NCBI RefSeq assembly: GCF_000024545.1
Contig: NC_013947.1
Span: 6,634,001-6,698,000, forward strand
Direction of reading: 5' to 3'
Source: Stackebrandtia nassauensis DSM 44728
Lineage (GTDB): Bacteria; Actinomycetota; Actinomycetes; Mycobacteriales; Micromonosporaceae
Length of the DNA: 64,000 nucleotides
The notes under the pieces are model-generated. The model was not told the origin of the DNA, made no database searches, and saw only the letters and a program-made list of their open reading frames with translations. How positions within the stretch are numbered: the stretch's first letter is position 1; the number at the start of each line of letters is the position of its first letter. A program made the translations under genes and the position numbers. Below, piece after piece: positions 1 to 64,000 of the stretch.

Positions 1-576
1 GTGGACACCGGCGGGATCGCCATCGACGGCGTCGACCTGCGGTCGCTGGACCGCCGCACCCTGGCGGCCACGATCGGGCTGATACCGCAACGGGCGTACC
101 TGTTCTCGGGCACCATCGCGTCCAACCTGCGCTACGGCGACCCCGACGCCAGCGACGAACAGCTGTGGGAGGCGCTGCGCATCGCGCAGGCCGCCGACTT
201 CGTCGCCGGGCTCCCCGACGGGCTCGGCACCGGCATAGGACAGGGCGGCGTGACCGTCTCCGGTGGACAGCGACAGCGGCTCGCGATCGCGCGGGCACTG
301 GTCGCCAAACCGATGATCTACCTGTTCGACGACGCGTTCTCCGCTTTGGACACCGCCACCGACGCGGCCCTGCGCGCGGCGCTGGCCGAGAAGCTCGCCG
401 GAACCACCCAGATCATCGTGGCGCAACGGATCTCGACGATCCGCGAGGCCGACCAGATCGTGGTGCTGGACTCCGGCCGCGTCGAGGCCGTCGGCACCCA
501 CGAACAGCTCATGGAGACCAGCCCCACCTACACCGAGATCGTCAACTCCCAGCTCACCCCACAGGAGGCAGCGTGA
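1..576 (+). CDS. ABC exporter half-transporter, C-terminal part (degenerate-site NBD)
   Basis: The window opens inside this gene; only the nucleotide-binding domain (191 codons) is present, so the true start and membrane domain lie upstream. The ABC signature [14 protein letters not shown] and a Walker B region reading [12 protein letters not shown] are visible. The residue after the Walker B Asp is Asp instead of the catalytic Glu, which is typical of the degenerate subunit of heterodimeric bacterial exporters (TM287/288 type). The stop codon overlaps the GTG start of the next gene (GTGA), so the two are translationally coupled and probably form one heterodimer. The substrate cannot be told from sequence. 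Confidence 0.9.
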
Positions 577-2369
577 ACCATCCACAAGGGGAGAAGAACA
601 AGCCCGACGACTTCCGGGCCACGTCGCTGCGGGTACTGCGGGGACTCAACGCCGACCGGGTGCGGCTGACGGCCGTCCTGACGCTGGCGGTGCTGGCCAT
701 CGGGATGACCGTCGTCCAGCCGGTGCTGCTGGGCCTGACCACCGACACGATCATCGCCGGGGTCAAGGGATCGGGCGTCGACTTCGGACGCGTCGCCACG
801 ATCCTGGGCACCGCCGCGGCGCTGACCGCCATCGCCTGGCTGCTGCAGGTGGTGCTGGGTCGGCTGATCGCCACGATCGCGCAGACCATGGCCTACCGGC
901 TGCGGCAGCAGACCGACGTCAAACTGTCGCGGCTTCCGTTGAGCTACTTCGACACCCAGGCCCGAGGCGAGGTGCTGTCGCGCGCCACCAACGACATCGA
1001 CAACCTGTCGCAGACCGTCCAGCAGGTGTTCGCGCGGGTCCTGACGTCCATTCTGCTGCTGCTGGGGACCGCGGTGATGATGTTCGTGCTGTCACCGATC
1101 CTGGCGCTCGTGGTGATGGCCACCGTGCCGGTGATCCTGTGGTCCACGAAGGCCATCGGCAAGCGGGCGCAACCGCGCTTCAAACGGCAGTGGGCCGCGA
1201 CCGGCAAACTCAACGGCCACATCGAGGAGATGTACTCGGGCCACGAACTCGTCACCGCCTTCGGGCGTCGGCGCGAGGCCGCCGAGGTCTTCGCCGAGCA
1301 CAACGACGAGGTGCTCGACTCCAGCGTCAGTGCCCAGTTCGTCTCCGGCCTCATCGCGCCGGTGCTGACCTTCCTGGGCAACATCAACTACGTCCTGGTG
1401 GCCGTCATCGGCGGCATCCGGGTCGCGTCCGGCGCCATGACCATCGGCGAGATCCAGGCGTTCGTCCAGTACGTCATGCAGTTCAACCAACCGCTGGCGG
1501 GATTCGCGGCGATGGCGGGCCAGATCCAGTCGGCCATCGCCTCGGCCGAACGGGTCTACGAACTGCTCGACGCCACCGAACAGCAGCCCGACGCCGACCA
1601 CACCCGCGAGCTCGGCGAGGTACGCGGCGCGGTCGAGTTCGACGCGGTCTCGTTCCGCTACAAGGCCGACGAGCCCCTGATCGACGACCTGAACCTGTCG
1701 GTCAAACCCGGCCAGACGGTGGCGATCGTCGGCCCCACCGGAGCCGGTAAGACCACTGTGGTCAACCTGCTGCTGCGGTTCTACGAACTCGACGGCGGCA
1801 GCATCGCCGTCGACGGCGCCGACATCGCCACCCTGTCCCGGCAACAACTACGCGCCAACATCGGCATGGTCCTGCAGGACACCTGGCTGTTCAACGGCAC
1901 CATCGCCGAGAACATCGCCTACGGAGCACCCGACGCCTCCCGGGAGCGGATCGTCGCCGCGGCCAAGGCCGTGCACGCCGACCGGCTCATCCGCACCCTG
2001 CCCGACGGCTACGACACCGTCCTGGACTCCGACGCCGACGGCCTCAGCGCCGGCGAACGCCAGCTGATCACCATCGCGCGGGCGTTCCTCATCGAACCGT
2101 CGATCCTGGTCCTGGACGAGGCGACGAGCTCAGTGGACACCCGCACCGAGATGCTGGTCCAGTCGGCGATGGCGAAGCTGCGCGACGGAAGGACCAGTTT
2201 CGTCATCGCGCACCGGTTGTCGACGATCAAGGACGCTGACGTGATCCTGGTGATGGAGTCGGGCCGGATCGTCGAGACCGGCAGCCACGCCGAACTGGTG
2301 GCGGCAAACGGTGCCTACGCGCGTCTGCACGCGGCCCAGTTCGCCGCCGCCCAACCGGTCCCGGGCTGA
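573..2369 (+). CDS. ABC exporter half-transporter, permease fused to ATPase
   Basis: 598 aa. Membrane-spanning exporter domain (about residues 30-325) followed by an NBD with Walker [10 protein letters not shown] near residue 388, signature LSAGERQL near 490 and a canonical Walker [12 protein letters not shown] near 511. The signature is the non-standard SAGE form while the catalytic Glu is intact, complementary to the upstream subunit, which has SGGQ but lacks the Glu. This reciprocal pattern is known for asymmetric heterodimeric exporters with one active ATP site. The GTG at 573 is chosen because it overlaps the previous stop and follows AGGAGG at about 562. Role: export of a drug, lipid or peptide across the cytoplasmic membrane, substrate unknown. 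Confidence 0.92.
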
Positions 2370-2397
2370 ACCGACACCTGCCAGCCCGGTGCGGGTT

Positions 2398-3180
2398 CTA
2401 GCCGCCGTGTGAGCAGCAGCCGCCCCCGGAATCCGGGGACTGGCCGCTGTTGCCGAGGTCGTCGGAGCGTCCGGCGCGCAGTCGCGACCACTGCGCGCTC
2501 GGGCGGCCGTCGTTGCTGGCGTGGTTGCTGCCGTCCTCCCACCGCCACGGCTGCGGCCAGCCGTCCGGCGAGTCCTCCCAGCCTTCCTGTCGCCCGAACA
2601 CCGTCAGGTCCATCAGCGCGTAGCTGTTGTCCATGACCTCGACGCCGCGGTTCTCCGTCCAATATGTTTCGAAGACCCGGTCGCCGTCGCGCAGGTAGCA
2701 GGACAGCAGGATGGGACCGCGTCCCGCCATCAGGGTGTCGGCGGACTCGGCGGCGGAGTACCAGGGCACGTCCCAGCCCATGAAGTCGCGGTACCGCACG
2801 CTCTCGTCGTACGGCCCCTGGCAGAACGTCGCGTAGGTGATGTCCCGGGAATGCAGATAGGACAGTTCCCGGACCTGCCCGTTGAAGAGCGTGCAGCCCT
2901 CGCACTGCTCGGCGGCGGGCTGGCCCGTGAACCACATGTGGAAGTACGCGATCAGCTGGTTGCGGCCTTCGAAGGTGTCCAGCAACGTGACCTTCCCGCC
3001 CGGGCCGGTCAGCGTCGTCGTGGCGTCCACTTCGACCACCGGCAACCGCCGCCGGGCGGCCGCGATGGCGTCCCCCTCGCGGGTGTGGGCCTTCTCCCGC
3101 GCTCTCAGCGCGTTGACCTGGGTCTTCCAGGTCTCCCGGTCGACGACGTCGGGCACCGGGTTGCGTATGGATTCGGTCAT
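2398..3180 (-). CDS. DUF899 thioredoxin-like protein
   Basis: 260 aa matching the DUF899 family of predicted thioredoxin-fold proteins: the N-terminal part carries the family-typical WKTQVNALRAREKAHTREGD stretch, and a CEGC (CxxC) motif sits near residue 92 where a redox active site would be. The C-terminus ends in an odd Gly/Cys/His tail (SGGGCCSHGG) that may bind metal. A purine-rich ribosome site (GGAAAGGAAG) precedes the ATG. The gene starts 26 bp after the ArsR gene on the same strand and is probably the last gene of the SRPBCC-ArsR-DUF899 operon, a combination seen in many actinomycetes. Biochemical function is unknown. Confidence 0.85.
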   Translation of the reverse strand: MTESIRNPVPDVVDRETWKTQVNALRAREKAHTREGDAIAAARRRLPVVEVDATTTLTGPGGKVTLLDTFEGRNQLIAYFHMWFTGQPAAEQCEGCTLFNGQVRELSYLHSRDITYATFCQGPYDESVRYRDFMGWDVPWYSAAESADTLMAGRGPILLSCYLRDGDRVFETYWTENRGVEVMDNSYALMDLTVFGRQEGWEDSPDGWPQPWRWEDGSNHASNDGRPSAQWSRLRAGRSDDLGNSGQSPDSGGGCCSHGG

Positions 3181-3206
3181 GGTTTCTTCCTTTCCTCGCC
3201 CGGCCG

Positions 3207-3566
3207 CTACCCGTCCAGATGGACCTTGAGCGCGTCGAGGCGATCATCCCAGTCCCGGGCCAGCGCGGCCAGGAACAGTTGAGCCACTCGCATCGGGGCG
3301 GTGCGGTGCCGGTATCGCACCCGGCGCCGCTCCCCCGGTTCGGCCGTCACCAGTCCGGCGTCGGCCAACAGATTCAGGTGTTTGGCGATACCCTGCCGCG
3401 TGATCGGCAACCGCGCGGCCAGATCGGTCGCGGTGGCGGGACCACCCGCGGCCAGTTCGGCCAGGATGGACCGCCGGGTGGGGTCGCCGAGGGCCACGAA
3501 GACCTGCTCGGCGATCTCCTCCCGCTCAGGAGGCATCGAGGTATTCGACGAGTTCACCCAGTTCAC
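3207..3566 (-). CDS. ArsR-family winged-helix repressor
   Basis: 119 aa from the GTG at 3566, or 109 aa from the ATG at 3536. A winged helix-turn-helix spans roughly residues 20-90 (FVALGDPTRRSILAELA, then LPITRQGIAKHLNLLADAGLV). No metal-binding Cys cluster (ELCVC) is present, so it belongs to the non-metal branch usually paired with SRPBCC proteins. GGAGG eight bases upstream supports the GTG start, which makes the gene overlap the SRPBCC gene by 41 bp; the ATG start would overlap by 11 bp and has no clear ribosome site. It probably autoregulates through the two palindromes at 3978-4018. Confidence 0.88.
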   Translation of the reverse strand: MNWVNSSNTSMPPEREEIAEQVFVALGDPTRRSILAELAAGGPATATDLAARLPITRQGIAKHLNLLADAGLVTAEPGERRRVRYRHRTAPMRVAQLFLAALARDWDDRLDALKVHLDG

Positions 3567-3957
3567 TCTTCCAGCCTCCAGTGTTGCCCTCGATGGCCTT
3601 GCGCCGCACTTCCTCCGGCAGCTGCGCGAACCCGGACTCCCGGACCGTCAGCCGGGTGCCGCCGTCGACGGGTTCGAGCGTGAACTCGACGTAGGTGCGG
3701 CGCGGATCGTCCTTGGGAAGCCCGTCGATCGGCCAGGTGTACGCGAACACGGTCGGCTTCTCCACCCGCTCGACCCGCATGTCCGCCTCGAAGTCGCCCT
3801 CCCACGTCATCCGGAAGTCACCCCCGGGCCGCAGGTCGATGCTGGCGGTGTTGCCGAACCAGCTGGCCAGCCCTTCGGCGGTGGTGATCGCGGCCCACAC
3901 CTTCTCCGGCGGGTGGGCCAGTTCGAGGGTCCGTTCGATGGTGTTGGGAAATGACAT
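3526..3957 (-). CDS. SRPBCC (AHSA1-like) domain protein
   Basis: 143 aa. START/SRPBCC ligand-binding fold of the AHSA1 type: IERTLELAHPPEKVWAAITT at the N-terminus, then GGDFRMTWEG, RVEKPTVFAYTWP and a terminal EGNTGGWKSELGELVEYL helix, all typical of the family that pairs with ArsR regulators. The ATG at 3957 is preceded by a strong GGAGG; the open frame extends further upstream but the operators lie there. First gene of the operon. The ligand is unknown; family members bind small hydrophobic molecules. Confidence 0.87.
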   Translation of the reverse strand: MSFPNTIERTLELAHPPEKVWAAITTAEGLASWFGNTASIDLRPGGDFRMTWEGDFEADMRVERVEKPTVFAYTWPIDGLPKDDPRRTYVEFTLEPVDGGTRLTVRESGFAQLPEEVRRKAIEGNTGGWKSELGELVEYLDAS

Positions 3958-3977
3958 GTCGACCTCCAAGTCGAGTA

Positions 3978-4018
3978 GCAACCATTCAGTTGCCACAGTA
4001 TCGCAACCACCCGGTTGC
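3978..4018. promoter_or_regulatory. Tandem 16-bp palindromic operators of the ArsR/SRPBCC operon
   Basis: Two imperfect palindromes of the same design, GCAACCATTCAGTTGC at 3978-3993 and GCAACCACCCGGTTGC at 4003-4018, start 25 bp apart just upstream of the SRPBCC start codon. They share GCAACC at one end and GTTGC at the other. Dimeric ArsR-type repressors bind such sites; assignment to the ArsR encoded here is inference from position. Confidence 0.6.
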
Positions 4019-4133
4019 GTCAACTCCCCCGGCCAGGAATGCGCTTACACGCGTCGGATAGGTTGTGCGGCCGACACCCATTCGCGGCCGCGCACACCCC
4101 GGCACGGCGGTCGCCCCACCCCGGGAGGTACGC

Positions 4134-5318
4134 GTGTCCACAACCCCCTCCACACCCCGCCGCGCGCTGCGTCGCCGCACCCTGTTCGGAGCCGCCGCCG
4201 GCCTCGGCGCCGGCGCCCTGGGCGTCTGGGGCACCAGCAGGCTCGTCGTCGCCGATCCGGTGGACGCCAGGGCGGCGAAGTGGCGCCAGGTGGCCGAGGC
4301 CGGGGAGGACGCGAAGGGCATCCACAAGGTGATGCGCGACTTCATGGAGAAGCACAGGATCCGCGCCGCCCAGCTGACCGTCCGGGACAAGGACGAACTG
4401 CCGGTGTCGATGGCCTACACCTTCGCCGAGGCGGACTACCCGACCACGAAACCCGACAGCCTGTTCCGGGTGGCGTCGGTCAGCAAGGCGTTCACCTGCG
4501 CGGCGATCCACGAGCTGTCCAAGGCCGGTGCCATCGACCTGTCCGAGCCGGTGTTCCCGTACCTGGGCATCGACACCGAGGCGCTGCCCTCACAGACCAA
4601 GGACCCGAAGGTCGACACCATCACCATCCAGCAACTGGTCGACCACAAGGGAGGCTGGGACCTGTCGGTCTCCGGCTACGACCCGCTCTTCCGCACCCGC
4701 CAGATCGCGCTCGACCTCGACCTGCCCGGCCGGGTCGCCAAACGCGACATCGCGGAGTGGATGTACGGAGAACCGTTGCAGCACAAGCCCGGTGCCAAAG
4801 AGGTGTACTGCAACTTCGGCTACCTGCTGCTGGGTCTGGTGGTGGAGAAGGCCACCGGCGACGACTTCGTCAAGTTCCTCAAGACCGATGTCCTCACCCC
4901 GCTGGGCGTCGAGAAGGAAGTCCACCTCGGACGGACCATCAAGGCCGACGCGCTGCCCGGCGAGGTGGGCTACGACGCGAAGGGAACCGGCCTCAGCGCC
5001 TGGGACCCCCACTCGGACAAGCCGGTCCCCAACGCCTACGGGGTCTTCCTCATCGGCGAGATGGACTCCGGCGGCGGCCTGGTCGCCACCGCCCGGGCGA
5101 CCTCGAAACTGATCACCCGCTACGCCGCCTGGGGCCTGGGCGGACGAGCGCCGGGCTACGCCCGCTACGGCAGCATGGCGGGAACCCGCAGCGTCATCTG
5201 GTCCCGCAAGGACTCGGTGGACTGGAGCTACAACCTCAACACCCGCATCGGCGACGACGTGACGGAGCAGCTGAACAAACAGCTGGACGCCGCCGTCAAG
5301 GAGTACCTGGGCGGCTGA
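4134..5318 (+). CDS. Serine hydrolase, class C beta-lactamase/esterase family, Tat-exported
   Basis: 394 aa. The N-terminus has an Arg-rich stretch RRALRRRTLFGAAAG followed by a hydrophobic segment, which looks like a twin-arginine signal. The catalytic SxxK motif is S115-V-S-K118 and the second motif YCN begins at 225, as in the class C beta-lactamase/DD-peptidase/EstB clan. GTG at 4134 is chosen because GGGAGG ends four bases before it; an upstream in-frame start would lack this. Substrate may be a peptidoglycan peptide, an ester or a lactam. A long palindrome at 5340-5373 lies just downstream and may act as its terminator as well as a HipB operator. Confidence 0.88.
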   Translation: MSTTPSTPRRALRRRTLFGAAAGLGAGALGVWGTSRLVVADPVDARAAKWRQVAEAGEDAKGIHKVMRDFMEKHRIRAAQLTVRDKDELPVSMAYTFAEADYPTTKPDSLFRVASVSKAFTCAAIHELSKAGAIDLSEPVFPYLGIDTEALPSQTKDPKVDTITIQQLVDHKGGWDLSVSGYDPLFRTRQIALDLDLPGRVAKRDIAEWMYGEPLQHKPGAKEVYCNFGYLLLGLVVEKATGDDFVKFLKTDVLTPLGVEKEVHLGRTIKADALPGEVGYDAKGTGLSAWDPHSDKPVPNAYGVFLIGEMDSGGGLVATARATSKLITRYAAWGLGGRAPGYARYGSMAGTRSVIWSRKDSVDWSYNLNTRIGDDVTEQLNKQLDAAVKEYLGG

Positions 5319-5339
5319 TCCAGCCAAAACAGTCCACCT

Positions 5340-5373
5340 GGTTGTCTCATGCACGATCGTGCACGGGACAACC
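5340..5373. promoter_or_regulatory. hipBA operator O1 (extended palindrome)
   Basis: Core perfect palindrome TGCACGATCGTGCA at 5350-5363, centre 5356.5, flanked symmetrically by GGTTGTC (5340-5346) and GACAACC (5367-5373). The extended arms could also form a transcript hairpin that ends the serine hydrolase message. The core recurs at O2 and O3. Confidence 0.7.
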
Positions 5374-5409
5374 GGTTTGATGATTGAGAGAGCGCATATG
5401 ACGCTTCCT

Positions 5410-5425
5410 ATGTACGATCGTGCAT
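5410..5425. promoter_or_regulatory. hipBA operator O2
   Basis: ATGTACGATCGTGCAT, one mismatch from the O1 core, centre 5417.5, exactly 61 bp from the O1 centre. It ends just before the hipB ribosome-binding site, so a bound repressor would block initiation of transcription or translation. Confidence 0.7.
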
Positions 5426-5437
5426 GGGAGGCGGATA

Positions 5438-5719
5438 ATGATGGTCAAACCCCGTAGACTGAACCTTTCCACGCACGAACGTGCATCGAATCTCGCGGAA
5501 GTGGCTGCGGCCGTCCGACTACGACGAGAAGAACTGGGACTGCGCCAGGAAGAACTCGCCGATCTCGCTGGATGCGCGACGCGCACGGTGTCGATGCTGG
5601 AGCACGCCAAATCGACCTTGCGAGTCGACAAATTGATCGACATTCTGACCGTCTTGGGTTACGAACTGGTATTGCGCCCCGGCAAATCAAACGGCCAAGT
5701 GCGAGTGGAAGTCCAATGA
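5438..5719 (+). CDS. hipB: HipB-like antitoxin / HTH Xre repressor
   Basis: 93 aa with one Xre-type helix-turn-helix (about residues 27-85): RLRREELGLRQEELADLAGC, then TRTVSMLEHAKSTLRVDKLI. Strong GGGAGG (5426-5431) six bases before the ATG at 5438 fixes the start; ATG 5441 is an alternative. Its stop overlaps the hipA start (ATGA), the classic order of HipB antitoxin before HipA kinase. HipB dimers bind palindromes and repress the operon, with HipA as co-repressor. Three copies of a shared palindrome surround the start, one of them inside this gene. Confidence 0.88.
   Translation: MMVKPRRLNLSTHERASNLAEVAAAVRLRREELGLRQEELADLAGCATRTVSMLEHAKSTLRVDKLIDILTVLGYELVLRPGKSNGQVRVEVQ
5472..5485. promoter_or_regulatory. 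hipBA operator O3, inside hipB
   Basis: CGCACGAACGTGCA, 12 of 14 bases identical to the O1 core, centre 5478.5, again exactly 61 bp from O2. It lies in codons 12-16 of hipB, giving three equally spaced sites across the promoter and early coding region. Confidence 0.6.
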
Positions 5720-6942
5720 CTCACACCGACATACATGACTTGCCCACAGTCACGCAAGCGGACGTATACAAAGACAATCGGCTCGCTGGGTACCTAGAGC
5801 GCACCACGGACGGCATCCAATTCGGTTATCTGCGCGAATATCTCGAGTCTGGAGGCCCACCAGTCGCGACTACCCTGCCATTGCGAGACGAGCCACTCGT
5901 GACACTCGCCGGTGCGGTGCCTCCCTTCTTCGCGGGGTTGCTACCAGAGGGCCGTCGGCTCAACGCGCTTCGTCACGCGGTCAAGACCTCGTCCGACGAC
6001 GAACTGTCTCTCCTTCTTGCTATCGGAGCCGACGCCATCGGCGACGTTTCCGTGATCCCCAAGGGACACAATCCGCAGCCGGTGCCGACGTTCCTTGAGA
6101 TCGATGATCCACATCAGGCGGACTTCACCGAAGTCCTGGCCGCGTCCTTGGGGACCAGCCCCGACCGGGTGGGCATTCCCGGCGTGCAGGACAAAGTGTC
6201 AGCACGGATGATTTCGATGCCAGTGCGAGGGTCCACGGGGCCGGGCATCTTGAAGCTCAACCCCCCAGAATTTCCCTCAGTCGTGGAGAACGAAGCGTTC
6301 TTCCTCGAAGCGGCACGGAGATCCGGCATCGACGTCGCCCCTTCTGCGTTGATCCACGATGGCCAAGGGGTTCCCGGGCTGCTGGTTCAACGTTTCGACC
6401 GTGTCGTCACCGATACCGGCGAGTTCCGGTCGCTACCGGCCGAGGACGCCTGTCAGGTGCTGGGTCGATATCCAGCCGCCAAATACTCGCTGACCAGCGA
6501 AGAAATCGCCGCCGGTTTGATTTCCGTGACCCGCGCCGAGGCGGTAGCCGCCATGTCGTTGCTGCGGCAGTTTGTCTTCGCGTACCTGACGGCCAATGGC
6601 GACGCTCATGCCAAGAACTTCTCCATTCTCGGTTCCGTGAGCGGAGAATGGAAGATATCTCCCGCCTATGACCTGCCGACGTCCTACTTGTACGGCGACT
6701 ACACGCTCGCGCTCTCCATAGGAGGACGACGACGCGAAGACGTAACAAGAGCCACGTTCGCCGACTTCGGGCAGCACCTCAAGCTCAAGCCTCGCGCAAC
6801 ACACCGCGTTCTCGACGAGCTGATCGAACGAACCGACCTGTGGATCAACGATCTGGACACGCTGCCGTTCGCCACACAACAAGTCCGAAAACTCAAGCGC
6901 GCCATTCAATACCGTCGAAAGCAGCTAACCGCGCGGCACTAG
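5716..6942 (+). CDS. hipA: HipA-family serine/threonine kinase toxin
   Basis: 408 aa, full length for HipA. The N-terminal subdomain (about 1-110) is followed by the kinase-like core: GVQDKVSARM near residue 156 (ATP-binding loop), ILKLNPP as the beta strand with the ATP-contacting Lys, catalytic loop NGDAHAKNFS near 294 and the Mg-binding YDLPTS near 319. E. coli HipA phosphorylates GltX and causes persistence; the target here is unknown. All catalytic motifs are intact, so it should be active. ATGA overlap with hipB. The hipBA DNA is somewhat less GC-rich than its neighbours, consistent with transfer. Confidence 0.9.
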   Translation: MTHTDIHDLPTVTQADVYKDNRLAGYLERTTDGIQFGYLREYLESGGPPVATTLPLRDEPLVTLAGAVPPFFAGLLPEGRRLNALRHAVKTSSDDELSLLLAIGADAIGDVSVIPKGHNPQPVPTFLEIDDPHQADFTEVLAASLGTSPDRVGIPGVQDKVSARMISMPVRGSTGPGILKLNPPEFPSVVENEAFFLEAARRSGIDVAPSALIHDGQGVPGLLVQRFDRVVTDTGEFRSLPAEDACQVLGRYPAAKYSLTSEEIAAGLISVTRAEAVAAMSLLRQFVFAYLTANGDAHAKNFSILGSVSGEWKISPAYDLPTSYLYGDYTLALSIGGRRREDVTRATFADFGQHLKLKPRATHRVLDELIERTDLWINDLDTLPFATQQVRKLKRAIQYRRKQLTARH

Positions 6943-6990
6943 CCGGTGTGGACGGGGAAGCAGACAATCGAAACGAGGCGACCACTTTGC

Positions 6991-7875
6991 CTAGGACGTG
7001 ACGTCCTTCGTGGTCAGTCGGGCCCAGGCCGCGGACAGGAACACGGCCGCGTAGACGACGGCGACGATCAGACCGTTGGTGACGTTGGCCGTCTCGATCG
7101 GTTGGCGCAGCAGGTCGCCCCAGTCGCGCCAGTAGCCGGTGAACAGGTAGGGGTTCAGCCAGGCGAGGTCGGGGGTGGTGACGAGGAGCTGGTCGAGCAG
7201 GACGTAGAGGAGGCAGCCGACGACGGTCGCTGCGGGTTGGTCGGTGAGGGTGGCCGCGAACATGGCGACCGCGAGGAACGCGACCATCATGAACATGATG
7301 TAGAGGCACATCAGGCCGACCCGCCACAGTGACTCCTCGAACGGGATCTTGGCCCCCGACAGGGTGACCAGTTCGTCGGTGCCGAACAGGGCGAATCCGG
7401 TGAGGGCTCCGGTGATCGCGACGGCCGCGATGGTGATGACGGCGGCGATGGACGCGGCGGCGTACTTGACGAACAGCAGCCGAGTTCGTCCGATGGGGAC
7501 TGTGAGGAGGTAGCGCAGGGTGCCCGCGTTGGCTTCGCCGGAGAGGGAGTCGGCGGCCAGCATGCACATCGCCAGCGGGATGAAGACCAGGCATTCGACG
7601 CTGAAGGTGCCGGTGACGACGAGCAGGCCGTTGCCGAACATCATGGCCACGAAGGGGGGCGCGTCGGCGGTGCCGCTGCGTTCGGCGGAGTTGGACAGGG
7701 CCAGGACCACGGCCAGAATCACCGGGACGGCGCACAGGACGGCCAGGCCGACGAGGTTGCGGCGGCGGGTGGCGATGAGGCGCAGTTCGGAGCGCAGCAG
7801 CCGGAGGCTGAGCGGGTCGGCCACGGGTTCGTCGTCGAGGTCGGGGTGCTGGAGGGTGGGCTCAGGTGTCGGCAT
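6991..7875 (-). CDS. ABC-2 type transporter permease
   Basis: 294 aa with about six hydrophobic segments, beginning with NLVGLAVLCAVPVILAVVLAL near residue 41, and the ABC-2 permease feature GEANAGTLRYLLTVPIGRTRLLFVKY. It starts within the last 14 bp of the ATP-binding gene and has GGGAGGG upstream of the ATG. It should form the membrane part of an exporter with the 7862-8848 ATPase. Convergent with hipA. Substrate unknown. Confidence 0.9.
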   Translation of the reverse strand: MPTPEPTLQHPDLDDEPVADPLSLRLLRSELRLIATRRRNLVGLAVLCAVPVILAVVLALSNSAERSGTADAPPFVAMMFGNGLLVVTGTFSVECLVFIPLAMCMLAADSLSGEANAGTLRYLLTVPIGRTRLLFVKYAAASIAAVITIAAVAITGALTGFALFGTDELVTLSGAKIPFEESLWRVGLMCLYIMFMMVAFLAVAMFAATLTDQPAATVVGCLLYVLLDQLLVTTPDLAWLNPYLFTGYWRDWGDLLRQPIETANVTNGLIVAVVYAAVFLSAAWARLTTKDVTS

Positions 7876-8848
7876 CGAATCCCTCCCCGGTCAGGGAGAT
7901 GAAGACTTCCTCCAGAGTGGGTTCCAGGACGCGGAACTCGCGGACGGGGATGCCGTCGCCGACGATGGTGGACAGGATCTTCTCGGGTTCGGCGTCGCCG
8001 AGGTCGGCGGTGACGTGGGTGGCGGTTCGGGTGGGGTTCAGGCCGAAGTCGCGCAGCCGGTAGGTCACGGCGTCGGGGGTGCGGGTGTCGACGCGGATCC
8101 GGGTGGGCACCGAGGAACGGACGTCGTCCAATGTGCCCTGGATCTTGAGGCGGCCCCGGTGCATGATGCCGACGTGGTCGCACATCTGCTCGACCTCGCT
8201 GAGCAGGTGGGTGGACAGCAGGACGGTGAGGCCGTCGCGGGCGAGGTCGGCGATGAGGCTGCGGACTTCGCGGGTTCCCTGAGGGTCGAGGCCGTTGGTG
8301 GGTTCGTCGAGGATGAGCAGGCGGCGCGGGCGCAGCAGGGCGGCGGCGATGGCCAGCCGCTGTTTCATGCCCAGGGAGTAGGTGCGGAACGGTTTGCGGG
8401 CCGCCTTGGTCAGGCCGACGCGGTCGAGGGCGGCGGTGGTACGGGCGCGGACGGTGGCCCGGTCGGCGGTGCGGTCGGCGGCGTCCAGGCGCAGCAGGTT
8501 GTCGCGGCCGGACAGGGTGGGGTGGAAGGACGGGCCGTCGACCATGACGCCGACGTGGGGCAGGACCCGGGTGGCCGCGGCGGGCATGGCGCGACCCAGG
8601 AGTTCACAGTGGCCGTCGGTGGCCTCGATGAGGCCGAGCAGCATCCGGATGGTGGTGGTCTTGCCGCTGCCGTTGGGGCCCAGGAAGCCGTACACGGATC
8701 CGTAGGGGACGGTCAGTTCGAGGGAGTCGACGGCGGTGGCGTCGCGGCCGTAGCGCTTGGTGAGACCGAGGGTGCGGACGGCGTGGACGGCTGTCACGGC
8801 GCGGGAGCCGGGCTCCCGCGCCGTGACACGGTCGTGCTGGGTGTCCAT
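7862..8848 (-). CDS. ABC transporter ATP-binding protein (ABC-2 type)
   Basis: 328 aa. Walker A GPNGSGKTTT, signature YSLGMKQRLAIAAALL, Walker B LLILDEPTNGLDPQG, and the C-terminal extension usual for CcmA/drug-resistance ATPases. The ATG at 8848 shares one base with the TAA of the preceding LolA-like gene, so the three genes 8848-9888, 7862-8848 and 6991-7875 are a tightly coupled operon. Confidence 0.92.
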   Translation of the reverse strand: MDTQHDRVTAREPGSRAVTAVHAVRTLGLTKRYGRDATAVDSLELTVPYGSVYGFLGPNGSGKTTTIRMLLGLIEATDGHCELLGRAMPAAATRVLPHVGVMVDGPSFHPTLSGRDNLLRLDAADRTADRATVRARTTAALDRVGLTKAARKPFRTYSLGMKQRLAIAAALLRPRRLLILDEPTNGLDPQGTREVRSLIADLARDGLTVLLSTHLLSEVEQMCDHVGIMHRGRLKIQGTLDDVRSSVPTRIRVDTRTPDAVTYRLRDFGLNPTRTATHVTADLGDAEPEKILSTIVGDGIPVREFRVLEPTLEEVFISLTGEGFDADT

Positions 8849-9888
8849 TACGGAGTGGTGCCGCCGTTGGCCGCCTCGACGAGCGTCTCGGGGGTCACCG
8901 AGCCGACGTAGAGCTTGCCGTCGTCGGTCAGGTAGGCGTTGACCAGAGTGGATTCGAGGATCTTGCCGCCCTCGACCTGCTCGGCCTCGTCGATCCATGC
9001 CTGCACGGCGTCGCCGGACAGGCCCTCTTCGACGAAGTACTCCTTGATCTCTTCCTCGGTGGTCTCCATGGTGCCGATGGAGGTGAAGCCGCTGCCGATC
9101 AGCGCGGCCTCGTCACCGTCGACGCCCAGGGTGCCCTTGTCCTTGGCCTTGGCGGCCTCGGGGGCCTGGAAGTTCTCCGGGCCGGGGGTGGTCATGTTGA
9201 GTTCGTCGTAGGCCATCGAGAACACCGGTTCGCTGCCGCCCTTGGCGTAGACGTTGGTGGCGATGGGCATGCCGGATTCGCCCTCGACGGCGATCTCGAC
9301 CTTCTCGGCCAGCGTGCTGTCCTCGGTGGGAGTCATGATGAGGGTGTAGGCGTCGTACCCGGCGATGTTGACCGGGTCGCCCAGCGAGAGTTCGGCGCTC
9401 TTGGCCGAGGCCACGGCCTTGTCGGCCGCCGCGCCGGGCCACCAGCCCGCGAACGGCATGATCGAGGTGTCAGCCGCTTCCCCGGCGAGGGTGTACTCGA
9501 AGCTCTCGCCAGCCTGGCTGTCCCATTTGAACAGTTTCTCGCCGTCGCGGACGTACGAGGTCTCCTTGACGTCGCCCTGCTGCGACACTCGCGCCTGGTT
9601 GCCCTCGGCGGAGTACATGACGCCGAGCTTGTGCTCGCCGGACGACAGTGAGGCGGCCCCACTGCCGGTGCCGGAATTCGGCAAGCCCAGGTCGGCGGTC
9701 TGTGTCACGGTTCCCGAGAATCCGTCTACATCGGAGTTCTGGAGGGCCGCGAGTACTTCCTCGGGGGTCTTGTCGGGCAGCTCGTTGGCGTTCGCCAGCA
9801 CGATGCCGACGCCGCCGGCCACAGCCAACGCTCCTGTGGCGATCGCTGTTGGAACAGCGAAACGCCTCACGGTGCGGGTGCGTAGCAT
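8848..9888 (-). CDS. LolA-like secreted/anchored lipoprotein-carrier domain protein
   Basis: 346 aa. N-terminal basic segment plus hydrophobic stretch (FAVPTAIATGALAVAGGVGI) forms a signal or anchor. The rest reads like the LolA/LppX-type beta-barrel half (TPEEVLAALQNSDVDGFSGT, then YVRDGEKLFKWDSQAGES), which in actinomycetes is found with ABC transporters. ATG 9888 is preferred because AGAGGA is six bases upstream; ATG 9894 directly abuts it. It may carry a lipid or sense the envelope for the coupled ABC exporter. Function is inferred only from fold resemblance and operon context. Confidence 0.75.
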   Translation of the reverse strand: MLRTRTVRRFAVPTAIATGALAVAGGVGIVLANANELPDKTPEEVLAALQNSDVDGFSGTVTQTADLGLPNSGTGSGAASLSSGEHKLGVMYSAEGNQARVSQQGDVKETSYVRDGEKLFKWDSQAGESFEYTLAGEAADTSIMPFAGWWPGAAADKAVASAKSAELSLGDPVNIAGYDAYTLIMTPTEDSTLAEKVEIAVEGESGMPIATNVYAKGGSEPVFSMAYDELNMTTPGPENFQAPEAAKAKDKGTLGVDGDEAALIGSGFTSIGTMETTEEEIKEYFVEEGLSGDAVQAWIDEAEQVEGGKILESTLVNAYLTDDGKLYVGSVTPETLVEAANGGTTP

Positions 9889-10111
9889 TGCCATTCCTCT
9901 CTATGTGGGGGATGTGCTTTCGGCGCTTCCGGTCGACCGGGGGTACTTCACCGCCCGTTCATCCGGCTGCGCGAGCGATGTTTCCAAGCGTTTCTGAAAG
10001 ACCCCTGTGAATCACCTAATCTGTTGCCTGCCAAGGACTTAAGAAACCATAAATTTCATGTCCGGCACATTGGGGTTGCTGAATATGTAGTCGATCATGC
10101 ACAGTTGAGAC

Positions 10112-11761
10112 ATGGACGAACGCCCGACAGATCTGACGCCCAAGCAACTGCGGTTCCAGCGGCTCCCGGCCGTGCGCTGGCTTTCCACCCGGGTGCTGTC
10201 GGGTACCGCGGTGCGGCTGGTCATGGCCCGGGTATTGGGCGCCTTTTTGGACAAACGGGAATTGCAGGCTTATGCGCAGCAAGGGGTGTTCGACCATTCC
10301 GCCGGGGAGGAATTGTGGATCGATTATGTCGCCGACGCCGGGGACGGATTCGACGCCACCTATTCGGTGGCGTACCTGACCAGCCAGCCGGAATTGACGC
10401 CGCAGAAAAGCCGCCACGGCCACGCGCCCTCGCAGACGCTGCCCCGGGGCAACATCCTGGTTATGGGCGGCGACCAGGTGTACCCGGCGGCGAACTGGCG
10501 CGACTACGAGAACCGCTGCAAGGGTCCGTACCAGGCCGCTCTACCCAAAGGGGACGGTTCACTGTACGCGATCCCCGGCAACCACGACTGGTATGACGGA
10601 CTCACCGCGTTCCTGCGGCTGTTCGGCGCCGAGCGGGACATCGGGGGACGCTCGACGTATCAGCGCCGCAGTTACTGGGCCGCCAGGCTTCCGCACCGGT
10701 GGTGGCTGGTCGGCATCGACGCGCAATTCGACGCCTATCTGGACAGTCCACAGTTGGCGTACTTCACCGAGGCATTCGAACAGATGGAACCGGGCGACCC
10801 GGTCATCCTGTGCGTGCCGCGGCCGTCGTGGACCTGGACTGACTCCGACCCCAGGGCCTTCGACCGGACCGACTACTTCATCCGGACCTTCATCGAACCG
10901 CGCGGCGGCCGGGTGCCGCTCATCCTCACCGGCGACCGGCACCACTACGTCCACTACGAGGAGGTCGACGGCGAACGCCACCTGATCACCGCGGGCGGCG
11001 GTGGCGCGTACCTGTCGGGGACGCACACGATGCCGGACGAGTTGCAGGCCCCGCCGCCGGAATCCATGGCCCGGCACGGTTCCGAGACCCGGCTGTACAA
11101 GCGCAAGGGCTCGTTCCCCGACCGCGCCAAGTCCTGGCAGCAGGCGCTCAAGATCTACTGGCGGATGCCGATCCGCAACCCCAGCTTCGTGGCGCTGCTG
11201 GGGATCATCCACATGCTCGGTCTGCTGAGCTTCGTCGAGGGCCCGGGGCCCGCCGTCGCCGCCGTGGTCGCCACGCTCGGCATCACGATCGCCTTCGCCA
11301 ACCCGTCGGCGGGGCCCCGCACCTGGAAGTACTGGATCGCGGCGATCCTGCACGCGGCGGCACATCTGTGTTTCACCGGCGCGAGTCTGCTGGTGTGGCA
11401 GTGGTTCGACCTGGAGCAGTACGGCTGGGAGCCGTACCTGATCTTCGCGCCCATCGGGGGCGCGGTCGCCAGCGTCATCGTCTCGACGTACCTGGTCATC
11501 GCCAGCGCCTTCGGCATCAACGACAACGAGGTGTTCGCCGGTCAGTCGATCGACGACTACAAGTGCTTCCTGCGGCTGAGGATCTCGCGCGACGGCGCGA
11601 CGGTGTTCCCGATCGGGGTGGCCAAGGTGGGACGCAAGTGGCGGGCCAACCCGCAGGGCGGCGAGGAGGAATCCTGGATCGTCCCGGAAACGCCCATCAA
11701 GACCCATTTCATTGAAGATCCGTACACAGCCCCCGGAAAGCCCCCATCGGGGGACGAATAG
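10112..11761 (+). CDS. Membrane-associated calcineurin-like metallophosphoesterase
   Basis: 549 aa. Metallophosphoesterase signatures in the first half: GGDQVYP near residue 119, GNHDWYDG near 156, and TGDRHHYVHY near 274 supply the metal ligands Asp, Asn/His and His/His. About four hydrophobic segments follow (about residues 355-475: FVALLGIIHMLGLLSFV onward), then a soluble tail, so the catalytic domain is held at the membrane. Faces a 200-bp divergent promoter region with the LolA-like operon. Substrate unknown (phosphoester, nucleotide or lipid headgroup). Confidence 0.85.
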   Translation: MDERPTDLTPKQLRFQRLPAVRWLSTRVLSGTAVRLVMARVLGAFLDKRELQAYAQQGVFDHSAGEELWIDYVADAGDGFDATYSVAYLTSQPELTPQKSRHGHAPSQTLPRGNILVMGGDQVYPAANWRDYENRCKGPYQAALPKGDGSLYAIPGNHDWYDGLTAFLRLFGAERDIGGRSTYQRRSYWAARLPHRWWLVGIDAQFDAYLDSPQLAYFTEAFEQMEPGDPVILCVPRPSWTWTDSDPRAFDRTDYFIRTFIEPRGGRVPLILTGDRHHYVHYEEVDGERHLITAGGGGAYLSGTHTMPDELQAPPPESMARHGSETRLYKRKGSFPDRAKSWQQALKIYWRMPIRNPSFVALLGIIHMLGLLSFVEGPGPAVAAVVATLGITIAFANPSAGPRTWKYWIAAILHAAAHLCFTGASLLVWQWFDLEQYGWEPYLIFAPIGGAVASVIVSTYLVIASAFGINDNEVFAGQSIDDYKCFLRLRISRDGATVFPIGVAKVGRKWRANPQGGEEESWIVPETPIKTHFIEDPYTAPGKPPSGDE

Positions 11762-11854
11762 GACGGTTTCCGCACCGGGCGTAACCCCCGCCACACAACG
11801 TCGTTGGACTTGATGGCAGGAAACTCCAGACAGCTTTCACCGCCCAACCCAGAT

Positions 11855-11901
11855 AAACCGGGCACGTCGCGATCCCACACCCACGCGACGTGCCCGGTTT
11901 T
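11855..11901. terminator. Bidirectional terminator
   Basis: Perfect 17-bp stem, left arm 11855-11871 (AAACCGGGCACGTCGCG) and right arm 11884-11900, with a 12-nt loop and T-rich ends in both directions (TTTT on the plus side, TTTAT on the minus side). It sits between the convergent metallophosphoesterase and nitrobindin genes and can serve both. Confidence 0.9.
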
Positions 11902-11916
11902 CGTTCTGGGGCCGCC

Positions 11917-12525
11917 TCAGCCCTCGACGCGGGACAGCCGGGCCGACAGGTGCGGCGTCAGCGGCTGCCCCTGCGCGGCCAGTTCGGCGGCGTACATGAG
12001 CGCCCCCTCGACGATGCCGTACAGCCGTTTGCCCGCCGTGACCTCCTTGGCGTGCGGGCTGCGGATCACCGCGTCGGTGGCCAGTTCGATGGTGGTGCCG
12101 TCCACGTGGCCGTAGTACAGCTCCATGACGCCGGTGGGGTGGGCCAGTTCCAGCTCCACCTCGTGCTTCTTGCCCTCGGCCTTCGTCACCCGGAACCAGC
12201 CGCACTCGCGCGCCGCCGGACGGATCGGCTCGTCGTCGCCGTCCACCAGCCAGGTGCGGGACTCGTAGTAGAGGAACGGCCGTCCGTCGTGCGACACCCG
12301 CACCTCCTGGCCGTACTCGAAGTCCGACATCGTCGGGTAGCCGCCCTGGCCCCGGCCGCGCCACACCCCGATGTAGGGCAGCAGCGGCAGCAGGTCCGGG
12401 TGCAGGTCCGGGCCCTGACGCAGGTTGTGGGTGTCCTCGAAGGGGTAGGGGCCGATGGGTTTGAAGGTCTTGCTGAAGTCCGGTGTGCTCGGCTCCGCCT
12501 TGGCACCGTTGTCTGAACTGCTCAT
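11917..12525 (-). CDS. Nitrobindin family heme-binding beta-barrel protein
   Basis: 202 aa. The family hallmark GxWxGxG appears as [12 protein letters not shown] near residue 52, and the sequence continues with the FABP-like ten-strand pattern ([21 protein letters not shown]). Nitrobindins (M. tuberculosis Rv2717c type) bind ferric heme through a C-terminal His and isomerise peroxynitrite or handle nitric oxide; a candidate proximal His is in the terminal [14 protein letters not shown] 12525 has GGGAGG five bases upstream; a longer frame starts at 12552 but lacks this. Confidence 0.87.
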
Positions 12526-12620
12526 CGATTCCTCCCGATCCTGACCGCCCAATACCCCAACCCGCCCGCCAGCGCTCCGCAGGCGGCGACGAGGACGACG
12601 ACCACGGCCACCTCAATCAC
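12522..12620 (-). CDS. Possible 32-aa single-pass membrane peptide
   Basis: GTG at 12620 opens a 32-codon frame of one hydrophobic helix ([21 protein letters not shown]) and a basic end (RIGRNR), a clean inside-positive membrane anchor. Its TGA overlaps the nitrobindin ATG (ATGA). There is no Shine-Dalgarno, but a TATCGT -10-like hexamer seven bases upstream would give a leaderless transcript. The frame is open further upstream, so the start is uncertain. It could also be just the leader of nitrobindin. Confidence 0.4.
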
Positions 12621-12693
12621 GCCGCATACGATACCGATCACTGAAGCAGCGCATGCCACCCCACGTGTCGGGCTCGGATGGCACACTTGCCGC

Positions 12694-13479
12694 ATGCACG
12701 AGCGTGGACCCATCGAATGCTGGCTGTCGGACATGGACGGTGTGCTCGTCCACGAAGGCATCCCGGTGCCCGGGGCGGACCGGTTCATCACGGCGCTGGC
12801 CGAAAGCGGCAAGACCTTCCTGGTGCTGACGAACAACTCGAAGTACACGCCGCGCGACCTGCACTTCCGCTTGAAGGCGGCCGGGCTGGACGTGCCCGCC
12901 GACTCGATCTACACCTCCGCCAACGCCACCGCCGACTTCCTGTCGACGCAGCGCCCCGGCGGCAGCGCGTACGTGATCGGCGAGGCCGGGCTGACCACGG
13001 CGCTGCACGAGATCGGCTACGTCCTGACCGACATCGACCCCGACTACGTGGTGCTCGGCGAGACCAGCGCCTACTCCTTCGGCGCCATCACCACGGCGAT
13101 CCGGCTGGTGGAGGGCGGGGCCCGGTTCATCGCCACCAATCCGGACGCCAGCGGCCCCTCGGTGGAGGGCATCCTGCCCGCGACCGGCGCGGTCGCGGCG
13201 CTGATCACCAAGGCCACCAAGGTGGAGCCGTACTTCGTCGGCAAACCGAACCCGCTCATGATGCGCAGCGCGCTCAACAAGGCGGGCGGGCACTCGGAGT
13301 CCACGGCGATGATCGGCGACCGGATGGACACCGACATCGTCTCAGGGATGGAGGCGGGGCTGGAGACCATTCTCGTCCTGAGTGGATTGACCAGCCGGGA
13401 GGAGATCGCCCGCTACCCGTACCAGCCGCTGCGGGTCGTCGAGTCGGTCGCCGACCTGATACCGCTCATCAACGACTAG
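12694..13479 (+). CDS. HAD-IIA family hydrolase (NagD-like phosphatase)
   Basis: 261 aa. HAD motifs: DMDGVL near residue 13 (nucleophile Asp and acid/base Asp), TNNS near 46 (motif II), VGKPNP near 188 (motif III Lys) and GDRMDTDI near 209 (motif IV acids), with the C2a cap between. Matches the subfamily that includes NagD (UMP/GMP phosphatase) and 4-nitrophenylphosphatases. Length is typical. Divergent from the nitrobindin gene. Confidence 0.93.
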
Positions 13480-13493
13480 TCCCCTAGGCGCCC

Positions 13494-13739
13494 ATGAACA
13501 CCCCACCCGAACTGACCGGCTCCGAGCGCTCGATCCTGGCCTTCGAGCGACGCTGGTGGCGGGGCGCGGGCGCGAAGCAGCAGGCGATCCGCGACGAACT
13601 GGGGCTGAGCGAGACCCGGTACTACGAGCTGTTGTCGCTGCTGCTGGACAACCCGGCGGCGCTGGCGGCCGAACCGGCGTTGGTCAACCGGTTGCGGCGG
13701 GCCCGCGAGACCCGGCGCCGACGGCGCACCTCGACGTAG
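13494..13739 (+). CDS. DUF3263 small helix-turn-helix-like protein
   Basis: 81 aa. The LTGSERSILAFERRWWRGAG start and the KQQAIRDELGLSETRYYELL segment match actinobacterial DUF3263 proteins, whose central part resembles a sigma-70 region 4/HTH helix pair. The C-terminus is strongly basic (RRARETRRRRR), as for a DNA-binding protein. It follows the HAD gene by 14 bp and its last 118 bp lie antisense to the 3' end of the PAP2 gene. Function unknown. Confidence 0.8.
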   Translation: MNTPPELTGSERSILAFERRWWRGAGAKQQAIRDELGLSETRYYELLSLLLDNPAALAAEPALVNRLRRARETRRRRRTST

Positions 13740-14392
13740 GTGAAGACCCGGCGGGCGCCGCGGACGATGAGCAGCCCCAGGACATAGCCCGCGGGCTGGT
13801 CGCTCAGCCAGTGGAAGCCCAGGTAGGTCTGGGCGACGAGCACGATCAGCGGCGGCGCGGTGAGCAACAGCAGCCGGTTGCGGCGCGACAGCCGCTCGCC
13901 GACGAGCGCGATGGCCAGGCCGTACCAGACCGCGGTGTTGGCCAGGTGCCCCGACGGGTAGGAGACTCCGCCGTCGCCGCCGAACAGCACCGCCCCGACT
14001 GCGTCCACATAGGGCGGATTGCCGGGATCGGGCCAGCGGGGCGGAATCCGGTCGAACCACTGCTTCAGCCCCAGCACCACCGCCAGGCCCACGTACACCG
14101 ACGCGAACAGCAGCACCGGCCGCCAGCTGCGGTGGCGGCGGGCCACCAGGACGGCGATGATCCCGCAGCCGATCGACAGCGGCAGGCCCTGGCCCAGGTA
14201 GGTCAGGCCGCGCGCGATCCAGTACGGCACCGGCGACAGCGCGGCCTGTCCGGCGTCGCGGACGGCGACATCGAGGCTGACCAGCGGCGACGGCCACAGC
14301 AACAGTGCCGTCAGCCCGACGAAGCCGAGAAGCAGCGCGAGATCGGGCCACCAGCGCCGTGGGGCGCCGCCGTACACCCGCCATTCGCTCAC
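13622..14392 (-). CDS. PAP2-family membrane phosphatase
   Basis: 256 aa with about six membrane segments. The three PAP2 motifs are recognisable: KQWFDRIPPRWP, then YPSGHLAN (catalytic His region) and GFHWLSDQPAGY. Such proteins dephosphorylate undecaprenyl pyrophosphate, phosphatidate or similar lipids at the membrane. The domain ends near VLGLLIVRGARRVF; the last 38 residues are a low-complexity basic/Ser tail encoded antisense to DUF3263, suggesting the original stop was lost or the tail is dispensable. Confidence 0.88.
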   Translation of the reverse strand: MSEWRVYGGAPRRWWPDLALLLGFVGLTALLLWPSPLVSLDVAVRDAGQAALSPVPYWIARGLTYLGQGLPLSIGCGIIAVLVARRHRSWRPVLLFASVYVGLAVVLGLKQWFDRIPPRWPDPGNPPYVDAVGAVLFGGDGGVSYPSGHLANTAVWYGLAIALVGERLSRRNRLLLLTAPPLIVLVAQTYLGFHWLSDQPAGYVLGLLIVRGARRVFTYVEVRRRRRVSRARRNRLTNAGSAASAAGLSSSSDNSS

Positions 14393-14463
14393 CCGAACAT
14401 CCTGTCTCAGCTTGTCGGCGTCCGGATACCGGGCATACGCTGAAGTCTGAAAGGGTGGTGTAC

Positions 14464-15630
14464 ATGCCTGCCGCTACCGGCGCCGACGCGCTGAGCCTGG
14501 CCGATCCCTACACGATCGGCACCAAGTACTGGCACGAGCTGGACGACGGTCGCATTCAGTGCGATGTCTGTCCGCGCAACTGCCGGTTGCGGGAAGGGCA
14601 GCGGGGGCTGTGTTTCGTGCGCGGACGCATCGGCGACCAGATCGTGCTGGCGTCCTACGGACGCTCGTCGGGGTTCTGTGTCGACCCGGTGGAGAAGAAA
14701 CCGCTGAACCACTTCCTGCCGGGCACGCCGGTGCTGTCGTTCGGGACGGCGGGCTGCAACCTGGCCTGCCGGTTCTGCCAGAACTGGGACATCTCGAAGT
14801 CGCGCGAGATCGACACGCTGTCGGGCGAGGCGGCCCCGGACACGTTGGCGCAGGCCGCCAGCAAGCTGGAGTGCTCCTCGATCGCCTTCACCTACAACGA
14901 TCCGACGATCTTCCTGGAGTACGCCGTCGACGCGGCGCAGGCGTGCAAGGAACTGGGGATCAAGACGATCGCGGTGTCGGCCGGGTACATCAACGCCGAG
15001 CCGCGGGCCGAGTTCTACTCGCATATGGACGCCGCCAACATCGACCTGAAGGCGTTCACCGAGGACTTCTACCAGAAGATCGCCTTCTCCAAACTGGGCA
15101 CGGTCCTGGACACGCTGAAGTACCTGCGGCACGAGACCGACGTCTGGCTGGAGATCACGACGCTGCTGATCCCCGGCTACAACGACTCCAACAGCGAACT
15201 GGCGGAGATGTGCGCCTGGATCGCCGAACACCTCGGGGACGAGGTGCCGCTGCACTTCTCGGCCTTCCACCCCGACTTCAAGATGCGCGACGTGCCCGCG
15301 ACGCCGCCCGCGACGCTCAGCCGGGCCCGCCGTATCGCCATCGACCACGGACTGAAGTACGTCTACACCGGCAACGTCCACGACACCGACGGCGGCACCA
15401 CCCACTGCGGCGGTTGCGGCAAACCGGTGGTGGTGCGGGACTGGTACGTGCTCAAGGAGTACCGCATCGACGGCACCGGGCACTGTGAACACTGCGGCGC
15501 CCGCATTCCCGGCGTATACAGTGGTCCGGCGGGCACCTGGGGCCCCAAGCGCCGTCCGGTGCGGCTGGGCACCCCGAGGGTGCGCACCGGCGATCACGAT
15601 CGCAGAAACGCCACGGCGACAAAGGAATGA
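14464..15630 (+). CDS. amrS: AmmeMemoRadiSam system radical SAM enzyme
   Basis: 388 aa. The radical SAM cluster motif CNLACRFC lies near residue 99, preceded by a Cys-rich N-terminal segment (CDVCPRNCRL near 35) and followed by a C-terminal zinc-ribbon-like pair (CGGCG and CEHCG). This layout is that of the AmrS enzyme of the AmmeMemoRadiSam system, whose reaction is not established. ATG 14464 is used; GTGs at 14455 and 14458 precede it in poor context. Followed four bases later by the Memo-like gene, so they form an operon. The third partner, an AMMECR1-domain protein, is not in the window. Confidence 0.9.
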   Translation: MPAATGADALSLADPYTIGTKYWHELDDGRIQCDVCPRNCRLREGQRGLCFVRGRIGDQIVLASYGRSSGFCVDPVEKKPLNHFLPGTPVLSFGTAGCNLACRFCQNWDISKSREIDTLSGEAAPDTLAQAASKLECSSIAFTYNDPTIFLEYAVDAAQACKELGIKTIAVSAGYINAEPRAEFYSHMDAANIDLKAFTEDFYQKIAFSKLGTVLDTLKYLRHETDVWLEITTLLIPGYNDSNSELAEMCAWIAEHLGDEVPLHFSAFHPDFKMRDVPATPPATLSRARRIAIDHGLKYVYTGNVHDTDGGTTHCGGCGKPVVVRDWYVLKEYRIDGTGHCEHCGARIPGVYSGPAGTWGPKRRPVRLGTPRVRTGDHDRRNATATKE

Positions 15631-15634
15631 CGAG

Positions 15635-16399
15635 ATGAGTGACGTTCGCCCCGCCGCGGTCGCCGGGCGTTTCTATCCCGGGGCCGCCGAGTCGCTGCGC
15701 ACCATGATCGAGTCCATGGTGGATTCGATCGAGGTTCCCGACTCGGACGAACTCGCCCGCGCCTACGTCGTACCGCACGCCGGATACCGCTATTCCGGGC
15801 CGACCGCCGCCCACGTCTACGCCCGGCTGCGCCACCACGCCGCCCGCGTCAAGCGCGTCGTCCTGGTGGGGCCCTCGCACTTCGTGCCGTTGCAGGGTCT
15901 GGCGACCTCGCCCGCGGCCGGCTGGCAGACCCCGTTGGGCACCGTGACCACCCCGGCCGCCGAGGGCATCCCCGCCGAGGAGGCCCCGCACGAGCGCGAG
16001 CACTCGCTGGAGGTGCAGCTGCCGTTCCTGCAGGTGTGCGTCGGCGACGTCGAGGTGACGCCGATCGTGGTCGGCAAGTCGACCATCGAGGACGCCGCGA
16101 CCGCGATCAACGGCCTCGTCGACGACCAGACGGTCCTGTTGTGCAGTACCGATTTGTCGCATTACCACGACGAGGAAACCGCGAAGAGACTTGACCGTGC
16201 CACCGCCGACGCGATCCTGGCCGCCGAACCGCGGCGCATCAAGACCTCGGACGCCTGCGGGGTCTTCGCGCTGCGCGGCACCGTCGCCTGGGCGGCGCAC
16301 CACGGACTGTCAGCACGCGAGCTGAACCTGTCCACCTCGGCCGACACGGCCGGTACCACTGAGCGAGTGGTTGGATACCCAGCATTCTCCTTCTCTTAA
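15635..16399 (+). CDS. amrB: AmmeMemoRadiSam system protein B (Memo-like)
   Basis: 254 aa. Matches the MEMO1 family: AVAGRFYPG at the N-terminus, YVVPHAGYRYSGPTAAHVY near residue 47, GPSHFVPLQGLA near 80, EHSLEVQLPFLQ near 123, and STDLSHYHDEETA near 170. The conserved His residues that bind metal in Memo proteins are all present (PHAG, PSH, EHSLE and LSHY). AAAGGA eight bases before the ATG. Coupled to the radical SAM gene upstream. It may present or oxidise a substrate for the radical enzyme; that is inference from the family association. Confidence 0.9.
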   Translation: MSDVRPAAVAGRFYPGAAESLRTMIESMVDSIEVPDSDELARAYVVPHAGYRYSGPTAAHVYARLRHHAARVKRVVLVGPSHFVPLQGLATSPAAGWQTPLGTVTTPAAEGIPAEEAPHEREHSLEVQLPFLQVCVGDVEVTPIVVGKSTIEDAATAINGLVDDQTVLLCSTDLSHYHDEETAKRLDRATADAILAAEPRRIKTSDACGVFALRGTVAWAAHHGLSARELNLSTSADTAGTTERVVGYPAFSFS

Positions 16400-16505
16400 A
16401 GCGCAACTTACCGGGGCCTTAAGGCGTGGTTGTACTTGAGAACGATAGGACCCGGCCGCGCCTCGCGCCGGGTCCTCTCCACCCCGCGCGAGAGAGGTAA
16501 CAGGC

Positions 16506-16772
16506 ATGCCGACGACGACAACCCTGTCCCCGCAGATGGGTCGTGCGCACAGCGACCACCGGCCGGCCTCACTGCCAGAACTACCCGCCGACCAGCACGA
16601 ACTGCTCCGGCACCTCGCCGTTGGACTGTCCGATCAGGCCATTGGACGCCGGATGGGGATGTCCCGTCGTACGGTACAGCGCCGAGTACGGTCCCTTATG
16701 GACCACTTTGGGGTCAGAACCCGTTTCCAGCTTGGAATGCGGGCCGCGAAGGAAGTCGTGACAATCAGTTGA
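16506..16772 (+). CDS. Small LuxR/GerE-type HTH protein
   Basis: 88 aa, essentially a stand-alone GerE domain: ELLRHLAVGLSDQAIGRRMG followed by the recognition helix SRRTVQRRVRSLMDHFGV. No receiver or ligand-binding domain is present. The spacing and GAGAGG before the ATG support expression. Such small LuxR-type proteins in actinomycetes are usually transcriptional regulators of unknown signal. Confidence 0.85.
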   Translation: MPTTTTLSPQMGRAHSDHRPASLPELPADQHELLRHLAVGLSDQAIGRRMGMSRRTVQRRVRSLMDHFGVRTRFQLGMRAAKEVVTIS

Positions 16773-16823
16773 CATTCTCACGATTCAGTGAAATCACGCG
16801 TGAGATGTCGATAAATTGAGGCC

Positions 16824-17615
16824 ATGACTAGGCCCGCATCATCTCCCACACACCACATCCCCGGAAGTCCCCACGCACTCTCTTTTGGACAGGCGGCCGA
16901 CCTGTATGACGCCGCCCGGCCCAGCTACCCCGCCGAGGCCCTGACCTCGGCCTTCGGCGAGACCCCACTCGACATCGTCGAACTCGGCGCCGGAACCGGC
17001 CTCCTGACCCGCGGTCTGCTGGCCGCCGGTCACCGGGTCACCGCCGTGGAACCCGACGACAAGATGCTCGACCGGCTGATCGCCTCCACCCAGGGACTCG
17101 CCGGTCACCACGTCGCGACCGCCGAGGACATCCCACTGCCCGACGGCTGCGCCGACGCGGTCACGGCCGGACAGGCGTACCACTGGTTCCGGCCCGAGAT
17201 CGCGCTGCCGGAGATCAAACGTCTGCTGCGCCCCGGCGGTTTCTTCCTCGCGATCTGGAACATCCGCGACGAGTCCGTCGGCTGGGTCAGCGCGCTGTCC
17301 GACATCGTCGGCTCCTCCGAGGCCGAATCGCTGGCGATCCATCTCGCCGCCCAGCTGAAGGCCGGTGAACTGCCGTTCGGCCCGCTGTTCCCCGACGTCG
17401 AACTCGACATCGTCCGGCACGAGAAACCCCTGGACGCCGACGGCCTGCTGCGGCTGGTGCAGTCCCGCTCCTACTATCTGACCGCCGACGCCGACCGCAA
17501 GTCCGAGCTGATGAACGGCGTGAAACGCCTGATGGCCGAGCACGAACAGCTCGCCGGACGCGAGACCTTCGCCATGCCCTACGCCACCTACGCGTTCCGG
17601 GCCAAAACCGCATAG
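16824..17615 (+). CDS. Class I SAM-dependent methyltransferase
   Basis: 263 aa. SAM-binding motif I VELGAGTGLLTRGLLAAGH at about residue 51, motif II VTAVEPDDKML, and the Methyltransf_11 type post-motif RLLRPGGFFLAIWN. The N-terminal SFGQAADLYDAARPSYP segment is typical of small actinomycete methyltransferases. GAGG lies just before the ATG. Substrate unknown. Confidence 0.88.
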   Translation: MTRPASSPTHHIPGSPHALSFGQAADLYDAARPSYPAEALTSAFGETPLDIVELGAGTGLLTRGLLAAGHRVTAVEPDDKMLDRLIASTQGLAGHHVATAEDIPLPDGCADAVTAGQAYHWFRPEIALPEIKRLLRPGGFFLAIWNIRDESVGWVSALSDIVGSSEAESLAIHLAAQLKAGELPFGPLFPDVELDIVRHEKPLDADGLLRLVQSRSYYLTADADRKSELMNGVKRLMAEHEQLAGRETFAMPYATYAFRAKTA

Positions 17616-17681
17616 CCCCGTCACAGTCGCGCCGTTTAGGCTGGTGCCGTTCGTATCAACGCACACAGAAAGCGGTGCACT

Positions 17682-19187
17682 GTGACCGAGAATCCCAGCA
17701 CTACGGCGACCGAGGACGATATTCCCGAGCAACTGAAGGTGCGCCACGCCAAGCGCGCCGACATGCTCGCCGAAGGCGCCAAGCCCTACCCGCTGGGAGT
17801 CAAGCGCACCACCACGTTGAAGCGGCTGCGCGAGGAATACGGCCACCTGGAGGCCGAGGCCAGTACCGGCGTCATCGCCTCGGTCACCGGGCGGGTCATC
17901 TTCGTGCGCACCGGCGGGAAACTGTGCTTCGCCACCATCCGCGAGGGCGACGGCACGCAACTCCAGCTGATGCTGTCGCTGGCGAAGGTGGGCGAGGAGT
18001 CGCTGGGCGAGTGGAAGCGGCTCATCGACATCGGCGACGTGGTCGCCGTCACCGGTGAGGTCATCACCTCCAAGCGCGGCGAACTGTCGGTGATGGCCGA
18101 CGAGTGGGAGATGGCCGCCAAGGCGCTGCGCCCGCTGCCGGTCGCGCACAAGCCCATGAGCGAGGAGACCCGGGTCCGGCAGCGCTACGTGGACCTGATC
18201 ATGCGTCCCGAGGCGCGCGACACCGCCCGCAACCGGGCCGCCGTGGTCCACACGCTGCGCGACATCATGCACCAGCGCGACTTCATGGAGGTCGAGACGC
18301 CGGTGCTGCAGGCCATCGCCAGCGGCGCCAACGCCCGGCCGTTCACGACCCACTTCAACGCCATCAACATGGACGTGTACCTGCGCATCGCGCTGGAGCT
18401 GTACCTCAAGCGCTGTGTTGTCGGCGGCATCGACCGGGTCTTCGAGATCAGCCGCAATTTCCGCAATGAGGGCGCCGACTCCACCCATTCCCCGGAATTC
18501 TCCATGATGGAGGCATACGAGGCATACGGTGATTACCGCTCGATTGGCCGACTCACTCGGGATCTCGTCGTCGGTTGCGCGGAATCGGTTTTCGGTTCCA
18601 CGACGGTCACTCACGCCGACGGCACCGAGCTGGAATTCGGCGGAGAGTGGCGCGAGGTAACGCTATTCGGTGCGTTGTCGGAAGCACTGGGTGAACCGGT
18701 TTCCATCGAAACCCCATATGACCGACTGGTGGCTTTCGCTGAAAAAACCGACCTGGAGGTGAACCCGGTTTGGGGACCGGGCAAACTCGCCGAGGAACTG
18801 TTCGAGCACCTGGTGACGGATACTCTGGTCAATCCGACTTTCGTCCTCGACTATCCAGAGGAGACCTCGCCGCTGACCGCGGCGCATCGCGACACTCCCG
18901 GCCTTACCGAGAAATGGGATCTGTACGTGCGCGGTGTGGAGTTGGCCACCGGATACTCCGAGTTGATCGACCCGGTCGTGCAGCGGGAACGCTTCGAGCA
19001 GCAGGCCCGGCTGGCCGCCAAGGGCGACGACGAGGCCATGAAGCTGGACGAGGACTTCCTGCGTGCGATGGAGTACGGCATGCCTCCCACCGGCGGGATG
19101 GGCATGGGGATCGACCGGCTGCTCATGGCTCTGACCGGCCTGGGTATTCGTGAAACAATCCTGTTCCCATTCGTGAAGCCCGAGTAA
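17682..19187 (+). CDS. lysS: Lysyl-tRNA synthetase, class II
   Basis: 501 aa. An N-terminal OB-fold anticodon-binding domain (about 55-175, GVIASVTGRVIFVRTGGKLC) precedes the class II core: motif 1 around RFMLRDIMHQRDFMEVETPV-like sequence near 200, motif 2 FRNEGADSTHSPEF near 263 and motif 3 GMGMGIDRLLMAL near 474. It charges tRNA(Lys). GTG 17682 is the start with a weak upstream ribosome site. Followed by lsr2 and clpC as in several actinomycete genomes. Confidence 0.96.
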   Translation: MTENPSTTATEDDIPEQLKVRHAKRADMLAEGAKPYPLGVKRTTTLKRLREEYGHLEAEASTGVIASVTGRVIFVRTGGKLCFATIREGDGTQLQLMLSLAKVGEESLGEWKRLIDIGDVVAVTGEVITSKRGELSVMADEWEMAAKALRPLPVAHKPMSEETRVRQRYVDLIMRPEARDTARNRAAVVHTLRDIMHQRDFMEVETPVLQAIASGANARPFTTHFNAINMDVYLRIALELYLKRCVVGGIDRVFEISRNFRNEGADSTHSPEFSMMEAYEAYGDYRSIGRLTRDLVVGCAESVFGSTTVTHADGTELEFGGEWREVTLFGALSEALGEPVSIETPYDRLVAFAEKTDLEVNPVWGPGKLAEELFEHLVTDTLVNPTFVLDYPEETSPLTAAHRDTPGLTEKWDLYVRGVELATGYSELIDPVVQRERFEQQARLAAKGDDEAMKLDEDFLRAMEYGMPPTGGMGMGIDRLLMALTGLGIRETILFPFVKPE

Positions 19188-19226
19188 ACCGGCAAAAACC
19201 ACAGTCGCTCCATTAACAGCGTAAAT

Positions 19227-19276
19227 ATGCACGTCGCGATCACCGTTTTTTTAGAAACACGGACCGCGGCGTGCAT
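19227..19276. repeat. AT-rich inverted repeat between lysS and lsr2
   Basis: Arms ATGCACGTCGCG (19227-19238) and CGCGGCGTGCAT (19265-19276) pair with one mismatch around a loop containing CCGT, seven Ts and ACGG. It can end lysS transcription (hairpin with internal T-run) or form an lsr2 leader structure. The surrounding 150 bp are unusually AT-rich for this window. Confidence 0.5.
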
Positions 19277-19339
19277 TTCTTATCCGGTATGGGTTAAAGT
19301 GGGCGCCGAATAGCACCAATATTTAAACCGGAGGTCACG

Positions 19340-19705
19340 GTGGCACAACGCGTCCAGGTAATACTCGTCGATGATCTTGACGGCGGGCAAGCAGATGAGA
19401 CGGTGAAGTTCGGTCTGGATGGATTCGCCTATGAGATCGACCTGTCCCATGAACACGCCGGAACGCTGCGCGAGGCTCTCACCGATTACGTGACCGTGGC
19501 TCGCAAAATCGGCCGCTATGCCACGAGCACCAAGTCGACGTCGACCAGTGCCGCGCCACGCATGCGGGCACCGATCGACCGCGAACAAAACAAGGCGATT
19601 CGTGAATGGGCCGCGAAACAGGGCAAGAAAGTCTCTGATCGCGGGCGAATTCCACAACACATCATTGAGGAATACCACGCCGGCGCGGGAGCCAGTTCTT
19701 CCTAA
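19340..19705 (+). CDS. lsr2: Lsr2 nucleoid-associated protein
   Basis: 121 aa. N-terminal dimerisation domain (QRVQVILVDDLDGGQADETV, then VKFGLDGFAYEIDLS) and a C-terminal DNA-binding domain with the AT-hook-like RGR motif (KVSDRGRIPQHIIEEYHAG). Lsr2 is the actinobacterial xenogeneic silencer, bridging AT-rich DNA like H-NS. CCGGAGG precedes the GTG start. The AT-rich leader could allow autoregulation. Confidence 0.96.
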   Translation: MAQRVQVILVDDLDGGQADETVKFGLDGFAYEIDLSHEHAGTLREALTDYVTVARKIGRYATSTKSTSTSAAPRMRAPIDREQNKAIREWAAKQGKKVSDRGRIPQHIIEEYHAGAGASSS

Positions 19706-19739
19706 GGCACAAAGACAAGCGCCGGTGCACCACGGTTAG

Positions 19740-19775
19740 CGGCCCGTCCAGAGGGACCCCCCTCTCGGCGGGCCG
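19740..19775 (+). terminator. Hairpin after lsr2, probable terminator
   Basis: CGGCCCG (19740-19746) pairs with CGGGCCG (19769-19775) and an inner AGAGGG/CCCTCT extends the stem. No strong T-run follows, as is common in actinomycetes. The rest of the 291-bp lsr2-clpC gap holds the clpC promoter region, with no gene recognised. Confidence 0.6.
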
Positions 19776-19996
19776 TTCGGCATTTCGTGCCCGTCGTGTT
19801 CGCTCTGCGCGTACATACTTGACGCGGGGAATGCGTGTGGCCGGGCAACCGTTGCCGACGGACATCAACGATAAGGTGGAGTCACTATTGACAGAACAGA
19901 CCTGTCGGCGAAGCCCAAGGTATGCCGTAGACCGAACGGTCGCGATCATGCGGCAGGAAGAGCCCGTAGCGGGGCAAAGGCAAGGAGCGCGAGCAC

Positions 19997-22561
19997 ATGT
20001 TTGAACGGTTTACCGACCGAGCAAGGCGAGTTGTGGTCCTGGCTCAAGAAGAAGCCCGGATGCTCAACCACAACTACATAGGCACTGAGCACATCCTGCT
20101 CGGCCTGATCCACGAGGGGGAAGGCGTCGCGGCCAAGGCCTTGGAAAGCCTGGGAATCTCTCTTGAGGGCGTGCGGCAGCAGGTTGAGGAGATCATCGGT
20201 CAGGGCCAGCAGGCCCCCAGCGGGCACATCCCCTTCACGCCTCGGGCGAAGAAGGTCCTGGAACTGAGCCTGCGCGAGGCGCTGCAACTTGGCCACAACT
20301 ACATCGGCACCGAGCACATCCTGCTGGGCCTGATCCGCGAGGGTGAGGGCGTGGCGGCGCAGGTGCTCATCAAGCTGGGTGCCGACTTGAACCGCGTGCG
20401 TCAGCAGGTGCTGCAGTTGCTGTCGGGTTATCAGGGCAAGGAGCCGGCGGGAGCCACCGCCGGGGGGTCGGCCAGCGGCGAGCAGTCGCAGTCGTCCTCG
20501 CCCGTGCTTGACCAGTTTGGACGCAACCTGACGCAGGCCGCCCGGGACGGCAAGCTCGACCCGGTCATCGGCCGCGAGAAGGAAATCGAACGGGTCATGC
20601 AGGTGCTGTCGCGCCGCAGCAAGAACAACCCGGTGCTGATCGGCGAGCCCGGCGTCGGCAAGACCGCCGCCGTGGAGGGACTGGCGCAGGCCATCGTCAA
20701 GGGCTCGGTCCCCGAGACCCTCAAGGACAAGCACCTGTACACGCTGGACCTCGGCGCGCTGGTCGCCGGTTCCCGGTACCGCGGTGACTTCGAAGAGCGG
20801 CTGAAGAAGGTGCTCAAGGAGATCCGCACCCGCGGCGACATCATCCTGTTCATCGACGAGATTCACACCCTCGTGGGTGCCGGTGCCGCCGAGGGCGCCA
20901 TCGACGCGGCGAGCATCCTCAAGCCGATGCTGGCCCGCGGTGAGCTCCAGACCATCGGCGCCACCACGCTGGACGAGTACCGCAAGCACCTGGAGAAGGA
21001 CGCGGCGCTGGAGCGCCGGTTCCAGCCGATCCAGGTCGCCGAGCCCTCGCTGTCGCACACCATTGAGATCCTCAAGGGCCTGCGCGACCGCTACGAGGCT
21101 CACCACCGGGTCTCGATCACCGACGGCGCCCTGGTCGCGGCGGCCACCCTGGCCGACCGCTACATCTCCGACCGGTTCCTGCCGGACAAGGCGATCGACC
21201 TCATCGACGAGGCCGGGGCCCGGATGCGGATCCGTCGCATGACGGCGCCGCCGGACCTGCGCGAGTTCGACGAGCGCATCGCCCAGGCCCGCAAGGACAA
21301 GGAGTCGGCGATCGACGCGCAGGACTTCGAGCGGGCCGCGCAGCTGCGCGACAACGAGAAGCAGCTGCAGGACCAGCGCGAGAAGCGCGAGAAGGAGTGG
21401 AAGGCCGGCGACCTCGACACCGTCACGGAGGTCGACGACGAGATGATCGCCGAGGTATTGGCGAACTGGACCGGTATCCCCGTCTACAAGCTGACCGAGG
21501 AGGAGACCTCCCGGCTGCTCAAGATGGAGGAGGAGCTGCACAAGCGCATCATCGGCCAGCACGACGCCGTCAAGGCGGTCTCGCAGGCGATCCGCCGGAC
21601 CCGCGCGGGTCTGAAGGACCCGAAGCGTCCGTCCGGTTCGTTCATCTTCGCCGGTCCGTCCGGTGTCGGTAAGTCGGAGCTGTCCAAGGCGCTGGCGGAG
21701 TTCCTGTTCGGTTCCGAGGACGCGCTCATCCAGCTGGACATGAGCGAGTTCCACGACCGGTACACGGTCTCGCGGCTCGTGGGTGCTCCTCCCGGATACG
21801 TCGGCTACGACGAGGGCGGCCAGCTGACCGAGAAGGTGCGGCGCAAGCCGTTCTCGGTGGTGCTGTTCGACGAGATCGAGAAGGCGCACTCCGAGGTGTT
21901 CAACACGCTGTTGCAGATCCTCGAGGACGGCCGCCTGACCGACGGTCAGGGCCGGATCGTGGACTTCAAGAACACCGTGCTGATCCTGACGACGAACCTG
22001 GGCACCAAGGACGTCGCCAAGGCCGTCTCGCTCGGCTTCCAGGCCGAGACCGGTGGCGAGGACGACTACGAGCGGATGAAGCTGAAGGTCAACGACGAGT
22101 TGAAGCAGCACTTCCGCCCCGAGTTCCTCAACCGGATCGACGACACGATCGTGTTCCCGAAGCTGTCGGAGAACGAGATCATCAAGATCGTCGACCTGAT
22201 GGTCGCCCGGATCGAGGAGCAGCTAAAGAACCGGGACATGTCCATGGAGATCACCCAGGCGGCCAAGGAGTTCCTGGGCCACAAGGGCTACGACCCGGTC
22301 CTGGGCGCCCGGCCGCTGCGCCGCACGATCCAGCGCGAGATCGAGGACACGCTGTCGGAGAAGATCCTCTTCGACGAGCTGGTCCCCGGCCAGATCGTGG
22401 TGGTCGACTGCGAGGGCGACCCGGCCGACTTCGAGAACGCGCACCTGACGTTCCGGGGTTCGGACAAGCCCGCCGTCGAGGTCCCCGACGCCCCACCGGT
22501 CGAACTGACCGCGGGCAACGGCGACAGCGGCGACGCGAATCCGAAGAAGTCCGTGGAATAG
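19997..22561 (+). CDS. clpC: ClpC AAA+ protease ATPase
   Basis: 854 aa, full length. Two Clp_N repeats (about 5-145, each with [14 protein letters not shown]), first AAA+ domain with Walker A GEPGVGKT near residue 216 and a Walker B containing [10 protein letters not shown], a middle UVR/coiled-coil region ([18 protein letters not shown] near 435), a second AAA+ domain with GPSGVGKS near 553 and the ClpB_D2 end. It unfolds substrates for ClpP and is essential in mycobacteria. AAGGAG sits before the ATG. A perfect terminator follows at 22591-22627. Confidence 0.97.
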
Positions 22562-22590
22562 CCGCACAGCGACTGGACGAACGACAAGAC

Positions 22591-22627
22591 GACGGTGGCC
22601 CGGCTCGATGAGAGCCGGGCCACCGTC
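22591..22627 (+). terminator. clpC terminator
   Basis: Perfect 16-bp stem: left arm GACGGTGGCCCGGCTC (22591-22606), loop GATGA, right arm 22612-22627. It lies 30 bp past the clpC stop codon. No T-run, as usual for high-GC terminators. Confidence 0.88.
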
Positions 22628-22702
22628 ATGTCCAAGCGCGGTGCCCGGGCCACCGACCTCCTCCCCTAACTTTGACGGTAGAGGGCACGGGCTGAAGGCA
22701 GC

Positions 22703-22768
22703 CTTAGCTGGGCTGAGGTGCGCTTAAGCTGTCGGCAGGCAGGCTTAGCTGGGCTGAGGTGGGCTTAA
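22703..22768. repeat. Tandem 25-bp direct repeat
   Basis: CTTAGCTGGGCTGAGGTGCG followed by CTTAA at 22703-22727 recurs at 22744-22768 with one mismatch (C to G), starts 41 bp apart. Both copies begin and end in CTTA. The second contains the stop codon of the FkbM gene. Role unknown: possible 3' processing or binding site, or a local duplication. Confidence 0.7.
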
Positions 22769-23739
22769 ACGGCCGGGGCGGACTCGGCGCGGGCCATGAC
22801 GCAGTCGAACTCGAGGACGCGTTTGGTGGTCTGCTCGCGGCTGACCGGGTACATGCCGGTGATCTCGAACCCCGCCTCGGTGTAGACGCCCAGCGCCTCC
22901 ATCATGCCGGGCATGCCCTCGTAGATGTGCATCAAGGCCACCTCCGACTGCATGCCGACCAGCTGTTTCACCCGGTCGCCGGTTCCGGCGAAGGCCTCCA
23001 GGTCGAGGCCCTGAGTGTCGAGCTTCAGGTACGGGCGCGGGTCGTCGAGACCGGCCATCGCCTCGTCCATGATCGCGTCGAGACGGTGCACCGGCACGTC
23101 GACCTTGTCGATGTTGTTGAAGCGCTTGTAGCGGGTGCTGCCGAAGTCGGTGGGCCCCAGGATCGAGCTCATCGAGCCCTTGACGACGTTCATGGTGACG
23201 CTGCCCGCCTCGCGGCCCAGCGCGCACTGGTGCACCTGCCAGTCCGGGTCGCCCTCGGCGGCGGCGCGCAGCTTCTCGGCGATGTGGGGCACCGGCTCGA
23301 AGGACACGATCCGGCCCGTGTAACCGAACTTGCGCAGGTTCTTGGCGTACTGGCCGACGTTGGCGCCGACATCGAAGACGCAGTTGACCCGGTAGTGCCG
23401 CAGCAGTTCGGCGACGTGCCGGTTGCACAGGTAGTTGTGGGCGGGTTTCTGGAACCCGTGTTCGTCTCCGACGACCGCGTTGTCATCGAGCACCAGCTTC
23501 GCGTTGGGGCCCAACAGAACCGACTTCTGACCCGAGGCGACCTTGTCACCGTTCGCCAGTGCGACCGCCTTGGCCACCACGGGATCCTGCTTTCCCCGGG
23601 TCACCAGCCAGGAGCGCGAGGACACGTCAACGACCTGGTAATCCTTTCGGCGCGTTACCAATCCGGTGCCGGGTCCCAGGTCGTAGACCTTGAAGCCTAT
23701 TGTGGATAGTGCGTTGAACATGCGTCGAAAAACTGACAT
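22765..23739 (-). CDS. FkbM-family methyltransferase
   Basis: 324 aa. The Rossmann SAM site VNCVFDVGANVGQYAKNLR lies near residue 119, followed by SFEPVPHIAEKL and LDAIMDEAM, KLDTQGLDLEAF, the FkbM-family signature (KxDTQGxDLxxxxG). These enzymes O-methylate sugars or polyketides. An extra N-terminal stretch of about 100 residues precedes the domain. No Shine-Dalgarno is obvious before ATG 23739. No biosynthetic cluster surrounds it, so the substrate may be a cell-surface glycan. Confidence 0.88.
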   Translation of the reverse strand: MSVFRRMFNALSTIGFKVYDLGPGTGLVTRRKDYQVVDVSSRSWLVTRGKQDPVVAKAVALANGDKVASGQKSVLLGPNAKLVLDDNAVVGDEHGFQKPAHNYLCNRHVAELLRHYRVNCVFDVGANVGQYAKNLRKFGYTGRIVSFEPVPHIAEKLRAAAEGDPDWQVHQCALGREAGSVTMNVVKGSMSSILGPTDFGSTRYKRFNNIDKVDVPVHRLDAIMDEAMAGLDDPRPYLKLDTQGLDLEAFAGTGDRVKQLVGMQSEVALMHIYEGMPGMMEALGVYTEAGFEITGMYPVSREQTTKRVLEFDCVMARAESAPAV

Positions 23740-24178
23740 CGACTCACGCTAACAAACATTGGTTACGGATTGCGATCTGCGTCACTAACGCGAGTGGTCG
23801 ACGTATAAGCGACGAACCGAGGCGGTCAGCGCGCGATGCCCCGGTTCGTCGCAGGGGAGCCGGTTTCCGTGCGGCGGGCGCGGAAACCGTGGTGGGTTCG
23901 GTCGATTGGCCTGCGGTCGGTGTGGCGTCTGCGGCGCGCCGCCCCACCGTCGTAATGAATTACCAACCGTCCCTCCGGCACCACGATGGAGTCAGGAGTT
24001 GTCCATCGGCCCCTGTTGAGTTGTCGTCCGTGACGCATCTTCGAAGGTAGCAAGCAAACGATCACTCCACGCGATATTCAAGAACTTGAAAGTATTGTGG
24101 TTATTGGGGTTTCGGTTGTCACCTGCTGGTCGCCTTCTATCATGGGTCGGTACTTCCCACTCAAGAATTCGGGTGACA
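23740..24178. other. Divergent intergenic region with two strong hairpins
   Basis: 439 bp between the FkbM gene (minus) and psd (plus), no convincing gene. Two perfect stem-loops lie in tandem: GCGACGAACCG (23809-23819) with CGGTTCGTCGC (23842-23852), and CGGTTTCCG (23861-23869) with CGGAAACCG (23881-23889). The psd-proximal 200 bp is AT-rich and likely carries the promoters. Two short minus-strand open frames here lack ribosome sites and family resemblance. Confidence 0.6.
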
Positions 24179-25393
24179 ATGTCCAACTCCACCAGCCTCG
24201 GCCGCCGTGCCGCTCGGGTCCTCGCCGATGAGTTCATCCGCCACCCCGGGCCCAAGACCGGCCTGGTCATCGGCGCGCGACCGCACGACCCGGTGCTGGC
24301 CGCCGCCATCGACGCGCTGCTGCCCGATGACCGGCTGACGGTCGTGGCGACCGACGCCGAGCGCGGCGGGATGGAGGCGTACCTGGCCGAGCAGGGCTCG
24401 TGGGTGACCGAACGCGTCACCCTGGTGCCGTCGCTGTCGGAGGCCAAGGCCGCCGACGTGGTGATGCTGGCCGCACCCGTGACCGCCGAGCTCGACTCGC
24501 ACGCCGAGTACCTGCGCGAACTCACCGCGCCCGGCGGGGTGCTGTGCCTGAGCGCACCGCTGACCGCCGCGGCCGCCGAGGAGATCGCCGACCTGGTGGG
24601 CGAGCACGGCATCGGCTCCGACCTGGTGCTGCGCAACCGGCCGCCGGTGCGGATCCACCGGCTGCGGTTCTCCGAGGCCGACGCCGCGCTGGCCGAGCGC
24701 GCCGCCCCCGCGACCCGGTCCAGCAGCGTGCCGCTGACCTCGCGGATGCACATCGACTCCAACGGCCTGGCCGCCGGCGCCATCCTGCTGGGCGTGGCCG
24801 GGCTGACCAAGAAGATCCGCCCGAACTCGAAGCTGTGGCTGCTGCCCGCCGTGGCCGCCGCCCCGGCCGCCGCGTTCTTCCGCGACCCGCAGCGCAACAT
24901 CGACCCCGACCCCAAGACGGTGGTGGCCTCCGGCGACGGCAAGGTGCTGTCGGTGGAGCGGGTCGTCGACGAGCGTTTCGGCGCCGTCAGCGGCGCGGCG
25001 GGCACCGAGTGGCTGCGGATCGCCGTCTTCCTGTCCATTCTCGACGTTCACGTGAACCGGGCCCCGGTCGCGGGCCGGGTGGTCGACATCTTCCGCGAGG
25101 CGGGTTCCAACGCCCCGGCCATGAAACCGGCCGCCGAGCACAACGTCGCCTGCTACACCGTGGTCGACACGCCCCGGGGACGCGTGGTCACGGCCCAGCG
25201 CACCGGCATGATCGCCCGCCGCATCGTCAACCGCACCCAGGTGGGAGCGGTGCTGGCCAAGGGCGAACGCTACGGTCTGATCCGCTTCGGGTCCCGCACC
25301 GACGTCTACCTGCCCGCCGACGCCGCCGACGCGCTGGTGTCCCCCAACGACAAGGTCATCGGGGGCGAGACCGCGATCGCCCGCTGGCGCTAG
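24179..25393 (+). CDS. psd: Phosphatidylserine decarboxylase with N-terminal Rossmann-like domain
   Basis: 404 aa. The C-terminal half (about 200-404) is Psd: HIDSNGLAAGAILLGVAGL, FFRDPQRNIDPDPKTVVASGDGKV, FLSILDVHVNRAPVAGRV near 280-295, and a C-terminal RFGSRTDVYLP whose Gly-Ser (near 371) is the autocatalytic cleavage site that makes the pyruvoyl group. The usual LGST is replaced by FGSR. Residues 1-190 form an extra domain that looks like a class I methyltransferase Rossmann fold (PGPKTGLVIGARPHDPVLAAAI, then RLTVVATDAERGGMEAYLAE) with a partly degenerate SAM loop. It makes phosphatidylethanolamine at the membrane. The usual partner pssA is not adjacent. ATG 24179 begins the recognisable domain. 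Confidence 0.9.
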   Translation: MSNSTSLGRRAARVLADEFIRHPGPKTGLVIGARPHDPVLAAAIDALLPDDRLTVVATDAERGGMEAYLAEQGSWVTERVTLVPSLSEAKAADVVMLAAPVTAELDSHAEYLRELTAPGGVLCLSAPLTAAAAEEIADLVGEHGIGSDLVLRNRPPVRIHRLRFSEADAALAERAAPATRSSSVPLTSRMHIDSNGLAAGAILLGVAGLTKKIRPNSKLWLLPAVAAAPAAAFFRDPQRNIDPDPKTVVASGDGKVLSVERVVDERFGAVSGAAGTEWLRIAVFLSILDVHVNRAPVAGRVVDIFREAGSNAPAMKPAAEHNVACYTVVDTPRGRVVTAQRTGMIARRIVNRTQVGAVLAKGERYGLIRFGSRTDVYLPADAADALVSPNDKVIGGETAIARWR

Positions 25394-26145
25394 TCGAACG
25401 CGAAGGTCTCGACCTTCCCGCCGACACAGCCGAGGGTGGCCAACGGCTGCCCCCGCCGGGCCTCGCCACTCATCGGGGCGACGCACTTGCCGGTACCGTC
25501 GAGGATCATCTGAAAGCCGTCCCCGGCGCGCTCCAGCGTGATGCTCTGCAGGTCGGAGCCGTTGCAGTCGGACGGCGCGGCCAGGAAACCGTCCCCGGTG
25601 CCGGGTGAGTCGATCGTCATGCACCCGGTCCCGGCGCCGGACTTGAACACGGTCACCTGGTAGGTGTGCGAGCCGGTCTTGTCCAGCTTGGTGGCCGGGG
25701 AGGCCGAGCCGCAGCTGTCGAGGATGAAGACCTCGCGCTGCTCGTTGCCGGGCTCGGGACCGACTCCGACGCAGTAGCCGCCCACGGCGGAACGGATCTG
25801 GTAGGTGCCGCTGCCGGGGTACTTCGAACCGCCGCCGCTGTCGTCGCCGCCTTCGTCCTCTTTGTCGTCGTCCTTGCCTTTATCCTTTTTGGGCTTTTCG
25901 CTCTTCTTGTCACTCTTGTCCACGCCACCCTCGCCGTCGGGGCGCAAAGTGGCGCTGCTGGACTGGTTGTCGGCCTTGGGTTCGGTGTTCGGACCGGCCT
26001 CGTCACCACTGCTCTTGGACACCATGATGGACACGGCGAGCACCATTCCCGCCACGACGATCACCACCCCGGCGACGACGGCCCGGGTCCACCCCTGTCC
26101 GGGGACCACGGACAGCCGGTGGGATCTGGCTCTGCTTTCGGGCAT
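25390..26145 (-). CDS. Membrane-anchored beta-trefoil-like extracellular protein
   Basis: 251 aa. A transmembrane helix (AVVAGVVIVVAGMVLAVSIMV) near residues 23-43 is followed by a long charged, disordered Asp/Lys/Glu/Ser spacer (about 45-105) and a C-terminal domain of about 135 residues with repeated Cys-bearing units (GYCVGVGPE, ILDSCGSAS, GCMTIDSPG, DCNGSDLQ, GKCVAPMSG, TLGCVGG). This three-fold pattern resembles a ricin-B/beta-trefoil lectin domain outside the membrane. ATG 26145 has GGAGG 11 bases upstream; ATG 26163 is the alternative. Its TAG and the psd TAG share CTAG. Ligand unknown. Confidence 0.6.
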   Translation of the reverse strand: MPESRARSHRLSVVPGQGWTRAVVAGVVIVVAGMVLAVSIMVSKSSGDEAGPNTEPKADNQSSSATLRPDGEGGVDKSDKKSEKPKKDKGKDDDKEDEGGDDSGGGSKYPGSGTYQIRSAVGGYCVGVGPEPGNEQREVFILDSCGSASPATKLDKTGSHTYQVTVFKSGAGTGCMTIDSPGTGDGFLAAPSDCNGSDLQSITLERAGDGFQMILDGTGKCVAPMSGEARRGQPLATLGCVGGKVETFAFD

Positions 26146-26415
26146 TGGGACATCAACCTCCATTCCACTGTTGGGACGGACGTGGAGGCTGCCCGGGTTG
26201 CTTAAGCGGGCAATGTATTCAAACGGAGCCGGGGAAGGGGAAGCCGGGAGGCCAACCCCTTGAACCTCCCGGCTTGGCGCGGTGGCACTCCCAGGAACCA
26301 CCGCGGGTGGATGAAGCTTGTTCCGTGTGGATGACAGCCTAGAGTGGCGGCGCAAATCCGGCCGGAACAACGGGATCGGGTCCTACGTCCTTTGTGCCTG
26401 TCGACCGGCGGCCGG

Positions 26416-26472
26416 TCAGCCGTCGCTGCCGGAGTCGAAGCTGACTCGCAGCCGGGTGGCGGGGTCGGGCAT
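26416..26472 (-). CDS. Possible 18-aa leader peptide or small ORF
   Basis: ATG 26472 preceded by GGAGG four bases upstream encodes MPDPATRLRVSFDSGSDG then stop. The stop overlaps a palindrome (GACCGGC-G-GCCGGTC, 26403-26417). A -10-like GATAAT and a weak -35 (TTGTGT) lie about 50-85 bases upstream. It may be an upstream ORF of the 25390-26145 gene or chance. Confidence 0.3.
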   Translation of the reverse strand: MPDPATRLRVSFDSGSDG

Positions 26473-26530
26473 GGAACCTCCAATGTGCACGCCCCGGCGG
26501 ACTACCGTGCGGTTCGCCGGGGATGCGCTC

Positions 26531-26560
26531 ATTATCCGCTGTCCCCGGCCTGTGACACAA
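26531..26560 (-). promoter_or_regulatory. Candidate sigma-70-type promoter
   Basis: On the minus strand TTGTGT (26555-26560) is separated by 18 bases from GATAAT (26531-26536), five of six matches to TATAAT in an otherwise GC-rich stretch. It would drive the 18-codon frame and possibly the gene ending at 25390. Confidence 0.35.
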
Positions 26561-26670
26561 CGACATTTGGCCCTGGTGGCAACGCGGAACAGCCAGCCGG
26601 AACGCTGGTCAGAGCTGCGGCCGACGGGTCATGCGGTGGGCGTCAGCGGGTCCGGCCAGCCGGGCGCGGG

Positions 26671-27801
26671 TCAGAGCCGTGGCTGACGGGGCATGCGGCG
26701 GGCGATGACGATCGCGGCGATGCCCGCCGCCATGGCGGCCAAGGCCAGCAGCGTCGGCCAGGTGAGCGAGGTTCCGGTGCTCGGCAGGTCGTCGTCTCCG
26801 TCGGCCGATGCCGAGGAGGTCGGCGAGGGCTTCGGGTTGTCCTCGAAGCGGGCGGCGGCACTGGCGTGCAGCGAGGACGGGGCCGACTCGCCGCGCAGCA
26901 GCACCTGGCAGTTGCGCGGATCGGAGGTGTACTGCCAGAACTCCATGTCCGCCGAGGCGATGCCGTGCCGTTCTGCCGAGACGCTCACCTTTCCGGGACG
27001 GTCGCGTTTGACGCACAGCTGCACCGGCTTGTCGGTGTCCAGCCGCAGCGTGTCACCGTCCAGTTCGCCGTTGCCCGAGTCGGGGCACACGCTCAGCTTT
27101 CCGCCGGTCGCGGTGACGGTGACCGGGTCGGCGGTGCTGGTGAGTTCGAAGCGGGCGGTCCCGCCGATCTTGACGGTCTCCTTGACCGCGTGCAGATCCA
27201 GCTGCGGGTCCTCCGGCAGTGTGGGGTCCAGGGCGTCCCAGTCGGGGCAGGTGCCGGTGATGGTCAGGTCGCGCTTCTCGTAGTACTCGACGGCATCGGT
27301 GTTGACGGCCCTGGACGGCAGCTTGTCGGAGACGCACCAGACTCGTGACTGCGCCTCGGCCCGCTCGGTGGGCGTGGTCAGGGTCGCGTCGCGGAACACC
27401 CAGGCCAGCCGGGCCCGGTCGCGGGCCGAGAACTGGTGCGCGTCGACCTGGCCGTACTCGGGTTCGTCCTCGCAGGCGTACTTCGTGCGCTCCAGACAGA
27501 ACATCCACTCCGCGCGCGGCTCGGGCCGCCCGTCCTCGGTGGGAAGGATCGCGCACACCGGGACATGCCCGTAGGCGAAGCGGTCCTCGGGGTCCACGAC
27601 CCGGCCGTCGTTGACCTGGAGCGCGACGGCCTTGCCGCGCGCGAAGACCCCGTCGTCGGGCAGCGTCACCGAGGTCGGGTCGCCCTTGGCCTGGGCCGAC
27701 GCCGGATCACACACGTCGACGGTGACCGGCGCCGCCGCCACCGGTGTGGCCGTTCCGACGAAGACGAGCACGGCACCCACGACCAGACAGATTCCCCGCA
27801 T
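26671..27801 (-). CDS. LPxTG-anchored surface protein with candidate thioester domain
   Basis: 376 aa. Sec signal peptide (about 1-23, cleavage near PVAAA), a Cys-rich N-terminal domain, a Ser/Pro linker, then the sortase motif LPSTG near residue 336, a hydrophobic segment and a basic tail (ARRMPRQPRL). In the N-terminal domain Cys102 in WMFCLE and Gln151 in AEAQSRVWCVSD occupy the spacing of the Cys-Gln thioester of TQxA-type adhesin domains, which bind host or surface amines covalently. The motif is divergent, so thioester formation is a prediction. No sortase gene is in the window. Confidence 0.7.
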   Translation of the reverse strand: MRGICLVVGAVLVFVGTATPVAAAPVTVDVCDPASAQAKGDPTSVTLPDDGVFARGKAVALQVNDGRVVDPEDRFAYGHVPVCAILPTEDGRPEPRAEWMFCLERTKYACEDEPEYGQVDAHQFSARDRARLAWVFRDATLTTPTERAEAQSRVWCVSDKLPSRAVNTDAVEYYEKRDLTITGTCPDWDALDPTLPEDPQLDLHAVKETVKIGGTARFELTSTADPVTVTATGGKLSVCPDSGNGELDGDTLRLDTDKPVQLCVKRDRPGKVSVSAERHGIASADMEFWQYTSDPRNCQVLLRGESAPSSLHASAAARFEDNPKPSPTSSASADGDDDLPSTGTSLTWPTLLALAAMAAGIAAIVIARRMPRQPRL

Positions 27802-28027
27802 GACTGTCCAAACGAGTCGATGCCCACGCGGTTACGGGGCGAAACAGTGTGCCTGCCCAGGTCCCTCCCACCCGGACAGACACACCCGCCTCGCGGCGAC
27901 ACTCGATCCGTGACCGGGGTTGTGTCGGTGACATCCTCGGCGCGAACCCGCTGGTCGTCGCAGCCGACCGGGTACAAAGTGGTGTCGCCCTCAGCCAAGT
28001 CGATTGACGATCCGCCGCCCGGCCGGT

Positions 28028-29125
28028 ATGCATGTCGTCGTGGAGAACCGAATATCCGTTCCCGGCGCCCTGCTGCGCGCCGTCGCGGGCTGGCTGGTCA
28101 TGGGAATCGGGCTGGGCGCGGCGAGCGCCGTCGGCTCCGCCACCGCGCTGGCGCCGAAGTACGAGCAGGCGGTGACCGCCGCGATCTGCCTCGTCATCGT
28201 CGTGGCCGGGATCCTGTTGCTGCGCAAGGTGATCGATCGCGGCGACCTCGCGGGCATCGGCGCGGGGCGGGTGTTCCCGCAGGGACTGGGGCTGTTCGCG
28301 CTGGGGCTCGGCGTCACCTTCGCCGTCGCGGCGGTGGTGCTCGGCGGCGGCGGGTACGACCTGATCCACCCCGGGGTCGTCGACCCGGCGAAACTGCTGA
28401 CCTTCCTGGCCCTCAACGCCGTCGTCGCGATGGCGCTGGAAGCGATCCCCGAGGAGCTGACCTTCCGGGGCTACGTGTTCTCCACCCTGAAGCGGCGGTT
28501 GCCGACCTGGGTGTCCGTCATCGTCCAGATCGCGCTGTTCGCCACCATCATGGCCGTCGTGAACCCGGTCGGCTCGGCCGTCGCGGTCGCGCTGGGCGGT
28601 GAAGCGACGCCGTTCCGGCTCGCGCCCGAGGGCACGCCGGTGCCCGACTACCTGATCCTGATGGTGTGCTTCGGTCTCGCGCTGACCGCCGCCCGCGTCG
28701 CCACCGGCTCGGTCTACACCACCATGGGGCTGCACCTGGCGTTCCTGACGACCAACCGGCTGATCTTCGACAACGCGAACCGTGACACCGGCTGGAAGGT
28801 CGACGCCGAACCCGACGCCGTACTGCTGGTGCCGATCTACCTGCTGCTGATCGCGCTCATCTTCACGATCGTGTCCGTCGTGAAGCGCCGCAAGGCGAAG
28901 CGTCAGTCCTTATTGAGCAGTTTCGGGTTCTCGGCGATCCATTCGTCCATCGTGTCCTCACGAAGCGCCTTGAACAGCTCCTCGGTCGTCGTCAGCGGCT
29001 TGCCCTCGGGTATCACCTCAAAGGACTCACCACCCTCCATACTGGTCTCCGACGGCAGTCGCACCGTCTTCATCGAGTTGGGTTTGACGCCGCGCAGCGC
29101 GAAGGCCATGTCCACCGGTGTGTGA
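28028..29125 (+). CDS. CPBP-family intramembrane metalloprotease (Abi/Rce1-like)
   Basis: 365 aa. Multi-pass membrane protein with the CPBP motifs EELTFRGYVFS (EExxxR type, near residue 143) and GLHLAFLTTN near 236, giving the Glu and His metal ligands. Related proteins cleave prenylated or bacteriocin-linked substrates. Start uncertain: ATG 28028 is used, TTG 28004 and GTG 28040 are possible, none with a good ribosome site. The domain ends around residue 295 (SVVKRRKAKRQ); the last 74 residues are encoded antisense to the end of the LCP gene. Confidence 0.8.
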   Translation: MHVVVENRISVPGALLRAVAGWLVMGIGLGAASAVGSATALAPKYEQAVTAAICLVIVVAGILLLRKVIDRGDLAGIGAGRVFPQGLGLFALGLGVTFAVAAVVLGGGGYDLIHPGVVDPAKLLTFLALNAVVAMALEAIPEELTFRGYVFSTLKRRLPTWVSVIVQIALFATIMAVVNPVGSAVAVALGGEATPFRLAPEGTPVPDYLILMVCFGLALTAARVATGSVYTTMGLHLAFLTTNRLIFDNANRDTGWKVDAEPDAVLLVPIYLLLIALIFTIVSVVKRRKAKRQSLLSSFGFSAIHSSIVSSRSALNSSSVVVSGLPSGITSKDSPPSILVSDGSRTVFIELGLTPRSAKAMSTGV

Positions 29126-30075
29126 CCCCGGAAGTGGTAGGTCAGCGTGCTGCCGACCGCGTCGATGAGGTCGCCGACCTTGGTGGGGTTGGTGATGTAG
29201 CCTTCCTCGCTGGCCTTCTTCAGCAGCTGCTTGATGAAGTGCTGCTGCATGTGCTGGCGGCCGTAGTCACCGACACCCCAGTCGGGGTCGAAGTCGGGAT
29301 TCTCGGCGGAGTAGGCGTACCGTTCCCGCACGATCCACAGTGCCTCGCGCTGGTTGTACTCGTGGCAGCCCTTCTTGAAGGTCCGCGGCTTGTTGGGCTG
29401 CTCCTTCATCTGGTGGTGCAGCTGCATGTCCATCGGCAGGCACAGCTCCACCGAGCCCAGAACCTTGACGGCCTTGAGGAAACCCTCGAACCCGATGATC
29501 GCCGCCCCGTCGAACTGCTTGATCCCGGTCAGCGTGCTCAGCGACTCGGCCAGCCCCTGGAACCGCTCCTCCTGGGTCTCACCGCCGTCGGCGTAGGTGC
29601 CGTTGACCTTGGTGTAGCAGGTCCCCTCCGGCTCGTCGTTGCACGGGACCTTCAGGTCGCGCGGCACCGAGATGATGTTGGCCTTGGTCAGATCCTTGTT
29701 GATGTGCAGGATCATGATCGAGTCGGCACGGTCGATCTTGTCGGAGTCGTTGACCCGCATGTCGGTGCCGATCATCAGCAGGTTGAGCGGACCCTTGATG
29801 TCCTCACCCGCCTGCGAATCACCGTCGCCCAGCAGGTTCTTCTCGGTACCGGCGTTGTTGATCCGGTCGAGCATCACCTTGGCGTAGACCGCGCCGCCAC
29901 CGGCGGCCACCATCAGGACGGCGCCGACACCGACCATGACCTTGGCCCACCACGGGGCCCCGGTCTTGGTCTTCTTGGCGGGCAGCACCGCCAGATCGGG
30001 CGCGCCCGATTCCGGGGCGTCGTCGCCCGTGCCCTCTTTTTCGAGGGCGTTATCGTCTGAGGCGTCGTTCGCCAT
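28903..30075 (-). CDS. LytR-CpsA-Psr (LCP) family cell-wall polymer ligase
   Basis: 390 aa. Acidic cytoplasmic N-terminus, one transmembrane helix (VMVGVGAVLMVAAGGGAVYA, about 45-65), and an extracellular LCP domain: NLLMIGTDMRVNDSDKIDRADSIMI, SVPRDLKVPC, a Lys-Val-Asn segment and GCHEYNQREALWIVRERYAY. The Arg and Asp residues that bind the pyrophosphate of the lipid-linked donor are present. It attaches anionic glycopolymers to peptidoglycan. AAGGG before ATG 30075. Overlaps the convergent CPBP gene by 223 bp. Confidence 0.92.
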   Translation of the reverse strand: MANDASDDNALEKEGTGDDAPESGAPDLAVLPAKKTKTGAPWWAKVMVGVGAVLMVAAGGGAVYAKVMLDRINNAGTEKNLLGDGDSQAGEDIKGPLNLLMIGTDMRVNDSDKIDRADSIMILHINKDLTKANIISVPRDLKVPCNDEPEGTCYTKVNGTYADGGETQEERFQGLAESLSTLTGIKQFDGAAIIGFEGFLKAVKVLGSVELCLPMDMQLHHQMKEQPNKPRTFKKGCHEYNQREALWIVRERYAYSAENPDFDPDWGVGDYGRQHMQQHFIKQLLKKASEEGYITNPTKVGDLIDAVGSTLTYHFRGHTPVDMAFALRGVKPNSMKTVRLPSETSMEGGESFEVIPEGKPLTTTEELFKALREDTMDEWIAENPKLLNKD

Positions 30076-30154
30076 GAGAACCCTTTGTCAGCACACCACT
30101 GTCGAGTCGGGTCAGCCTAATTCGCCGGACGTTCATTGGCAAGAACCCCTTGAT

Positions 30155-30958
30155 TCACAGGTTAGCCGGAGACTCGTAGGAACGGCCACGAATCCCGCCG
30201 GTGCGGCGCCGAGAAGGTGCCTCGGCGACCGGAACGGCCGGTTCGTCCGTTGCCTCCGATTCCTCGGCGTACTCGGACTCGTACTCGGCGTCGTCGGAAA
30301 TCTCCTCGTCCGGTTCGTCGGTCGACTGAGCGGGAACCCGCACCGCGGGCAGCCGACGCCGTTGCTGCCGCCGGGCCCGCACCCTCAGGAACCTCAGGTA
30401 CAACACCAGCAGCGTCAACGAGATCGCCGCGCCGATCCAGAAACCCGGTCCCAGGAAGATCACGCCCAGTAGTTCGGCGAAGTTGAGGGCGAGCAGGACG
30501 TACAGCACCTTGCGGTACCGCCGCTGCCACCAGGCCCGCAACGCCGAGGCCACCGGCACCTCCTGCCCCTTGATCTGCCGCTCGCTGCTCAACACTACCG
30601 ATTCCGCGCGCCGGACACCTCGGCGCTCCCAGGCCCGACGGCGGGACGGCTTCTCCGGTTGTGCTTCGGCTGTAGGGGTTTCGGTACGCAACGCCGACTC
30701 ACTGTCACTACTGTCCTGTGTGAGCAGTTCGTCGAGGGTCGCGGATTCGGCGTCCGCGTCGGGCTCCTGGTGCACGCTTGCCGAGGAGTCGGGCGGGTTG
30801 TCGCGGTTCTTGCCGCCGTCGCGATCCAGCACCCGGGCCCGCGAGTTCTCCCGGTCGGCGGCGATGCGTTCGTCGGCGTCGTAGCGGCGCACGAGGGCCG
30901 GAGCCAGCGCGAGCAGCCCGGCCCCGGCCAGGATGGCCAAGAGCACCGACGTCGGCAT
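30155..30958 (-). CDS. glpR: GlpR, membrane receptor of the gephyrin-like protein Glp
   Basis: 267 aa. One N-terminal transmembrane helix (MPTSVLLAILAGAGLLALAPALV), an acidic spacer, then two closely spaced hydrophobic segments (KVLYVLLALNFAELLGVIFL and FWIGAAISLTLLVLYLRFL) and a charged C-terminal tail. Identification rests on position: it is the fourth gene of galU-glp-rimJ-glpR, the arrangement of Rv0993-Rv0996 in M. tuberculosis. In Corynebacterium GlpR recruits Glp to the membrane and septum. GGAGGAGG precedes ATG 30958. Confidence 0.78.
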   Translation of the reverse strand: MPTSVLLAILAGAGLLALAPALVRRYDADERIAADRENSRARVLDRDGGKNRDNPPDSSASVHQEPDADAESATLDELLTQDSSDSESALRTETPTAEAQPEKPSRRRAWERRGVRRAESVVLSSERQIKGQEVPVASALRAWWQRRYRKVLYVLLALNFAELLGVIFLGPGFWIGAAISLTLLVLYLRFLRVRARRQQRRRLPAVRVPAQSTDEPDEEISDDAEYESEYAEESEATDEPAVPVAEAPSRRRTGGIRGRSYESPANL

Positions 30959-31075
30959 CGCCCCTCCTCCACGTGTCGCGGTGTTACTTGAGGGTACGCT
31001 CCGTCGTCGGCGAATGATCGACAATAGTGCGAGAGTCGATCAACGACGGTCCGTTGTGCTCTGAAGTTCGTCCAA

Positions 31076-31696
31076 TCAGGCCGCTTGGGTGCGGCGTTTC
31101 AAGTAGCGGGCCAGTACCCCACCGTCGGTTACATCCTCGACGGTCATGGCGTAGCCGACGTGATCCCGCCACTCGCCGTTGATGTACAGATAGGACTTGA
31201 ACTGCGCCTCCTCGCGGAAGCCCAGTTTCTCCACCACCCGGCGGCTCGGCGTGTTGTGGGGTTGAATATTTACCTCTATCCGGTGCAGCTGCCCGGTGGT
31301 GAAGGCGTGGTCGCACACCAGCGCCAGCGCGGTGGGCATGATGCCGCGTCCGGCCACACCCTCGTCGATCCAGTAGCCGACGTGCGCCGAGCAGAACGCC
31401 CGCCGCACGATGTTGCCGACCGTCATGCCGCCGACGATCTTGCCGTCGAAGCAGATCGCGAACGGCCAGGTGATACCGGTCTTGGCGGATTTGCGCAGGT
31501 CGCGCAGCAGCAGCCGGAAGGCCGACGGCGAGTTGGACTCCTGCCAGGCCACCCCCGAGACCGGCTCCCAGTGCGCCAGCCAGCCCTCGTTTCTGACCCG
31601 CACCGCGCTCCACTCGGTCGCGTCCGACCGCTGGTATGGCCGCAGCGAGACGCGGTCGTGGACGAGGGTGGCGGGCCAGCCGGGGTTGTTCATCAT
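31076..31696 (-). CDS. rimJ: RimJ-like GNAT N-acetyltransferase
   Basis: 206 aa. GNAT fold: LRPYQRSDATEWSAVRVRN at the start, acetyl-CoA site VGYWIDEGVAGRGIMPTALA near residue 110, and the IEVNIQPHNTPSRRVVEKLGF segment that typifies the RimJ/RimL subfamily (ribosomal protein N-terminal acetylation). Starts four bases inside the end of glp (ATGA). Conserved third gene of galU-glp-rimJ-glpR. Confidence 0.92.
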   Translation of the reverse strand: MMNNPGWPATLVHDRVSLRPYQRSDATEWSAVRVRNEGWLAHWEPVSGVAWQESNSPSAFRLLLRDLRKSAKTGITWPFAICFDGKIVGGMTVGNIVRRAFCSAHVGYWIDEGVAGRGIMPTALALVCDHAFTTGQLHRIEVNIQPHNTPSRRVVEKLGFREEAQFKSYLYINGEWRDHVGYAMTVEDVTDGGVLARYLKRRTQAA

Positions 31697-32955
31697 CTAT
31701 GCCTATCGAAAAGCAACACGTCAACGGTCGATCCCGCGGGGGCGGTGGTGACTTTCTCCCCCAGAACCATCAACCCGGTCGCCTCGGCGAGACCCGACAA
31801 AGTGTAAGGACCTCCCGGCAGCGGCGCCACCGTGTACCCGCCACCGCGGCGCTCGGCCACGTGCGCGGGGCGAAATTCCCGGTAGTTGGCCGGGGACTGG
31901 ACGGTCTCGATGAGGTTGGCCTTGACGCTGGGGCGGAACACCGGTTCGGCACCGGCCAGTCGCAGGATGATCGGGCGGGCCAGCACCTCGAAGGCGTTCA
32001 TGGCCGCGCCCGGGTCGCCGGGCAGGCAGGTGATCGGCACCTCCTCGGGGCCGACGCTGCCGAAACCGATGGTCGCCGAGGGGTAGACCGCGACGGTGGA
32101 GAACTCGACGGTGCGGTCGCGCCCGAAGGTGCGCCGCACCATGTCGCCGGGCCCGGTTCCGGTGCCGCCGGTGGTGATGATGAGGTCGGCGCGCAGCGTC
32201 TGGTCGTCCAGGACGGCCCGCAGTGCCTCGGGTTCGTCGTCGCAGATGCCGACCCGAAACGCGTGCGCCCCGGCCTCGGAGGCGGCGGCGGTCAGCGCGT
32301 GCGAGTTGACGTCGACGAGCTGGCCGGGCTGCGAGACCCGGCCGGTGTCCATGAGTTCGTCCCCGGTGGCGATGACCACGACCCGGGGGGTGGGGCGCAC
32401 GACGATGTCGCCGACCCCGGCGGCGGCCAGCAGCGCGATCAGCTGCGGCGTCACGTGCTGGCCGTTGTGCGCCAGCACGGCGCCGGACTCTCGTTCCTCC
32501 CCGGCGCGGCGCAAACCGTTGCCGCGCTTGGGGGCCTGGCCCACCCGTACCGCGGCCATGCCCTCGTCCGTCCACCCCAGCGGGATGACGGCGTCGGTGC
32601 CGCTGGGCAGCGAGGCCCCGGCGGCGACCGCGAAGCAGGTACCGGGGATGAGGCGGACCGGCCGCCAGCTGGACGCGGAGACGTCGCCGAGCACCTTCAG
32701 TGACACCGGGCGTTCCGGGGAGGCCCCGGCGACGTCCTCCATGCGTACCGCGTAACCGTCGACAGTGGCGTGATCGAAGGCGGGGAGTGGACCGGGAGCG
32801 GTGACGTCGGCGGCGAGCACACAGCCGCACGCCTGGGTCAGGTCCAGGTCGATGGCCGGCAGCGGGCGGACCCGTCCCAGCACCCTCGACAGGAACTCCG
32901 CGAGCGCGACGGGCTCGGCACCGCCACTTTTATGGTCCACTCTTGTCTCCCCCAC
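31693..32955 (-). CDS. glp: Glp, gephyrin-like molybdotransferase (MoeA1 type)
   Basis: 420 aa. MoeA/gephyrin-E domains: VAPGPLPAFDHATVDGYAV type region near residue 55, GTDAVIPLGW, the MPT-binding stretch VVIATGDELMDTG, and TTGGTGTGPGDMV near 238, then CLPGDPGAAMNAFEV. By synteny this is the MoeA1-type protein that in Corynebacterium binds FtsZ and links division to the membrane via GlpR, in contrast to the second MoeA at 45005-46192, which sits with moaC/moaB/moaE and is the likelier Mo-cofactor enzyme. Confidence 0.88.
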   Translation of the reverse strand: MGETRVDHKSGGAEPVALAEFLSRVLGRVRPLPAIDLDLTQACGCVLAADVTAPGPLPAFDHATVDGYAVRMEDVAGASPERPVSLKVLGDVSASSWRPVRLIPGTCFAVAAGASLPSGTDAVIPLGWTDEGMAAVRVGQAPKRGNGLRRAGEERESGAVLAHNGQHVTPQLIALLAAAGVGDIVVRPTPRVVVIATGDELMDTGRVSQPGQLVDVNSHALTAAASEAGAHAFRVGICDDEPEALRAVLDDQTLRADLIITTGGTGTGPGDMVRRTFGRDRTVEFSTVAVYPSATIGFGSVGPEEVPITCLPGDPGAAMNAFEVLARPIILRLAGAEPVFRPSVKANLIETVQSPANYREFRPAHVAERRGGGYTVAPLPGGPYTLSGLAEATGLMVLGEKVTTAPAGSTVDVLLFDRHR

Positions 32956-32986
32956 TACACGTGCCTGTCACCGCCACGGTGTCGCG

Positions 32987-33883
32987 TCAGCCTTGCTTCG
33001 CCATGAAGTCCGACAGCCATTCCTTGAACGTCGTCAGATCCTCGCGCTGCCAGGCCAGTTCGACGATGGTGCGCAGGTAGCCTTCCGGTTCCCCAGTGTC
33101 ATGCCGGGTGCCGGTGAATACGATCCCGTGCACGGGCATCCCGTCCTTGAGCAACAGTTCCATGGCGTCGGTGAGCTGTATTTCGCCACCTCGTCCGGGT
33201 TTGGTTTTTCGAATCGCATCGAAGATAGCCGATGGAAGGACGTATCGTCCGATGAGGATAAGATTACTCGGCGCCTCGGCGGGGTCCGGCTTTTCCACCA
33301 GTCCGGTGACGGTGACGACGTCGGAGTCACCGCGTTCCTCGATGGCGGCCACACCGTAGCGGTGGATCTCCTCGCGCGGCATCTCCTTCAGCGCCAGGAC
33401 GATGCCGCCGGTCTCCTTCTGCTTCTCGAACATGCGCGGCAGCAGCCGGTCGGTGGGGGCGGTGAACTCGTCGGCGAGCAGGACCGCGAACGGTTCCTCA
33501 CCGACGTGGGATTCGGCGTAGGACACGGCGTGTCCCAGGCCCAGGGGTTCGGACTGGCGGCAGGTGAAGATGTCGACGAGGTCGCTGGCCTCGATGATCG
33601 AGGCGAGCCGGGTGGTGTCGCCCTTCTCGACGAGTCGCTGTTCGAGGTCGGGGCGGCGGTCGAAATGGTCCACCATGGAGGTTTTGCCGCGTCCGGTGAT
33701 GAGGATGACGTCGCGGACGTCGGCGGCGACGGCCTCCTCCACGACGTGCTGCAGGACGGGTTTGTCGATGACGGGGAAGAGTTCCTTCGGCACCGCCTTG
33801 GTCGCGGGCAGGAACCTCGTGGCGAAGCCCGCGGCGGGGATGACGGCTTTGAAGGCGGGGGATTCATTGTTGCTGGCTGGCAT
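32987..33883 (-). CDS. galU: UTP-glucose-1-phosphate uridylyltransferase
   Basis: 298 aa. Nucleotidyltransferase signature AVIPAAGFATRFLPATKAVPKELFP-type N-terminus (residues 13-38), ILITGRGKTSMVDHFD, VLLADEF near 144 and the VEKPDPAEAPSNLILIGRYV segment match bacterial GalU. Makes UDP-glucose for glycan and trehalose synthesis. First gene of the conserved cluster; glp begins 32 bp beyond its stop. Confidence 0.95.
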   Translation of the reverse strand: MPASNNESPAFKAVIPAAGFATRFLPATKAVPKELFPVIDKPVLQHVVEEAVAADVRDVILITGRGKTSMVDHFDRRPDLEQRLVEKGDTTRLASIIEASDLVDIFTCRQSEPLGLGHAVSYAESHVGEEPFAVLLADEFTAPTDRLLPRMFEKQKETGGIVLALKEMPREEIHRYGVAAIEERGDSDVVTVTGLVEKPDPAEAPSNLILIGRYVLPSAIFDAIRKTKPGRGGEIQLTDAMELLLKDGMPVHGIVFTGTRHDTGEPEGYLRTIVELAWQREDLTTFKEWLSDFMAKQG

Positions 33884-33954
33884 GCGGCGAGCCTAACGGT
33901 GCGGAGTGTCCCAACACCAATCACATGGTCAGTGTCGCGGTCAGTTCGTGACTA

Positions 33955-36003
33955 TCAGTTCGACGGCGAGACCGATTCCTTGGTCGCCGCCAGTTTCCAG
34001 GTGTCGCGTCCGGCGGCCTTGGCCGCGTAGAGGGCCTCGTCGGCGGCGGCCAGCACCGAGGGGCCGTCGACGCCGTGTTCGGGGAAGACCGCCACCCCCA
34101 GCGAGACGGTGATGTCGATCGAGATGGAGTCGGTGGCGCCGGTGGCGGGTATGGACATCGGTGCGCCGCGCACGGCCTGGGCCAGCCGGTCGGCGACCCG
34201 GGAGGCGCCCTCGGTGTCGGCCTCGGGCAGCAGCACCACGAACTCCTCGCCGCCGTAGCGGAAGGCCAGGTCGACCTCGCGGATCTCGTTGGTGATCCGC
34301 TTGGCCAACTCCGCCAGGACCACGTCCCCGGCCGGGTGGCCGTAGGTGTCATTGACCACTTTGAACCGGTCCAGGTCCAGGGCGATGACGGCGGCGCTGC
34401 GGTGGAAGCGTCCGGCGCGTTCCACCTCGCGGCCCAGCGACACCTGGAGGTAGCGGTAGTTCCACAGGCCGGTCAGCGGGTCGGTCAGCGACAGCCGCTG
34501 CACCTCCTGATGGGACAGGACGTTGCCGACGGCCACCGCCGCCTGCCCGGCGAAGGTGCGCAGCGTCGACAGGTCGACCTCGTCGAACTCGTCGCCGCCG
34601 AGCCGGTCGTAGATGGCCAGCACCCCCAGCAGGGTGCCGTTGGGGGGCGCGCCGTCGGTGTCGCCGGAGCCGCCCGGGGTCACCGAGCGCACCGGCACCG
34701 CCAGGTAGGTGGTGCAGGTGGGTTCACCCGCGGCGGGCAGCACCGCCTCGTCGGTGCCGCCGATGCGGCCGCGCCGGGGCAGGCCGTCGGCGGCGACCCG
34801 GCCCAAGAGGCCCTCGCCCAGGCGGACGGCCACCTCGGTGGGCGACAGGTCGTCGGCGGCGAAGCCGTCTCCGGCCCGGCCGCGCAGCATCTGCGGGTCC
34901 ACCGGGTCGACCAGCAGCATCAGGCCGGAGCGGGCCCCGGTGACGGCCATCGAGGTGTCGACGATGACCTCCAGGATCCGGTCCAGGTCGAGGGTGCTCG
35001 ACAGCGTCTCGCCCAGCAGCGCCAGCTGGCCGCGCAGCTGGTCCCGGCTGGCGGTCAGCGCCGAAACGTAGCCCTGGGTCTCGCGGGCCATCCGGTTGAA
35101 GGAGCGCGCCACCGTGGCCAGTTCGTCGTGGCCGCGCACCGGCACCCGGGCGCTGAGTTCGCCCTGCGCCACCGCGTCGGCGCCCGCCGCCAGTTCGGCC
35201 AGCGGCCGGGTGGTGGAGCGGGCCAGCCAGGCCGCGGCGGCCACCGCCAGCAGCGCGGCCACGACCACGATGCCGCCCAGGGTCGCGAACAGGCCCTGGG
35301 TCGGCGGCGGTTTGGTGGCCAGCACCAGCGGGATCGGCGCGTCGGGACGCGGCGACACGGCCCGCACGAAGTGGCCGGAGTCGTTGGTGCCCACCGATCC
35401 GGTGGCGACGTCGTCGGCGGCGCGCAGCGTCCGGGTCGCCAGCCTACGATTGGACAATGTGGACAGTGGATCGTCACGGGAGTCGTCCACGATGACGTCG
35501 ACCCCGCCCGCGACGTCGGCGAGACCGTTGACGAAGGTGGCGTCGATCGGGGTCCACACCGTGACCGAGCCGCGTTCGGCGCCGTCACTGTCGTGGATCG
35601 GCACCCGCGCCTCCAGGGCCTCCAGCTGCTCGATCTCGCCGGTGGAGTGGTCGCAGCGCGCCGAGGTCTCCGACTCCGGGCGCTCGCCGAAGCCGATCGG
35701 GTCGCCCGAGCCGGTCTCGACGCGGATCGTGGCGGCCGGGCCGTCGGCGACGGCCTGCTTGGCGGCCGAGCGGGCGGCGCCGGCGTCGGAGGCCAGCAGC
35801 GCGACCGATCCGGCGACCCCCAGCAAACGCTCGCAGCTGGCCGATACCGTTGCGGAGATGGCCTGGGCCGCCGAGTCCAGGCGGTCGGAGGCACGGCCGG
35901 ACGACACGGCGTCGACGGCGGTGCCGATGAATACGGCACCCAGCAACACGGGACCGAGGACCACGACGAGAAAGGCAGCGGTAAGCCGGGCGCGCAACGG
36001 CAT
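33955..36003 (-). CDS. Membrane diguanylate cyclase: HAMP-GAF-GGDEF
   Basis: 682 aa. Transmembrane helix 1 (about 8-30), an extracytoplasmic sensor region (about 35-235), helix 2 (about 240-262), HAMP (about 262-315), coiled-coil link, GAF (about 345-500) and GGDEF (about 515-670). The active site is RYGGEEFVV, an intact GGEEF, and the inhibitory I-site RxxD is present as REVD five residues upstream, so feedback-inhibited c-di-GMP synthesis is predicted. GGAGGTG precedes ATG 36003. No phosphodiesterase is nearby. It interrupts the otherwise conserved galU to 5-formyl-THF cyclo-ligase order. Confidence 0.9.
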   Translation of the reverse strand: MPLRARLTAAFLVVVLGPVLLGAVFIGTAVDAVSSGRASDRLDSAAQAISATVSASCERLLGVAGSVALLASDAGAARSAAKQAVADGPAATIRVETGSGDPIGFGERPESETSARCDHSTGEIEQLEALEARVPIHDSDGAERGSVTVWTPIDATFVNGLADVAGGVDVIVDDSRDDPLSTLSNRRLATRTLRAADDVATGSVGTNDSGHFVRAVSPRPDAPIPLVLATKPPPTQGLFATLGGIVVVAALLAVAAAAWLARSTTRPLAELAAGADAVAQGELSARVPVRGHDELATVARSFNRMARETQGYVSALTASRDQLRGQLALLGETLSSTLDLDRILEVIVDTSMAVTGARSGLMLLVDPVDPQMLRGRAGDGFAADDLSPTEVAVRLGEGLLGRVAADGLPRRGRIGGTDEAVLPAAGEPTCTTYLAVPVRSVTPGGSGDTDGAPPNGTLLGVLAIYDRLGGDEFDEVDLSTLRTFAGQAAVAVGNVLSHQEVQRLSLTDPLTGLWNYRYLQVSLGREVERAGRFHRSAAVIALDLDRFKVVNDTYGHPAGDVVLAELAKRITNEIREVDLAFRYGGEEFVVLLPEADTEGASRVADRLAQAVRGAPMSIPATGATDSISIDITVSLGVAVFPEHGVDGPSVLAAADEALYAAKAAGRDTWKLAATKESVSPSN

Positions 36004-36115
36004 CGAAACACCTCCTTCGCAGCCGGACCCTAGAGCGAGCGTTACACAGAGCAGCAGCATCCGCACAGTTAGCCAACCGTCCGAGGACAAATCCCGGCCA
36101 AACGACGGAGTCGAC

Positions 36116-36736
36116 TTGAACGTTCACCTGAATGGCCCGGCGGGGTCGCCGAGCCGAAAGGCCCACCTGAGGTCGGATATTCTCTCCCACCGCCGAGAGT
36201 TGTCCGCGACAGACCTCGATATCGCGGCCCGGACGGTGCTGGCGGCGTTGCTGGCCGGTTTGCGACTGCCAGCCGGTTCCACAGTGGCAGCGTACTCCCC
36301 GGTCGCCACCGAACCTGGCGGAAAGTTGACGCGCGCCCTGTCAGGTGCCGGACACCGTGTGCTACTGCCCGTCGTGCTGCCGGATCTCGACCTGGACTGG
36401 GCCGAGTACACCGGAAAACAGCACCTCACCGCCAAGGGGCTGTCCGAACCGGACGGTCCCACGCTGGGCACCGACGCCGTGGCGCAGGTCGACGCGCTCG
36501 TCGTCCCGGCGCTGGCCGTCGACACCGACGGGGTCCGGCTGGGCAAGGGCGGCGGCTGCTACGACCGGGCCCTGACCCGGGTGGGGCCGGGCGTGCCGGT
36601 CGTCGCGCTGCTGCACGACGGCGAATGGCCCCGGATGGTGCCCCGCGAACCCCACGATCGTCCGGTGACGGCGGTGGTCACGCCGAGCGGTGGCTACGTG
36701 AATCTGGGCACCCGTACGCGGCCCCGCAGCTCGTGA
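36116..36736 (+). CDS. 5-formyltetrahydrofolate cyclo-ligase
   Basis: 206 aa. Family motifs: KAHLRSDILSHRRELS near the N-terminus (substrate-binding Arg), AYSPVATEPG, and the ATP/metal segment VDTDGVRLGKGGGCYDRAL near 140, a perfect match to the GxRLGxGxGxYDR signature. Converts 5-formyl-THF to methenyl-THF. The start is set at TTG 36116 behind GGAG; the frame runs upstream through the divergent promoter without ATG or GTG. Ortholog position equals Rv0992c, next to galU. Confidence 0.9.
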   Translation: MNVHLNGPAGSPSRKAHLRSDILSHRRELSATDLDIAARTVLAALLAGLRLPAGSTVAAYSPVATEPGGKLTRALSGAGHRVLLPVVLPDLDLDWAEYTGKQHLTAKGLSEPDGPTLGTDAVAQVDALVVPALAVDTDGVRLGKGGGCYDRALTRVGPGVPVVALLHDGEWPRMVPREPHDRPVTAVVTPSGGYVNLGTRTRPRSS

Positions 36737-36792
36737 CGCGCGCGTCCGGGAGGCCCGAGGTGGCCGAAACGCGAGTTATGGCGCATAATTGC

Positions 36793-36819
36793 TTAGCACT
36801 CGTTTTGGGCGAGTGCTAA
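36793..36819. promoter_or_regulatory. CIRCE element (HrcA operator)
   Basis: Perfect consensus TTAGCACTC (36793-36801), nine-base spacer, GAGTGCTAA (36811-36819). A -10-like CATAAT ends three bases before it, so HrcA bound here would block the start of transcription of the zinc-ribbon gene at 36853. CIRCE is otherwise known upstream of groES/groEL. Confidence 0.95.
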
Positions 36820-36852
36820 TTATCGTTGCGAATCGTGTGGAAGAGGCGAGCT

Positions 36853-37179
36853 GTGCCCACGTACCAATACGTCTGCACCAAGTGCGGTCACGATCTCGAG
36901 GCGCGCCAGTCGTTCACCGACAAGGCGCTGACCGACTGCCCCTCGTGCGGCATCGACGGCGCGCTGCGCAAGCAGTTCGGTTCGGTGGGCGTGGTCTTCA
37001 AGGGCTCGGGCTTCTACCGCACCGACTCGCGCACCGGTTCCGGCAAGGAGCTGGCCAAGAACGACTCCAAGCCCGCCAAAGCGGCTTCGGAGTCGAAGAG
37101 TGAAGCCAAGTCGGAGTCCAAGCCCAAGACCGAGACCAAGAAGGCCGACAAGCCCAAGGCCGCCAGCTCCACCTCGTAA
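36853..37179 (+). CDS. FmdB/Ruc-like zinc-ribbon protein, redox chaperone candidate
   Basis: 108 aa. N-terminal zinc ribbon with two CxxC pairs (YVCTKCGH and DCPSCG), then GVVFKGSGFYRTDSR, and a C-terminal half made almost wholly of Lys, Ser, Glu and Ala (low complexity, disordered). This architecture and the location beside the cyclo-ligase and galU match M. tuberculosis Rv0991c (Ruc), a chaperone activated by oxidation that loses zinc. The perfect CIRCE element upstream agrees with HrcA control of Ruc. GTG 36853 follows GAGG. Function by orthology, not shown. Confidence 0.85.
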   Translation: MPTYQYVCTKCGHDLEARQSFTDKALTDCPSCGIDGALRKQFGSVGVVFKGSGFYRTDSRTGSGKELAKNDSKPAKAASESKSEAKSESKPKTETKKADKPKAASSTS

Positions 37180-37200
37180 AAGCTGAGCCCGGGGCGAGGA

Positions 37201-37279
37201 GATTCGTCGTCTGGCAAGGCGGAGGAGGAGCTAGTGCGCCAGCACTCGCGACGACGACAACGCCGCCAGTCGGCGAATC
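37201..37279. repeat. Long imperfect inverted repeat in convergent gap
   Basis: GATTCGTCGTCTGGC (37201-37215) pairs with GCCAGTCGGCGAATC (37265-37279) with two mismatches across a 49-nt loop. Lies between the Ruc-like and PQQ genes, likely a transcription stop for one or both. Confidence 0.5.
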
Positions 37280-37300
37280 CACCGTCCCGGGCCAGTCTTT

Positions 37301-39124
37301 TCAGGTGATCGAGAAGTAGCTGCCATCATCGGCCCCGGTGACGGGGAAGCTGACCGCGACGCTGTTGGGCGTCACGTGCAGGGAGGCGCGGCGGCACCAG
37401 TCGGTCTTGGCGAACCGGGCCGGTACCGGCAGTTCGTCCTTGTCGCTGGAGTCGGGTCCGGCCTCGTACAGGCGGCACTTCGGGCGGTTGAGGTCCATGG
37501 ACGCGTCGGCGGCCATGATGACGCGGCCGTCGGGCAGTCCCGCGAACCAGTTGCCCGCCTTCTCCTTGCGCATCGGCGCGTAACCCAGATCCGCCTTGGC
37601 CTTGTAGCGCTTCTTGCCCGACTTCAGTGAATAAGCCGCGACGTCGAAGGTCGCGCCCGCCTCGCCCGAGACCTGGTGGCACTCGCCCAGCACCACGCTG
37701 CCGGTTCTGGGGTCGTCCCCGGCCAGTTGCAGGGTGCCCGCGCAGGCGGTGGCGTAGGTGTCGCCCAGGTGCAGGTTCTTGCGCCGCCACTCCTTCTCGC
37801 CGGTCTGGATGGAGATCGCGTTGAGGTCGTGGCGGAACTTGCGGGCCGCGAACATGCCGTCCTTGGGGGAGGCGTCGCGGCGGACGTCGGCGACCACTAG
37901 CTCGGGCGTGATGACCAGGCCGTTCTTGTAGATGTGCCCCTCGGCCTTGGCCCGCCAGCTCCAGCGCTTCTGGCCGGTGGCGGCGTCCAGCGCCACCACC
38001 CCGGCCCGGTCCTTGGTGTCGGTGTCGGAGCGGCAGGCCAGGCCCAGCACGACCCGGACGTCGTCATCGTCGACCGTGGAGATCTCGCAGTCGTTGGGGG
38101 CCTGGTACTTCCACCGCATCCCGGCGCTGTGGTCGCGGGCCTCCAGCGCAGTCTTTGTGGGCGCGTGGATCAGCAGGTGGCTGGTGACGGCCCGCAGCGT
38201 GCCGGGGTCGCCGTCGAAGGGGACGTCGGCGCGCAGCGCCCCGGACTTCACGTCCAGTATGGAGACGTATCGCATGGTGGTGTCGTCGCGGCGTTTGCCC
38301 GGCAGCGCCACCAGGCCGCGATCGGCCGACAGCACCGGCGGTCCGCTGGCGGCGCGGTTCCAGCGGCGGTGGTGCCAGCGTTCGGCGCCGGTGGCCGCGT
38401 CGCGCATCGTCACCGCGACCGAGGCGTGCTCGCCGGTCTCGTCGAGGGCCAGCAGTCCGGCCGGGGTGCCGACGCCGCCGTCGGCGGCCCCCTGCGCCCG
38501 GGTGGCGTCCAGGGCCAGTCTCGCGGCCCGGGGCGCGTCTGAGTCGGTGACGGTGGCGTCGGTGTTGGCCGCGTCGGTCCACTCGTGCATCGCCGGAGCC
38601 CCGGCGCCCGCGGCGACCACGACCACCGCCATGGCCAGCACGCTCACCCGCACCGTCATGTCGACCGGCGGCCGCCATCTCGGCGCGGGCACCTTGCCGT
38701 CGGTGGCCATCTCGCCCAGCACCAGCAGGCCGCCGCCCAGCACGCCGAAGACGAAGGCCAGCGCCGCCAGGGCGTGCCGGTGCGCGATATAGGCCAGTTC
38801 GCCCGGGTCGGGCATCGTCAGGTACACCAGCCAGCCGGAGATGGCGGCGCCGACGGCGAAGACGCCCCCGGCCAGTCCGGTGGCCCAGCCGGGATTGGTG
38901 ACCATAATGGTCAGTACGACGCCGACGGCGAGGCATCCGACGATCATGCCGACGGCCAGGAAGGTCCCCGTGGTCTCGCCGGTGCCCGGTTCGGTGAAAA
39001 CCGCTATCGCCAACAGGATCGCGCAGGCCGCCAGGGCGCTGCCGCCCGCGTACAGCAGGGCGCTGCGCAGCAGCGGCTTTCCCCAACCTGTTTTCCATTG
39101 ACTTCGGCGCCGCGAGATGATCAC
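37301..39124 (-). CDS. Membrane protein with extracytoplasmic PQQ-like beta-propeller
   Basis: 607 aa. About five transmembrane helices in the first 185 residues (for example LLYAGGSALAACAILLAIAVF and LAVGMIVGCLAVGVVLTIMV), then a beta-propeller region with repeated PQQ-type blades ending in Trp (TGAERWHHRRW, SAGMRWKYQ, TGQKRWSWRAK, TGEKEWRRKN). In actinomycetes this pairing is common and function is unknown; blades may bind a ligand or protein. The start at 39124 is tentative. Confidence 0.8.
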   Translation of the reverse strand: MIISRRRSQWKTGWGKPLLRSALLYAGGSALAACAILLAIAVFTEPGTGETTGTFLAVGMIVGCLAVGVVLTIMVTNPGWATGLAGGVFAVGAAISGWLVYLTMPDPGELAYIAHRHALAALAFVFGVLGGGLLVLGEMATDGKVPAPRWRPPVDMTVRVSVLAMAVVVVAAGAGAPAMHEWTDAANTDATVTDSDAPRAARLALDATRAQGAADGGVGTPAGLLALDETGEHASVAVTMRDAATGAERWHHRRWNRAASGPPVLSADRGLVALPGKRRDDTTMRYVSILDVKSGALRADVPFDGDPGTLRAVTSHLLIHAPTKTALEARDHSAGMRWKYQAPNDCEISTVDDDDVRVVLGLACRSDTDTKDRAGVVALDAATGQKRWSWRAKAEGHIYKNGLVITPELVVADVRRDASPKDGMFAARKFRHDLNAISIQTGEKEWRRKNLHLGDTYATACAGTLQLAGDDPRTGSVVLGECHQVSGEAGATFDVAAYSLKSGKKRYKAKADLGYAPMRKEKAGNWFAGLPDGRVIMAADASMDLNRPKCRLYEAGPDSSDKDELPVPARFAKTDWCRRASLHVTPNSVAVSFPVTGADDGSYFSIT

Positions 39125-39206
39125 GCTACGGTTCTACCCGAACACGCCTGCCCGTGTGGCTAACTCGCCGCATCCGCTCCGGCGCGGCCTTGAGTCCTCA
39201 AGAGAC

Positions 39207-39683
39207 TCAGGATTGTCCGTGGGCGGCCCAGACCCGGTTCAGGCGGGACTGGTAGTAGCAGACACCGGTGCCGAAGAGCAGCACCTGGAGCAGTGTTCCC
39301 ACTGCGCCCGAGCAGGTTCCGGCGCGGGCGAAGGCCATGGCCCGCGAGATCCGGCCGCCGGTGCGGACAAAGGAGACGATCGCCGAGATCGAAAGAGTGA
39401 ACGGTGCGATGATCGTCACGTTGCACAGCGCGAGCCCCGGGCTCACCTCAATCTGTCCATTGTAATCGCGCACCTCACGGTTCACTTTGTAATACCAGAC
39501 CATGCCGTAGACGCCGAGGGTGACGAGGGTCAGGAGCCAGACCGCGACCGGGCTGCGGGTCTTGCCCAGCTGGACACCGGTGGCGTGGGCGGCCGCCGCG
39601 ACGATGTCGGGCTGACCGATCGCCGGGACCGCCGACGCCGGGGGCTCGGAGTAGGGCTGCGGGGACTGCTGGCCGTACGCCAT
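39207..39683 (-). CDS. DUF4234 membrane protein
   Basis: 158 aa. A Pro/Ser/Gln-rich N-terminus is followed by the DUF4234 core: RSPVAVWLLTLVTLGVYGMVWYYKVNREVRDYN, then two more hydrophobic stretches. The short basic VNREVRDYN after the first helix is diagnostic. ATG 39683 with AGGAG 11 bases upstream. Function unknown. Confidence 0.82.
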   Translation of the reverse strand: MAYGQQSPQPYSEPPASAVPAIGQPDIVAAAAHATGVQLGKTRSPVAVWLLTLVTLGVYGMVWYYKVNREVRDYNGQIEVSPGLALCNVTIIAPFTLSISAIVSFVRTGGRISRAMAFARAGTCSGAVGTLLQVLLFGTGVCYYQSRLNRVWAAHGQS

Positions 39684-39748
39684 GGGGACGGATCTCCTGG
39701 TGAATTGGTCGAGTGGCGGCACAACTCTCCCCAAGGTAGTGGCGTATG

Positions 39749-40600
39749 TCAATACTCCTGTCGGTCAGGCCGCAGTGGTACGACTACCGGACCCGACTCC
39801 GAGTCGATCACCCGCACCCTCGCGCGGTAATGCGTGGCCAGCAGCTCGGTGGTGAGGACCTCGGCGGCCGGGCCGAGCGCGGCCAGTCGTCCGGCGGCCA
39901 GCAGCAGCAGCCGGTCGGCGTACTCACCGGCGATCGACAGTTCGTGCATCGTCGACACGACCGTGAGCCCTTCCTCGGCGCGCAGGGTGTCGACCAGTTC
40001 CAGCACCTCCTGCTGGTGCCCGATGTCCAGTGCCGAGGTCGGTTCGTCGAGCAGCAGCAGCGCCTGGCGGGTCCCGGCCAGCTGGGCCAGCGCCCGCGCC
40101 AGGATGGCCCGCTGCCGTTCCCCGCCCGACAGCGTCGCCAGCGCCCGGGTGGTGAACGGCATCAGGTCGAGCCGTTCGCACACCCGCAGGGCGACGTCGA
40201 CGTCGTGCTGGCTCTCGCGGCCGAGCGCGTGGATGTGCGGGGTGCGGCCCAACAGGACGTAGTCGAGGACCGTCATGCCCTCCGGCACCACCGGGGACTG
40301 GACCACCACCGCGATCCGGCGGGCGAGTTCCCGGCGCGGCAACGCGGCGAGGTCGTCGCCGTACAGCCGCACCCGGCCGTCGAAGGCCAGCAGTCCGGCC
40401 ACGGCGTGCAGCAGCGTGGACTTCCCGGCGCCGTTGGGCCCGATGACGGTGAGCCATTCGCCGGGCTCGACGGTGAAGGACACCTCGTCGACGATGAGCG
40501 CCCCGCCTAGGCGCACCGTCACGTCCTCGGCCGACAGGGCGGTCACGACGGCCTCCCCGTGTGAGCTGGCTGGGCTGGGGGGTGGGCTCGCGAGTGTCAT
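39749..40600 (-). CDS. btuD: Vitamin B12 ABC transporter, ATP-binding protein
   Basis: 283 aa. Walker A GPNGAGKST near residue 51, Q-loop VVVQSP, signature LSGGERQRAILARAL, Walker B LLLLDEPTSALD, in the FecE/BtuD subfamily. Its ATG overlaps the btuC stop (ATGA). Third gene of a btuFCD operon whose leader has a cobalamin riboswitch, which identifies the cargo as a corrinoid rather than a siderophore. Confidence 0.9.
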   Translation of the reverse strand: MTLASPPPSPASSHGEAVVTALSAEDVTVRLGGALIVDEVSFTVEPGEWLTVIGPNGAGKSTLLHAVAGLLAFDGRVRLYGDDLAALPRRELARRIAVVVQSPVVPEGMTVLDYVLLGRTPHIHALGRESQHDVDVALRVCERLDLMPFTTRALATLSGGERQRAILARALAQLAGTRQALLLLDEPTSALDIGHQQEVLELVDTLRAEEGLTVVSTMHELSIAGEYADRLLLLAAGRLAALGPAAEVLTTELLATHYRARVRVIDSESGPVVVPLRPDRQEY

Positions 40601-41685
40601 GGCCGCACCTCCGTGGAGGTGCGCATGACCAGCACGAAGAACGGGGCGCCGATGAACGCGGTGACCACGCCGATGGGCAGCTCGGCGGGGGCGACGACGG
40701 TGCGGGCGGCCAGGTCGGCCAGGACCAGGAACGCGCCGCCGAACACCAGCGACAGCGGCAGGATGCTGCGGTAGGAGCGGCCCGCCAGCAGCCGGACGAT
40801 GTGGGGCACCACGACGCCGACGAAGCCGATCAGGCCGCTGACCGACACGGCGGCGGCCGTCCCCAGCGAGGCGGCCGTCAGCAGGATCAGCCGGGACCGG
40901 CGCGGGTGCAGGCCCAGCGCGGCGGCCTCGGTGTCGCCGAGGCTGAGGACGTCGAGTTCGCGGCGGCGCAGCAGCACCAGCAGTCCGGTGACCGCGACGT
41001 AGGGCAGCAGCATCGCCACGTCGGACCAGTTGACCGAGCCGAGCCGTCCCAACAGCCACGAGTACACGTTGTCCAGGGACTCGACGTTGCGCTGCTGCAC
41101 GTAGGTCTGGGCGGCGGAGAGGAAGGCCGAGACCGCGACCCCGGCCAGGATCAGGGTTCCGGCGCCGCGTTTGGCCGAGCCCGCGCCCAGCAGGTAGGTG
41201 GCGGCCAGGGCCGCCATGGCGCCGACGAACGCGGCCAGCGGCAGCAGTCGCGGGCTCAGGTCCATCCCACCGGCTCGGGCCACTATGTACAGTGTCGCGC
41301 CGAGTCCGGCCCCGGCGGCGACGCCCAACAGCATCGGGTCGGCCAGCGGATTGCGGAACACGCCCTGGTAGCAGCCGCCCGCCAGCGCCAGCATCGCGCC
41401 GACCAACAGGCCCAGCACGACCCGCGGCAGCCGCAGGTTCCACACGATCGCGCCCTGCTGCTCACTCAGCCCGGACACGACCTCGACGCCGGGGATGTGG
41501 TCCACGAGCTCCAGCGCCACGCTGCCGGGCGGCAGCGACACCGGCCCCAGCGCCACCCCCGCGACGAGGGCCGCGACCAGCACGCCGCAGCCGATCAACA
41601 TCCACAACGGACGCAGCCCGGCCGGTCGCGGCCCCTTCACGGAACCGCCCCGGCCGGGCGACGTACCGACTTTCGCCGAGGTCAC
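40597..41685 (-). CDS. btuC: Vitamin B12 ABC transporter, permease
   Basis: 362 aa, FecCD/BtuC type with about ten membrane helices. Family segments LRLPRVVLGLLVGAMLALAG, FRNPLADPMLLGVAAGAGLG and GLIGFVGVVVPHIVRLLAG (the NBD-coupling helix) are clear. GTG start immediately follows the btuF TAG with no gap. Imports cobalamin with BtuD and BtuF. Confidence 0.92.
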   Translation of the reverse strand: MTSAKVGTSPGRGGSVKGPRPAGLRPLWMLIGCGVLVAALVAGVALGPVSLPPGSVALELVDHIPGVEVVSGLSEQQGAIVWNLRLPRVVLGLLVGAMLALAGGCYQGVFRNPLADPMLLGVAAGAGLGATLYIVARAGGMDLSPRLLPLAAFVGAMAALAATYLLGAGSAKRGAGTLILAGVAVSAFLSAAQTYVQQRNVESLDNVYSWLLGRLGSVNWSDVAMLLPYVAVTGLLVLLRRRELDVLSLGDTEAAALGLHPRRSRLILLTAASLGTAAAVSVSGLIGFVGVVVPHIVRLLAGRSYRSILPLSLVFGGAFLVLADLAARTVVAPAELPIGVVTAFIGAPFFVLVMRTSTEVRP

Positions 41686-42579
41686 CTACTTCGACTTGGC
41701 CACGGCGTCGGTGATATCACGCATCAGGTCCACGACGCGCGGGCCCCAGCGTGAGGAGACGTCGGCGTCCAGCGAGTAGACCTGCTTCTTCTTGACGGCC
41801 TCGAGGGAGTCCCAGCCCTGTCGGCCGGTGACGTCCTTGACGGTCTGGCCGCCGGTGGCGAACACGAAGTCCGGGTTCTCCGACAGGATGAACTCGCCGG
41901 TCAGCTTCGGGTAGCCGCCGGTCTCCTCGGCGCCCTCGACGCCGTCGGCGATGTTGACCAGGCCCGCCTTCTTCAGCAGCGAACCGGCGAAGGTGTCGGA
42001 GGTCAGGGTGTAGTGGTCGTCGTCGAGTTCGTAGTAGACGGTCGGCTTGTCCTCGCGGGAGGGCAGCTGTTCCACCATCGTGTCGATCTCGGACTCGATG
42101 TCGCCGGTGAGCTTCTTGGCGTCCTTGCGGTGGCCGGTCAGCGCGCCGAGGTCCTCGATCTGCTCGTAGCTGTCGTCGAGGCTGGCCGCCGCCGGGGCGT
42201 AGTAGGTCGGGATCTTGGCTTCCTTGAGCTTGTCCCGGATGCCCTCCTGGTCGTGCGACACGACGACGAGGTCGGGCTCGTAACCGGCGATCGACTCGAC
42301 GTTCGGGTTGAACGCGTCCAGGTCGGTCTTGGGCGCGTCCTTGGGGTAGTTCGAGGTGGAGTCGACGGCCTCGACCTGGTCACCCGCGTCGATGGCGAAC
42401 AGCATCTCGGTGGCGGTGGCCGACAGCGACACGATCTTGTCGGGTTTGGCGTCCAGCGTCACGCCGCCGGCGGCGTAGTCGCCGCCGCCGTCCTTCTCCT
42501 CGGACGGGGCGTCAGCGCAGGCTGTCAGTGCCAGGGTGGCAACCGCCGCGACGCCGAGCAGTTTCGGGCCTAGTCTCAT
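41686..42579 (-). CDS. btuF: Vitamin B12 ABC transporter, substrate-binding lipoprotein
   Basis: 297 aa. Lipoprotein signal with lipobox LTAC (VATLALTACADAPSE) and the BtuF/helical-backbone periplasmic binding fold: DKIVSLSATATEMLFAIDAGDQVEAVDSTS, YEPDLVVVSHDQEGI, and a C-terminal SLEAVKKKQVYSLD. GGAGG before ATG 42579. First gene after the cobalamin riboswitch. Confidence 0.92.
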   Translation of the reverse strand: MRLGPKLLGVAAVATLALTACADAPSEEKDGGGDYAAGGVTLDAKPDKIVSLSATATEMLFAIDAGDQVEAVDSTSNYPKDAPKTDLDAFNPNVESIAGYEPDLVVVSHDQEGIRDKLKEAKIPTYYAPAAASLDDSYEQIEDLGALTGHRKDAKKLTGDIESEIDTMVEQLPSREDKPTVYYELDDDHYTLTSDTFAGSLLKKAGLVNIADGVEGAEETGGYPKLTGEFILSENPDFVFATGGQTVKDVTGRQGWDSLEAVKKKQVYSLDADVSSRWGPRVVDLMRDITDAVAKSK

Positions 42580-42599
42580 GGTTCCTCCAGGTCGGTCGA

Positions 42600-42790
42600 G
42601 GGCCTTCGCCTGGCCGACGGGAGGTCCGTCGCGCGAGACGCTCAATCCTCGAAAAGCGCGGTTCGCGACCTCTCCACAGGCGACCTGGCTTGGCTCACCG
42701 TCGGAGCCTTCACAGTTGCGGGACAGCGCCGGATTCGCACCGGCTTCGCTGTGGAGCGGTCTTGGTCGGTCACGACAGTAGCGCGGACGG
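42600..42790 (-). promoter_or_regulatory. Cobalamin riboswitch
   Basis: On the minus strand the conserved core AGCCGGTGCGAATCCGGC is followed by the invariant CTGTCCCGCAACTGTGA and, later, the B12 box AGCCAGGTCGCCTG. These are hallmark cobalamin aptamer elements. A CCTCC (minus strand, 42620-42624) can pair with the btuF GGAGG at 42584-42588, suggesting translational control. No further gene in the 263-bp leader. Confidence 0.93.
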
Positions 42791-42842
42791 AGGGTGTGAC
42801 CCACTCCGCCCGCGCTACCGCGGCAGAACATTCAGTTATCGG

Positions 42843-43823
42843 TTAGGGGTACTCGCCGGTGATCAGACCCATGGCGAGTTTCTCGGAGAACTGCCCGGCC
42901 GGGACGCCCTGGCCGTAGCCGCAGTCGCCGTCGGAGTCGCCGGGGACCTTGATCCAGATCCGCGCGTCCTGGGCGCCTTCACCGACGGTGGAGGTCTCGC
43001 CGAGGGTGGCGCCCTTCGGGTTGCACCAGGAGTCCTCGCCGTCCTGGGTCTTGCCGGAGCCGTTGCGGCTGGTGTCGACGACGTAGTGGGACTCGGTTCC
43101 CAGCGCGTCGAGGATCTGCTTGGCCTTCTCGTCCGACTGGTCGGTCTTGTAGTGGTTGGAGACGTTGACCGCGAAGCCGCGGATCTTCTCGACCCCGGCG
43201 TCCTTCAGCGCGTCCGCGATGGCGCCCGCGTCGCCGGGCCAGGAGTAGTTGCCCGCGTCCAGGTACACCTTGGCGTTGGGGGCGTTGGTCGCGAACTGGT
43301 CGACGCCGTAGGCCAGCAGTTCCTTGCGGGCTGCGACGTCCATGTCGCAGTTGCCCGCGACCATCTGGGACAGCGCGTCCGGTTCCAGGATCACGTAGGC
43401 GTCGGAGTCGCCGACGCCCTTGGCGAAGTCGGCGATCCAGGTCTTGTACTCCTCGACGGAGTCGGCGCCGCCGCCGGACTGGCCGCCGCAGTCACGCTGG
43501 TACATGTTGTACGCGACCAGGACCGGAGCGCCTCCGGCCTCGGCGGCGTTGGCCACGTACTCGGAGACCGGGATGTTCTCCCAGTCGCCGAACCACTTGG
43601 CCACGACGTTGTCGGCGATGGAGGTCTTGATCTTCTCGGCGTTGGGGTTGTCGCCGTTCTCCTTGACCCAGGTGGCGGCGTTGTTGTCGGGGTCGACGTA
43701 GAACTCGCCCGCCTTGGTGCCGGGGTCGCCGGTGTCCTCGGCCTGTGCCGAGAGGGTCAAGGTCACCGGTAGCGCCACGGCCGCGGCCGCCAGGCCCGCC
43801 AGGGCCACTGTCTTCAGTTTCAT
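42843..43823 (-). CDS. Secreted glycoside hydrolase family 6 cellulase
   Basis: 326 aa. Sec signal (VALAGLAAAAVALPVTLTLSAQAED) then a single GH6 domain with no carbohydrate-binding module. Landmarks: VAYNMYQRDCGGQSGGGAD, VILEPDALSQ near residue 141 (catalytic-acid region), YLDAGNYSWPGD, FAVNVSNHYKTDQ, SHYVVDTSRNG and the C-terminal DSWCNPKGATLGETST. Inverting beta-1,4-glucanase (endoglucanase or cellobiohydrolase). A CebR/CelR-type operator lies upstream. ATG 43823 follows a GGAAG ribosome site. Confidence 0.92.
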   Translation of the reverse strand: MKLKTVALAGLAAAAVALPVTLTLSAQAEDTGDPGTKAGEFYVDPDNNAATWVKENGDNPNAEKIKTSIADNVVAKWFGDWENIPVSEYVANAAEAGGAPVLVAYNMYQRDCGGQSGGGADSVEEYKTWIADFAKGVGDSDAYVILEPDALSQMVAGNCDMDVAARKELLAYGVDQFATNAPNAKVYLDAGNYSWPGDAGAIADALKDAGVEKIRGFAVNVSNHYKTDQSDEKAKQILDALGTESHYVVDTSRNGSGKTQDGEDSWCNPKGATLGETSTVGEGAQDARIWIKVPGDSDGDCGYGQGVPAGQFSEKLAMGLITGEYP

Positions 43824-43890
43824 GGCTTCCGTTTTCGTTGAGGGATTGGAAACGGGTGGAGCGCCCCTCAGTCTGCCAGTGCCGACCTGT

Positions 43891-43904
43891 TGGGAGCGCT
43901 TCCA
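43891..43904. promoter_or_regulatory. CebR/CelR-type cellulase operator
   Basis: TGGGAGCGCTTCCA matches 13 of 14 bases of TGGGAGCGCTCCCA, the operator of Streptomyces CebR and Thermobifida CelR, LacI repressors relieved by cellobiose. It lies 68 bp upstream of the GH6 start codon. A direct repeat GACCTGTTGGGA occurs at 43884-43895 and 43921-43932 around it. Confidence 0.85.
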
Positions 43905-44048
43905 TCCTGCCATTCTTACTGACCTGTTGGGAAGTTGTGAATCTATAGAACGCGCACAAAAGGGATTCTTAAGCTTCGCGGCACCGCCGGGCGCGGTCCC
44001 GCGACTACGAAGCGCACACCCGTCCGACTCTCCACCTACACTGCACGA

Positions 44049-44522
44049 GTGAGTAAATCCTTGACACACGTCGACGAGACCGGCGCGGCCCACATGGTCG
44101 ACGTCGCCGCCAAGGACGTCACCGCGCGCATCGCGACCGCCGCCGCGCGACTGAACACCACCGCCGAGGTCATCGAGGCCCTGCGCGGCGACACACTGCC
44201 CAAGGGCGACGCCACCGCCGCCGCCCGGCTCGCCGGGATCATGGGCGCGAAGAAGACCCCCGACCTCATTCCACTGTGTCATCCGATCGCGCTGCACGGC
44301 GTCAAGGTTGAGCTGGAGTTCGGCGACACCTTCGTCGACATCACCACCCGCACCAAGACCGCCGACCGCACCGGCGTCGAGATGGAGGCGCTGACGGCCG
44401 CCGCGGTGGCCGGGCTGACGCTCATCGACATGGTGAAGGCACTCGACCCGGCCGCGAGCCTGACCGACGTGCGGGTGCTGAGCAAGGAAGGCGGCAAGAC
44501 CGGCTCGTGGAGGCGGCCGTGA
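44049..44522 (+). CDS. moaC: Cyclic pyranopterin monophosphate synthase
   Basis: 157 aa. MoaC signatures: LPKGDATAAARLAGIMGAKKT, the LCHPIALHGVKVEL segment, and TRTKTADRTGVEMEALTAAAVAGL near residue 100 with the catalytic Asp/Lys region. Makes cPMP in molybdenum cofactor synthesis. No ribosome site: a TACACT -10 hexamer six bases before GTG suggests a leaderless message. First gene of moaC-moaB-moeA-moaE. Confidence 0.94.
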   Translation: MSKSLTHVDETGAAHMVDVAAKDVTARIATAAARLNTTAEVIEALRGDTLPKGDATAAARLAGIMGAKKTPDLIPLCHPIALHGVKVELEFGDTFVDITTRTKTADRTGVEMEALTAAAVAGLTLIDMVKALDPAASLTDVRVLSKEGGKTGSWRRP

Positions 44523-44992
44523 GGGCGCGCGTCATCGTCGCGTCCACGCGAGCCGCGTCCGGGGTGTATGAGGACACCTCCGGGCCACTGCTGCGACGCG
44601 CGCTCACCGAGGCGGCGAACGTCGACGAGGCCGTCGTCACCGTCGTCCCCGACGGCGACGAGGTGCGGCAGGCGATCGCCGCCGCGCTCGACGAGGGCGT
44701 CGACGTCATCATCACCTCCGGGGGCACCGGTCTGACCTCCAAGGACCGCACCCCCGAGATGACCCGCGAGTTCATCGACTACGAGGTTCCCGGTGTCGCC
44801 GAGGCGATCCGCGCCCGCGGGCTCGCGGCCGGCGTCGACTCGGCGATCCTGTCGCGCGGCATCGCCGGGGTCGCGGGCAGCACCTTCATCGTCAACCTGG
44901 CCGGTTCCCAGGGGGCCGCCAAGGACGGCATGGCCGTCCTGTCGAACGTGCTCGGGCACATCGTTGACCAAATTCACGACGGGGACCACTGA
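44519..44992 (+). CDS. moaB: Molybdopterin adenylyltransferase (MoaB/Mog)
   Basis: 157 aa. Fold and motifs of MogA/MoaB: ARVIVASTRAASGVYEDTSG, VDVIITSGGTGLTSKDRTPEM near residue 62, and TFIVNLAGSQGAAKDGMAVL near 123. Adenylates molybdopterin before Mo insertion. GTG 44519 overlaps the moaC stop (GTGA) with GGAGG five bases upstream, preferred over GTG 44507. Confidence 0.93.
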   Translation: MRARVIVASTRAASGVYEDTSGPLLRRALTEAANVDEAVVTVVPDGDEVRQAIAAALDEGVDVIITSGGTGLTSKDRTPEMTREFIDYEVPGVAEAIRARGLAAGVDSAILSRGIAGVAGSTFIVNLAGSQGAAKDGMAVLSNVLGHIVDQIHDGDH

Positions 44993-45004
44993 GGGAGACA
45001 ACAC

Positions 45005-46192
45005 ATGGCCACATTGGATTGGGATTCCGCGCGTAACGAGGTCCACCTCGCCGCCAGCGAAGCCAAGCTCATTCCCCTGCGTCAGAAACCTTCCGAGACC
45101 GACGGCGCCACCCTGGCCGCGCCGCTCACAGCACTGACACCGCTTCCCGCCTTCGACACCTCCAGTGTGGACGGATACGCGGTGCGCGGTCCGGGCCCGT
45201 GGCGGCTGACCGGCCGGATCCTGGCCGGGCAGACCGCGAGTGAGATCGAGACCGGCTGCGCCATCGAGGTCGCCACCGGCGCGATGGTGCCGCGCGGCCT
45301 GGATGCCATCGTCCGGCTGGAGGACGCCACGGTGACCGGCGACAAGGTCACCGGCACCCCGCGCGACAAACCCGAATGGCGCCGCGTCGGCGAGGAGTCG
45401 GAGCTCGACGAGGAACTGCTGCCCGCCGGAACCCCGGTCACCCCGGCGGTGATCGGCATGGCGGCCACCGCCGGATACGACACCATCGAGGTACGCCCCA
45501 AGCCGCGGGCCGCGGTGCTGGTGTTCGGCGACGAACTGGCCAGCGAGGGCAAGCCCGGCAACGGCCGGGTCCGCGACGCGCTCGGCCCGATGATGCCCAA
45601 CCTGCTGCGCCGGGCCGGTGCCGCGCCGGTGCCGGGTTTCTGCCCCCGGGGCCCGATCGAGGACAATCTGGACTCCCACATCGCGGTGCTGCGCGCCGCC
45701 CTGGACGACGCCGACATCGTGTGCACCACCGGCGGCACCATGCACGGTCCCGTCGACCACCTGCACCCGGCGCTGACCGCGTTGGGCGCCAAGTACGTCG
45801 TCAACACCGTCGCGGTCCGGCCCGGTTTCCCGATGCTGGTCGCCAGCCTGCCGGGTCAGCGCTTCGTCGCGGGCCTGCCGGGCAACCCGCAGTCGGCGGT
45901 GGTCGCGCTGGCTTCGCTGGTCGTCCCGCTCATCGCGGGCCTGTCGGGCCGGGTCCTGCCGCCACTGCCCCGGGTGCAGCTGGCCGCCGACATCCCCGGA
46001 CGCGGCCCCGACACCCACCTGGCCCTGGTGCGCCAGGACGCCACCGGGCTGGCGCATCCGTTGCCGCACACCGGTTCCTCGATGCTGCGCGGCCTGGCCT
46101 CGGCGGTCGGCTTCGCGGTCGTCGAACCGGGCGAGTCCGGCAAGGCGGGACAGAGCGTCCGGCTGCTGCCGTTGCCGGGAGGCGCGGGGTGA
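45005..46192 (+). CDS. moeA: Molybdopterin molybdotransferase MoeA
   Basis: 395 aa. MoeA features: LPAFDTSSVDGYAVRG near residue 48, MVPRGLDAIVRLED, RVGEESELDEELLPAG, the CTTGGTMHGPVDHL segment and LPGNPQSAVVAL near 290. Shorter and sequence-distinct from the cluster Glp (31693-32955). Some canonical motifs are altered (VFGDELASEG for the gephyrin TGDEL), so activity could be specialised. It lies 12 bp after moaB with GGGAG upstream. Confidence 0.9.
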   Translation: MATLDWDSARNEVHLAASEAKLIPLRQKPSETDGATLAAPLTALTPLPAFDTSSVDGYAVRGPGPWRLTGRILAGQTASEIETGCAIEVATGAMVPRGLDAIVRLEDATVTGDKVTGTPRDKPEWRRVGEESELDEELLPAGTPVTPAVIGMAATAGYDTIEVRPKPRAAVLVFGDELASEGKPGNGRVRDALGPMMPNLLRRAGAAPVPGFCPRGPIEDNLDSHIAVLRAALDDADIVCTTGGTMHGPVDHLHPALTALGAKYVVNTVAVRPGFPMLVASLPGQRFVAGLPGNPQSAVVALASLVVPLIAGLSGRVLPPLPRVQLAADIPGRGPDTHLALVRQDATGLAHPLPHTGSSMLRGLASAVGFAVVEPGESGKAGQSVRLLPLPGGAG

Positions 46193-47118
46193 TCCACAGT
46201 GAAGTGACCGACGCCCCCATCTCGGTCACCGAACACGAGAAGTTGGTCTGTGGCCCGTCCTGTGGCGCGGTGGTGTCGTTCGCCGGAGTGGTGCGCGACC
46301 ACGACCACGGTCGCGGCGTCGTGAAGCTCCACTATGAAGGGCATCCGGACGCGTCCCGCGTGCTGGCCGAGGTCGCGGCGGAGATCGCGGCCCTGGAAGG
46401 GATCGCGGCGGTGGCGGTGAGTCATCGCGTCGGCGACCTGGCCATCGGCGACGCCGCCCTGGTGGCGGCGGTCGCCGGTCCACATCGGGCGGAGGTCTTC
46501 GCGGCCTGCGCCCGACTCGTCGACGAGGTCAAGGCGCGGCTGCCGATCTGGAAGCACCAGCACTTCACCGACGGGACCGACGAATGGGTCAACTGTCCTT
46601 AAGGAACTCTTGGGCGTTCCCGGCCGGTACGGGGGCGGCGGGTCGGCGGCGACAACGTCGGACATCAAGTCCCCCAAGCGGTTCAGGAAACCCATGAACA
46701 GTTCCCGCTGCTCGGCCGAGTACTGCGCGATCAGGGCGTTGAACGACTCGCTCAGCAGCCCGAAGAACTCGCGGGCGGGTTCCTCGATGTGGCCGCTGCT
46801 GCGCAGGGTCACCGTGCGGCGGTCGGTGCTCTCCCGGCTGCGCGCGATGTAGCCGGTCTTCTCCAGCCGGTTCAGCAGGTTCGTGGTGGCGCCGGTCGTC
46901 AGCGACAGCCGACGGCTCAGCTGCGTGGGCGACAGCGGGGTGCCCTGGTCCTCGGCGATGAGGATCTCCACGAGCGCGACGGCGTCGGTGGAGTGCAGCC
47001 CCAGCCAGCTGGCGAACTGGTTGGTGTATTCGGCGTAGTGGGCGCCGAAGCCGCGCAGCACCTGCAGCAGCCGGACGGCGTCCTCGGAGAGGTCGCCGTA
47101 GTCCACGGGTTCCCGCAT
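45856..47118 (-). CDS. MarR-family regulator with no stop at domain end
   Basis: The MarR domain occupies codons 1 to about 160 (46640-47118): LLQVLRGFGAHYAEYTNQFA, LVEILIAEDQGTPLSPTQLS, the recognition helix TTGATTNLLNRLEKTG and wing RSRESTDRRTVTL. After DVVAADPPPPYRPGTPKSS the frame meets no stop for about 250 more codons and runs antisense through moaE and into moeA to 45856. A +1 shift would meet TAA at once (GTTCCTTAAGG), so the stop was probably lost by frameshift or is a base error. Divergent from the P450 gene, which it may control through palindromes at 47177-47225. Confidence 0.65.
   Translation of the reverse strand: MREPVDYGDLSEDAVRLLQVLRGFGAHYAEYTNQFASWLGLHSTDAVALVEILIAEDQGTPLSPTQLSRRLSLTTGATTNLLNRLEKTGYIARSRESTDRRTVTLRSSGHIEEPAREFFGLLSESFNALIAQYSAEQRELFMGFLNRLGDLMSDVVAADPPPPYRPGTPKSSLRTVDPFVGPVGEVLVLPDRQPRLDLVDESGAGREDLRPMWTGDRRHQGGVADGQVADAMTHRHRRDPFQGRDLRRDLGQHAGRVRMPFIVELHDAATVVVVAHHSGERHHRATGRATDQLLVFGDRDGGVGHFTVDHPAPPGNGSSRTLCPALPDSPGSTTAKPTAEARPRSIEEPVCGNGCASPVASWRTRARWVSGPRPGMSAASCTRGSGGRTRPDRPAMSGTTSEASATTADCGLPGRPATKR
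46189..46602 (+). CDS. moaE: Molybdopterin synthase catalytic subunit
   Basis: 137 aa. MoaE landmarks: GAVVSFAGVVRDHDHGRGVVKLHYEGH, VAVSHRVGDLAIGDAALVAAVAGPHRAEVF and the active-site VKARLPIWKHQHFTDG near residue 122. Pairs with MoaD to convert cPMP to molybdopterin; moaD and moaA are not in the window. GTG 46189 overlaps the moeA stop, with GGGAGG before it. Confidence 0.93.
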   Translation: MIHSEVTDAPISVTEHEKLVCGPSCGAVVSFAGVVRDHDHGRGVVKLHYEGHPDASRVLAEVAAEIAALEGIAAVAVSHRVGDLAIGDAALVAAVAGPHRAEVFAACARLVDEVKARLPIWKHQHFTDGTDEWVNCP

Positions 47119-47166
47119 CGGTCGTTCACCTGCCTCGTGCTGTGGGTCGCGCGCCGGTCGCGCGTG

Positions 47167-47225
47167 TTGACAACCTACCGGTACCGGTGTTAGCTTCATA
47201 GTGAAATCATTTTTCTATGAAGCTA
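47167..47225. promoter_or_regulatory. P450 promoter with palindromic operators
   Basis: TTGACA (47167-47172) lies 17 bases before TTAGCT, a plausible -35/-10. The spacer holds the perfect 12-bp palindrome ACCGGTACCGGT (47177-47188). TAGCTTCATAG (47191-47201) and CTATGAAGCTA (47215-47225) form a perfect 11-bp inverted repeat around 13 bases. Likely MarR-type operators between the divergent genes. Confidence 0.65.
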
Positions 47226-47242
47226 CTTTACGGGAGTTCCCC

Positions 47243-48388
47243 TTGCGTGACGCACCCTTCCGCGCTGACATCGACCCGTTCGCCGCGACCGTCCACCGGC
47301 TCACCGAACCCGACCCGGTGCGTGCCGCCCTGCGCGCCGCCGGACCGCTGGTCCAGGTCGAGGCCCCGGCCGGCGGCCGGGTGTGGATCATCACCACCGA
47401 CGAGCTGGCCCGCGCCGCCCTGGCCGACCCCCACTTCGCCAAGGACCCGGCCCACGCCCCCGACGGCTGGGACCGGTTCACCGCCGGGCTCGAACCCACC
47501 GCCGCCGAGCAACCGGCGCTGACCACGCTCGACGGCCCCGAGCACACCGCACTGCGCCGGGCCCACGCCCCGCTGCTGTCGGCCAAACGCATCGCCGCCC
47601 AGTCCGACCGGGTGCACGCGATCGCCAGGGAACTGCTCGCCGGGCTCGCCGAGACCACCTCCACCGTGGACCTGATGAGCGACTTCACGGTCCGCTACCC
47701 CATCACCGTGCTGCTCGACCTGCTCGGCGTACCGGCCGAGTTCGTCTCCCGGGCCGTCGGCGCCTGCCGCCGGATGATCTGCACCGACCCGGCCGTGCAG
47801 GGCGCGGCGATCGCCGAGATCGCCGAGATCGGGGCCGAGGGGCTGAGCGGAACCGGCCTGGCCGCCGAACTGCGCGAACGGCTCGGTGAGGACGCCAGCG
47901 ACCGGGACCTGCGCTACCACCTGTTCGCGCTGATCTTCGCCGGGCAGCTGACCACCGACGCGTCGCTGGGTTTCCTGGTCGCCGACGCGCTGCGTGGTGA
48001 TCGACCCGAGCCGGACGTCGACGCGCTCGTGCGCGACACGCTGCGCGAACACCCCGCCGCGCCGTTCTCGCTGTGGCGGTTCACCAACGCCGACACCGAG
48101 ATCGCCGGTTTCCGGCTGCCCGCCCGGGCGCCGGTGCTCATCGACATCATGGGCATCAACACCGACCCGGACCGCGCCCCCGGTCCGGACCTCACCTTCG
48201 GCGGCGGGGCCCACTTCTGCGTCGGCGCCCAGCTGGCACAGCTGGAGCTGCGGGCCGTCGCCACGGTGCTGCGCACCGACTACCCCCAGGCCCGGCTGGC
48301 GGTGCCGTACGAGGAGCTGCGGCAGCTGTCGCCCGGCGGTATCCAGGGGATCCGGCTGGCGGCACTGCCGATACTGCTGCGGCCGTGA
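47243..48388 (+). CDS. Cytochrome P450, atypical
   Basis: 381 aa. Heme-thiolate loop FGGGAHFCVG near residue 318, with Cys near 326, is intact. Two classic motifs deviate: the I-helix acid-alcohol pair reads AGQLTTD, with Leu where Asp/Glu normally stands, and the K-helix ExxR reads RDTLREHP, with Asp for Glu. So O2 activation or substrate may be unusual. TTG 47243 has CGGGAG upstream; the GTG at 47201 would put the operator palindrome in the coding region. No ferredoxin gene is adjacent. Oxidised substrate unknown. Confidence 0.85.
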   Translation: MRDAPFRADIDPFAATVHRLTEPDPVRAALRAAGPLVQVEAPAGGRVWIITTDELARAALADPHFAKDPAHAPDGWDRFTAGLEPTAAEQPALTTLDGPEHTALRRAHAPLLSAKRIAAQSDRVHAIARELLAGLAETTSTVDLMSDFTVRYPITVLLDLLGVPAEFVSRAVGACRRMICTDPAVQGAAIAEIAEIGAEGLSGTGLAAELRERLGEDASDRDLRYHLFALIFAGQLTTDASLGFLVADALRGDRPEPDVDALVRDTLREHPAAPFSLWRFTNADTEIAGFRLPARAPVLIDIMGINTDPDRAPGPDLTFGGGAHFCVGAQLAQLELRAVATVLRTDYPQARLAVPYEELRQLSPGGIQGIRLAALPILLRP

Positions 48389-48394
48389 GACAGG

Positions 48395-48805
48395 CTACTT
48401 GCGCTGGTTGAATCGCAGCATGTTGCCCGCCGGGTCGCGGAAGGCGCAGTCGCGGACGCCGAACGGCTGGTCGACCGGTTCCTGCAACACGTCACCTCCG
48501 GCGGCGCGGATCCGCTCGAAGGTGGCGTCGACGTCGTCGGTCTCGAAGATGACGCCGCGCAGCAGCCCCTTGGCCAGCAGTTCGGCGGCGGCCTTCTTGT
48601 CGGCCTCCGACGCGTTCGGGTCCCCGATCGGCGGCTCCAGGACGATGGCGACGTCCGGCTGCGTGGGAGCCCCGACCGTCACCCAGCGCATGTTCTCGAA
48701 GCCGACGTCGTTGCGCACCTCCAGGCCCAGGACGTCGCGGTAGAAGGCGATCGCCTTGTCGTGGTCGTCGACGGCGATGAACGTGGTGGACAGTTCGATG
48801 TTCAT
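48395..48805 (-). CDS. VOC/glyoxalase-family protein
   Basis: 136 aa. VOC fold: STTFIAVDDHDKAIAFYRDVLGLEVR, RGVIFETDDVDATFERIRAAGGDVLQEP, DCAFRDPAGNMLRFNQ. Starts about 10 bases after the AraC stop and is likely its target or partner; AraC-VOC pairs are common. ATG 48805 lacks a clear ribosome site. Function unknown; may be dioxygenase, lyase or resistance protein. Confidence 0.85.
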   Translation of the reverse strand: MNIELSTTFIAVDDHDKAIAFYRDVLGLEVRNDVGFENMRWVTVGAPTQPDVAIVLEPPIGDPNASEADKKAAAELLAKGLLRGVIFETDDVDATFERIRAAGGDVLQEPVDQPFGVRDCAFRDPAGNMLRFNQRK

Positions 48806-48815
48806 GCGATTCACA

Positions 48816-49253
48816 TTACGGCTGGCCAGGGGGCTTCGCTTCTCCATTCCTGACCGGACGGGTGTACACCTTGGCGACGCACGGTGGGATGGCGGCGGCG
48901 TCGGCGTGGTCGCGGGCGCGGTAGGCGCTGGGGCTCTCGCCGACGAGTTCGGTGAACCGGGAACTGAAGGACCCCAGCGAGGTACAGCCGACGGCGAAGC
49001 AGACCTCGGTGACCGACAGGTCGCCCTTGCGCAGCAGCGCCTTGGCGCGTTCGATGCGGCGGGTCATCAGGTAGCTGTAGGGCGTCTCGCCGTACGCGGC
49101 CCGGAAGCTGCGCGAGAAGTGACCCGGCGACATGAGCGCGACCCGGGCCAGCGCCGGGACGTCCAGCGGTTTGTCGTACTCGCGGTCCATCGTGTCGCGA
49201 GCGCGGCGCAGCCGGACCAGGTCTTCCAAGATCACGAACCAACCATCCCACAT
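48816..49253 (-). CDS. AraC-family transcriptional regulator
   Basis: 145 aa, essentially just the two-HTH AraC domain: MDREYDKPLDVPALARVALMSPGHFSRSFRAAYGETPYSYLM, then RIERAKALLRKGDLSVTEVCFAVGC and the second recognition helix FSSRFTELVGESPSAYR. No sensor domain. Upstream of the VOC gene and 33 bp from the divergent TetR gene. Confidence 0.9.
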   Translation of the reverse strand: MWDGWFVILEDLVRLRRARDTMDREYDKPLDVPALARVALMSPGHFSRSFRAAYGETPYSYLMTRRIERAKALLRKGDLSVTEVCFAVGCTSLGSFSSRFTELVGESPSAYRARDHADAAAIPPCVAKVYTRPVRNGEAKPPGQP

Positions 49254-49285
49254 TCCGCGCCCGGCCGATACGCGATGATGAGGGC

Positions 49286-49963
49286 ATGCCGACAGCCTCC
49301 GACAAACCCGTCCGCAGTGGCCGCCCGCCGCGGCTGTCGCGCGCGGAGATCATCGCCGCCGCGAAACGGATCGTGGAGCGGGACGGGGTGGAGAAGCTGA
49401 CGATGCGGCTGCTGGCCCGGGAGGTCGGCAGCGCGCCGATGGCGCTGTACCACCACGTCCGGGACAAGCGGGAGTTGCTGTTGGCGCTGCTGGACGACCT
49501 CGCCGAACGGGTGCCGCGGCCGGAACTGCCCGACGACCCGGTCGAACGGATCATCGCCGCGACGGTGGCGATCCACGACGGCCTGCTGGAGTTCCCGTGG
49601 ATGGTGCGGATCCTGGCCGAAGGGGATCTGTTGTCCCCCAAGGCGTTGTGGTTCCCCGAGGCGGTCATCGACGCGGGCATCCGGGCGGGACTGTCGGAAG
49701 GCGAGGCGGTTCACGCCTATCGGTCGGTGTGGTACTTCACGGTCGGCGAGCTGATCGTGCGCACGGCGGCGCGGGAGCGGGTCGGGGTGCCGACGTACCA
49801 GGCGGAGGTGTTCCAGGAGCTGGATCCGCGGCGGACTCCCCGGCTGGCGGCGATCTCGGACCGGTGGTTGTCCTGGCAGCTGGCCGACACCTTCCGGCCG
49901 GGGCTGCGGGCGATTGTGGACGGTTTGCTGAGGGCGGTTAGGGGTGGCGGGTGTTCGGACTAG
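49286..49963 (+). CDS. TetR-family transcriptional regulator
   Basis: 225 aa. N-terminal HTH (AEIIAAAKRIVERDGVEKLTMRLLAREVGSAPMALYHHVRDKREL) and a C-terminal helical ligand domain of the TetR_C type (WFPEAVIDAGIRAGL). Its TAG shares CTAG with the convergent STAND gene. The effector and target are unknown; likely one is the divergent AraC-VOC unit. Confidence 0.92.
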   Translation: MPTASDKPVRSGRPPRLSRAEIIAAAKRIVERDGVEKLTMRLLAREVGSAPMALYHHVRDKRELLLALLDDLAERVPRPELPDDPVERIIAATVAIHDGLLEFPWMVRILAEGDLLSPKALWFPEAVIDAGIRAGLSEGEAVHAYRSVWYFTVGELIVRTAARERVGVPTYQAEVFQELDPRRTPRLAAISDRWLSWQLADTFRPGLRAIVDGLLRAVRGGGCSD

Positions 49964-52278
49964 AAGTCTGGCTCTTCCTGGGGACCAGTCGCTTCCTCGT
50001 ACTCGGCTCGCGTATGTGAATGTTCGTCACTCCCCAGCACCATGCTTGCGAGCGCAAGCAATGTCGCGCCCGCGATGTTGTCACCACCATTTATGAGGAC
50101 GTGATCGTGAAGTCGTCGATACGCCAACCCTGCCCCACGACCGTTCTCATCGTCCGTAGTCTCAACGAAGGTCTCCGGAAAAAGATCGCTTAGTTCACCA
50201 AGCGCGGATATCGCCATGTGATCGTCGGCGGTCAGCATTGCAATGCGGAGGCGACAATTGATGGCCTTGACTACTTCACCTTCATCTAGATAGATGTCAT
50301 AAGCCCTTTGAAGGTAACTGACCGGATCATCTGTCGCGCTGGCCACGGGAGAGACGGCACCAAGTAGTACCAATACTTCGGCTTCTCCCATTCGGTTCCC
50401 GGCTTCGCGATAAATGTCGTAGACATGTTCAAAGCATGATTTGGCGTCGGAGATGGCCCCCCAGAAGTCCAGCTTATTTCCCAGTTTCATAGTGACTTCC
50501 GGATAGTCGGTGACACTTGTGAATACCGCCAAGAGAGCAGTATGCTCGGCGATAAACCAGGACCGGTCCTCATTCTCCCGATGTTCGTCAAGCCGCATTC
50601 CATAGTAGGCACAAAGGACGTTGAAACGATTCGTGAACTTGCCGGCGACAGATACCGCAAGGTACTGCGCGTGATCAAGGATCACGTCATGTGCCGTGTA
50701 AGCGAACTCCGCCAACCCCTCTGGCACGACTTCGCCTCGATGCGGGTCAGCGAGCCGACGCGCCACCAACGCGTCCAAAGCATCAACTGCTTCTTCGAGA
50801 CTGACCTCGTGCCCCAAGGCCTGCTCTAGCATCACGGCAACGGTACCCACCGTCAAATATCGACCAGGGTGAGTGCCAAGCAGCTCGTAGATCTCCTGCT
50901 GTATCGGCGACAGGCAAAGATAGGCGTCATCAAGGATACTGAAGACCCGCGCTTTCGTGCGGGCATCGGGTAGCTCGGCCACCTCGATGTCCAATTCCGA
51001 CAGAGTCTTGATCCCGGTCATCAGCTTCGCGGCCATCGCACCGATCAGCACCGGAACTCGATCGCACGCGTTGGCGATCCGCTTGACAGCTTCGACATCG
51101 CCGCACCGATCCGCTCCCGCGATCTCGGCGAACATGGCGACGGCGTCCGACAGCGGCAAGACGTCCAGGTCCAACATGCGAGCACCATCCACATGGAACC
51201 GATTCCGGCTGGTGATCAGCGTCAGGCTTCCCTCGCCCCGCGCGCGCAACGGTTCGATCTGCTCATCCTCGAAAACGTTGTCCCACAAAAAGATCATGCG
51301 ACGTCCGTCAATCACCGCATGCCAACTCGCGAACTGCTCTTCACGGCTCATCCGGTCAACAACCGGCGCCGTCATGCCACACCCCAGCTTCAGAAGTCCA
51401 GGCAGGACATCCTCGGCCCGCAGCGCCCTATCCGTCTCCGGATACGACTGAAAATCAACGAACACCAACCCGTCTGGATACTCGTCGGCCACAGACTTGG
51501 CAAAAGCCGATACCAACGCGGTCTTGCCAACGCCTCCAAAACCCCCGACCGAGCACACCATGCCGACCATGCCGCTGGCACGCAGCGACTCCAGTTCGGC
51601 CAGCTGCTCAACTCGGCCTACAAAGTGGTCAGCCGAAGTAGAGATGCGTCCATAGTCGATCCGGCTTGGACCCAGGCCACCGCCAGCTACCCGCGCCGGT
51701 ACGCCATCGCCACCAATCCACAGTCCCTCACTCAGCTCACCATAAAGCCGCCGCTCCTCAACAAGCTCCTCCAACTGCCGATGCGTGACCTCATACTGGT
51801 ACCCGCTCCATATCCCCCGCAGCTCACCACCACCCGTCTCCGCGTTCTCCCGGACAGCCGCCACGATCTCGGCCGACAAGACTTCACACAGCTCATCGAT
51901 CTCCGTCGACAGCTCCTCATGCGCTTCAGCGGGCTGTCCCCCATCCAACCCGTCGCCCCATTCATCCGAAAACTCCCCATTTACCGGCACAAAGACATCC
52001 CGCACCCAAGGCCCCACCGCCGTCCGCAGCTCCCCCAACCGCGTCCCGTCCACAAGCGGCAACTCCCGCGAGTCCCGTTCCATGAGGCACCGAACCAGAT
52101 TCTCCGCCCCCACCTCATCCTCCCCGTGCAAGATCTCCGCCGCCCGCTTCACCGCCGCAGCCACGGCCTGCACCAACGCCCGCTGCACCTCCGTCCCCAG
52201 CACCGCCGTACGAAACTGCTGGCCGACCCTGTCGAGAGCCTTTCCAGCCCACCGCCCGCCGAAGAACGCTTCCACCAT
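49960..52278 (-). CDS. STAND NTPase with N-terminal helical domain and C-terminal repeats
   Basis: 772 aa. An uncharacterised N-terminal region (about 1-200, helical), then an NTPase: VGRVEQLAELESLRAS (about 220), P-loop GGFGGVGKTALVSAFA near 245-253, Walker B RRMIFLWDNV near 327-335, LITSRNRF as sensor, followed by winged-helix/ARC-like sequence and TPR-like helices (YLQRAYDIYLDEGEVVKAINCRLRIA). This is the STAND plan of regulators and defence sensors. Base composition is visibly lower in GC than neighbours, and codon use differs, suggesting transfer. AAAGGG before ATG 52278. Confidence 0.8.
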   Translation of the reverse strand: MVEAFFGGRWAGKALDRVGQQFRTAVLGTEVQRALVQAVAAAVKRAAEILHGEDEVGAENLVRCLMERDSRELPLVDGTRLGELRTAVGPWVRDVFVPVNGEFSDEWGDGLDGGQPAEAHEELSTEIDELCEVLSAEIVAAVRENAETGGGELRGIWSGYQYEVTHRQLEELVEERRLYGELSEGLWIGGDGVPARVAGGGLGPSRIDYGRISTSADHFVGRVEQLAELESLRASGMVGMVCSVGGFGGVGKTALVSAFAKSVADEYPDGLVFVDFQSYPETDRALRAEDVLPGLLKLGCGMTAPVVDRMSREEQFASWHAVIDGRRMIFLWDNVFEDEQIEPLRARGEGSLTLITSRNRFHVDGARMLDLDVLPLSDAVAMFAEIAGADRCGDVEAVKRIANACDRVPVLIGAMAAKLMTGIKTLSELDIEVAELPDARTKARVFSILDDAYLCLSPIQQEIYELLGTHPGRYLTVGTVAVMLEQALGHEVSLEEAVDALDALVARRLADPHRGEVVPEGLAEFAYTAHDVILDHAQYLAVSVAGKFTNRFNVLCAYYGMRLDEHRENEDRSWFIAEHTALLAVFTSVTDYPEVTMKLGNKLDFWGAISDAKSCFEHVYDIYREAGNRMGEAEVLVLLGAVSPVASATDDPVSYLQRAYDIYLDEGEVVKAINCRLRIAMLTADDHMAISALGELSDLFPETFVETTDDENGRGAGLAYRRLHDHVLINGGDNIAGATLLALASMVLGSDEHSHTRAEYEEATGPQEEPDF

Positions 52279-52740
52279 CCGTTTCCCTTTCCGCGCCTCT
52301 CAACGCTAACCGGTCAACGATGCGGTAGCGAACCAGCGCCTAACGGCTGACAACCCAATACACGAACGGTTCGACTCGTGACGATAGATCGGACAGACCT
52401 TGCCACCGGGGCTGAAAGTCCCCGCCGGACAGGGAGCTACGTCACTGGCAAGATCATCACTCTCAGTTGCCTGTCACGCTGGGACAATGCTGTGATCTTG
52501 AGGGTACTCGAATGATCGAAATGGATACGTAAGTTTACTGACTCCAAAATAGATCACAGGAATCTCTTAAGGCGCATCGGATAGTGTGACACTTCGACAG
52601 AGATCAACCTTTGAATACGGGTGTATTCGATTTCGTCCATGTAGGTTAGGGGCGCCACAGAGGACGACCTGCGAACAGGTCAACTGACGGTTTCTGGTGC
52701 CCATCTACCGACGGGGTTGATGGGAGGAGACACACAGACC
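52279..52740. other. 462-bp AT-richer intergenic region upstream of metal operon
   Basis: No gene recognised. Holds the STAND promoter, an AAGATCA/TGATCTT pair (52450-52456, 52493-52499), a GGGG-CTGAAAGT-CCCC element (52408-52423) and an inverted repeat GAATAC-GGGT-GTATTC (52613-52628) about 115 bp before the oxidase start, a candidate metalloregulator site. Confidence 0.6.
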
Positions 52741-55023
52741 ATGCAACACGAGGCTGACAAGAATCCGGGGGAGGGCCCGCAGACTCCGCCGCCCAAGGTG
52801 GGGTGGTCGGTGATTCCGGAGCGCAAGAGTCAGGACGCCAGTCCCAAGGCGCCCATGACGACCCCGATGACAACCGAACCCAAGGACGGGCCGCACGCGC
52901 GCCCCACCGAGCCGGAGCGGGTGGGCCCACCACCACCCGCTCCCCGTAACACCCAGCCGACGACGCTGCCGTCGTCGTCCGAGCCCTCGCACGGCGGGAT
53001 GGGCGTCGAGGCTCCCTATTCGATCCACGACGACTATCCGGGCAAGGAGAACCTGCAGTACCTGGCGTTGCCGGATGGTCTGCCCGACCACAGTGATCAC
53101 CGCAGCCCACCGGTGACGGCGTTCAAGGACCCGTTGCCGCTGCTGCCGGTCGCCGAGCCGGAGCGGGAGCCGCTGGTACCCGCGCCGGACGGGCGGCGGC
53201 ACCAGTTGTTCGACCAGTTCAAGCCCGAGAAGTACTACATCCAGCGGGAAGAGGAGTTCCAGACTCAGCTCCACAGTGACTACGGGAAGGTGACCTGGAC
53301 CTGGGGTATCGAGGGGTCCCGTCCCGGGCCCACGATCCACGCCCGTTACGGCGAGCCGATCCTGATGCGCCGCTTCAACAACCTGCCGATGCTGGGCACC
53401 GGCAAGGTCGAGTTCGCGATGCCGTCCACCACCCGGCACACCCATAATGGACACAACGAGTCGGCCAGCGACGGCAACCCGGACGACTGGGCCGACACCG
53501 GTGACTTCTGGGACCACCACTTCGCCAACTTCCCCGCCACCGTCCTGGATCCCCGCTCCGGAAAGCGGGTCCCCGACGAGCGGGAGAAGATGACGACGCT
53601 GTGGTACCACGACCACCGGCGGGACTTCACCGGTCCCAACGTGTACGCCGGGCTGGTGGGTACCTACCTGTACTTCGACGACCAGGACTCCGGGGACGAG
53701 AACGACCCCAACCCGTACGCGTGGCGGCTGCCCAGCGGCGAGTTCGACCAGCCGCTGGTGTTGCAGGACCTGATGATCACCGAGGACTACCAGCTGATGT
53801 GGGAGCCCCGCGACACCATGGGGCTGCTGGGCGACCGGTTCAGCGTCAACGGGGTCATCCAGCCGCACCACCGGGTGAAGCGCCGCAAGTACCGGTTCCG
53901 GCTGGTCAACGCGTCGGTGTCCCGGTTCTACAACCTGAACCTGAACTTCGCGCGCAACGACACCGGACGTCCCGAGGACGACCGGTTCGTCCGGATGATC
54001 GCGATCACCGGCGACGGCAACCTGCAGCCGGAACCGCTGGAGACCGAGCAGATCATGCTGGGCCCGGCGCAGCGGGTCGACATCATCGTCGACTTCTCGA
54101 AGTTCGACGACGGCGACATCCTGTACCTGGAGAACCGGCTGGACCAGGACGAGGGACACGGGCCCTCGGGGCGGCAGATCACCGATCCGCAGGCGATCCG
54201 GGAGAAGCGCCTGATGCGGTTCGACGTCCGCGGCGGCAAGGTCAACGACCCCAGCCGGATCCCGGACTTCTTCCGGCCGTTCCCGGAGATCGACTCCTGC
54301 GAGATCGTCCGCAAGCGGCGCTGGCTGTTCGACTACACCGCCGGGCTGTTCGTCATCAACGGCAAGGCGATGGACTCCAACCGCATCGACGCGGGCATCG
54401 AGATCAACACCGCCGAGGAGTGGACGTTCTACAGCATCGGGAACATCTGGAGCCATCCCGTCCACAGTCACCTGAGTGAGTGGCTGGTTCAGGAGGTCAA
54501 CGGCGTCCCGGTCGAGCCCGACATGGTGCAGATCGCCATGTTCGTCAACAGCGTCGACGACTTCCAGCGGGTGTTCAAGAAGAAGCAGAGCGAGGGCAAG
54601 GACTACAAACTCGGGACGAACGTCCTGAGGGGACCGTTCTGCGGCGGCTACCGCCGCGACATCGCGCTTTTGGCCCCGGCAACGTCCATCACCATGTACT
54701 CGCGGTGGCCCGACTTCCTCGGCCGCTACGTGTTGCACTGCCACAACCTGGTGCACGAGGACGCGGCGATGATGATCCGCTGGGACGTGCTGCCGCCCGG
54801 CAAGGGCTTCGACGGATCCAAGACGGTGCAGCAGGTGTACGGGGCGGCCAGCCTGCCGGTGCACAACGAGGCGGTCCCGGCCCATGTCAAGCACGTGGCG
54901 GCCACAGCGACCATCCGCGACAACGGCGAGGGGGTCGACGACGCGCAGTCCATTCCCCCCGAACCGGTCGACAAGTACCCCAAGGCGGGCGCGTCCGACG
55001 ACGACGGCGGCGGCCACCACTGA
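52741..55023 (+). CDS. Multicopper oxidase (large, no signal peptide)
   Basis: 760 aa. Copper motifs in order: RHTHNGHNES near 230, WYHDHRRDFT near 290, HPVHSHLSEW near 570, and the T1 Cu motif HCHNLVHEDAAMM near 666. So all four copper sites are predicted. A Pro/Ser-rich N-terminal 140 residues precedes the first cupredoxin domain; no signal peptide is seen. ATG 52741 follows GGGAGGAG by 11 bases. Related to spore-coat CotA/bilirubin oxidase-like enzymes; substrate may be a metal ion or phenolic. First gene of a five-gene cluster. Confidence 0.92.
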   Translation: MQHEADKNPGEGPQTPPPKVGWSVIPERKSQDASPKAPMTTPMTTEPKDGPHARPTEPERVGPPPPAPRNTQPTTLPSSSEPSHGGMGVEAPYSIHDDYPGKENLQYLALPDGLPDHSDHRSPPVTAFKDPLPLLPVAEPEREPLVPAPDGRRHQLFDQFKPEKYYIQREEEFQTQLHSDYGKVTWTWGIEGSRPGPTIHARYGEPILMRRFNNLPMLGTGKVEFAMPSTTRHTHNGHNESASDGNPDDWADTGDFWDHHFANFPATVLDPRSGKRVPDEREKMTTLWYHDHRRDFTGPNVYAGLVGTYLYFDDQDSGDENDPNPYAWRLPSGEFDQPLVLQDLMITEDYQLMWEPRDTMGLLGDRFSVNGVIQPHHRVKRRKYRFRLVNASVSRFYNLNLNFARNDTGRPEDDRFVRMIAITGDGNLQPEPLETEQIMLGPAQRVDIIVDFSKFDDGDILYLENRLDQDEGHGPSGRQITDPQAIREKRLMRFDVRGGKVNDPSRIPDFFRPFPEIDSCEIVRKRRWLFDYTAGLFVINGKAMDSNRIDAGIEINTAEEWTFYSIGNIWSHPVHSHLSEWLVQEVNGVPVEPDMVQIAMFVNSVDDFQRVFKKKQSEGKDYKLGTNVLRGPFCGGYRRDIALLAPATSITMYSRWPDFLGRYVLHCHNLVHEDAAMMIRWDVLPPGKGFDGSKTVQQVYGAASLPVHNEAVPAHVKHVAATATIRDNGEGVDDAQSIPPEPVDKYPKAGASDDDGGGHH

Positions 55024-55036
55024 GAGGTAAGGCGAC

Positions 55037-56830
55037 ATGAGCAAATACGACGAGCCGATGACGGCGCGCATACCGGTGGTCCGGGTGGAGGAGGAGCCTA
55101 AGACTCCGCTGCCACCGGCACCGGCACCGCTGCTGCCCGAGGTACCGATCCACAATCACCCGAAGCCGCAACGGCAGCTGGACCCGCCGAAGCAGCAGAC
55201 CGTCGGGGACACCACCTTCATCGAGACCGGTGAGGGGTATTTCGAGGAGATCGACCCGTTCTCGTTCCCGCCCGGGACGAACCTGCTGCCGACCGTGTAC
55301 ACCAACGCCTTCGACAGCTTCGGCAACGAGATCCCCAACACCCTGCCTTCTTCGCCGTTGAACCCCAACAACCTGCACCAGGGGGCTCCGAAGAAGAAGG
55401 ACATCAACATCACCTCGCCGACGAACGACCTGTCGCACATCTTCGACAGGCTCGCCAACCTGTTGTCGGGCAAGTCGGCCTCGGAGTTCTGGTCCCGGCA
55501 CGGCGGCCGGGCACAGCCGGAGGAGGTGGGGCGCACCATTCCCGCCGAGGAGGCCGACCTGGACTCGATCCGGCAGCAGCTGTCGCGGGCCATCCACATC
55601 CTGGAGGGCAACCCGATCCCGGACCGGGAGTACAGCGGATTCCCACTGTTGCACTACAACGGGCCCGACAAGATCAAGAAGGTCGAGCCGATCCGGGACA
55701 AGCGCGGCAAGATCATCGGCGGCAACGTCAACATCCACCAGCTGTGGTACGACCACCACATCGAGTCGGACACCGCGTTCCTGGACCTGTCGCCTTTGGA
55801 CGGACCGGACGGGAAGCCGCTGGACGTCACGTTCACGATCACGTACAAGCTGACCGTCCTGGACAAGGGCAAGGACGCGTTCTCGCCGTTCATGATGCTC
55901 AACGACCACCCGGATTTCCCGCCCGGCAAGGGTTTCGGGGAACCGGCGGTGCCGGGCGTCGCGTTCGACCAGAGCTTCGAGCCCATCGGCGAGGGGCAGC
56001 AGATCGACATCGTCATCAAGATGCCGCCGCCGAAGTACTACAAGTTCATCTACACCTGGGGCTGGCGGTTCCACCCGCCGCGCGTCCAGGCGCTGGAGAA
56101 CGCGCGGACCCTGTTCCCCGAGACCGCCGAACCCGGCGGCCCGAAGCAGAAGACCCTGCCGCAGTACGAGGAGGAGGTCTTCGGCGGCGGCAAGAGCCGT
56201 TCCGAGGCCATCGCCATGCTCAGCGACCTGGCTCCGGAGAAGCGCATGTGGACGTTCTTCCGCAAGGCGCTGGTCTCGATCAACGCCGACAAGCCGGACA
56301 CCAACAAGGCGCTGGTCGACGTGTGTCAGGCGCGGGCGGCGTTCTTCGACTGGAAGGACCGCACCACCCTGCCGGCCGGGGCCGAAGTGGACCCCGACAC
56401 CGACATGACGCTGCTGTACGCCGGTAACACGATCTACGGCGAGCACCGGGACGGCAGCTTCGTCGACTTCGAGAAGTGGCGGACCCGGGGCACCAACTTC
56501 AAGGTGACCCTGCTCAACGCCGACTACTTCCAGCGCGCCTACGCCAGTCTCGACTTCGGCGGCGGGCGCGGCTGGGAGAACCAGTGGAAGCCGGGACTGC
56601 GGGAGGGCCAGCAGGGCCCGTACTTCAGCTTCGGACGCGCCTGGTGGTCCCAGAACACCGACGTGCGGCAGCCGATCATCCTGCCCGCCGCGACCAAGGA
56701 CCGCAAGGGACGCAGCTTCCCGGTGAAGCGCAAGGTCCAGATCAAGTTCAACTTCGAGCCCTCGCGGCGACTGCGGCTCTACCAGTACGACCCGATGCAC
56801 CACGACGTGGGCGTCTTCTCAGTGCATTAA
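55037..56830 (+). CDS. Unrecognised 597-aa protein, partner of the multicopper oxidase
   Basis: 597 aa, not recognised. No signal or membrane helix. A Pro-rich N-terminus (PLPPAPAPLLPEVPIHNHPKP) resembles that of the oxidase. The central part has NVNIHQLWYDHHIESDTAFLDLS and IYTWGWRFHPPRVQALENA, with His/Trp clusters; the C-terminus ends in LYQYDPMHHDVGVFSVH. AAGGCG before the ATG; 14 bp after the oxidase. Possibly a structural or electron-transfer partner; no function assigned. Confidence 0.8.
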   Translation: MSKYDEPMTARIPVVRVEEEPKTPLPPAPAPLLPEVPIHNHPKPQRQLDPPKQQTVGDTTFIETGEGYFEEIDPFSFPPGTNLLPTVYTNAFDSFGNEIPNTLPSSPLNPNNLHQGAPKKKDINITSPTNDLSHIFDRLANLLSGKSASEFWSRHGGRAQPEEVGRTIPAEEADLDSIRQQLSRAIHILEGNPIPDREYSGFPLLHYNGPDKIKKVEPIRDKRGKIIGGNVNIHQLWYDHHIESDTAFLDLSPLDGPDGKPLDVTFTITYKLTVLDKGKDAFSPFMMLNDHPDFPPGKGFGEPAVPGVAFDQSFEPIGEGQQIDIVIKMPPPKYYKFIYTWGWRFHPPRVQALENARTLFPETAEPGGPKQKTLPQYEEEVFGGGKSRSEAIAMLSDLAPEKRMWTFFRKALVSINADKPDTNKALVDVCQARAAFFDWKDRTTLPAGAEVDPDTDMTLLYAGNTIYGEHRDGSFVDFEKWRTRGTNFKVTLLNADYFQRAYASLDFGGGRGWENQWKPGLREGQQGPYFSFGRAWWSQNTDVRQPIILPAATKDRKGRSFPVKRKVQIKFNFEPSRRLRLYQYDPMHHDVGVFSVH

Positions 56831-56847
56831 TCCCGACAACACAAAAC

Positions 56848-56877
56848 GCCGCCGCCGGAAGAGATTCCGGCGGCGGC
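56848..56877 (+). terminator. Hairpin between the 597-aa gene and DUF1326
   Basis: Perfect 13-bp stem GCCGCCGCCGGAA (56848-56860), GAGA tetraloop, TTCCGGCGGCGGC (56865-56877), just ahead of the DUF1326 ribosome site. May be a partial terminator or an RNA-processing site setting the ratio within the operon. Confidence 0.7.
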
Positions 56878-56894
56878 CGAAAGGCTGAAACGAC

Positions 56895-57530
56895 ATGGAA
56901 TACGTTTCCTACAACCTGCGCGGCCACTTCCTCGAGATGTGCGACTGCTCGACCATCTGCCCCTGCTGGCTCGGCGAGGCCCCCGACAACGGCGCCTGCA
57001 CCGGCGTGTTCGGCTGGGACATCACCGAAGGCGAGATCGCCAATGTGGACGTGACCGGCCGCAAGGTCATCAGCGCGTCCTACCACACCGGCAACCGCAG
57101 CGACGGCGGTCAGGACGTCTACCTCTTCGTCGACGAGGAGGCCGACGACGAGCAGTTCCAGGCCCTGGCCAACGCCTTCACCGGTCGGCTGGGCGGACCG
57201 CTGGGCGAGCTGGCCGTCCTGATGGGAACCCTCAAGGCCGCCGAGCGCTGCCCCATCAAGATCTCCGCCGAGGCCGACAAGCTGCGGCTCCAGGTGGACG
57301 GCCGGATCTCGGGCGACATCACCCCGCTGTTCGGCACCGACGGCCAGGTCACCGAACTGGCGCACTCGCCACTGTCCAAGGTGCTCGGTTCCCGGGCCGA
57401 GGTCGGCAAGAGCGGCGCGTTCCAGATGGACCTCGGCGAGGACAAGTTCACCATGGAGATGGACGGACTGGCCGCGATGCGGGGCCGGTTCGCCTATGAC
57501 AACCAGGGAACCCTGATCGGAACCAAATGA
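56895..57530 (+). CDS. DUF1326 Cys-motif protein
   Basis: 211 aa matching DUF1326: CDCSTICPCWLG near residue 16 (the family Cys cluster, likely metal- or thiol-binding), DNGACTGVFGWDI, and a conserved AERCPIKISAEADK segment. Soluble. ATGA overlap with the DUF2182 gene; the two families are often adjacent. Function unknown; metal handling is inference from Cys motifs and the oxidase. Confidence 0.88.
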   Translation: MEYVSYNLRGHFLEMCDCSTICPCWLGEAPDNGACTGVFGWDITEGEIANVDVTGRKVISASYHTGNRSDGGQDVYLFVDEEADDEQFQALANAFTGRLGGPLGELAVLMGTLKAAERCPIKISAEADKLRLQVDGRISGDITPLFGTDGQVTELAHSPLSKVLGSRAEVGKSGAFQMDLGEDKFTMEMDGLAAMRGRFAYDNQGTLIGTK

Positions 57531-58333
57531 CGGCAACGGCGGAGAAGAGCGTTCGGGCTCCGAAATGGACCTGGCGGGACGTACCGCTGCCGCTGGGCAT
57601 GTCGCTGGTGGCGACCGCGGGCCTCGTCCTGTGGCACTTCTCGCCGTGGACGCACTACATGCACCTGACGCTGCCGTCGGGCGGCCACGACCACCATGGC
57701 GGGGGTGCCGAGCCCGGCATGACCGCCATGGTGGGGCTGTTCACGGGGGCGTGGCTGCTGATGACCGTGGCGCACATGCTGCCCACGGCGATCCCGCTGC
57801 TGGCCTCGTTCCGGCGGGTGGCGGCCCGACGGCCGGAACGGACCCGGCTGACGGTGGTCGTGGTGGCCGGGTTCCTGACGGTGTGGGCGGCCGCGGGCGC
57901 CGCGATCTCGTTCGCGCACGTACATCTGCGCTACCTCGTCGAGATGAACTCGCTGCAGGCGGCGGCCCCGTGGTTCCTGGTGGCGACCCTGGTCGCCGCC
58001 GGGGCGTACCAGTTCTCGAACTACATCGCCAAGTGCGTGACGGCCTGCCGGTCGCCGTTCAGTTTCATCGGGAAGCACTGGAAGGGCGGCGACAGCGTCG
58101 CGGGCCAGTCGTTCCGGATCGGCCTGGACTACGGCCAGTCGTGCCTGGGCTGCTGTGCCGCACTGATGGTGGTCATGTTCATCGTGGGCTCGGCCAGTCA
58201 CCTGTGGATGGTCGTGTTCGCCCTGTTCGGCGTGATCCAGAAGAGTGCCCGCTGGGGTGGGAGGCTGACCCGGCCGATGGGTGTCGGGTTCTTCGTCGCG
58301 GCGGGAGTCGTGGCGGCGCTTCAGTTCCTGTGA
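57527..58333 (+). CDS. DUF2182 metal-binding integral membrane protein
   Basis: 268 aa, about six membrane helices. DUF2182 signatures: KCVTACRSPFSFIGKHW near residue 166 and GLDYGQSCLGCCAALMVVMF near 203, where paired Cys residues suggest copper or other metal. A His-rich loop GGHDHHGGGAEPGM lies near 50. Operon with DUF1326 and, by context, the multicopper oxidase. Suggested role: membrane transport or delivery of a metal; not proven. Confidence 0.9.
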   Translation: MTATAEKSVRAPKWTWRDVPLPLGMSLVATAGLVLWHFSPWTHYMHLTLPSGGHDHHGGGAEPGMTAMVGLFTGAWLLMTVAHMLPTAIPLLASFRRVAARRPERTRLTVVVVAGFLTVWAAAGAAISFAHVHLRYLVEMNSLQAAAPWFLVATLVAAGAYQFSNYIAKCVTACRSPFSFIGKHWKGGDSVAGQSFRIGLDYGQSCLGCCAALMVVMFIVGSASHLWMVVFALFGVIQKSARWGGRLTRPMGVGFFVAAGVVAALQFL

Positions 58334-58337
58334 CCGC

Positions 58338-58371
58338 GTGCCGGTCGCATACGGCTCGTATGCGTCGGCAC
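58338..58371. repeat. Long hairpin/palindrome downstream of DUF2182
   Basis: CGCATACG-GCT-CGTATGCG (58346-58364) is a perfect inverted repeat, extended by GTGCCG (58338-58343) with CGGCAC (58366-58371). Either an operator for a small-metal regulator or an RNA structure. Confidence 0.6.
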
Positions 58372-58389
58372 GCGCACCGACTCGATAGC

Positions 58390-58426
58390 TTGACGGCGAC
58401 GACGGGTTTCCCGTCGTCGCCGTCAA
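58390..58426 (+). terminator. Perfect 17-bp hairpin ahead of the small Cys peptide gene
   Basis: Left arm TTGACGGCGACGACGGG (58390-58406), loop TTT, right arm 58410-58426, immediately followed by CTCTCTCC and the ribosome site of the peptide gene. May terminate most readthrough, so the peptide gene is separately regulated. Confidence 0.75.
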
Positions 58427-58446
58427 CTCTCTCCGTTGGAGGAACC

Positions 58447-58584
58447 ATGACCCTTCGCCGATCCCTGGTCGCCGCGGCACTCGCGCTGGCTGGGCTGCTG
58501 ACGGTGAGCGCTCCCGCCATCGCCTCACTTTCGGACTCCGGAACCACGATGGCTGACAACTGCCACTGCCGAAAGTGCTGCTGA
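58447..58584 (+). CDS. Tiny secreted Cys-cluster peptide
   Basis: 45 aa. Sec signal (MTLRRSLVAAALALAGLLTV, cleavage near SAPAIA) and a predicted mature peptide of about 18-20 residues ending in DNCHCRKCC: four Cys and one His in the last seven residues. GGAGG lies four bases before the ATG, a good ribosome site. A sequence of this design suggests metal binding (Cu or Zn) or disulfide chemistry. It lies beyond the multicopper-oxidase/DUF2182 genes and is convergent with the SARP gene. No known family is recognised. Confidence 0.75.
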   Translation: MTLRRSLVAAALALAGLLTVSAPAIASLSDSGTTMADNCHCRKCC

Positions 58585-58590
58585 CCGTCC

Positions 58591-61500
58591 TCAAGCGACT
58601 TCGTCGCGGTTGAGACGGTCCCGGATCTCATCGGCATCAGGCATGTCCATCTCTACAAACTGACGCAGGGCACATATCAAATGGAGCCGTGCCTGGTGCC
58701 GATGACCCAAAGCCTCGAGACTGTCGGCGATCCCGCGCTGCGCCAGCGCGTACAGGTGCGGCGCGACCCCGTCGGTCAGTGTCTCGGCCCGGTACAGGTG
58801 CTCGAGCGCCGAGGCGTGGTCGCCGAGCTTCGCGTGGGTCTCGGCCAGCTCCACCACCGCCGTCGCCAACAGCCAGACGTCACCGAACCCGGTGGCGACG
58901 GCGACGGCCTCACGGTGGGCGTCGAGGGCGTCTTGGGGGCGCCCCAGCGCGAGCAGCGTCTTGGCCTTGGTGCTCAACAACATCGACAGGTTGTCGGGCT
59001 CGATGTCGGGGCCGTAGTAGTCGCGGGCGGTGCTCAAACGCTCCAGGGTGTCGGCGGGGTTTCCGGCGTGGAGTTGCAGCTCGGCGCTGTTGTACGTGAA
59101 ACGGGCCCGGGCCTGCTGGTCGCCGCGTCGGTTGGCCAGCTCGATCGCCCGGTCCAGGTCGCGCAGCGCGCCGGCGGCGTCGCCGAGGCGGAAAGCGCAC
59201 TGCGCCAGGCGATTGCGGATCTCCATCTCGACGAAGTCGTCGCCGCCCGGCCGCGACGCCAGGGCTTCGGCCAGGGTCATGCTGGCGTCGGCGAACCGGC
59301 CCGCACCGATCTGGGCCATGGCGGTCTCGAAGGTCGCGGTGAGCGTTATGTCGGGCTGGCCGACGCGCTCGCCGATGCGGCGGGCGAGGGTGAGCTCGTC
59401 GATGGCCTGTTCGGACTGTCCACATTTCGCCAGGCAGGAACCCTGGGCGATGCGCAGCCAGGCTTCGGCGGCGGGGTCGCCGAGGCGTTTGGCGGTGTCG
59501 AGCAGTTTCGGGAAGCGGGCCGGGAAGTCGTTGTAGCGGGCTTGGCGCCATAGGTAGCTCAGTTGCAGGGTGGCCAGTTCGACGGATTGGGCGCCGACGT
59601 CGTGGTCGTGCCCCGATTCGATGAAGGCCAGGATGTTGGGGTTCTCATCGTCCATGATGGCCAGTGCCGTGGTGGCGTCGGGGATGGTTGGCGTTGGGGT
59701 TTCGGGGGCACGGACTCGGTAGTCGCGGCCGATGGACACGATCGGTTCGGCGGCATAGAGCTTGCCCGCGTAGTAGAGGTAGAGGTCGCCGAGGCGTTGG
59801 CGAGCGTGGGCTCGGGTTTCGGGGGTGTCCAGGGTGGCTTTGTGGGCGGCGAACTCGCGTACGAGGTCGTGGAAGCGGTAGCGGCCGGGGCGGAACTCGA
59901 TGAGGAGGTTGACGTCGACGAGTTCGTCGAGTGTGGCCTGTGTGGACGACAGCGAGGGGTGGCGTGACGGCGAAGCCTCGCTTGGGTCGTCAGCCGGTTC
60001 CGCGCACAACGCGGCGGCGGTGTACACGTCGAAGTCGTGGCCGGGATGCAAGCCCAGGCGCCGGAAAGCGTTGCGAGCCAAGTCATCGAGCTCGGCGTAG
60101 GACATCTCGAACGCGGCCGTGACGCTGCGGTCGCCGGCGCACAGCCCGGCCAGTCCGGCTTGCTGGAGCCGGTCGCGCAGATCGGCAAGCGTCCAGTCGG
60201 GGCGGTGTCGCAGCCGCGCGGCGGCGATCCGGATCGCCAGCGGCAGCATGCCGCAGACAGCCACGATCTCGGCGGCTACGGCTTCGTCTGCCGCAGCGAA
60301 CCGGCCGGGCTCCACGGCGGGGACGGATTTTTGCCCCGCACCGCCCCGACTGGGCCCCAGCGCGGCGGCCAGCAGCGCTATCGCCTCCGCGCGGCCCAAC
60401 AGCTCCAGCTGGATCGACCGGGCCTGGTCCAGACCGGCCAGGCTGCGACGGCTGGTGACGATCGCCAGGCTCGCATCGCCGCCGGGCAACAGCGGCCCCA
60501 CCTGCTGCTCCCCACTGGCGTTGTCCAGCACGATCAGCACACTGCGATCGCTCAGGATCGATCGATACAGCCCCGCCCGCTCGTCCAGGTTCTCCGGGAT
60601 CTGCCGGGGATCGACGCCCAAGCTGTGCAACAGCCGCTCCAGTGCCACCGCCGGGTCGGTCGCGGGCGCGTCAGCGTCGAAGCCATGCAGGTCGATGAAC
60701 AACTGCCCGTCCGGGAACTCGTCCGCCAACCGCCGGGCCGCGTGCACCGCCAACGCGGTCTTCCCGATGCCCGCCATGCCTTCCACGGACGAGACCACCA
60801 GCGCTCCCGAGCGTCGCTGGGTCACCGCCGAGCACAGTGCCTCAACCTCGCTGTCGCGCCCGGTGAACCCGGGAACGTCGGCGGGCAGCTGAGCCGGAAC
60901 CAGCCGCGGCAGTCCGGTGCCTCGCTCCCGCGCCGCTTCGCCGTCCCGCGACACCCGAGGCTCGTCACCGGACACCATCCGCTCGTACAGCGCCGCCAGT
61001 CGCGGCGAAGGGTCCACGCCCAGCTCGTCGACCAACCGCACCCGGGTATCGCGGTACAACGCCAGCGCCTCGTCCGGCCGTCCCCCGCGATACGACGCCA
61101 GCATCAGCAGCTCGATCGGCTGCTCGGCGAGCGGATCGGCGGTCACCTCCGTCCGCAGCCCCGCGATCGCCTCGTCATACCGCCCCAGCTCGACCAGAAC
61201 CCGCAGATACCTGCGACGCGTCTCGGCGCGCGCCTCGCACAGCTCCATCGCCAACGCCGCGAGCGGACGGTCGACGGTGGCCGTCTCGAAGGGTTCGCCC
61301 CGCCACTGCGCGAGCGCCTCGGCGAACGCCCGCGCCGCTTCGGCATGGTCCCCGGCGGCGAACGCCGCTTCGCCCCGTCCGTTCAGGTCGCGGAACCGCC
61401 GCAGATCGCTCTCCCCGCCGCCGATGCGCAGCCGCACCCGGCCCTCGCCGAGTTCCAGCCGCGAACCAGCGTCGTCGGCCAGCGCCCGACGGAGCTTGGC

Positions 61501-61695
61501 GAGGTAGGTACGCAGGTTGGCGGCGGCGGAATCCGGCGCCTCGTCCCAGACCGTCGTCAGCAGCCGCGAGCGCGACATCCAGTCCTCGGCGTGGCAGACC
61601 AGCGCGGCCAGAACGGCCTTCTGACGGCCGCCGCCGATCGGCACGGCCACGCCGTCGCGGCGCACCTCAACCGGGCCAAGGACTCGAAACTCCAC
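58591..61695 (-). CDS. AfsR/SARP-type regulator: OmpR-HTH, BTAD, NB-ARC, TPR
   Basis: 1034 aa. An OmpR-type winged HTH (EFRVLGPVEVRRDGVAVPIGG) and BTAD domain (about 95-240, with DPLAEQPIELLMLASYRGGRPDEAL) form the SARP half; then NB-ARC with P-loop SVEGMAGIGKTALAVH near 305 and VLIVLDNASG, followed by a winged helix and about eight TPR-like helices. In Streptomyces AfsR activates secondary metabolism after phosphorylation. GTG 61695 follows GGAAGG; upstream codons in the same frame are less plausible. Target unknown. Confidence 0.92.
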   Translation of the reverse strand: MEFRVLGPVEVRRDGVAVPIGGGRQKAVLAALVCHAEDWMSRSRLLTTVWDEAPDSAAANLRTYLAKLRRALADDAGSRLELGEGRVRLRIGGGESDLRRFRDLNGRGEAAFAAGDHAEAARAFAEALAQWRGEPFETATVDRPLAALAMELCEARAETRRRYLRVLVELGRYDEAIAGLRTEVTADPLAEQPIELLMLASYRGGRPDEALALYRDTRVRLVDELGVDPSPRLAALYERMVSGDEPRVSRDGEAARERGTGLPRLVPAQLPADVPGFTGRDSEVEALCSAVTQRRSGALVVSSVEGMAGIGKTALAVHAARRLADEFPDGQLFIDLHGFDADAPATDPAVALERLLHSLGVDPRQIPENLDERAGLYRSILSDRSVLIVLDNASGEQQVGPLLPGGDASLAIVTSRRSLAGLDQARSIQLELLGRAEAIALLAAALGPSRGGAGQKSVPAVEPGRFAAADEAVAAEIVAVCGMLPLAIRIAAARLRHRPDWTLADLRDRLQQAGLAGLCAGDRSVTAAFEMSYAELDDLARNAFRRLGLHPGHDFDVYTAAALCAEPADDPSEASPSRHPSLSSTQATLDELVDVNLLIEFRPGRYRFHDLVREFAAHKATLDTPETRAHARQRLGDLYLYYAGKLYAAEPIVSIGRDYRVRAPETPTPTIPDATTALAIMDDENPNILAFIESGHDHDVGAQSVELATLQLSYLWRQARYNDFPARFPKLLDTAKRLGDPAAEAWLRIAQGSCLAKCGQSEQAIDELTLARRIGERVGQPDITLTATFETAMAQIGAGRFADASMTLAEALASRPGGDDFVEMEIRNRLAQCAFRLGDAAGALRDLDRAIELANRRGDQQARARFTYNSAELQLHAGNPADTLERLSTARDYYGPDIEPDNLSMLLSTKAKTLLALGRPQDALDAHREAVAVATGFGDVWLLATAVVELAETHAKLGDHASALEHLYRAETLTDGVAPHLYALAQRGIADSLEALGHRHQARLHLICALRQFVEMDMPDADEIRDRLNRDEVA

Positions 61696-61756
61696 AACAC
61701 GGCCGCCTTCCCCTTTTGGCCGCGACAACCGTATCGCGCGGCGGGATAATGGACCG

Positions 61757-62140
61757 ATGGCCAGACTGCACGACATCGTCTTCGACTGTGGACACGCGGC
61801 ATCACTGGCGCGGTTCTGGGCCGCCGCCGTGGACGGCTACGCCGTCGCCCCCTACGACGACGAGGAGCTGGCCCGGCTGCGCTCGTTCGGGATCACCGAC
61901 ACCGAGGACGATCCGACCGTGCTCGTCGAGTCGGCCGCCGGCGGGCCGCGACTGTGGTTCCAGCGCGTCCCGGAGACCAAGGTGGTCAAGAACCGGGTGC
62001 ACGTCGATCTGCGGACCGATGACCTGGAGACCGAGATCGCGCGGCTGACCGCGCTGGGCGCGTCGGTGTCGGAACGCTTCGGCGACAACGTCGTCCTGCT
62101 CGACCCCGAGGGCAACGAGTTCTGTCTCGCCGTGAACTGA
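61757..62140 (+). CDS. VOC/glyoxalase-like protein
   Basis: 127 aa: DIVFDCGHAASLARFWAAAVDGY, NRVHVDLRTDDLETEIARLTALGA, and LLDPEGNEFCLAVN. The glyoxalase-like family with the conserved DPEGNEFC end. Divergent from the SARP gene by 61 bp. Ligand unknown. Confidence 0.87.
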   Translation: MARLHDIVFDCGHAASLARFWAAAVDGYAVAPYDDEELARLRSFGITDTEDDPTVLVESAAGGPRLWFQRVPETKVVKNRVHVDLRTDDLETEIARLTALGASVSERFGDNVVLLDPEGNEFCLAVN

Positions 62141-62188
62141 CGCACCACGCGTCTGGTGCCCCGGCCCCGTCTCTGCCATTCTGGGGCC

Positions 62189-63094
62189 ATGTGGCTCAAA
62201 CCGGTGGTGTTGCGGGACGCGGACCTCACGAAACGGTTGTCCGCCGAGACGACGGTGGCCTGGTGCCGGGAGGCGATCCTGGCCGCGCACCGGGGCGAGC
62301 TGTTGGCGCCGCCGCGCGCCCACGCCGATCTGGGTGACGGCCGGTTCGCGTTCACGGCCGGACGCCTGGTCGGTCGCTGGTACGGATACCGCTCCTACGA
62401 CACGCTTCCCACCGAGACCGGCGAGCAGACCGTGGTCGTCCACTCCGAACAGTCGGGGCGGGTGGAGGGCGTGGCGGTCGGCAAGGAGATCGGTCCGATG
62501 CGCACCGGCGCGATCGGCGGGGTCGCGGCCGACGCGCTGGCCGCGCCGGAAGCGTCCACGATGGGCATCGTCGGTTGTGGTCCGCAGGCGTGGATGCAGC
62601 TGTGGGCGATCAACGCGGTGCGGACGTTGAGCGGGGTCTCCGTGTTCTGCCGCGATCCCGAGACCCGGCGACGGTTCGCCGCCAACGCTTCCGAGCGTTA
62701 CGGGCTGGAGGTCCGGGCGGCGGACTCGGCCGAGGCGGCGGTGTCGGGCGCGCAGATCGTCGTGCTGGCCACCAGCAGCGGCACCCCGGTGGTGGACACC
62801 GGCGCCATCGACGGCTCCGCCTACGTGTCCACGTTGGGGCCCAAGCAGATCGGCCGCGCCGAGTTCGACGATTCGCTGGCCCGGCGGGCCGGGCTGATCG
62901 TCACCGACTCGCTGCCGCAGCTGCGCGCATACGACCCGCCGTTCGTGCTGCGCGACACCGAGCACGAGAAGCGCATCGTGTCGCTGGGCTCGGTGCTGGC
63001 GGGCGACACGCAACCCCGGCCCGGGACGCTGTTCTGCTCGGTGGGCCTGGCCGGGACCGAGGCGTATCTCGTCGCGCGGCTGCTGGGGCTGTGA
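62189..63094 (+). CDS. Ornithine cyclodeaminase/mu-crystallin family oxidoreductase
   Basis: 301 aa. Rossmann NAD(P) site MGIVGCGPQAWMQLWAINA near residue 130, and EGVAVGKEIGPMRTGAIGGVAADALA, typical of the OCD/mu-crystallin family, where Lys and Arg bind the amino acid. Members are cyclodeaminases, ketimine reductases or siderophore-precursor enzymes. ATG 62189 lacks a ribosome site and may be leaderless. It overlaps the convergent pxpC by 194 bp. Confidence 0.87.
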   Translation: MWLKPVVLRDADLTKRLSAETTVAWCREAILAAHRGELLAPPRAHADLGDGRFAFTAGRLVGRWYGYRSYDTLPTETGEQTVVVHSEQSGRVEGVAVGKEIGPMRTGAIGGVAADALAAPEASTMGIVGCGPQAWMQLWAINAVRTLSGVSVFCRDPETRRRFAANASERYGLEVRAADSAEAAVSGAQIVVLATSSGTPVVDTGAIDGSAYVSTLGPKQIGRAEFDDSLARRAGLIVTDSLPQLRAYDPPFVLRDTEHEKRIVSLGSVLAGDTQPRPGTLFCSVGLAGTEAYLVARLLGL

Positions 63095-63983
63095 ACCGCG
63101 AGGCCGTCCCGAACCGTTGCCGCGCCACTAAAACCGTGTTGCGACGGAACCGCAGCCGTTGGCCGGGACGGCACTGGGCCGCCAGCGGGATGTCCTCGTC
63201 GACGACGACCCCGATGACGGGGTAGCCCCCGGTCACCGGGTGGTCGGCGAGGAACAGTACCGGCTGACCGTCCGGCGGCACCTGGATCGCGCCGCACACC
63301 AACGGTTCCGAGGGCAGTTCCCGGTCGGTGGCGCGACGCAGCGGCGGGCCGGACAGCCGCAGCGCGACCCGGTTGCTGTCGATCGTCATCTCGTACTCGG
63401 ACCCGAACAGGTCGGCCAGCGCCTCGGCGGTGAACCAGTCGTCGCGGGGCCCCGGGGTCACCCGCAGCACCGGGTGCTCGTCGGGCAGCGGCTGTGGCGC
63501 GTGGTCGACGGCCGTCACCGCACCAGCGCCGCGACCGAGCGGCAGCCGGTCGCCGCTGCGCAGCGGTTCCGGCCCGAGGCCGGAGAGCAGGTCCGTGGAA
63601 CGGGATCCGGCGACCTCCGGCACCGCGACACCGCCCGACACGGCCACGTAGGTGCGCAGCCGCCGCACCGCGGGACCGATGTGGAGCGTCTGTCCCGCGA
63701 GGACGTGCAGCGGCGAGTTCATGTCCACGCCGCGATCGTCGAGCCGCAGCGGACAGCTGGCGCCGGTGACCGCGACGGTGCGGGCGCCGCTGAACCGCAC
63801 CACCAGGCCGCCGAGGGTGGCCTCCAGTCCGGCGGCGGACTCCGGGTTGCCGACCAGCCGGTTGGCCAGCCGCAGGCTGGGCCGGTCGGCGGCGCCGGAG
63901 TGCCCGATGCCCTGGGACTGGCGTCCGGGCCGTCCCAGGTCCTGAACCGTCGTGAGTGGACCGGCCGCCACGATCTCGATCAT
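62901..63983 (-). CDS. pxpC: 5-oxoprolinase subunit C (biotin-dependent carboxyltransferase family)
   Basis: 360 aa. Family signatures: TTVQDLGRPGRQSQGIGHSGAADRPSL at the N-terminus, NPESAAGLEATLGG, VAVTGASC, and VTGGYPVIGVVV with the C-terminal region. With PxpA and PxpB this cleaves 5-oxoproline using ATP. The domain should end near QRLRFRR (residue 280); the remaining 75 residues are Arg/Pro/Ala-rich and antisense to the OCD gene, so no original stop is kept. Probable operon with pxpB upstream (start beyond the window). Confidence 0.85.
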   Translation of the reverse strand: MIEIVAAGPLTTVQDLGRPGRQSQGIGHSGAADRPSLRLANRLVGNPESAAGLEATLGGLVVRFSGARTVAVTGASCPLRLDDRGVDMNSPLHVLAGQTLHIGPAVRRLRTYVAVSGGVAVPEVAGSRSTDLLSGLGPEPLRSGDRLPLGRGAGAVTAVDHAPQPLPDEHPVLRVTPGPRDDWFTAEALADLFGSEYEMTIDSNRVALRLSGPPLRRATDRELPSEPLVCGAIQVPPDGQPVLFLADHPVTGGYPVIGVVVDEDIPLAAQCRPGQRLRFRRNTVLVARQRFGTASRFTAPAAARRDTPRSRPGPPSRTASRAGVACRPPAPSPATRCASRARCRAARTAGRMRAAAAASR

Positions 63984-64000
63984 TCGCCCACCTCGACGAA
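63980..64000 (-). CDS. pxpB: Possible 3' end of pxpB
   Basis: The seven-codon tail FVEVGE plus TGA (63980-64000) overlaps the pxpC ATG (ATGA), as expected if pxpB ends here. Only a fragment is visible; identification is from context. Confidence 0.35.
   Translation of the reverse strand, partial: FVEVGE

Follow-up and report, generated by a model that had tools for sequence, protein, structure and literature searches.

A few cases apart, little is known to our knowledge about the copper loading of multicopper oxidases (MCOs) and about the accessory proteins that these enzymes need. SCO proteins function on the outer side of the membrane, and the Mn oxidases that are known work outside the cytoplasm. 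The mnxG operon of Pseudomonas putida includes, according to the available portions of two reports, genes for a beta-propeller protein and for SCO1/SenC (PMC8218464, PMC11409713). Six genes of this operon are listed in the accessible text of PMC11409713, and none of them, compared by description only, is described there in a way that fits the 597-aa protein (P597) considered below; the corresponding portion of PMC11930936 contains nothing on the other genes of the operon. In Marinomonas mediterranea, PpoB2 is described, in the available part of PMC2855505, as the copper-transfer protein for the tyrosinase PpoB1 but not for the copper oxidase PpoA. The DUF1326 and DUF2182 families were not found under those names in the open-licence PMC literature, and their Pfam and COG names lead only to the PpoB2 work.

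In the soil actinobacterium Stackebrandtia nassauensis, listed as non-sporulating in the accessible text of PMC3035245, genes for an MCO, P597, a DUF1326 protein and a DUF2182 protein are followed by a 45-aa ORF (Table 1). An ORF check of the window (the whole 64-kb stretch of DNA that was analyzed) found all five ORFs where the earlier note had placed them. The MCO stop and the P597 start are separated by 13 nt, in line with the claimed distance of at most 14 bp, and the reported ATGA overlap of the DUF1326 (PF07040) and DUF2182 (PF09948) ORFs is likewise there, at 4 nt. The P597-DUF1326 gap, between two genes on the same strand, is 64 nt long, and the DUF2182-peptide gap is 113 nt long.

Table 1. 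Genes and hairpins of the S. nassauensis locus (positions within the window)
Feature	Position	Strand	Remarks
Multicopper oxidase, 760 aa	52741..55023	+	Four copper motifs; Pro-rich N-terminus; no visible export signal
P597, 597 aa, unnamed family	55037..56830	+	Residues ~165-507 common to two actinobacterial proteins
Perfect 13-bp hairpin, 4-nt loop	56848..56877		17 nt past the P597 stop; no T-run on the + strand
DUF1326 protein, 211 aa	56895..57530	+	PF07040, E 1.5e-39; CxCxxxCxC at residues 16-24
DUF2182 protein, PpoB2-family predicted membrane copper chaperone, 268 aa	57527..58333	+	PF09948, E 8.6e-56
First of the tandem hairpins after DUF2182	58335..58374		From the gap fold
Second tandem hairpin, perfect 17-bp stem, 3-nt loop	58390..58426		From the stem scan and the gap fold
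45-aa ORF, C-terminal CHCRKCC	58447..58584	+	Signal-like hydrophobic N-terminus; GGAGG before the ATG

The preferred reading, tentatively given a probability of about 0.45, is that of two coupled gene pairs, in which the MCO and P597, both without export signals, would form an oxidase with its partner and would be served by copper delivery through the DUF1326-DUF2182 pair. P597 would be the MCO's own partner, probably a subunit or an assembly partner. The DUF2182 protein would be a PpoB2-family membrane protein that hands copper on, the DUF1326 protein would be a soluble Cys-motif protein working with it, and the two would load copper into the MCO where three of its relatives have SCO; the 45-aa peptide would be left out or only loosely tied. 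Since neither the MCO nor P597 has a visible export signal, the MCO is probably cytoplasmic, so that SCO could not serve it, whereas the DUF1326-PpoB2 module could. The MCO-P597 complex, the transfer of copper to the MCO and the cytoplasmic site are all predicted from the sequence; the substrate could be a phenolic compound or a low-valent metal. Copper transfer from a PpoB2-type protein to an MCO would be an extension of the known role, because PpoB2 serves a tyrosinase and not PpoA in the part of PMC2855505 available. This transfer and the joint action of the two pairs are the weak links of the reading.

Both downstream proteins can be assigned with ease, as the DUF1326 protein scores 136.4 bits against a PF07040 cut-off of 25 and the DUF2182 protein 189.3 bits against a PF09948 cut-off of 28.7, the latter family being named “PpoB2, copper chaperone” in Pfam. 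The DUF2182 protein has four hydrophobic segments and Cys residues at positions 170, 174, 206, 209, and 210. Similarly to the M. mediterranea operon, a PpoB2-family protein is encoded here near a copper oxidase; the S. nassauensis oxidase, however, is an MCO rather than a tyrosinase, and an extra DUF1326 gene is present (PMC2855505, available part). Judging by its occurrences, the DUF1326-DUF2182 pair constitutes an independent module that is widespread. A search of plasmids with DUF2182 gave 49 records, and in 11 of the 12 loci opened among the 20 matches listed (flanks of 5-7 kb) DUF1326 adjoined DUF2182 by tblastn; none of these 12 contained a match to the window MCO or to P597. In the GTDB family of S. 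nassauensis, DUF2182 is found in 16 of 101 genomes, at 17 places. At six of these, the S. nassauensis locus included, DUF1326 is present in the 1.5 kb retrieved; these six are exactly the places scoring >170 bits, and two of them have it on the opposite strand. The 16 other family places have no window MCO or P597 match within ~1.5 kb. The locus provides a testable setting for both DUF families.

Three of the plasmid loci have neighbors worth recording. On a Mycobacterium avium plasmid, DUF2182 occurs without DUF1326 next to a heavy-metal regulator and a copper P-type ATPase, neighbors that fit a copper role for it. On Cupriavidus necator pHG1, DUF1326-DUF2182 is followed by a small GDCCVxC-domain (seleno)protein, and on a Caballeronia grimmiae plasmid a tyrosinase-family gene is located ~2.3 kb from the pair, on the other strand.

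The independence of this module elsewhere raises the alternative that the S. nassauensis locus brings together two unrelated neighbors, an MCO-partner pair and a DUF1326-DUF2182 metal module that lies downstream by chance. The hairpins bear directly on this question. The window contains five perfect stems of at least 11 bp (loops of 3-8 nt), compared with a mean of 0.25 in 20 Markov-1 samples; four of the five have at least 13 bp and lie outside called genes within ~60 nt of a gene end, and the fifth, of 11 bp, is inside the MCO gene. The P597-DUF1326 gap folds at -30.6 kcal/mol (z, -5.2) and the DUF2182-peptide gap at -74 kcal/mol (z, -8.4). A scan of the region for T-tailed terminators gave 3 sites, no excess over the shuffle mean of 3.7, and included only one of these hairpins, 56848-56877, in its minus-strand reading. 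Termination can thus only be inferred, because the hairpins look terminator-like but come with no T-tailed excess; the one between P597 and DUF1326 is possibly a terminator or an attenuator and could uncouple the two gene pairs. Elsewhere in the window, two more perfect hairpins of 16-17 bp (8792-8828 and 22591-22627) stand just after gene ends.

Although none of the hairpins has a T-run, they argue against a single five-gene transcript, and the one operon proposed in the earlier note is unsupported. The genes are best divided into three units, namely, MCO-P597, DUF1326-DUF2182, and, on its own, the peptide. The hairpin between the pairs, along with the 12 plasmid loci that have DUF2182 but neither an MCO nor a P597 match, favors a chance association. 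Still, the two pairs are on the same strand only 64 nt apart, both of them indicate copper, and the mere 17 nt from the end of the hairpin to the DUF1326 start leave little room for a promoter. No sigma-70-type promoter matched in the scanned stretch, a model that tells little about an actinobacterium. Chance association can be regarded as a real possibility that is, on balance, somewhat unlikely, and the coupling of the two pairs remains the preferred reading.

The MCO itself is complete in its copper ligands. The four motifs credited to it are all present, namely, HTH at 233, HDH at 290, HPVHSH at 572, and HCHNLVHEDAAM at 666, in agreement with the membership pattern HxH, HxH, HxxHxH, and HCHxxxHxxxxM. 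It matches PF07731 (Cu-oxidase_2; E, 2.4e-10) and PF07732 (Cu-oxidase_3; E, 4.4e-6) above the cut-offs and PF00394 (Cu-oxidase) below the Pfam cut-off. Among solved structures, bilirubin oxidase and CotA laccase are the nearest by sequence (best E, 1.2e-40), and the best NCBIfam model is that of phenoxazinone synthase PhsA, at 136.4 bits against an equivalog cut-off of 950. The window MCO differs from bilirubin oxidase, CotA, and PhsA in a Pro-rich N-terminal extension of ~120 aa that precedes the part matched to solved structures, and the organism, listed as non-sporulating (PMC3035245, accessible text), would have no spore coat. No RR motif and no hydrophobic stretch could be seen at its N-terminus, even when the frame was read stop-to-stop from 52645; export signals of this protein, P597, the peptide, and the relatives were judged by eye and from hydropathy, without a signal predictor. 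A pattern scan of genome contigs with the MCO found none, such single-protein scans reaching close relatives only.

A search of plasmids for relatives of the MCO gave 626 records; four loci were opened among the 20 matches listed. In a 15-row tree, with a midpoint root that serves only for display, the window MCO forms one split with the MCOs of Skermanella, Paraburkholderia, and Fuscovulum plasmids (support, 100/99), albeit on a long branch of 1.53. The other 11 rows comprise an MCO from a Streptomyces plasmid, a second MCO encoded in the S. nassauensis genome, and nine of the best matches from the genomes of 60 other relatives. The first copper motif reads HxHN in the window MCO and its three sisters and HxHG in these 11. 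All three sisters have a twin-arginine-like N-terminus (by eye) and an SCO gene nearby, with no P597 match at their loci, whereas the window MCO is without such a signal and without SCO, as no SCO domain was detected by Pfam among the seven genes scanned at 49960-61776. Hypothetical proteins at the Paraburkholderia locus (L071) were tried as P597 relatives and not accepted (best profile E, 0.069), and the neighbors of other MCOs at loci L003, L038, and L039 gave no match. Beside the Skermanella MCO, an Ig-like protein (L003:10493-12349) has a relative in the G935 cluster discussed below (L068:388-4512; 36% identity over 227 aa), which makes it, by sequence similarity, a further candidate MCO companion.

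P597 was presented earlier as a protein of no recognized family, and it indeed has no match in Pfam (none at E up to 1), NCBIfam, PHROGs, or PDB. It is not an orphan, however, because its domain is also present in two further actinobacterial genomes, designated G428 and G935. The G428 relative is 27% identical over 378 aa (E, 3.7e-16 in a comparison with a few loci and 1.9e-7 in a genome search), and its ORF follows, at a distance of 1 nt, an ORF of 2041 aa that has multicopper oxidase domains. This giant protein matches the NCBIfam MnxG model with E of 7.2e-35 and can be called an MnxG relative but not a proven MnxG, because its 119 bits are far under the model cut-off of 3100. The G935 relative is 25% identical to P597 over 369 aa (E, 6.7e-21 for a search of 18 kb) and 41% identical to the G428 relative over 995 aa. 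About 14 kb away on the same contig, 1792 aa can be aligned with the G428 giant MCO at 45% identity; this span contains one stop, so that the gene could be a broken or split one or the result of misassembly. The contig also encodes a DUF1775 protein, a di-haem cytochrome c peroxidase-like protein, and a redoxin and, judged by its gene content, could possibly be a manganese-oxidation cluster (G935:C94). A separate observation concerns a plasmid of Streptomyces sp. NBC_00335, where the gene for an MnxG-like giant protein, annotated as hypothetical, precedes that for a CopC protein and has a YcnI gene ~4 kb ahead of it.

The P597 domain was sought in genome samples that overlap one another. Direct searches found it in none of 100 other genomes of the family and, with scoring restricted to the top three or four candidates of each genome, in 1 of 395 other genomes of the phylum. 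A two-row profile, scored in the same way, found it in none of 398 others in the class of G428 and in 1 of 393 others in the class of S. nassauensis, and the domain of the relative was absent from the 41 others in the order of G428. Neither plasmids nor viral contigs yielded a homologue of P597 or of the relatives' domain, and a pattern scan of genome contigs with P597, of the kind that reaches close relatives only, found none. All three carriers of the domain found here sit on a stretch with an MCO, which is suggestive of a link to MCOs, three cases not being proof. With both relatives on contigs with a giant MCO, the case for P597 as a partner of MCOs becomes stronger. If a partner domain does recur near MnxG-related giant oxidases, it would offer a new way into the study of biological manganese oxidation.

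That P597 has the same role as its relatives is not certain, because the identity is 25-27%, two cases are few, and both relatives have hydrophobic signal-like N-termini and run on into a Vgb-type beta-propeller, whereas P597 has neither a visible export signal nor a propeller. Other identities for P597 were rejected. A hidden MCO was dismissed on a probability of 0.1% for its profile against the window MCO and on the absence of a PDB match by sequence or profile, and the idea, conceived by eye, that its C-terminus is a Cys-less cupredoxin was dropped as it had no Pfam support. A single-sequence structure model, with a mean pLDDT of 38.6, was useless.

The preferred reading can be taken further. 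P597 would then found a family of dedicated partners for both MnxG-related giants and smaller MCOs; in S. nassauensis, the pair would have lost both export signals, the outer SCO loader would have been replaced by the inner DUF1326-PpoB2, and the whole complex would have moved inside the cell, a scenario that is plainly unlikely as it stands. It is quite improbable, in turn, that P597 partners MCOs that oxidize Mn(II) or a similar metal, the smaller MCO of the window among them. Such a role would agree with the presence of MnxG-related giants near both relatives and with the beta-propeller protein and SCO genes of the P. putida mnxG operon. However, the 760-aa window MCO gave no hit to the MnxG model (NF041487) at E up to 1 and is closest, among solved structures, to bilirubin oxidase and CotA, and no export signal could be seen on it, whereas the known Mn oxidases work outside the cytoplasm.

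The earlier note had further assumed a Cys/His theme in every member of the locus, which does not hold, given that P597 has a single Cys in 597 aa and the MCO three in 760. What stands of the suggested metal-handling or oxidation system is a copper theme, represented by the full ligand set of the MCO and by the identity of DUF2182 with PpoB2; the five genes as one set do not. In the neighborhood survey that had been proposed as a co-occurrence check, the full five-gene set recurred in no locus looked at. DUF1326 beside DUF2182 did recur, as did the P597 domain near MCOs, with no other such peptide and no match to the window MCO or to P597 at the other DUF2182 loci covered.

The tiny Cys peptide exists as an ORF with the features ascribed to it, but its membership in the system is doubtful; its start lies 20 nt past the last hairpin. 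The pattern CHCxxCC plus a stop-like codon matches 16 times, in 14 of the 296 genomes of the class that were scanned (S. nassauensis included), and is not enriched, because the same pattern read backwards gives 22 matches in 21 genomes. No credible counterpart was recognized by this pattern in the 295 other class genomes, and a looser scan of the loci (at least 4 Cys among the 14 residues preceding a stop) brought up numerous chance frames but, by eye, nothing comparable next to other DUF2182 genes. That the peptide is the secreted metal-binding member of a five-gene system is most improbable: its signal-like N-terminus, its GGAGG, and its terminal four Cys and one His speak for this role, against which stand the tandem hairpins ahead of it and the fact that only 5 of the 16 matches truly end in a stop, with only that of the window behind a signal-like stretch (by eye).

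As to the surroundings of the locus, GC3 of 0.92-0.94 in the four large genes indicates host-like codon use, which ruled out their recent transfer as far as composition can tell. A leader RNA upstream of the MCO was considered and rejected: 52279-52760 has no Rfam match up to E of 5, the fold of 52370-52520 is no better than those of shuffled sequences, and no DNA similar to 52279-52740 was detected on plasmids. The neighboring gene at 49960-52278, on the minus strand, encodes an NB-ARC/AAA-like protein, with both Pfam matches just under their cut-offs; its GC3 is 0.68, compared with 0.81-0.95 in the other called genes of the window, and it is possibly a recent arrival.
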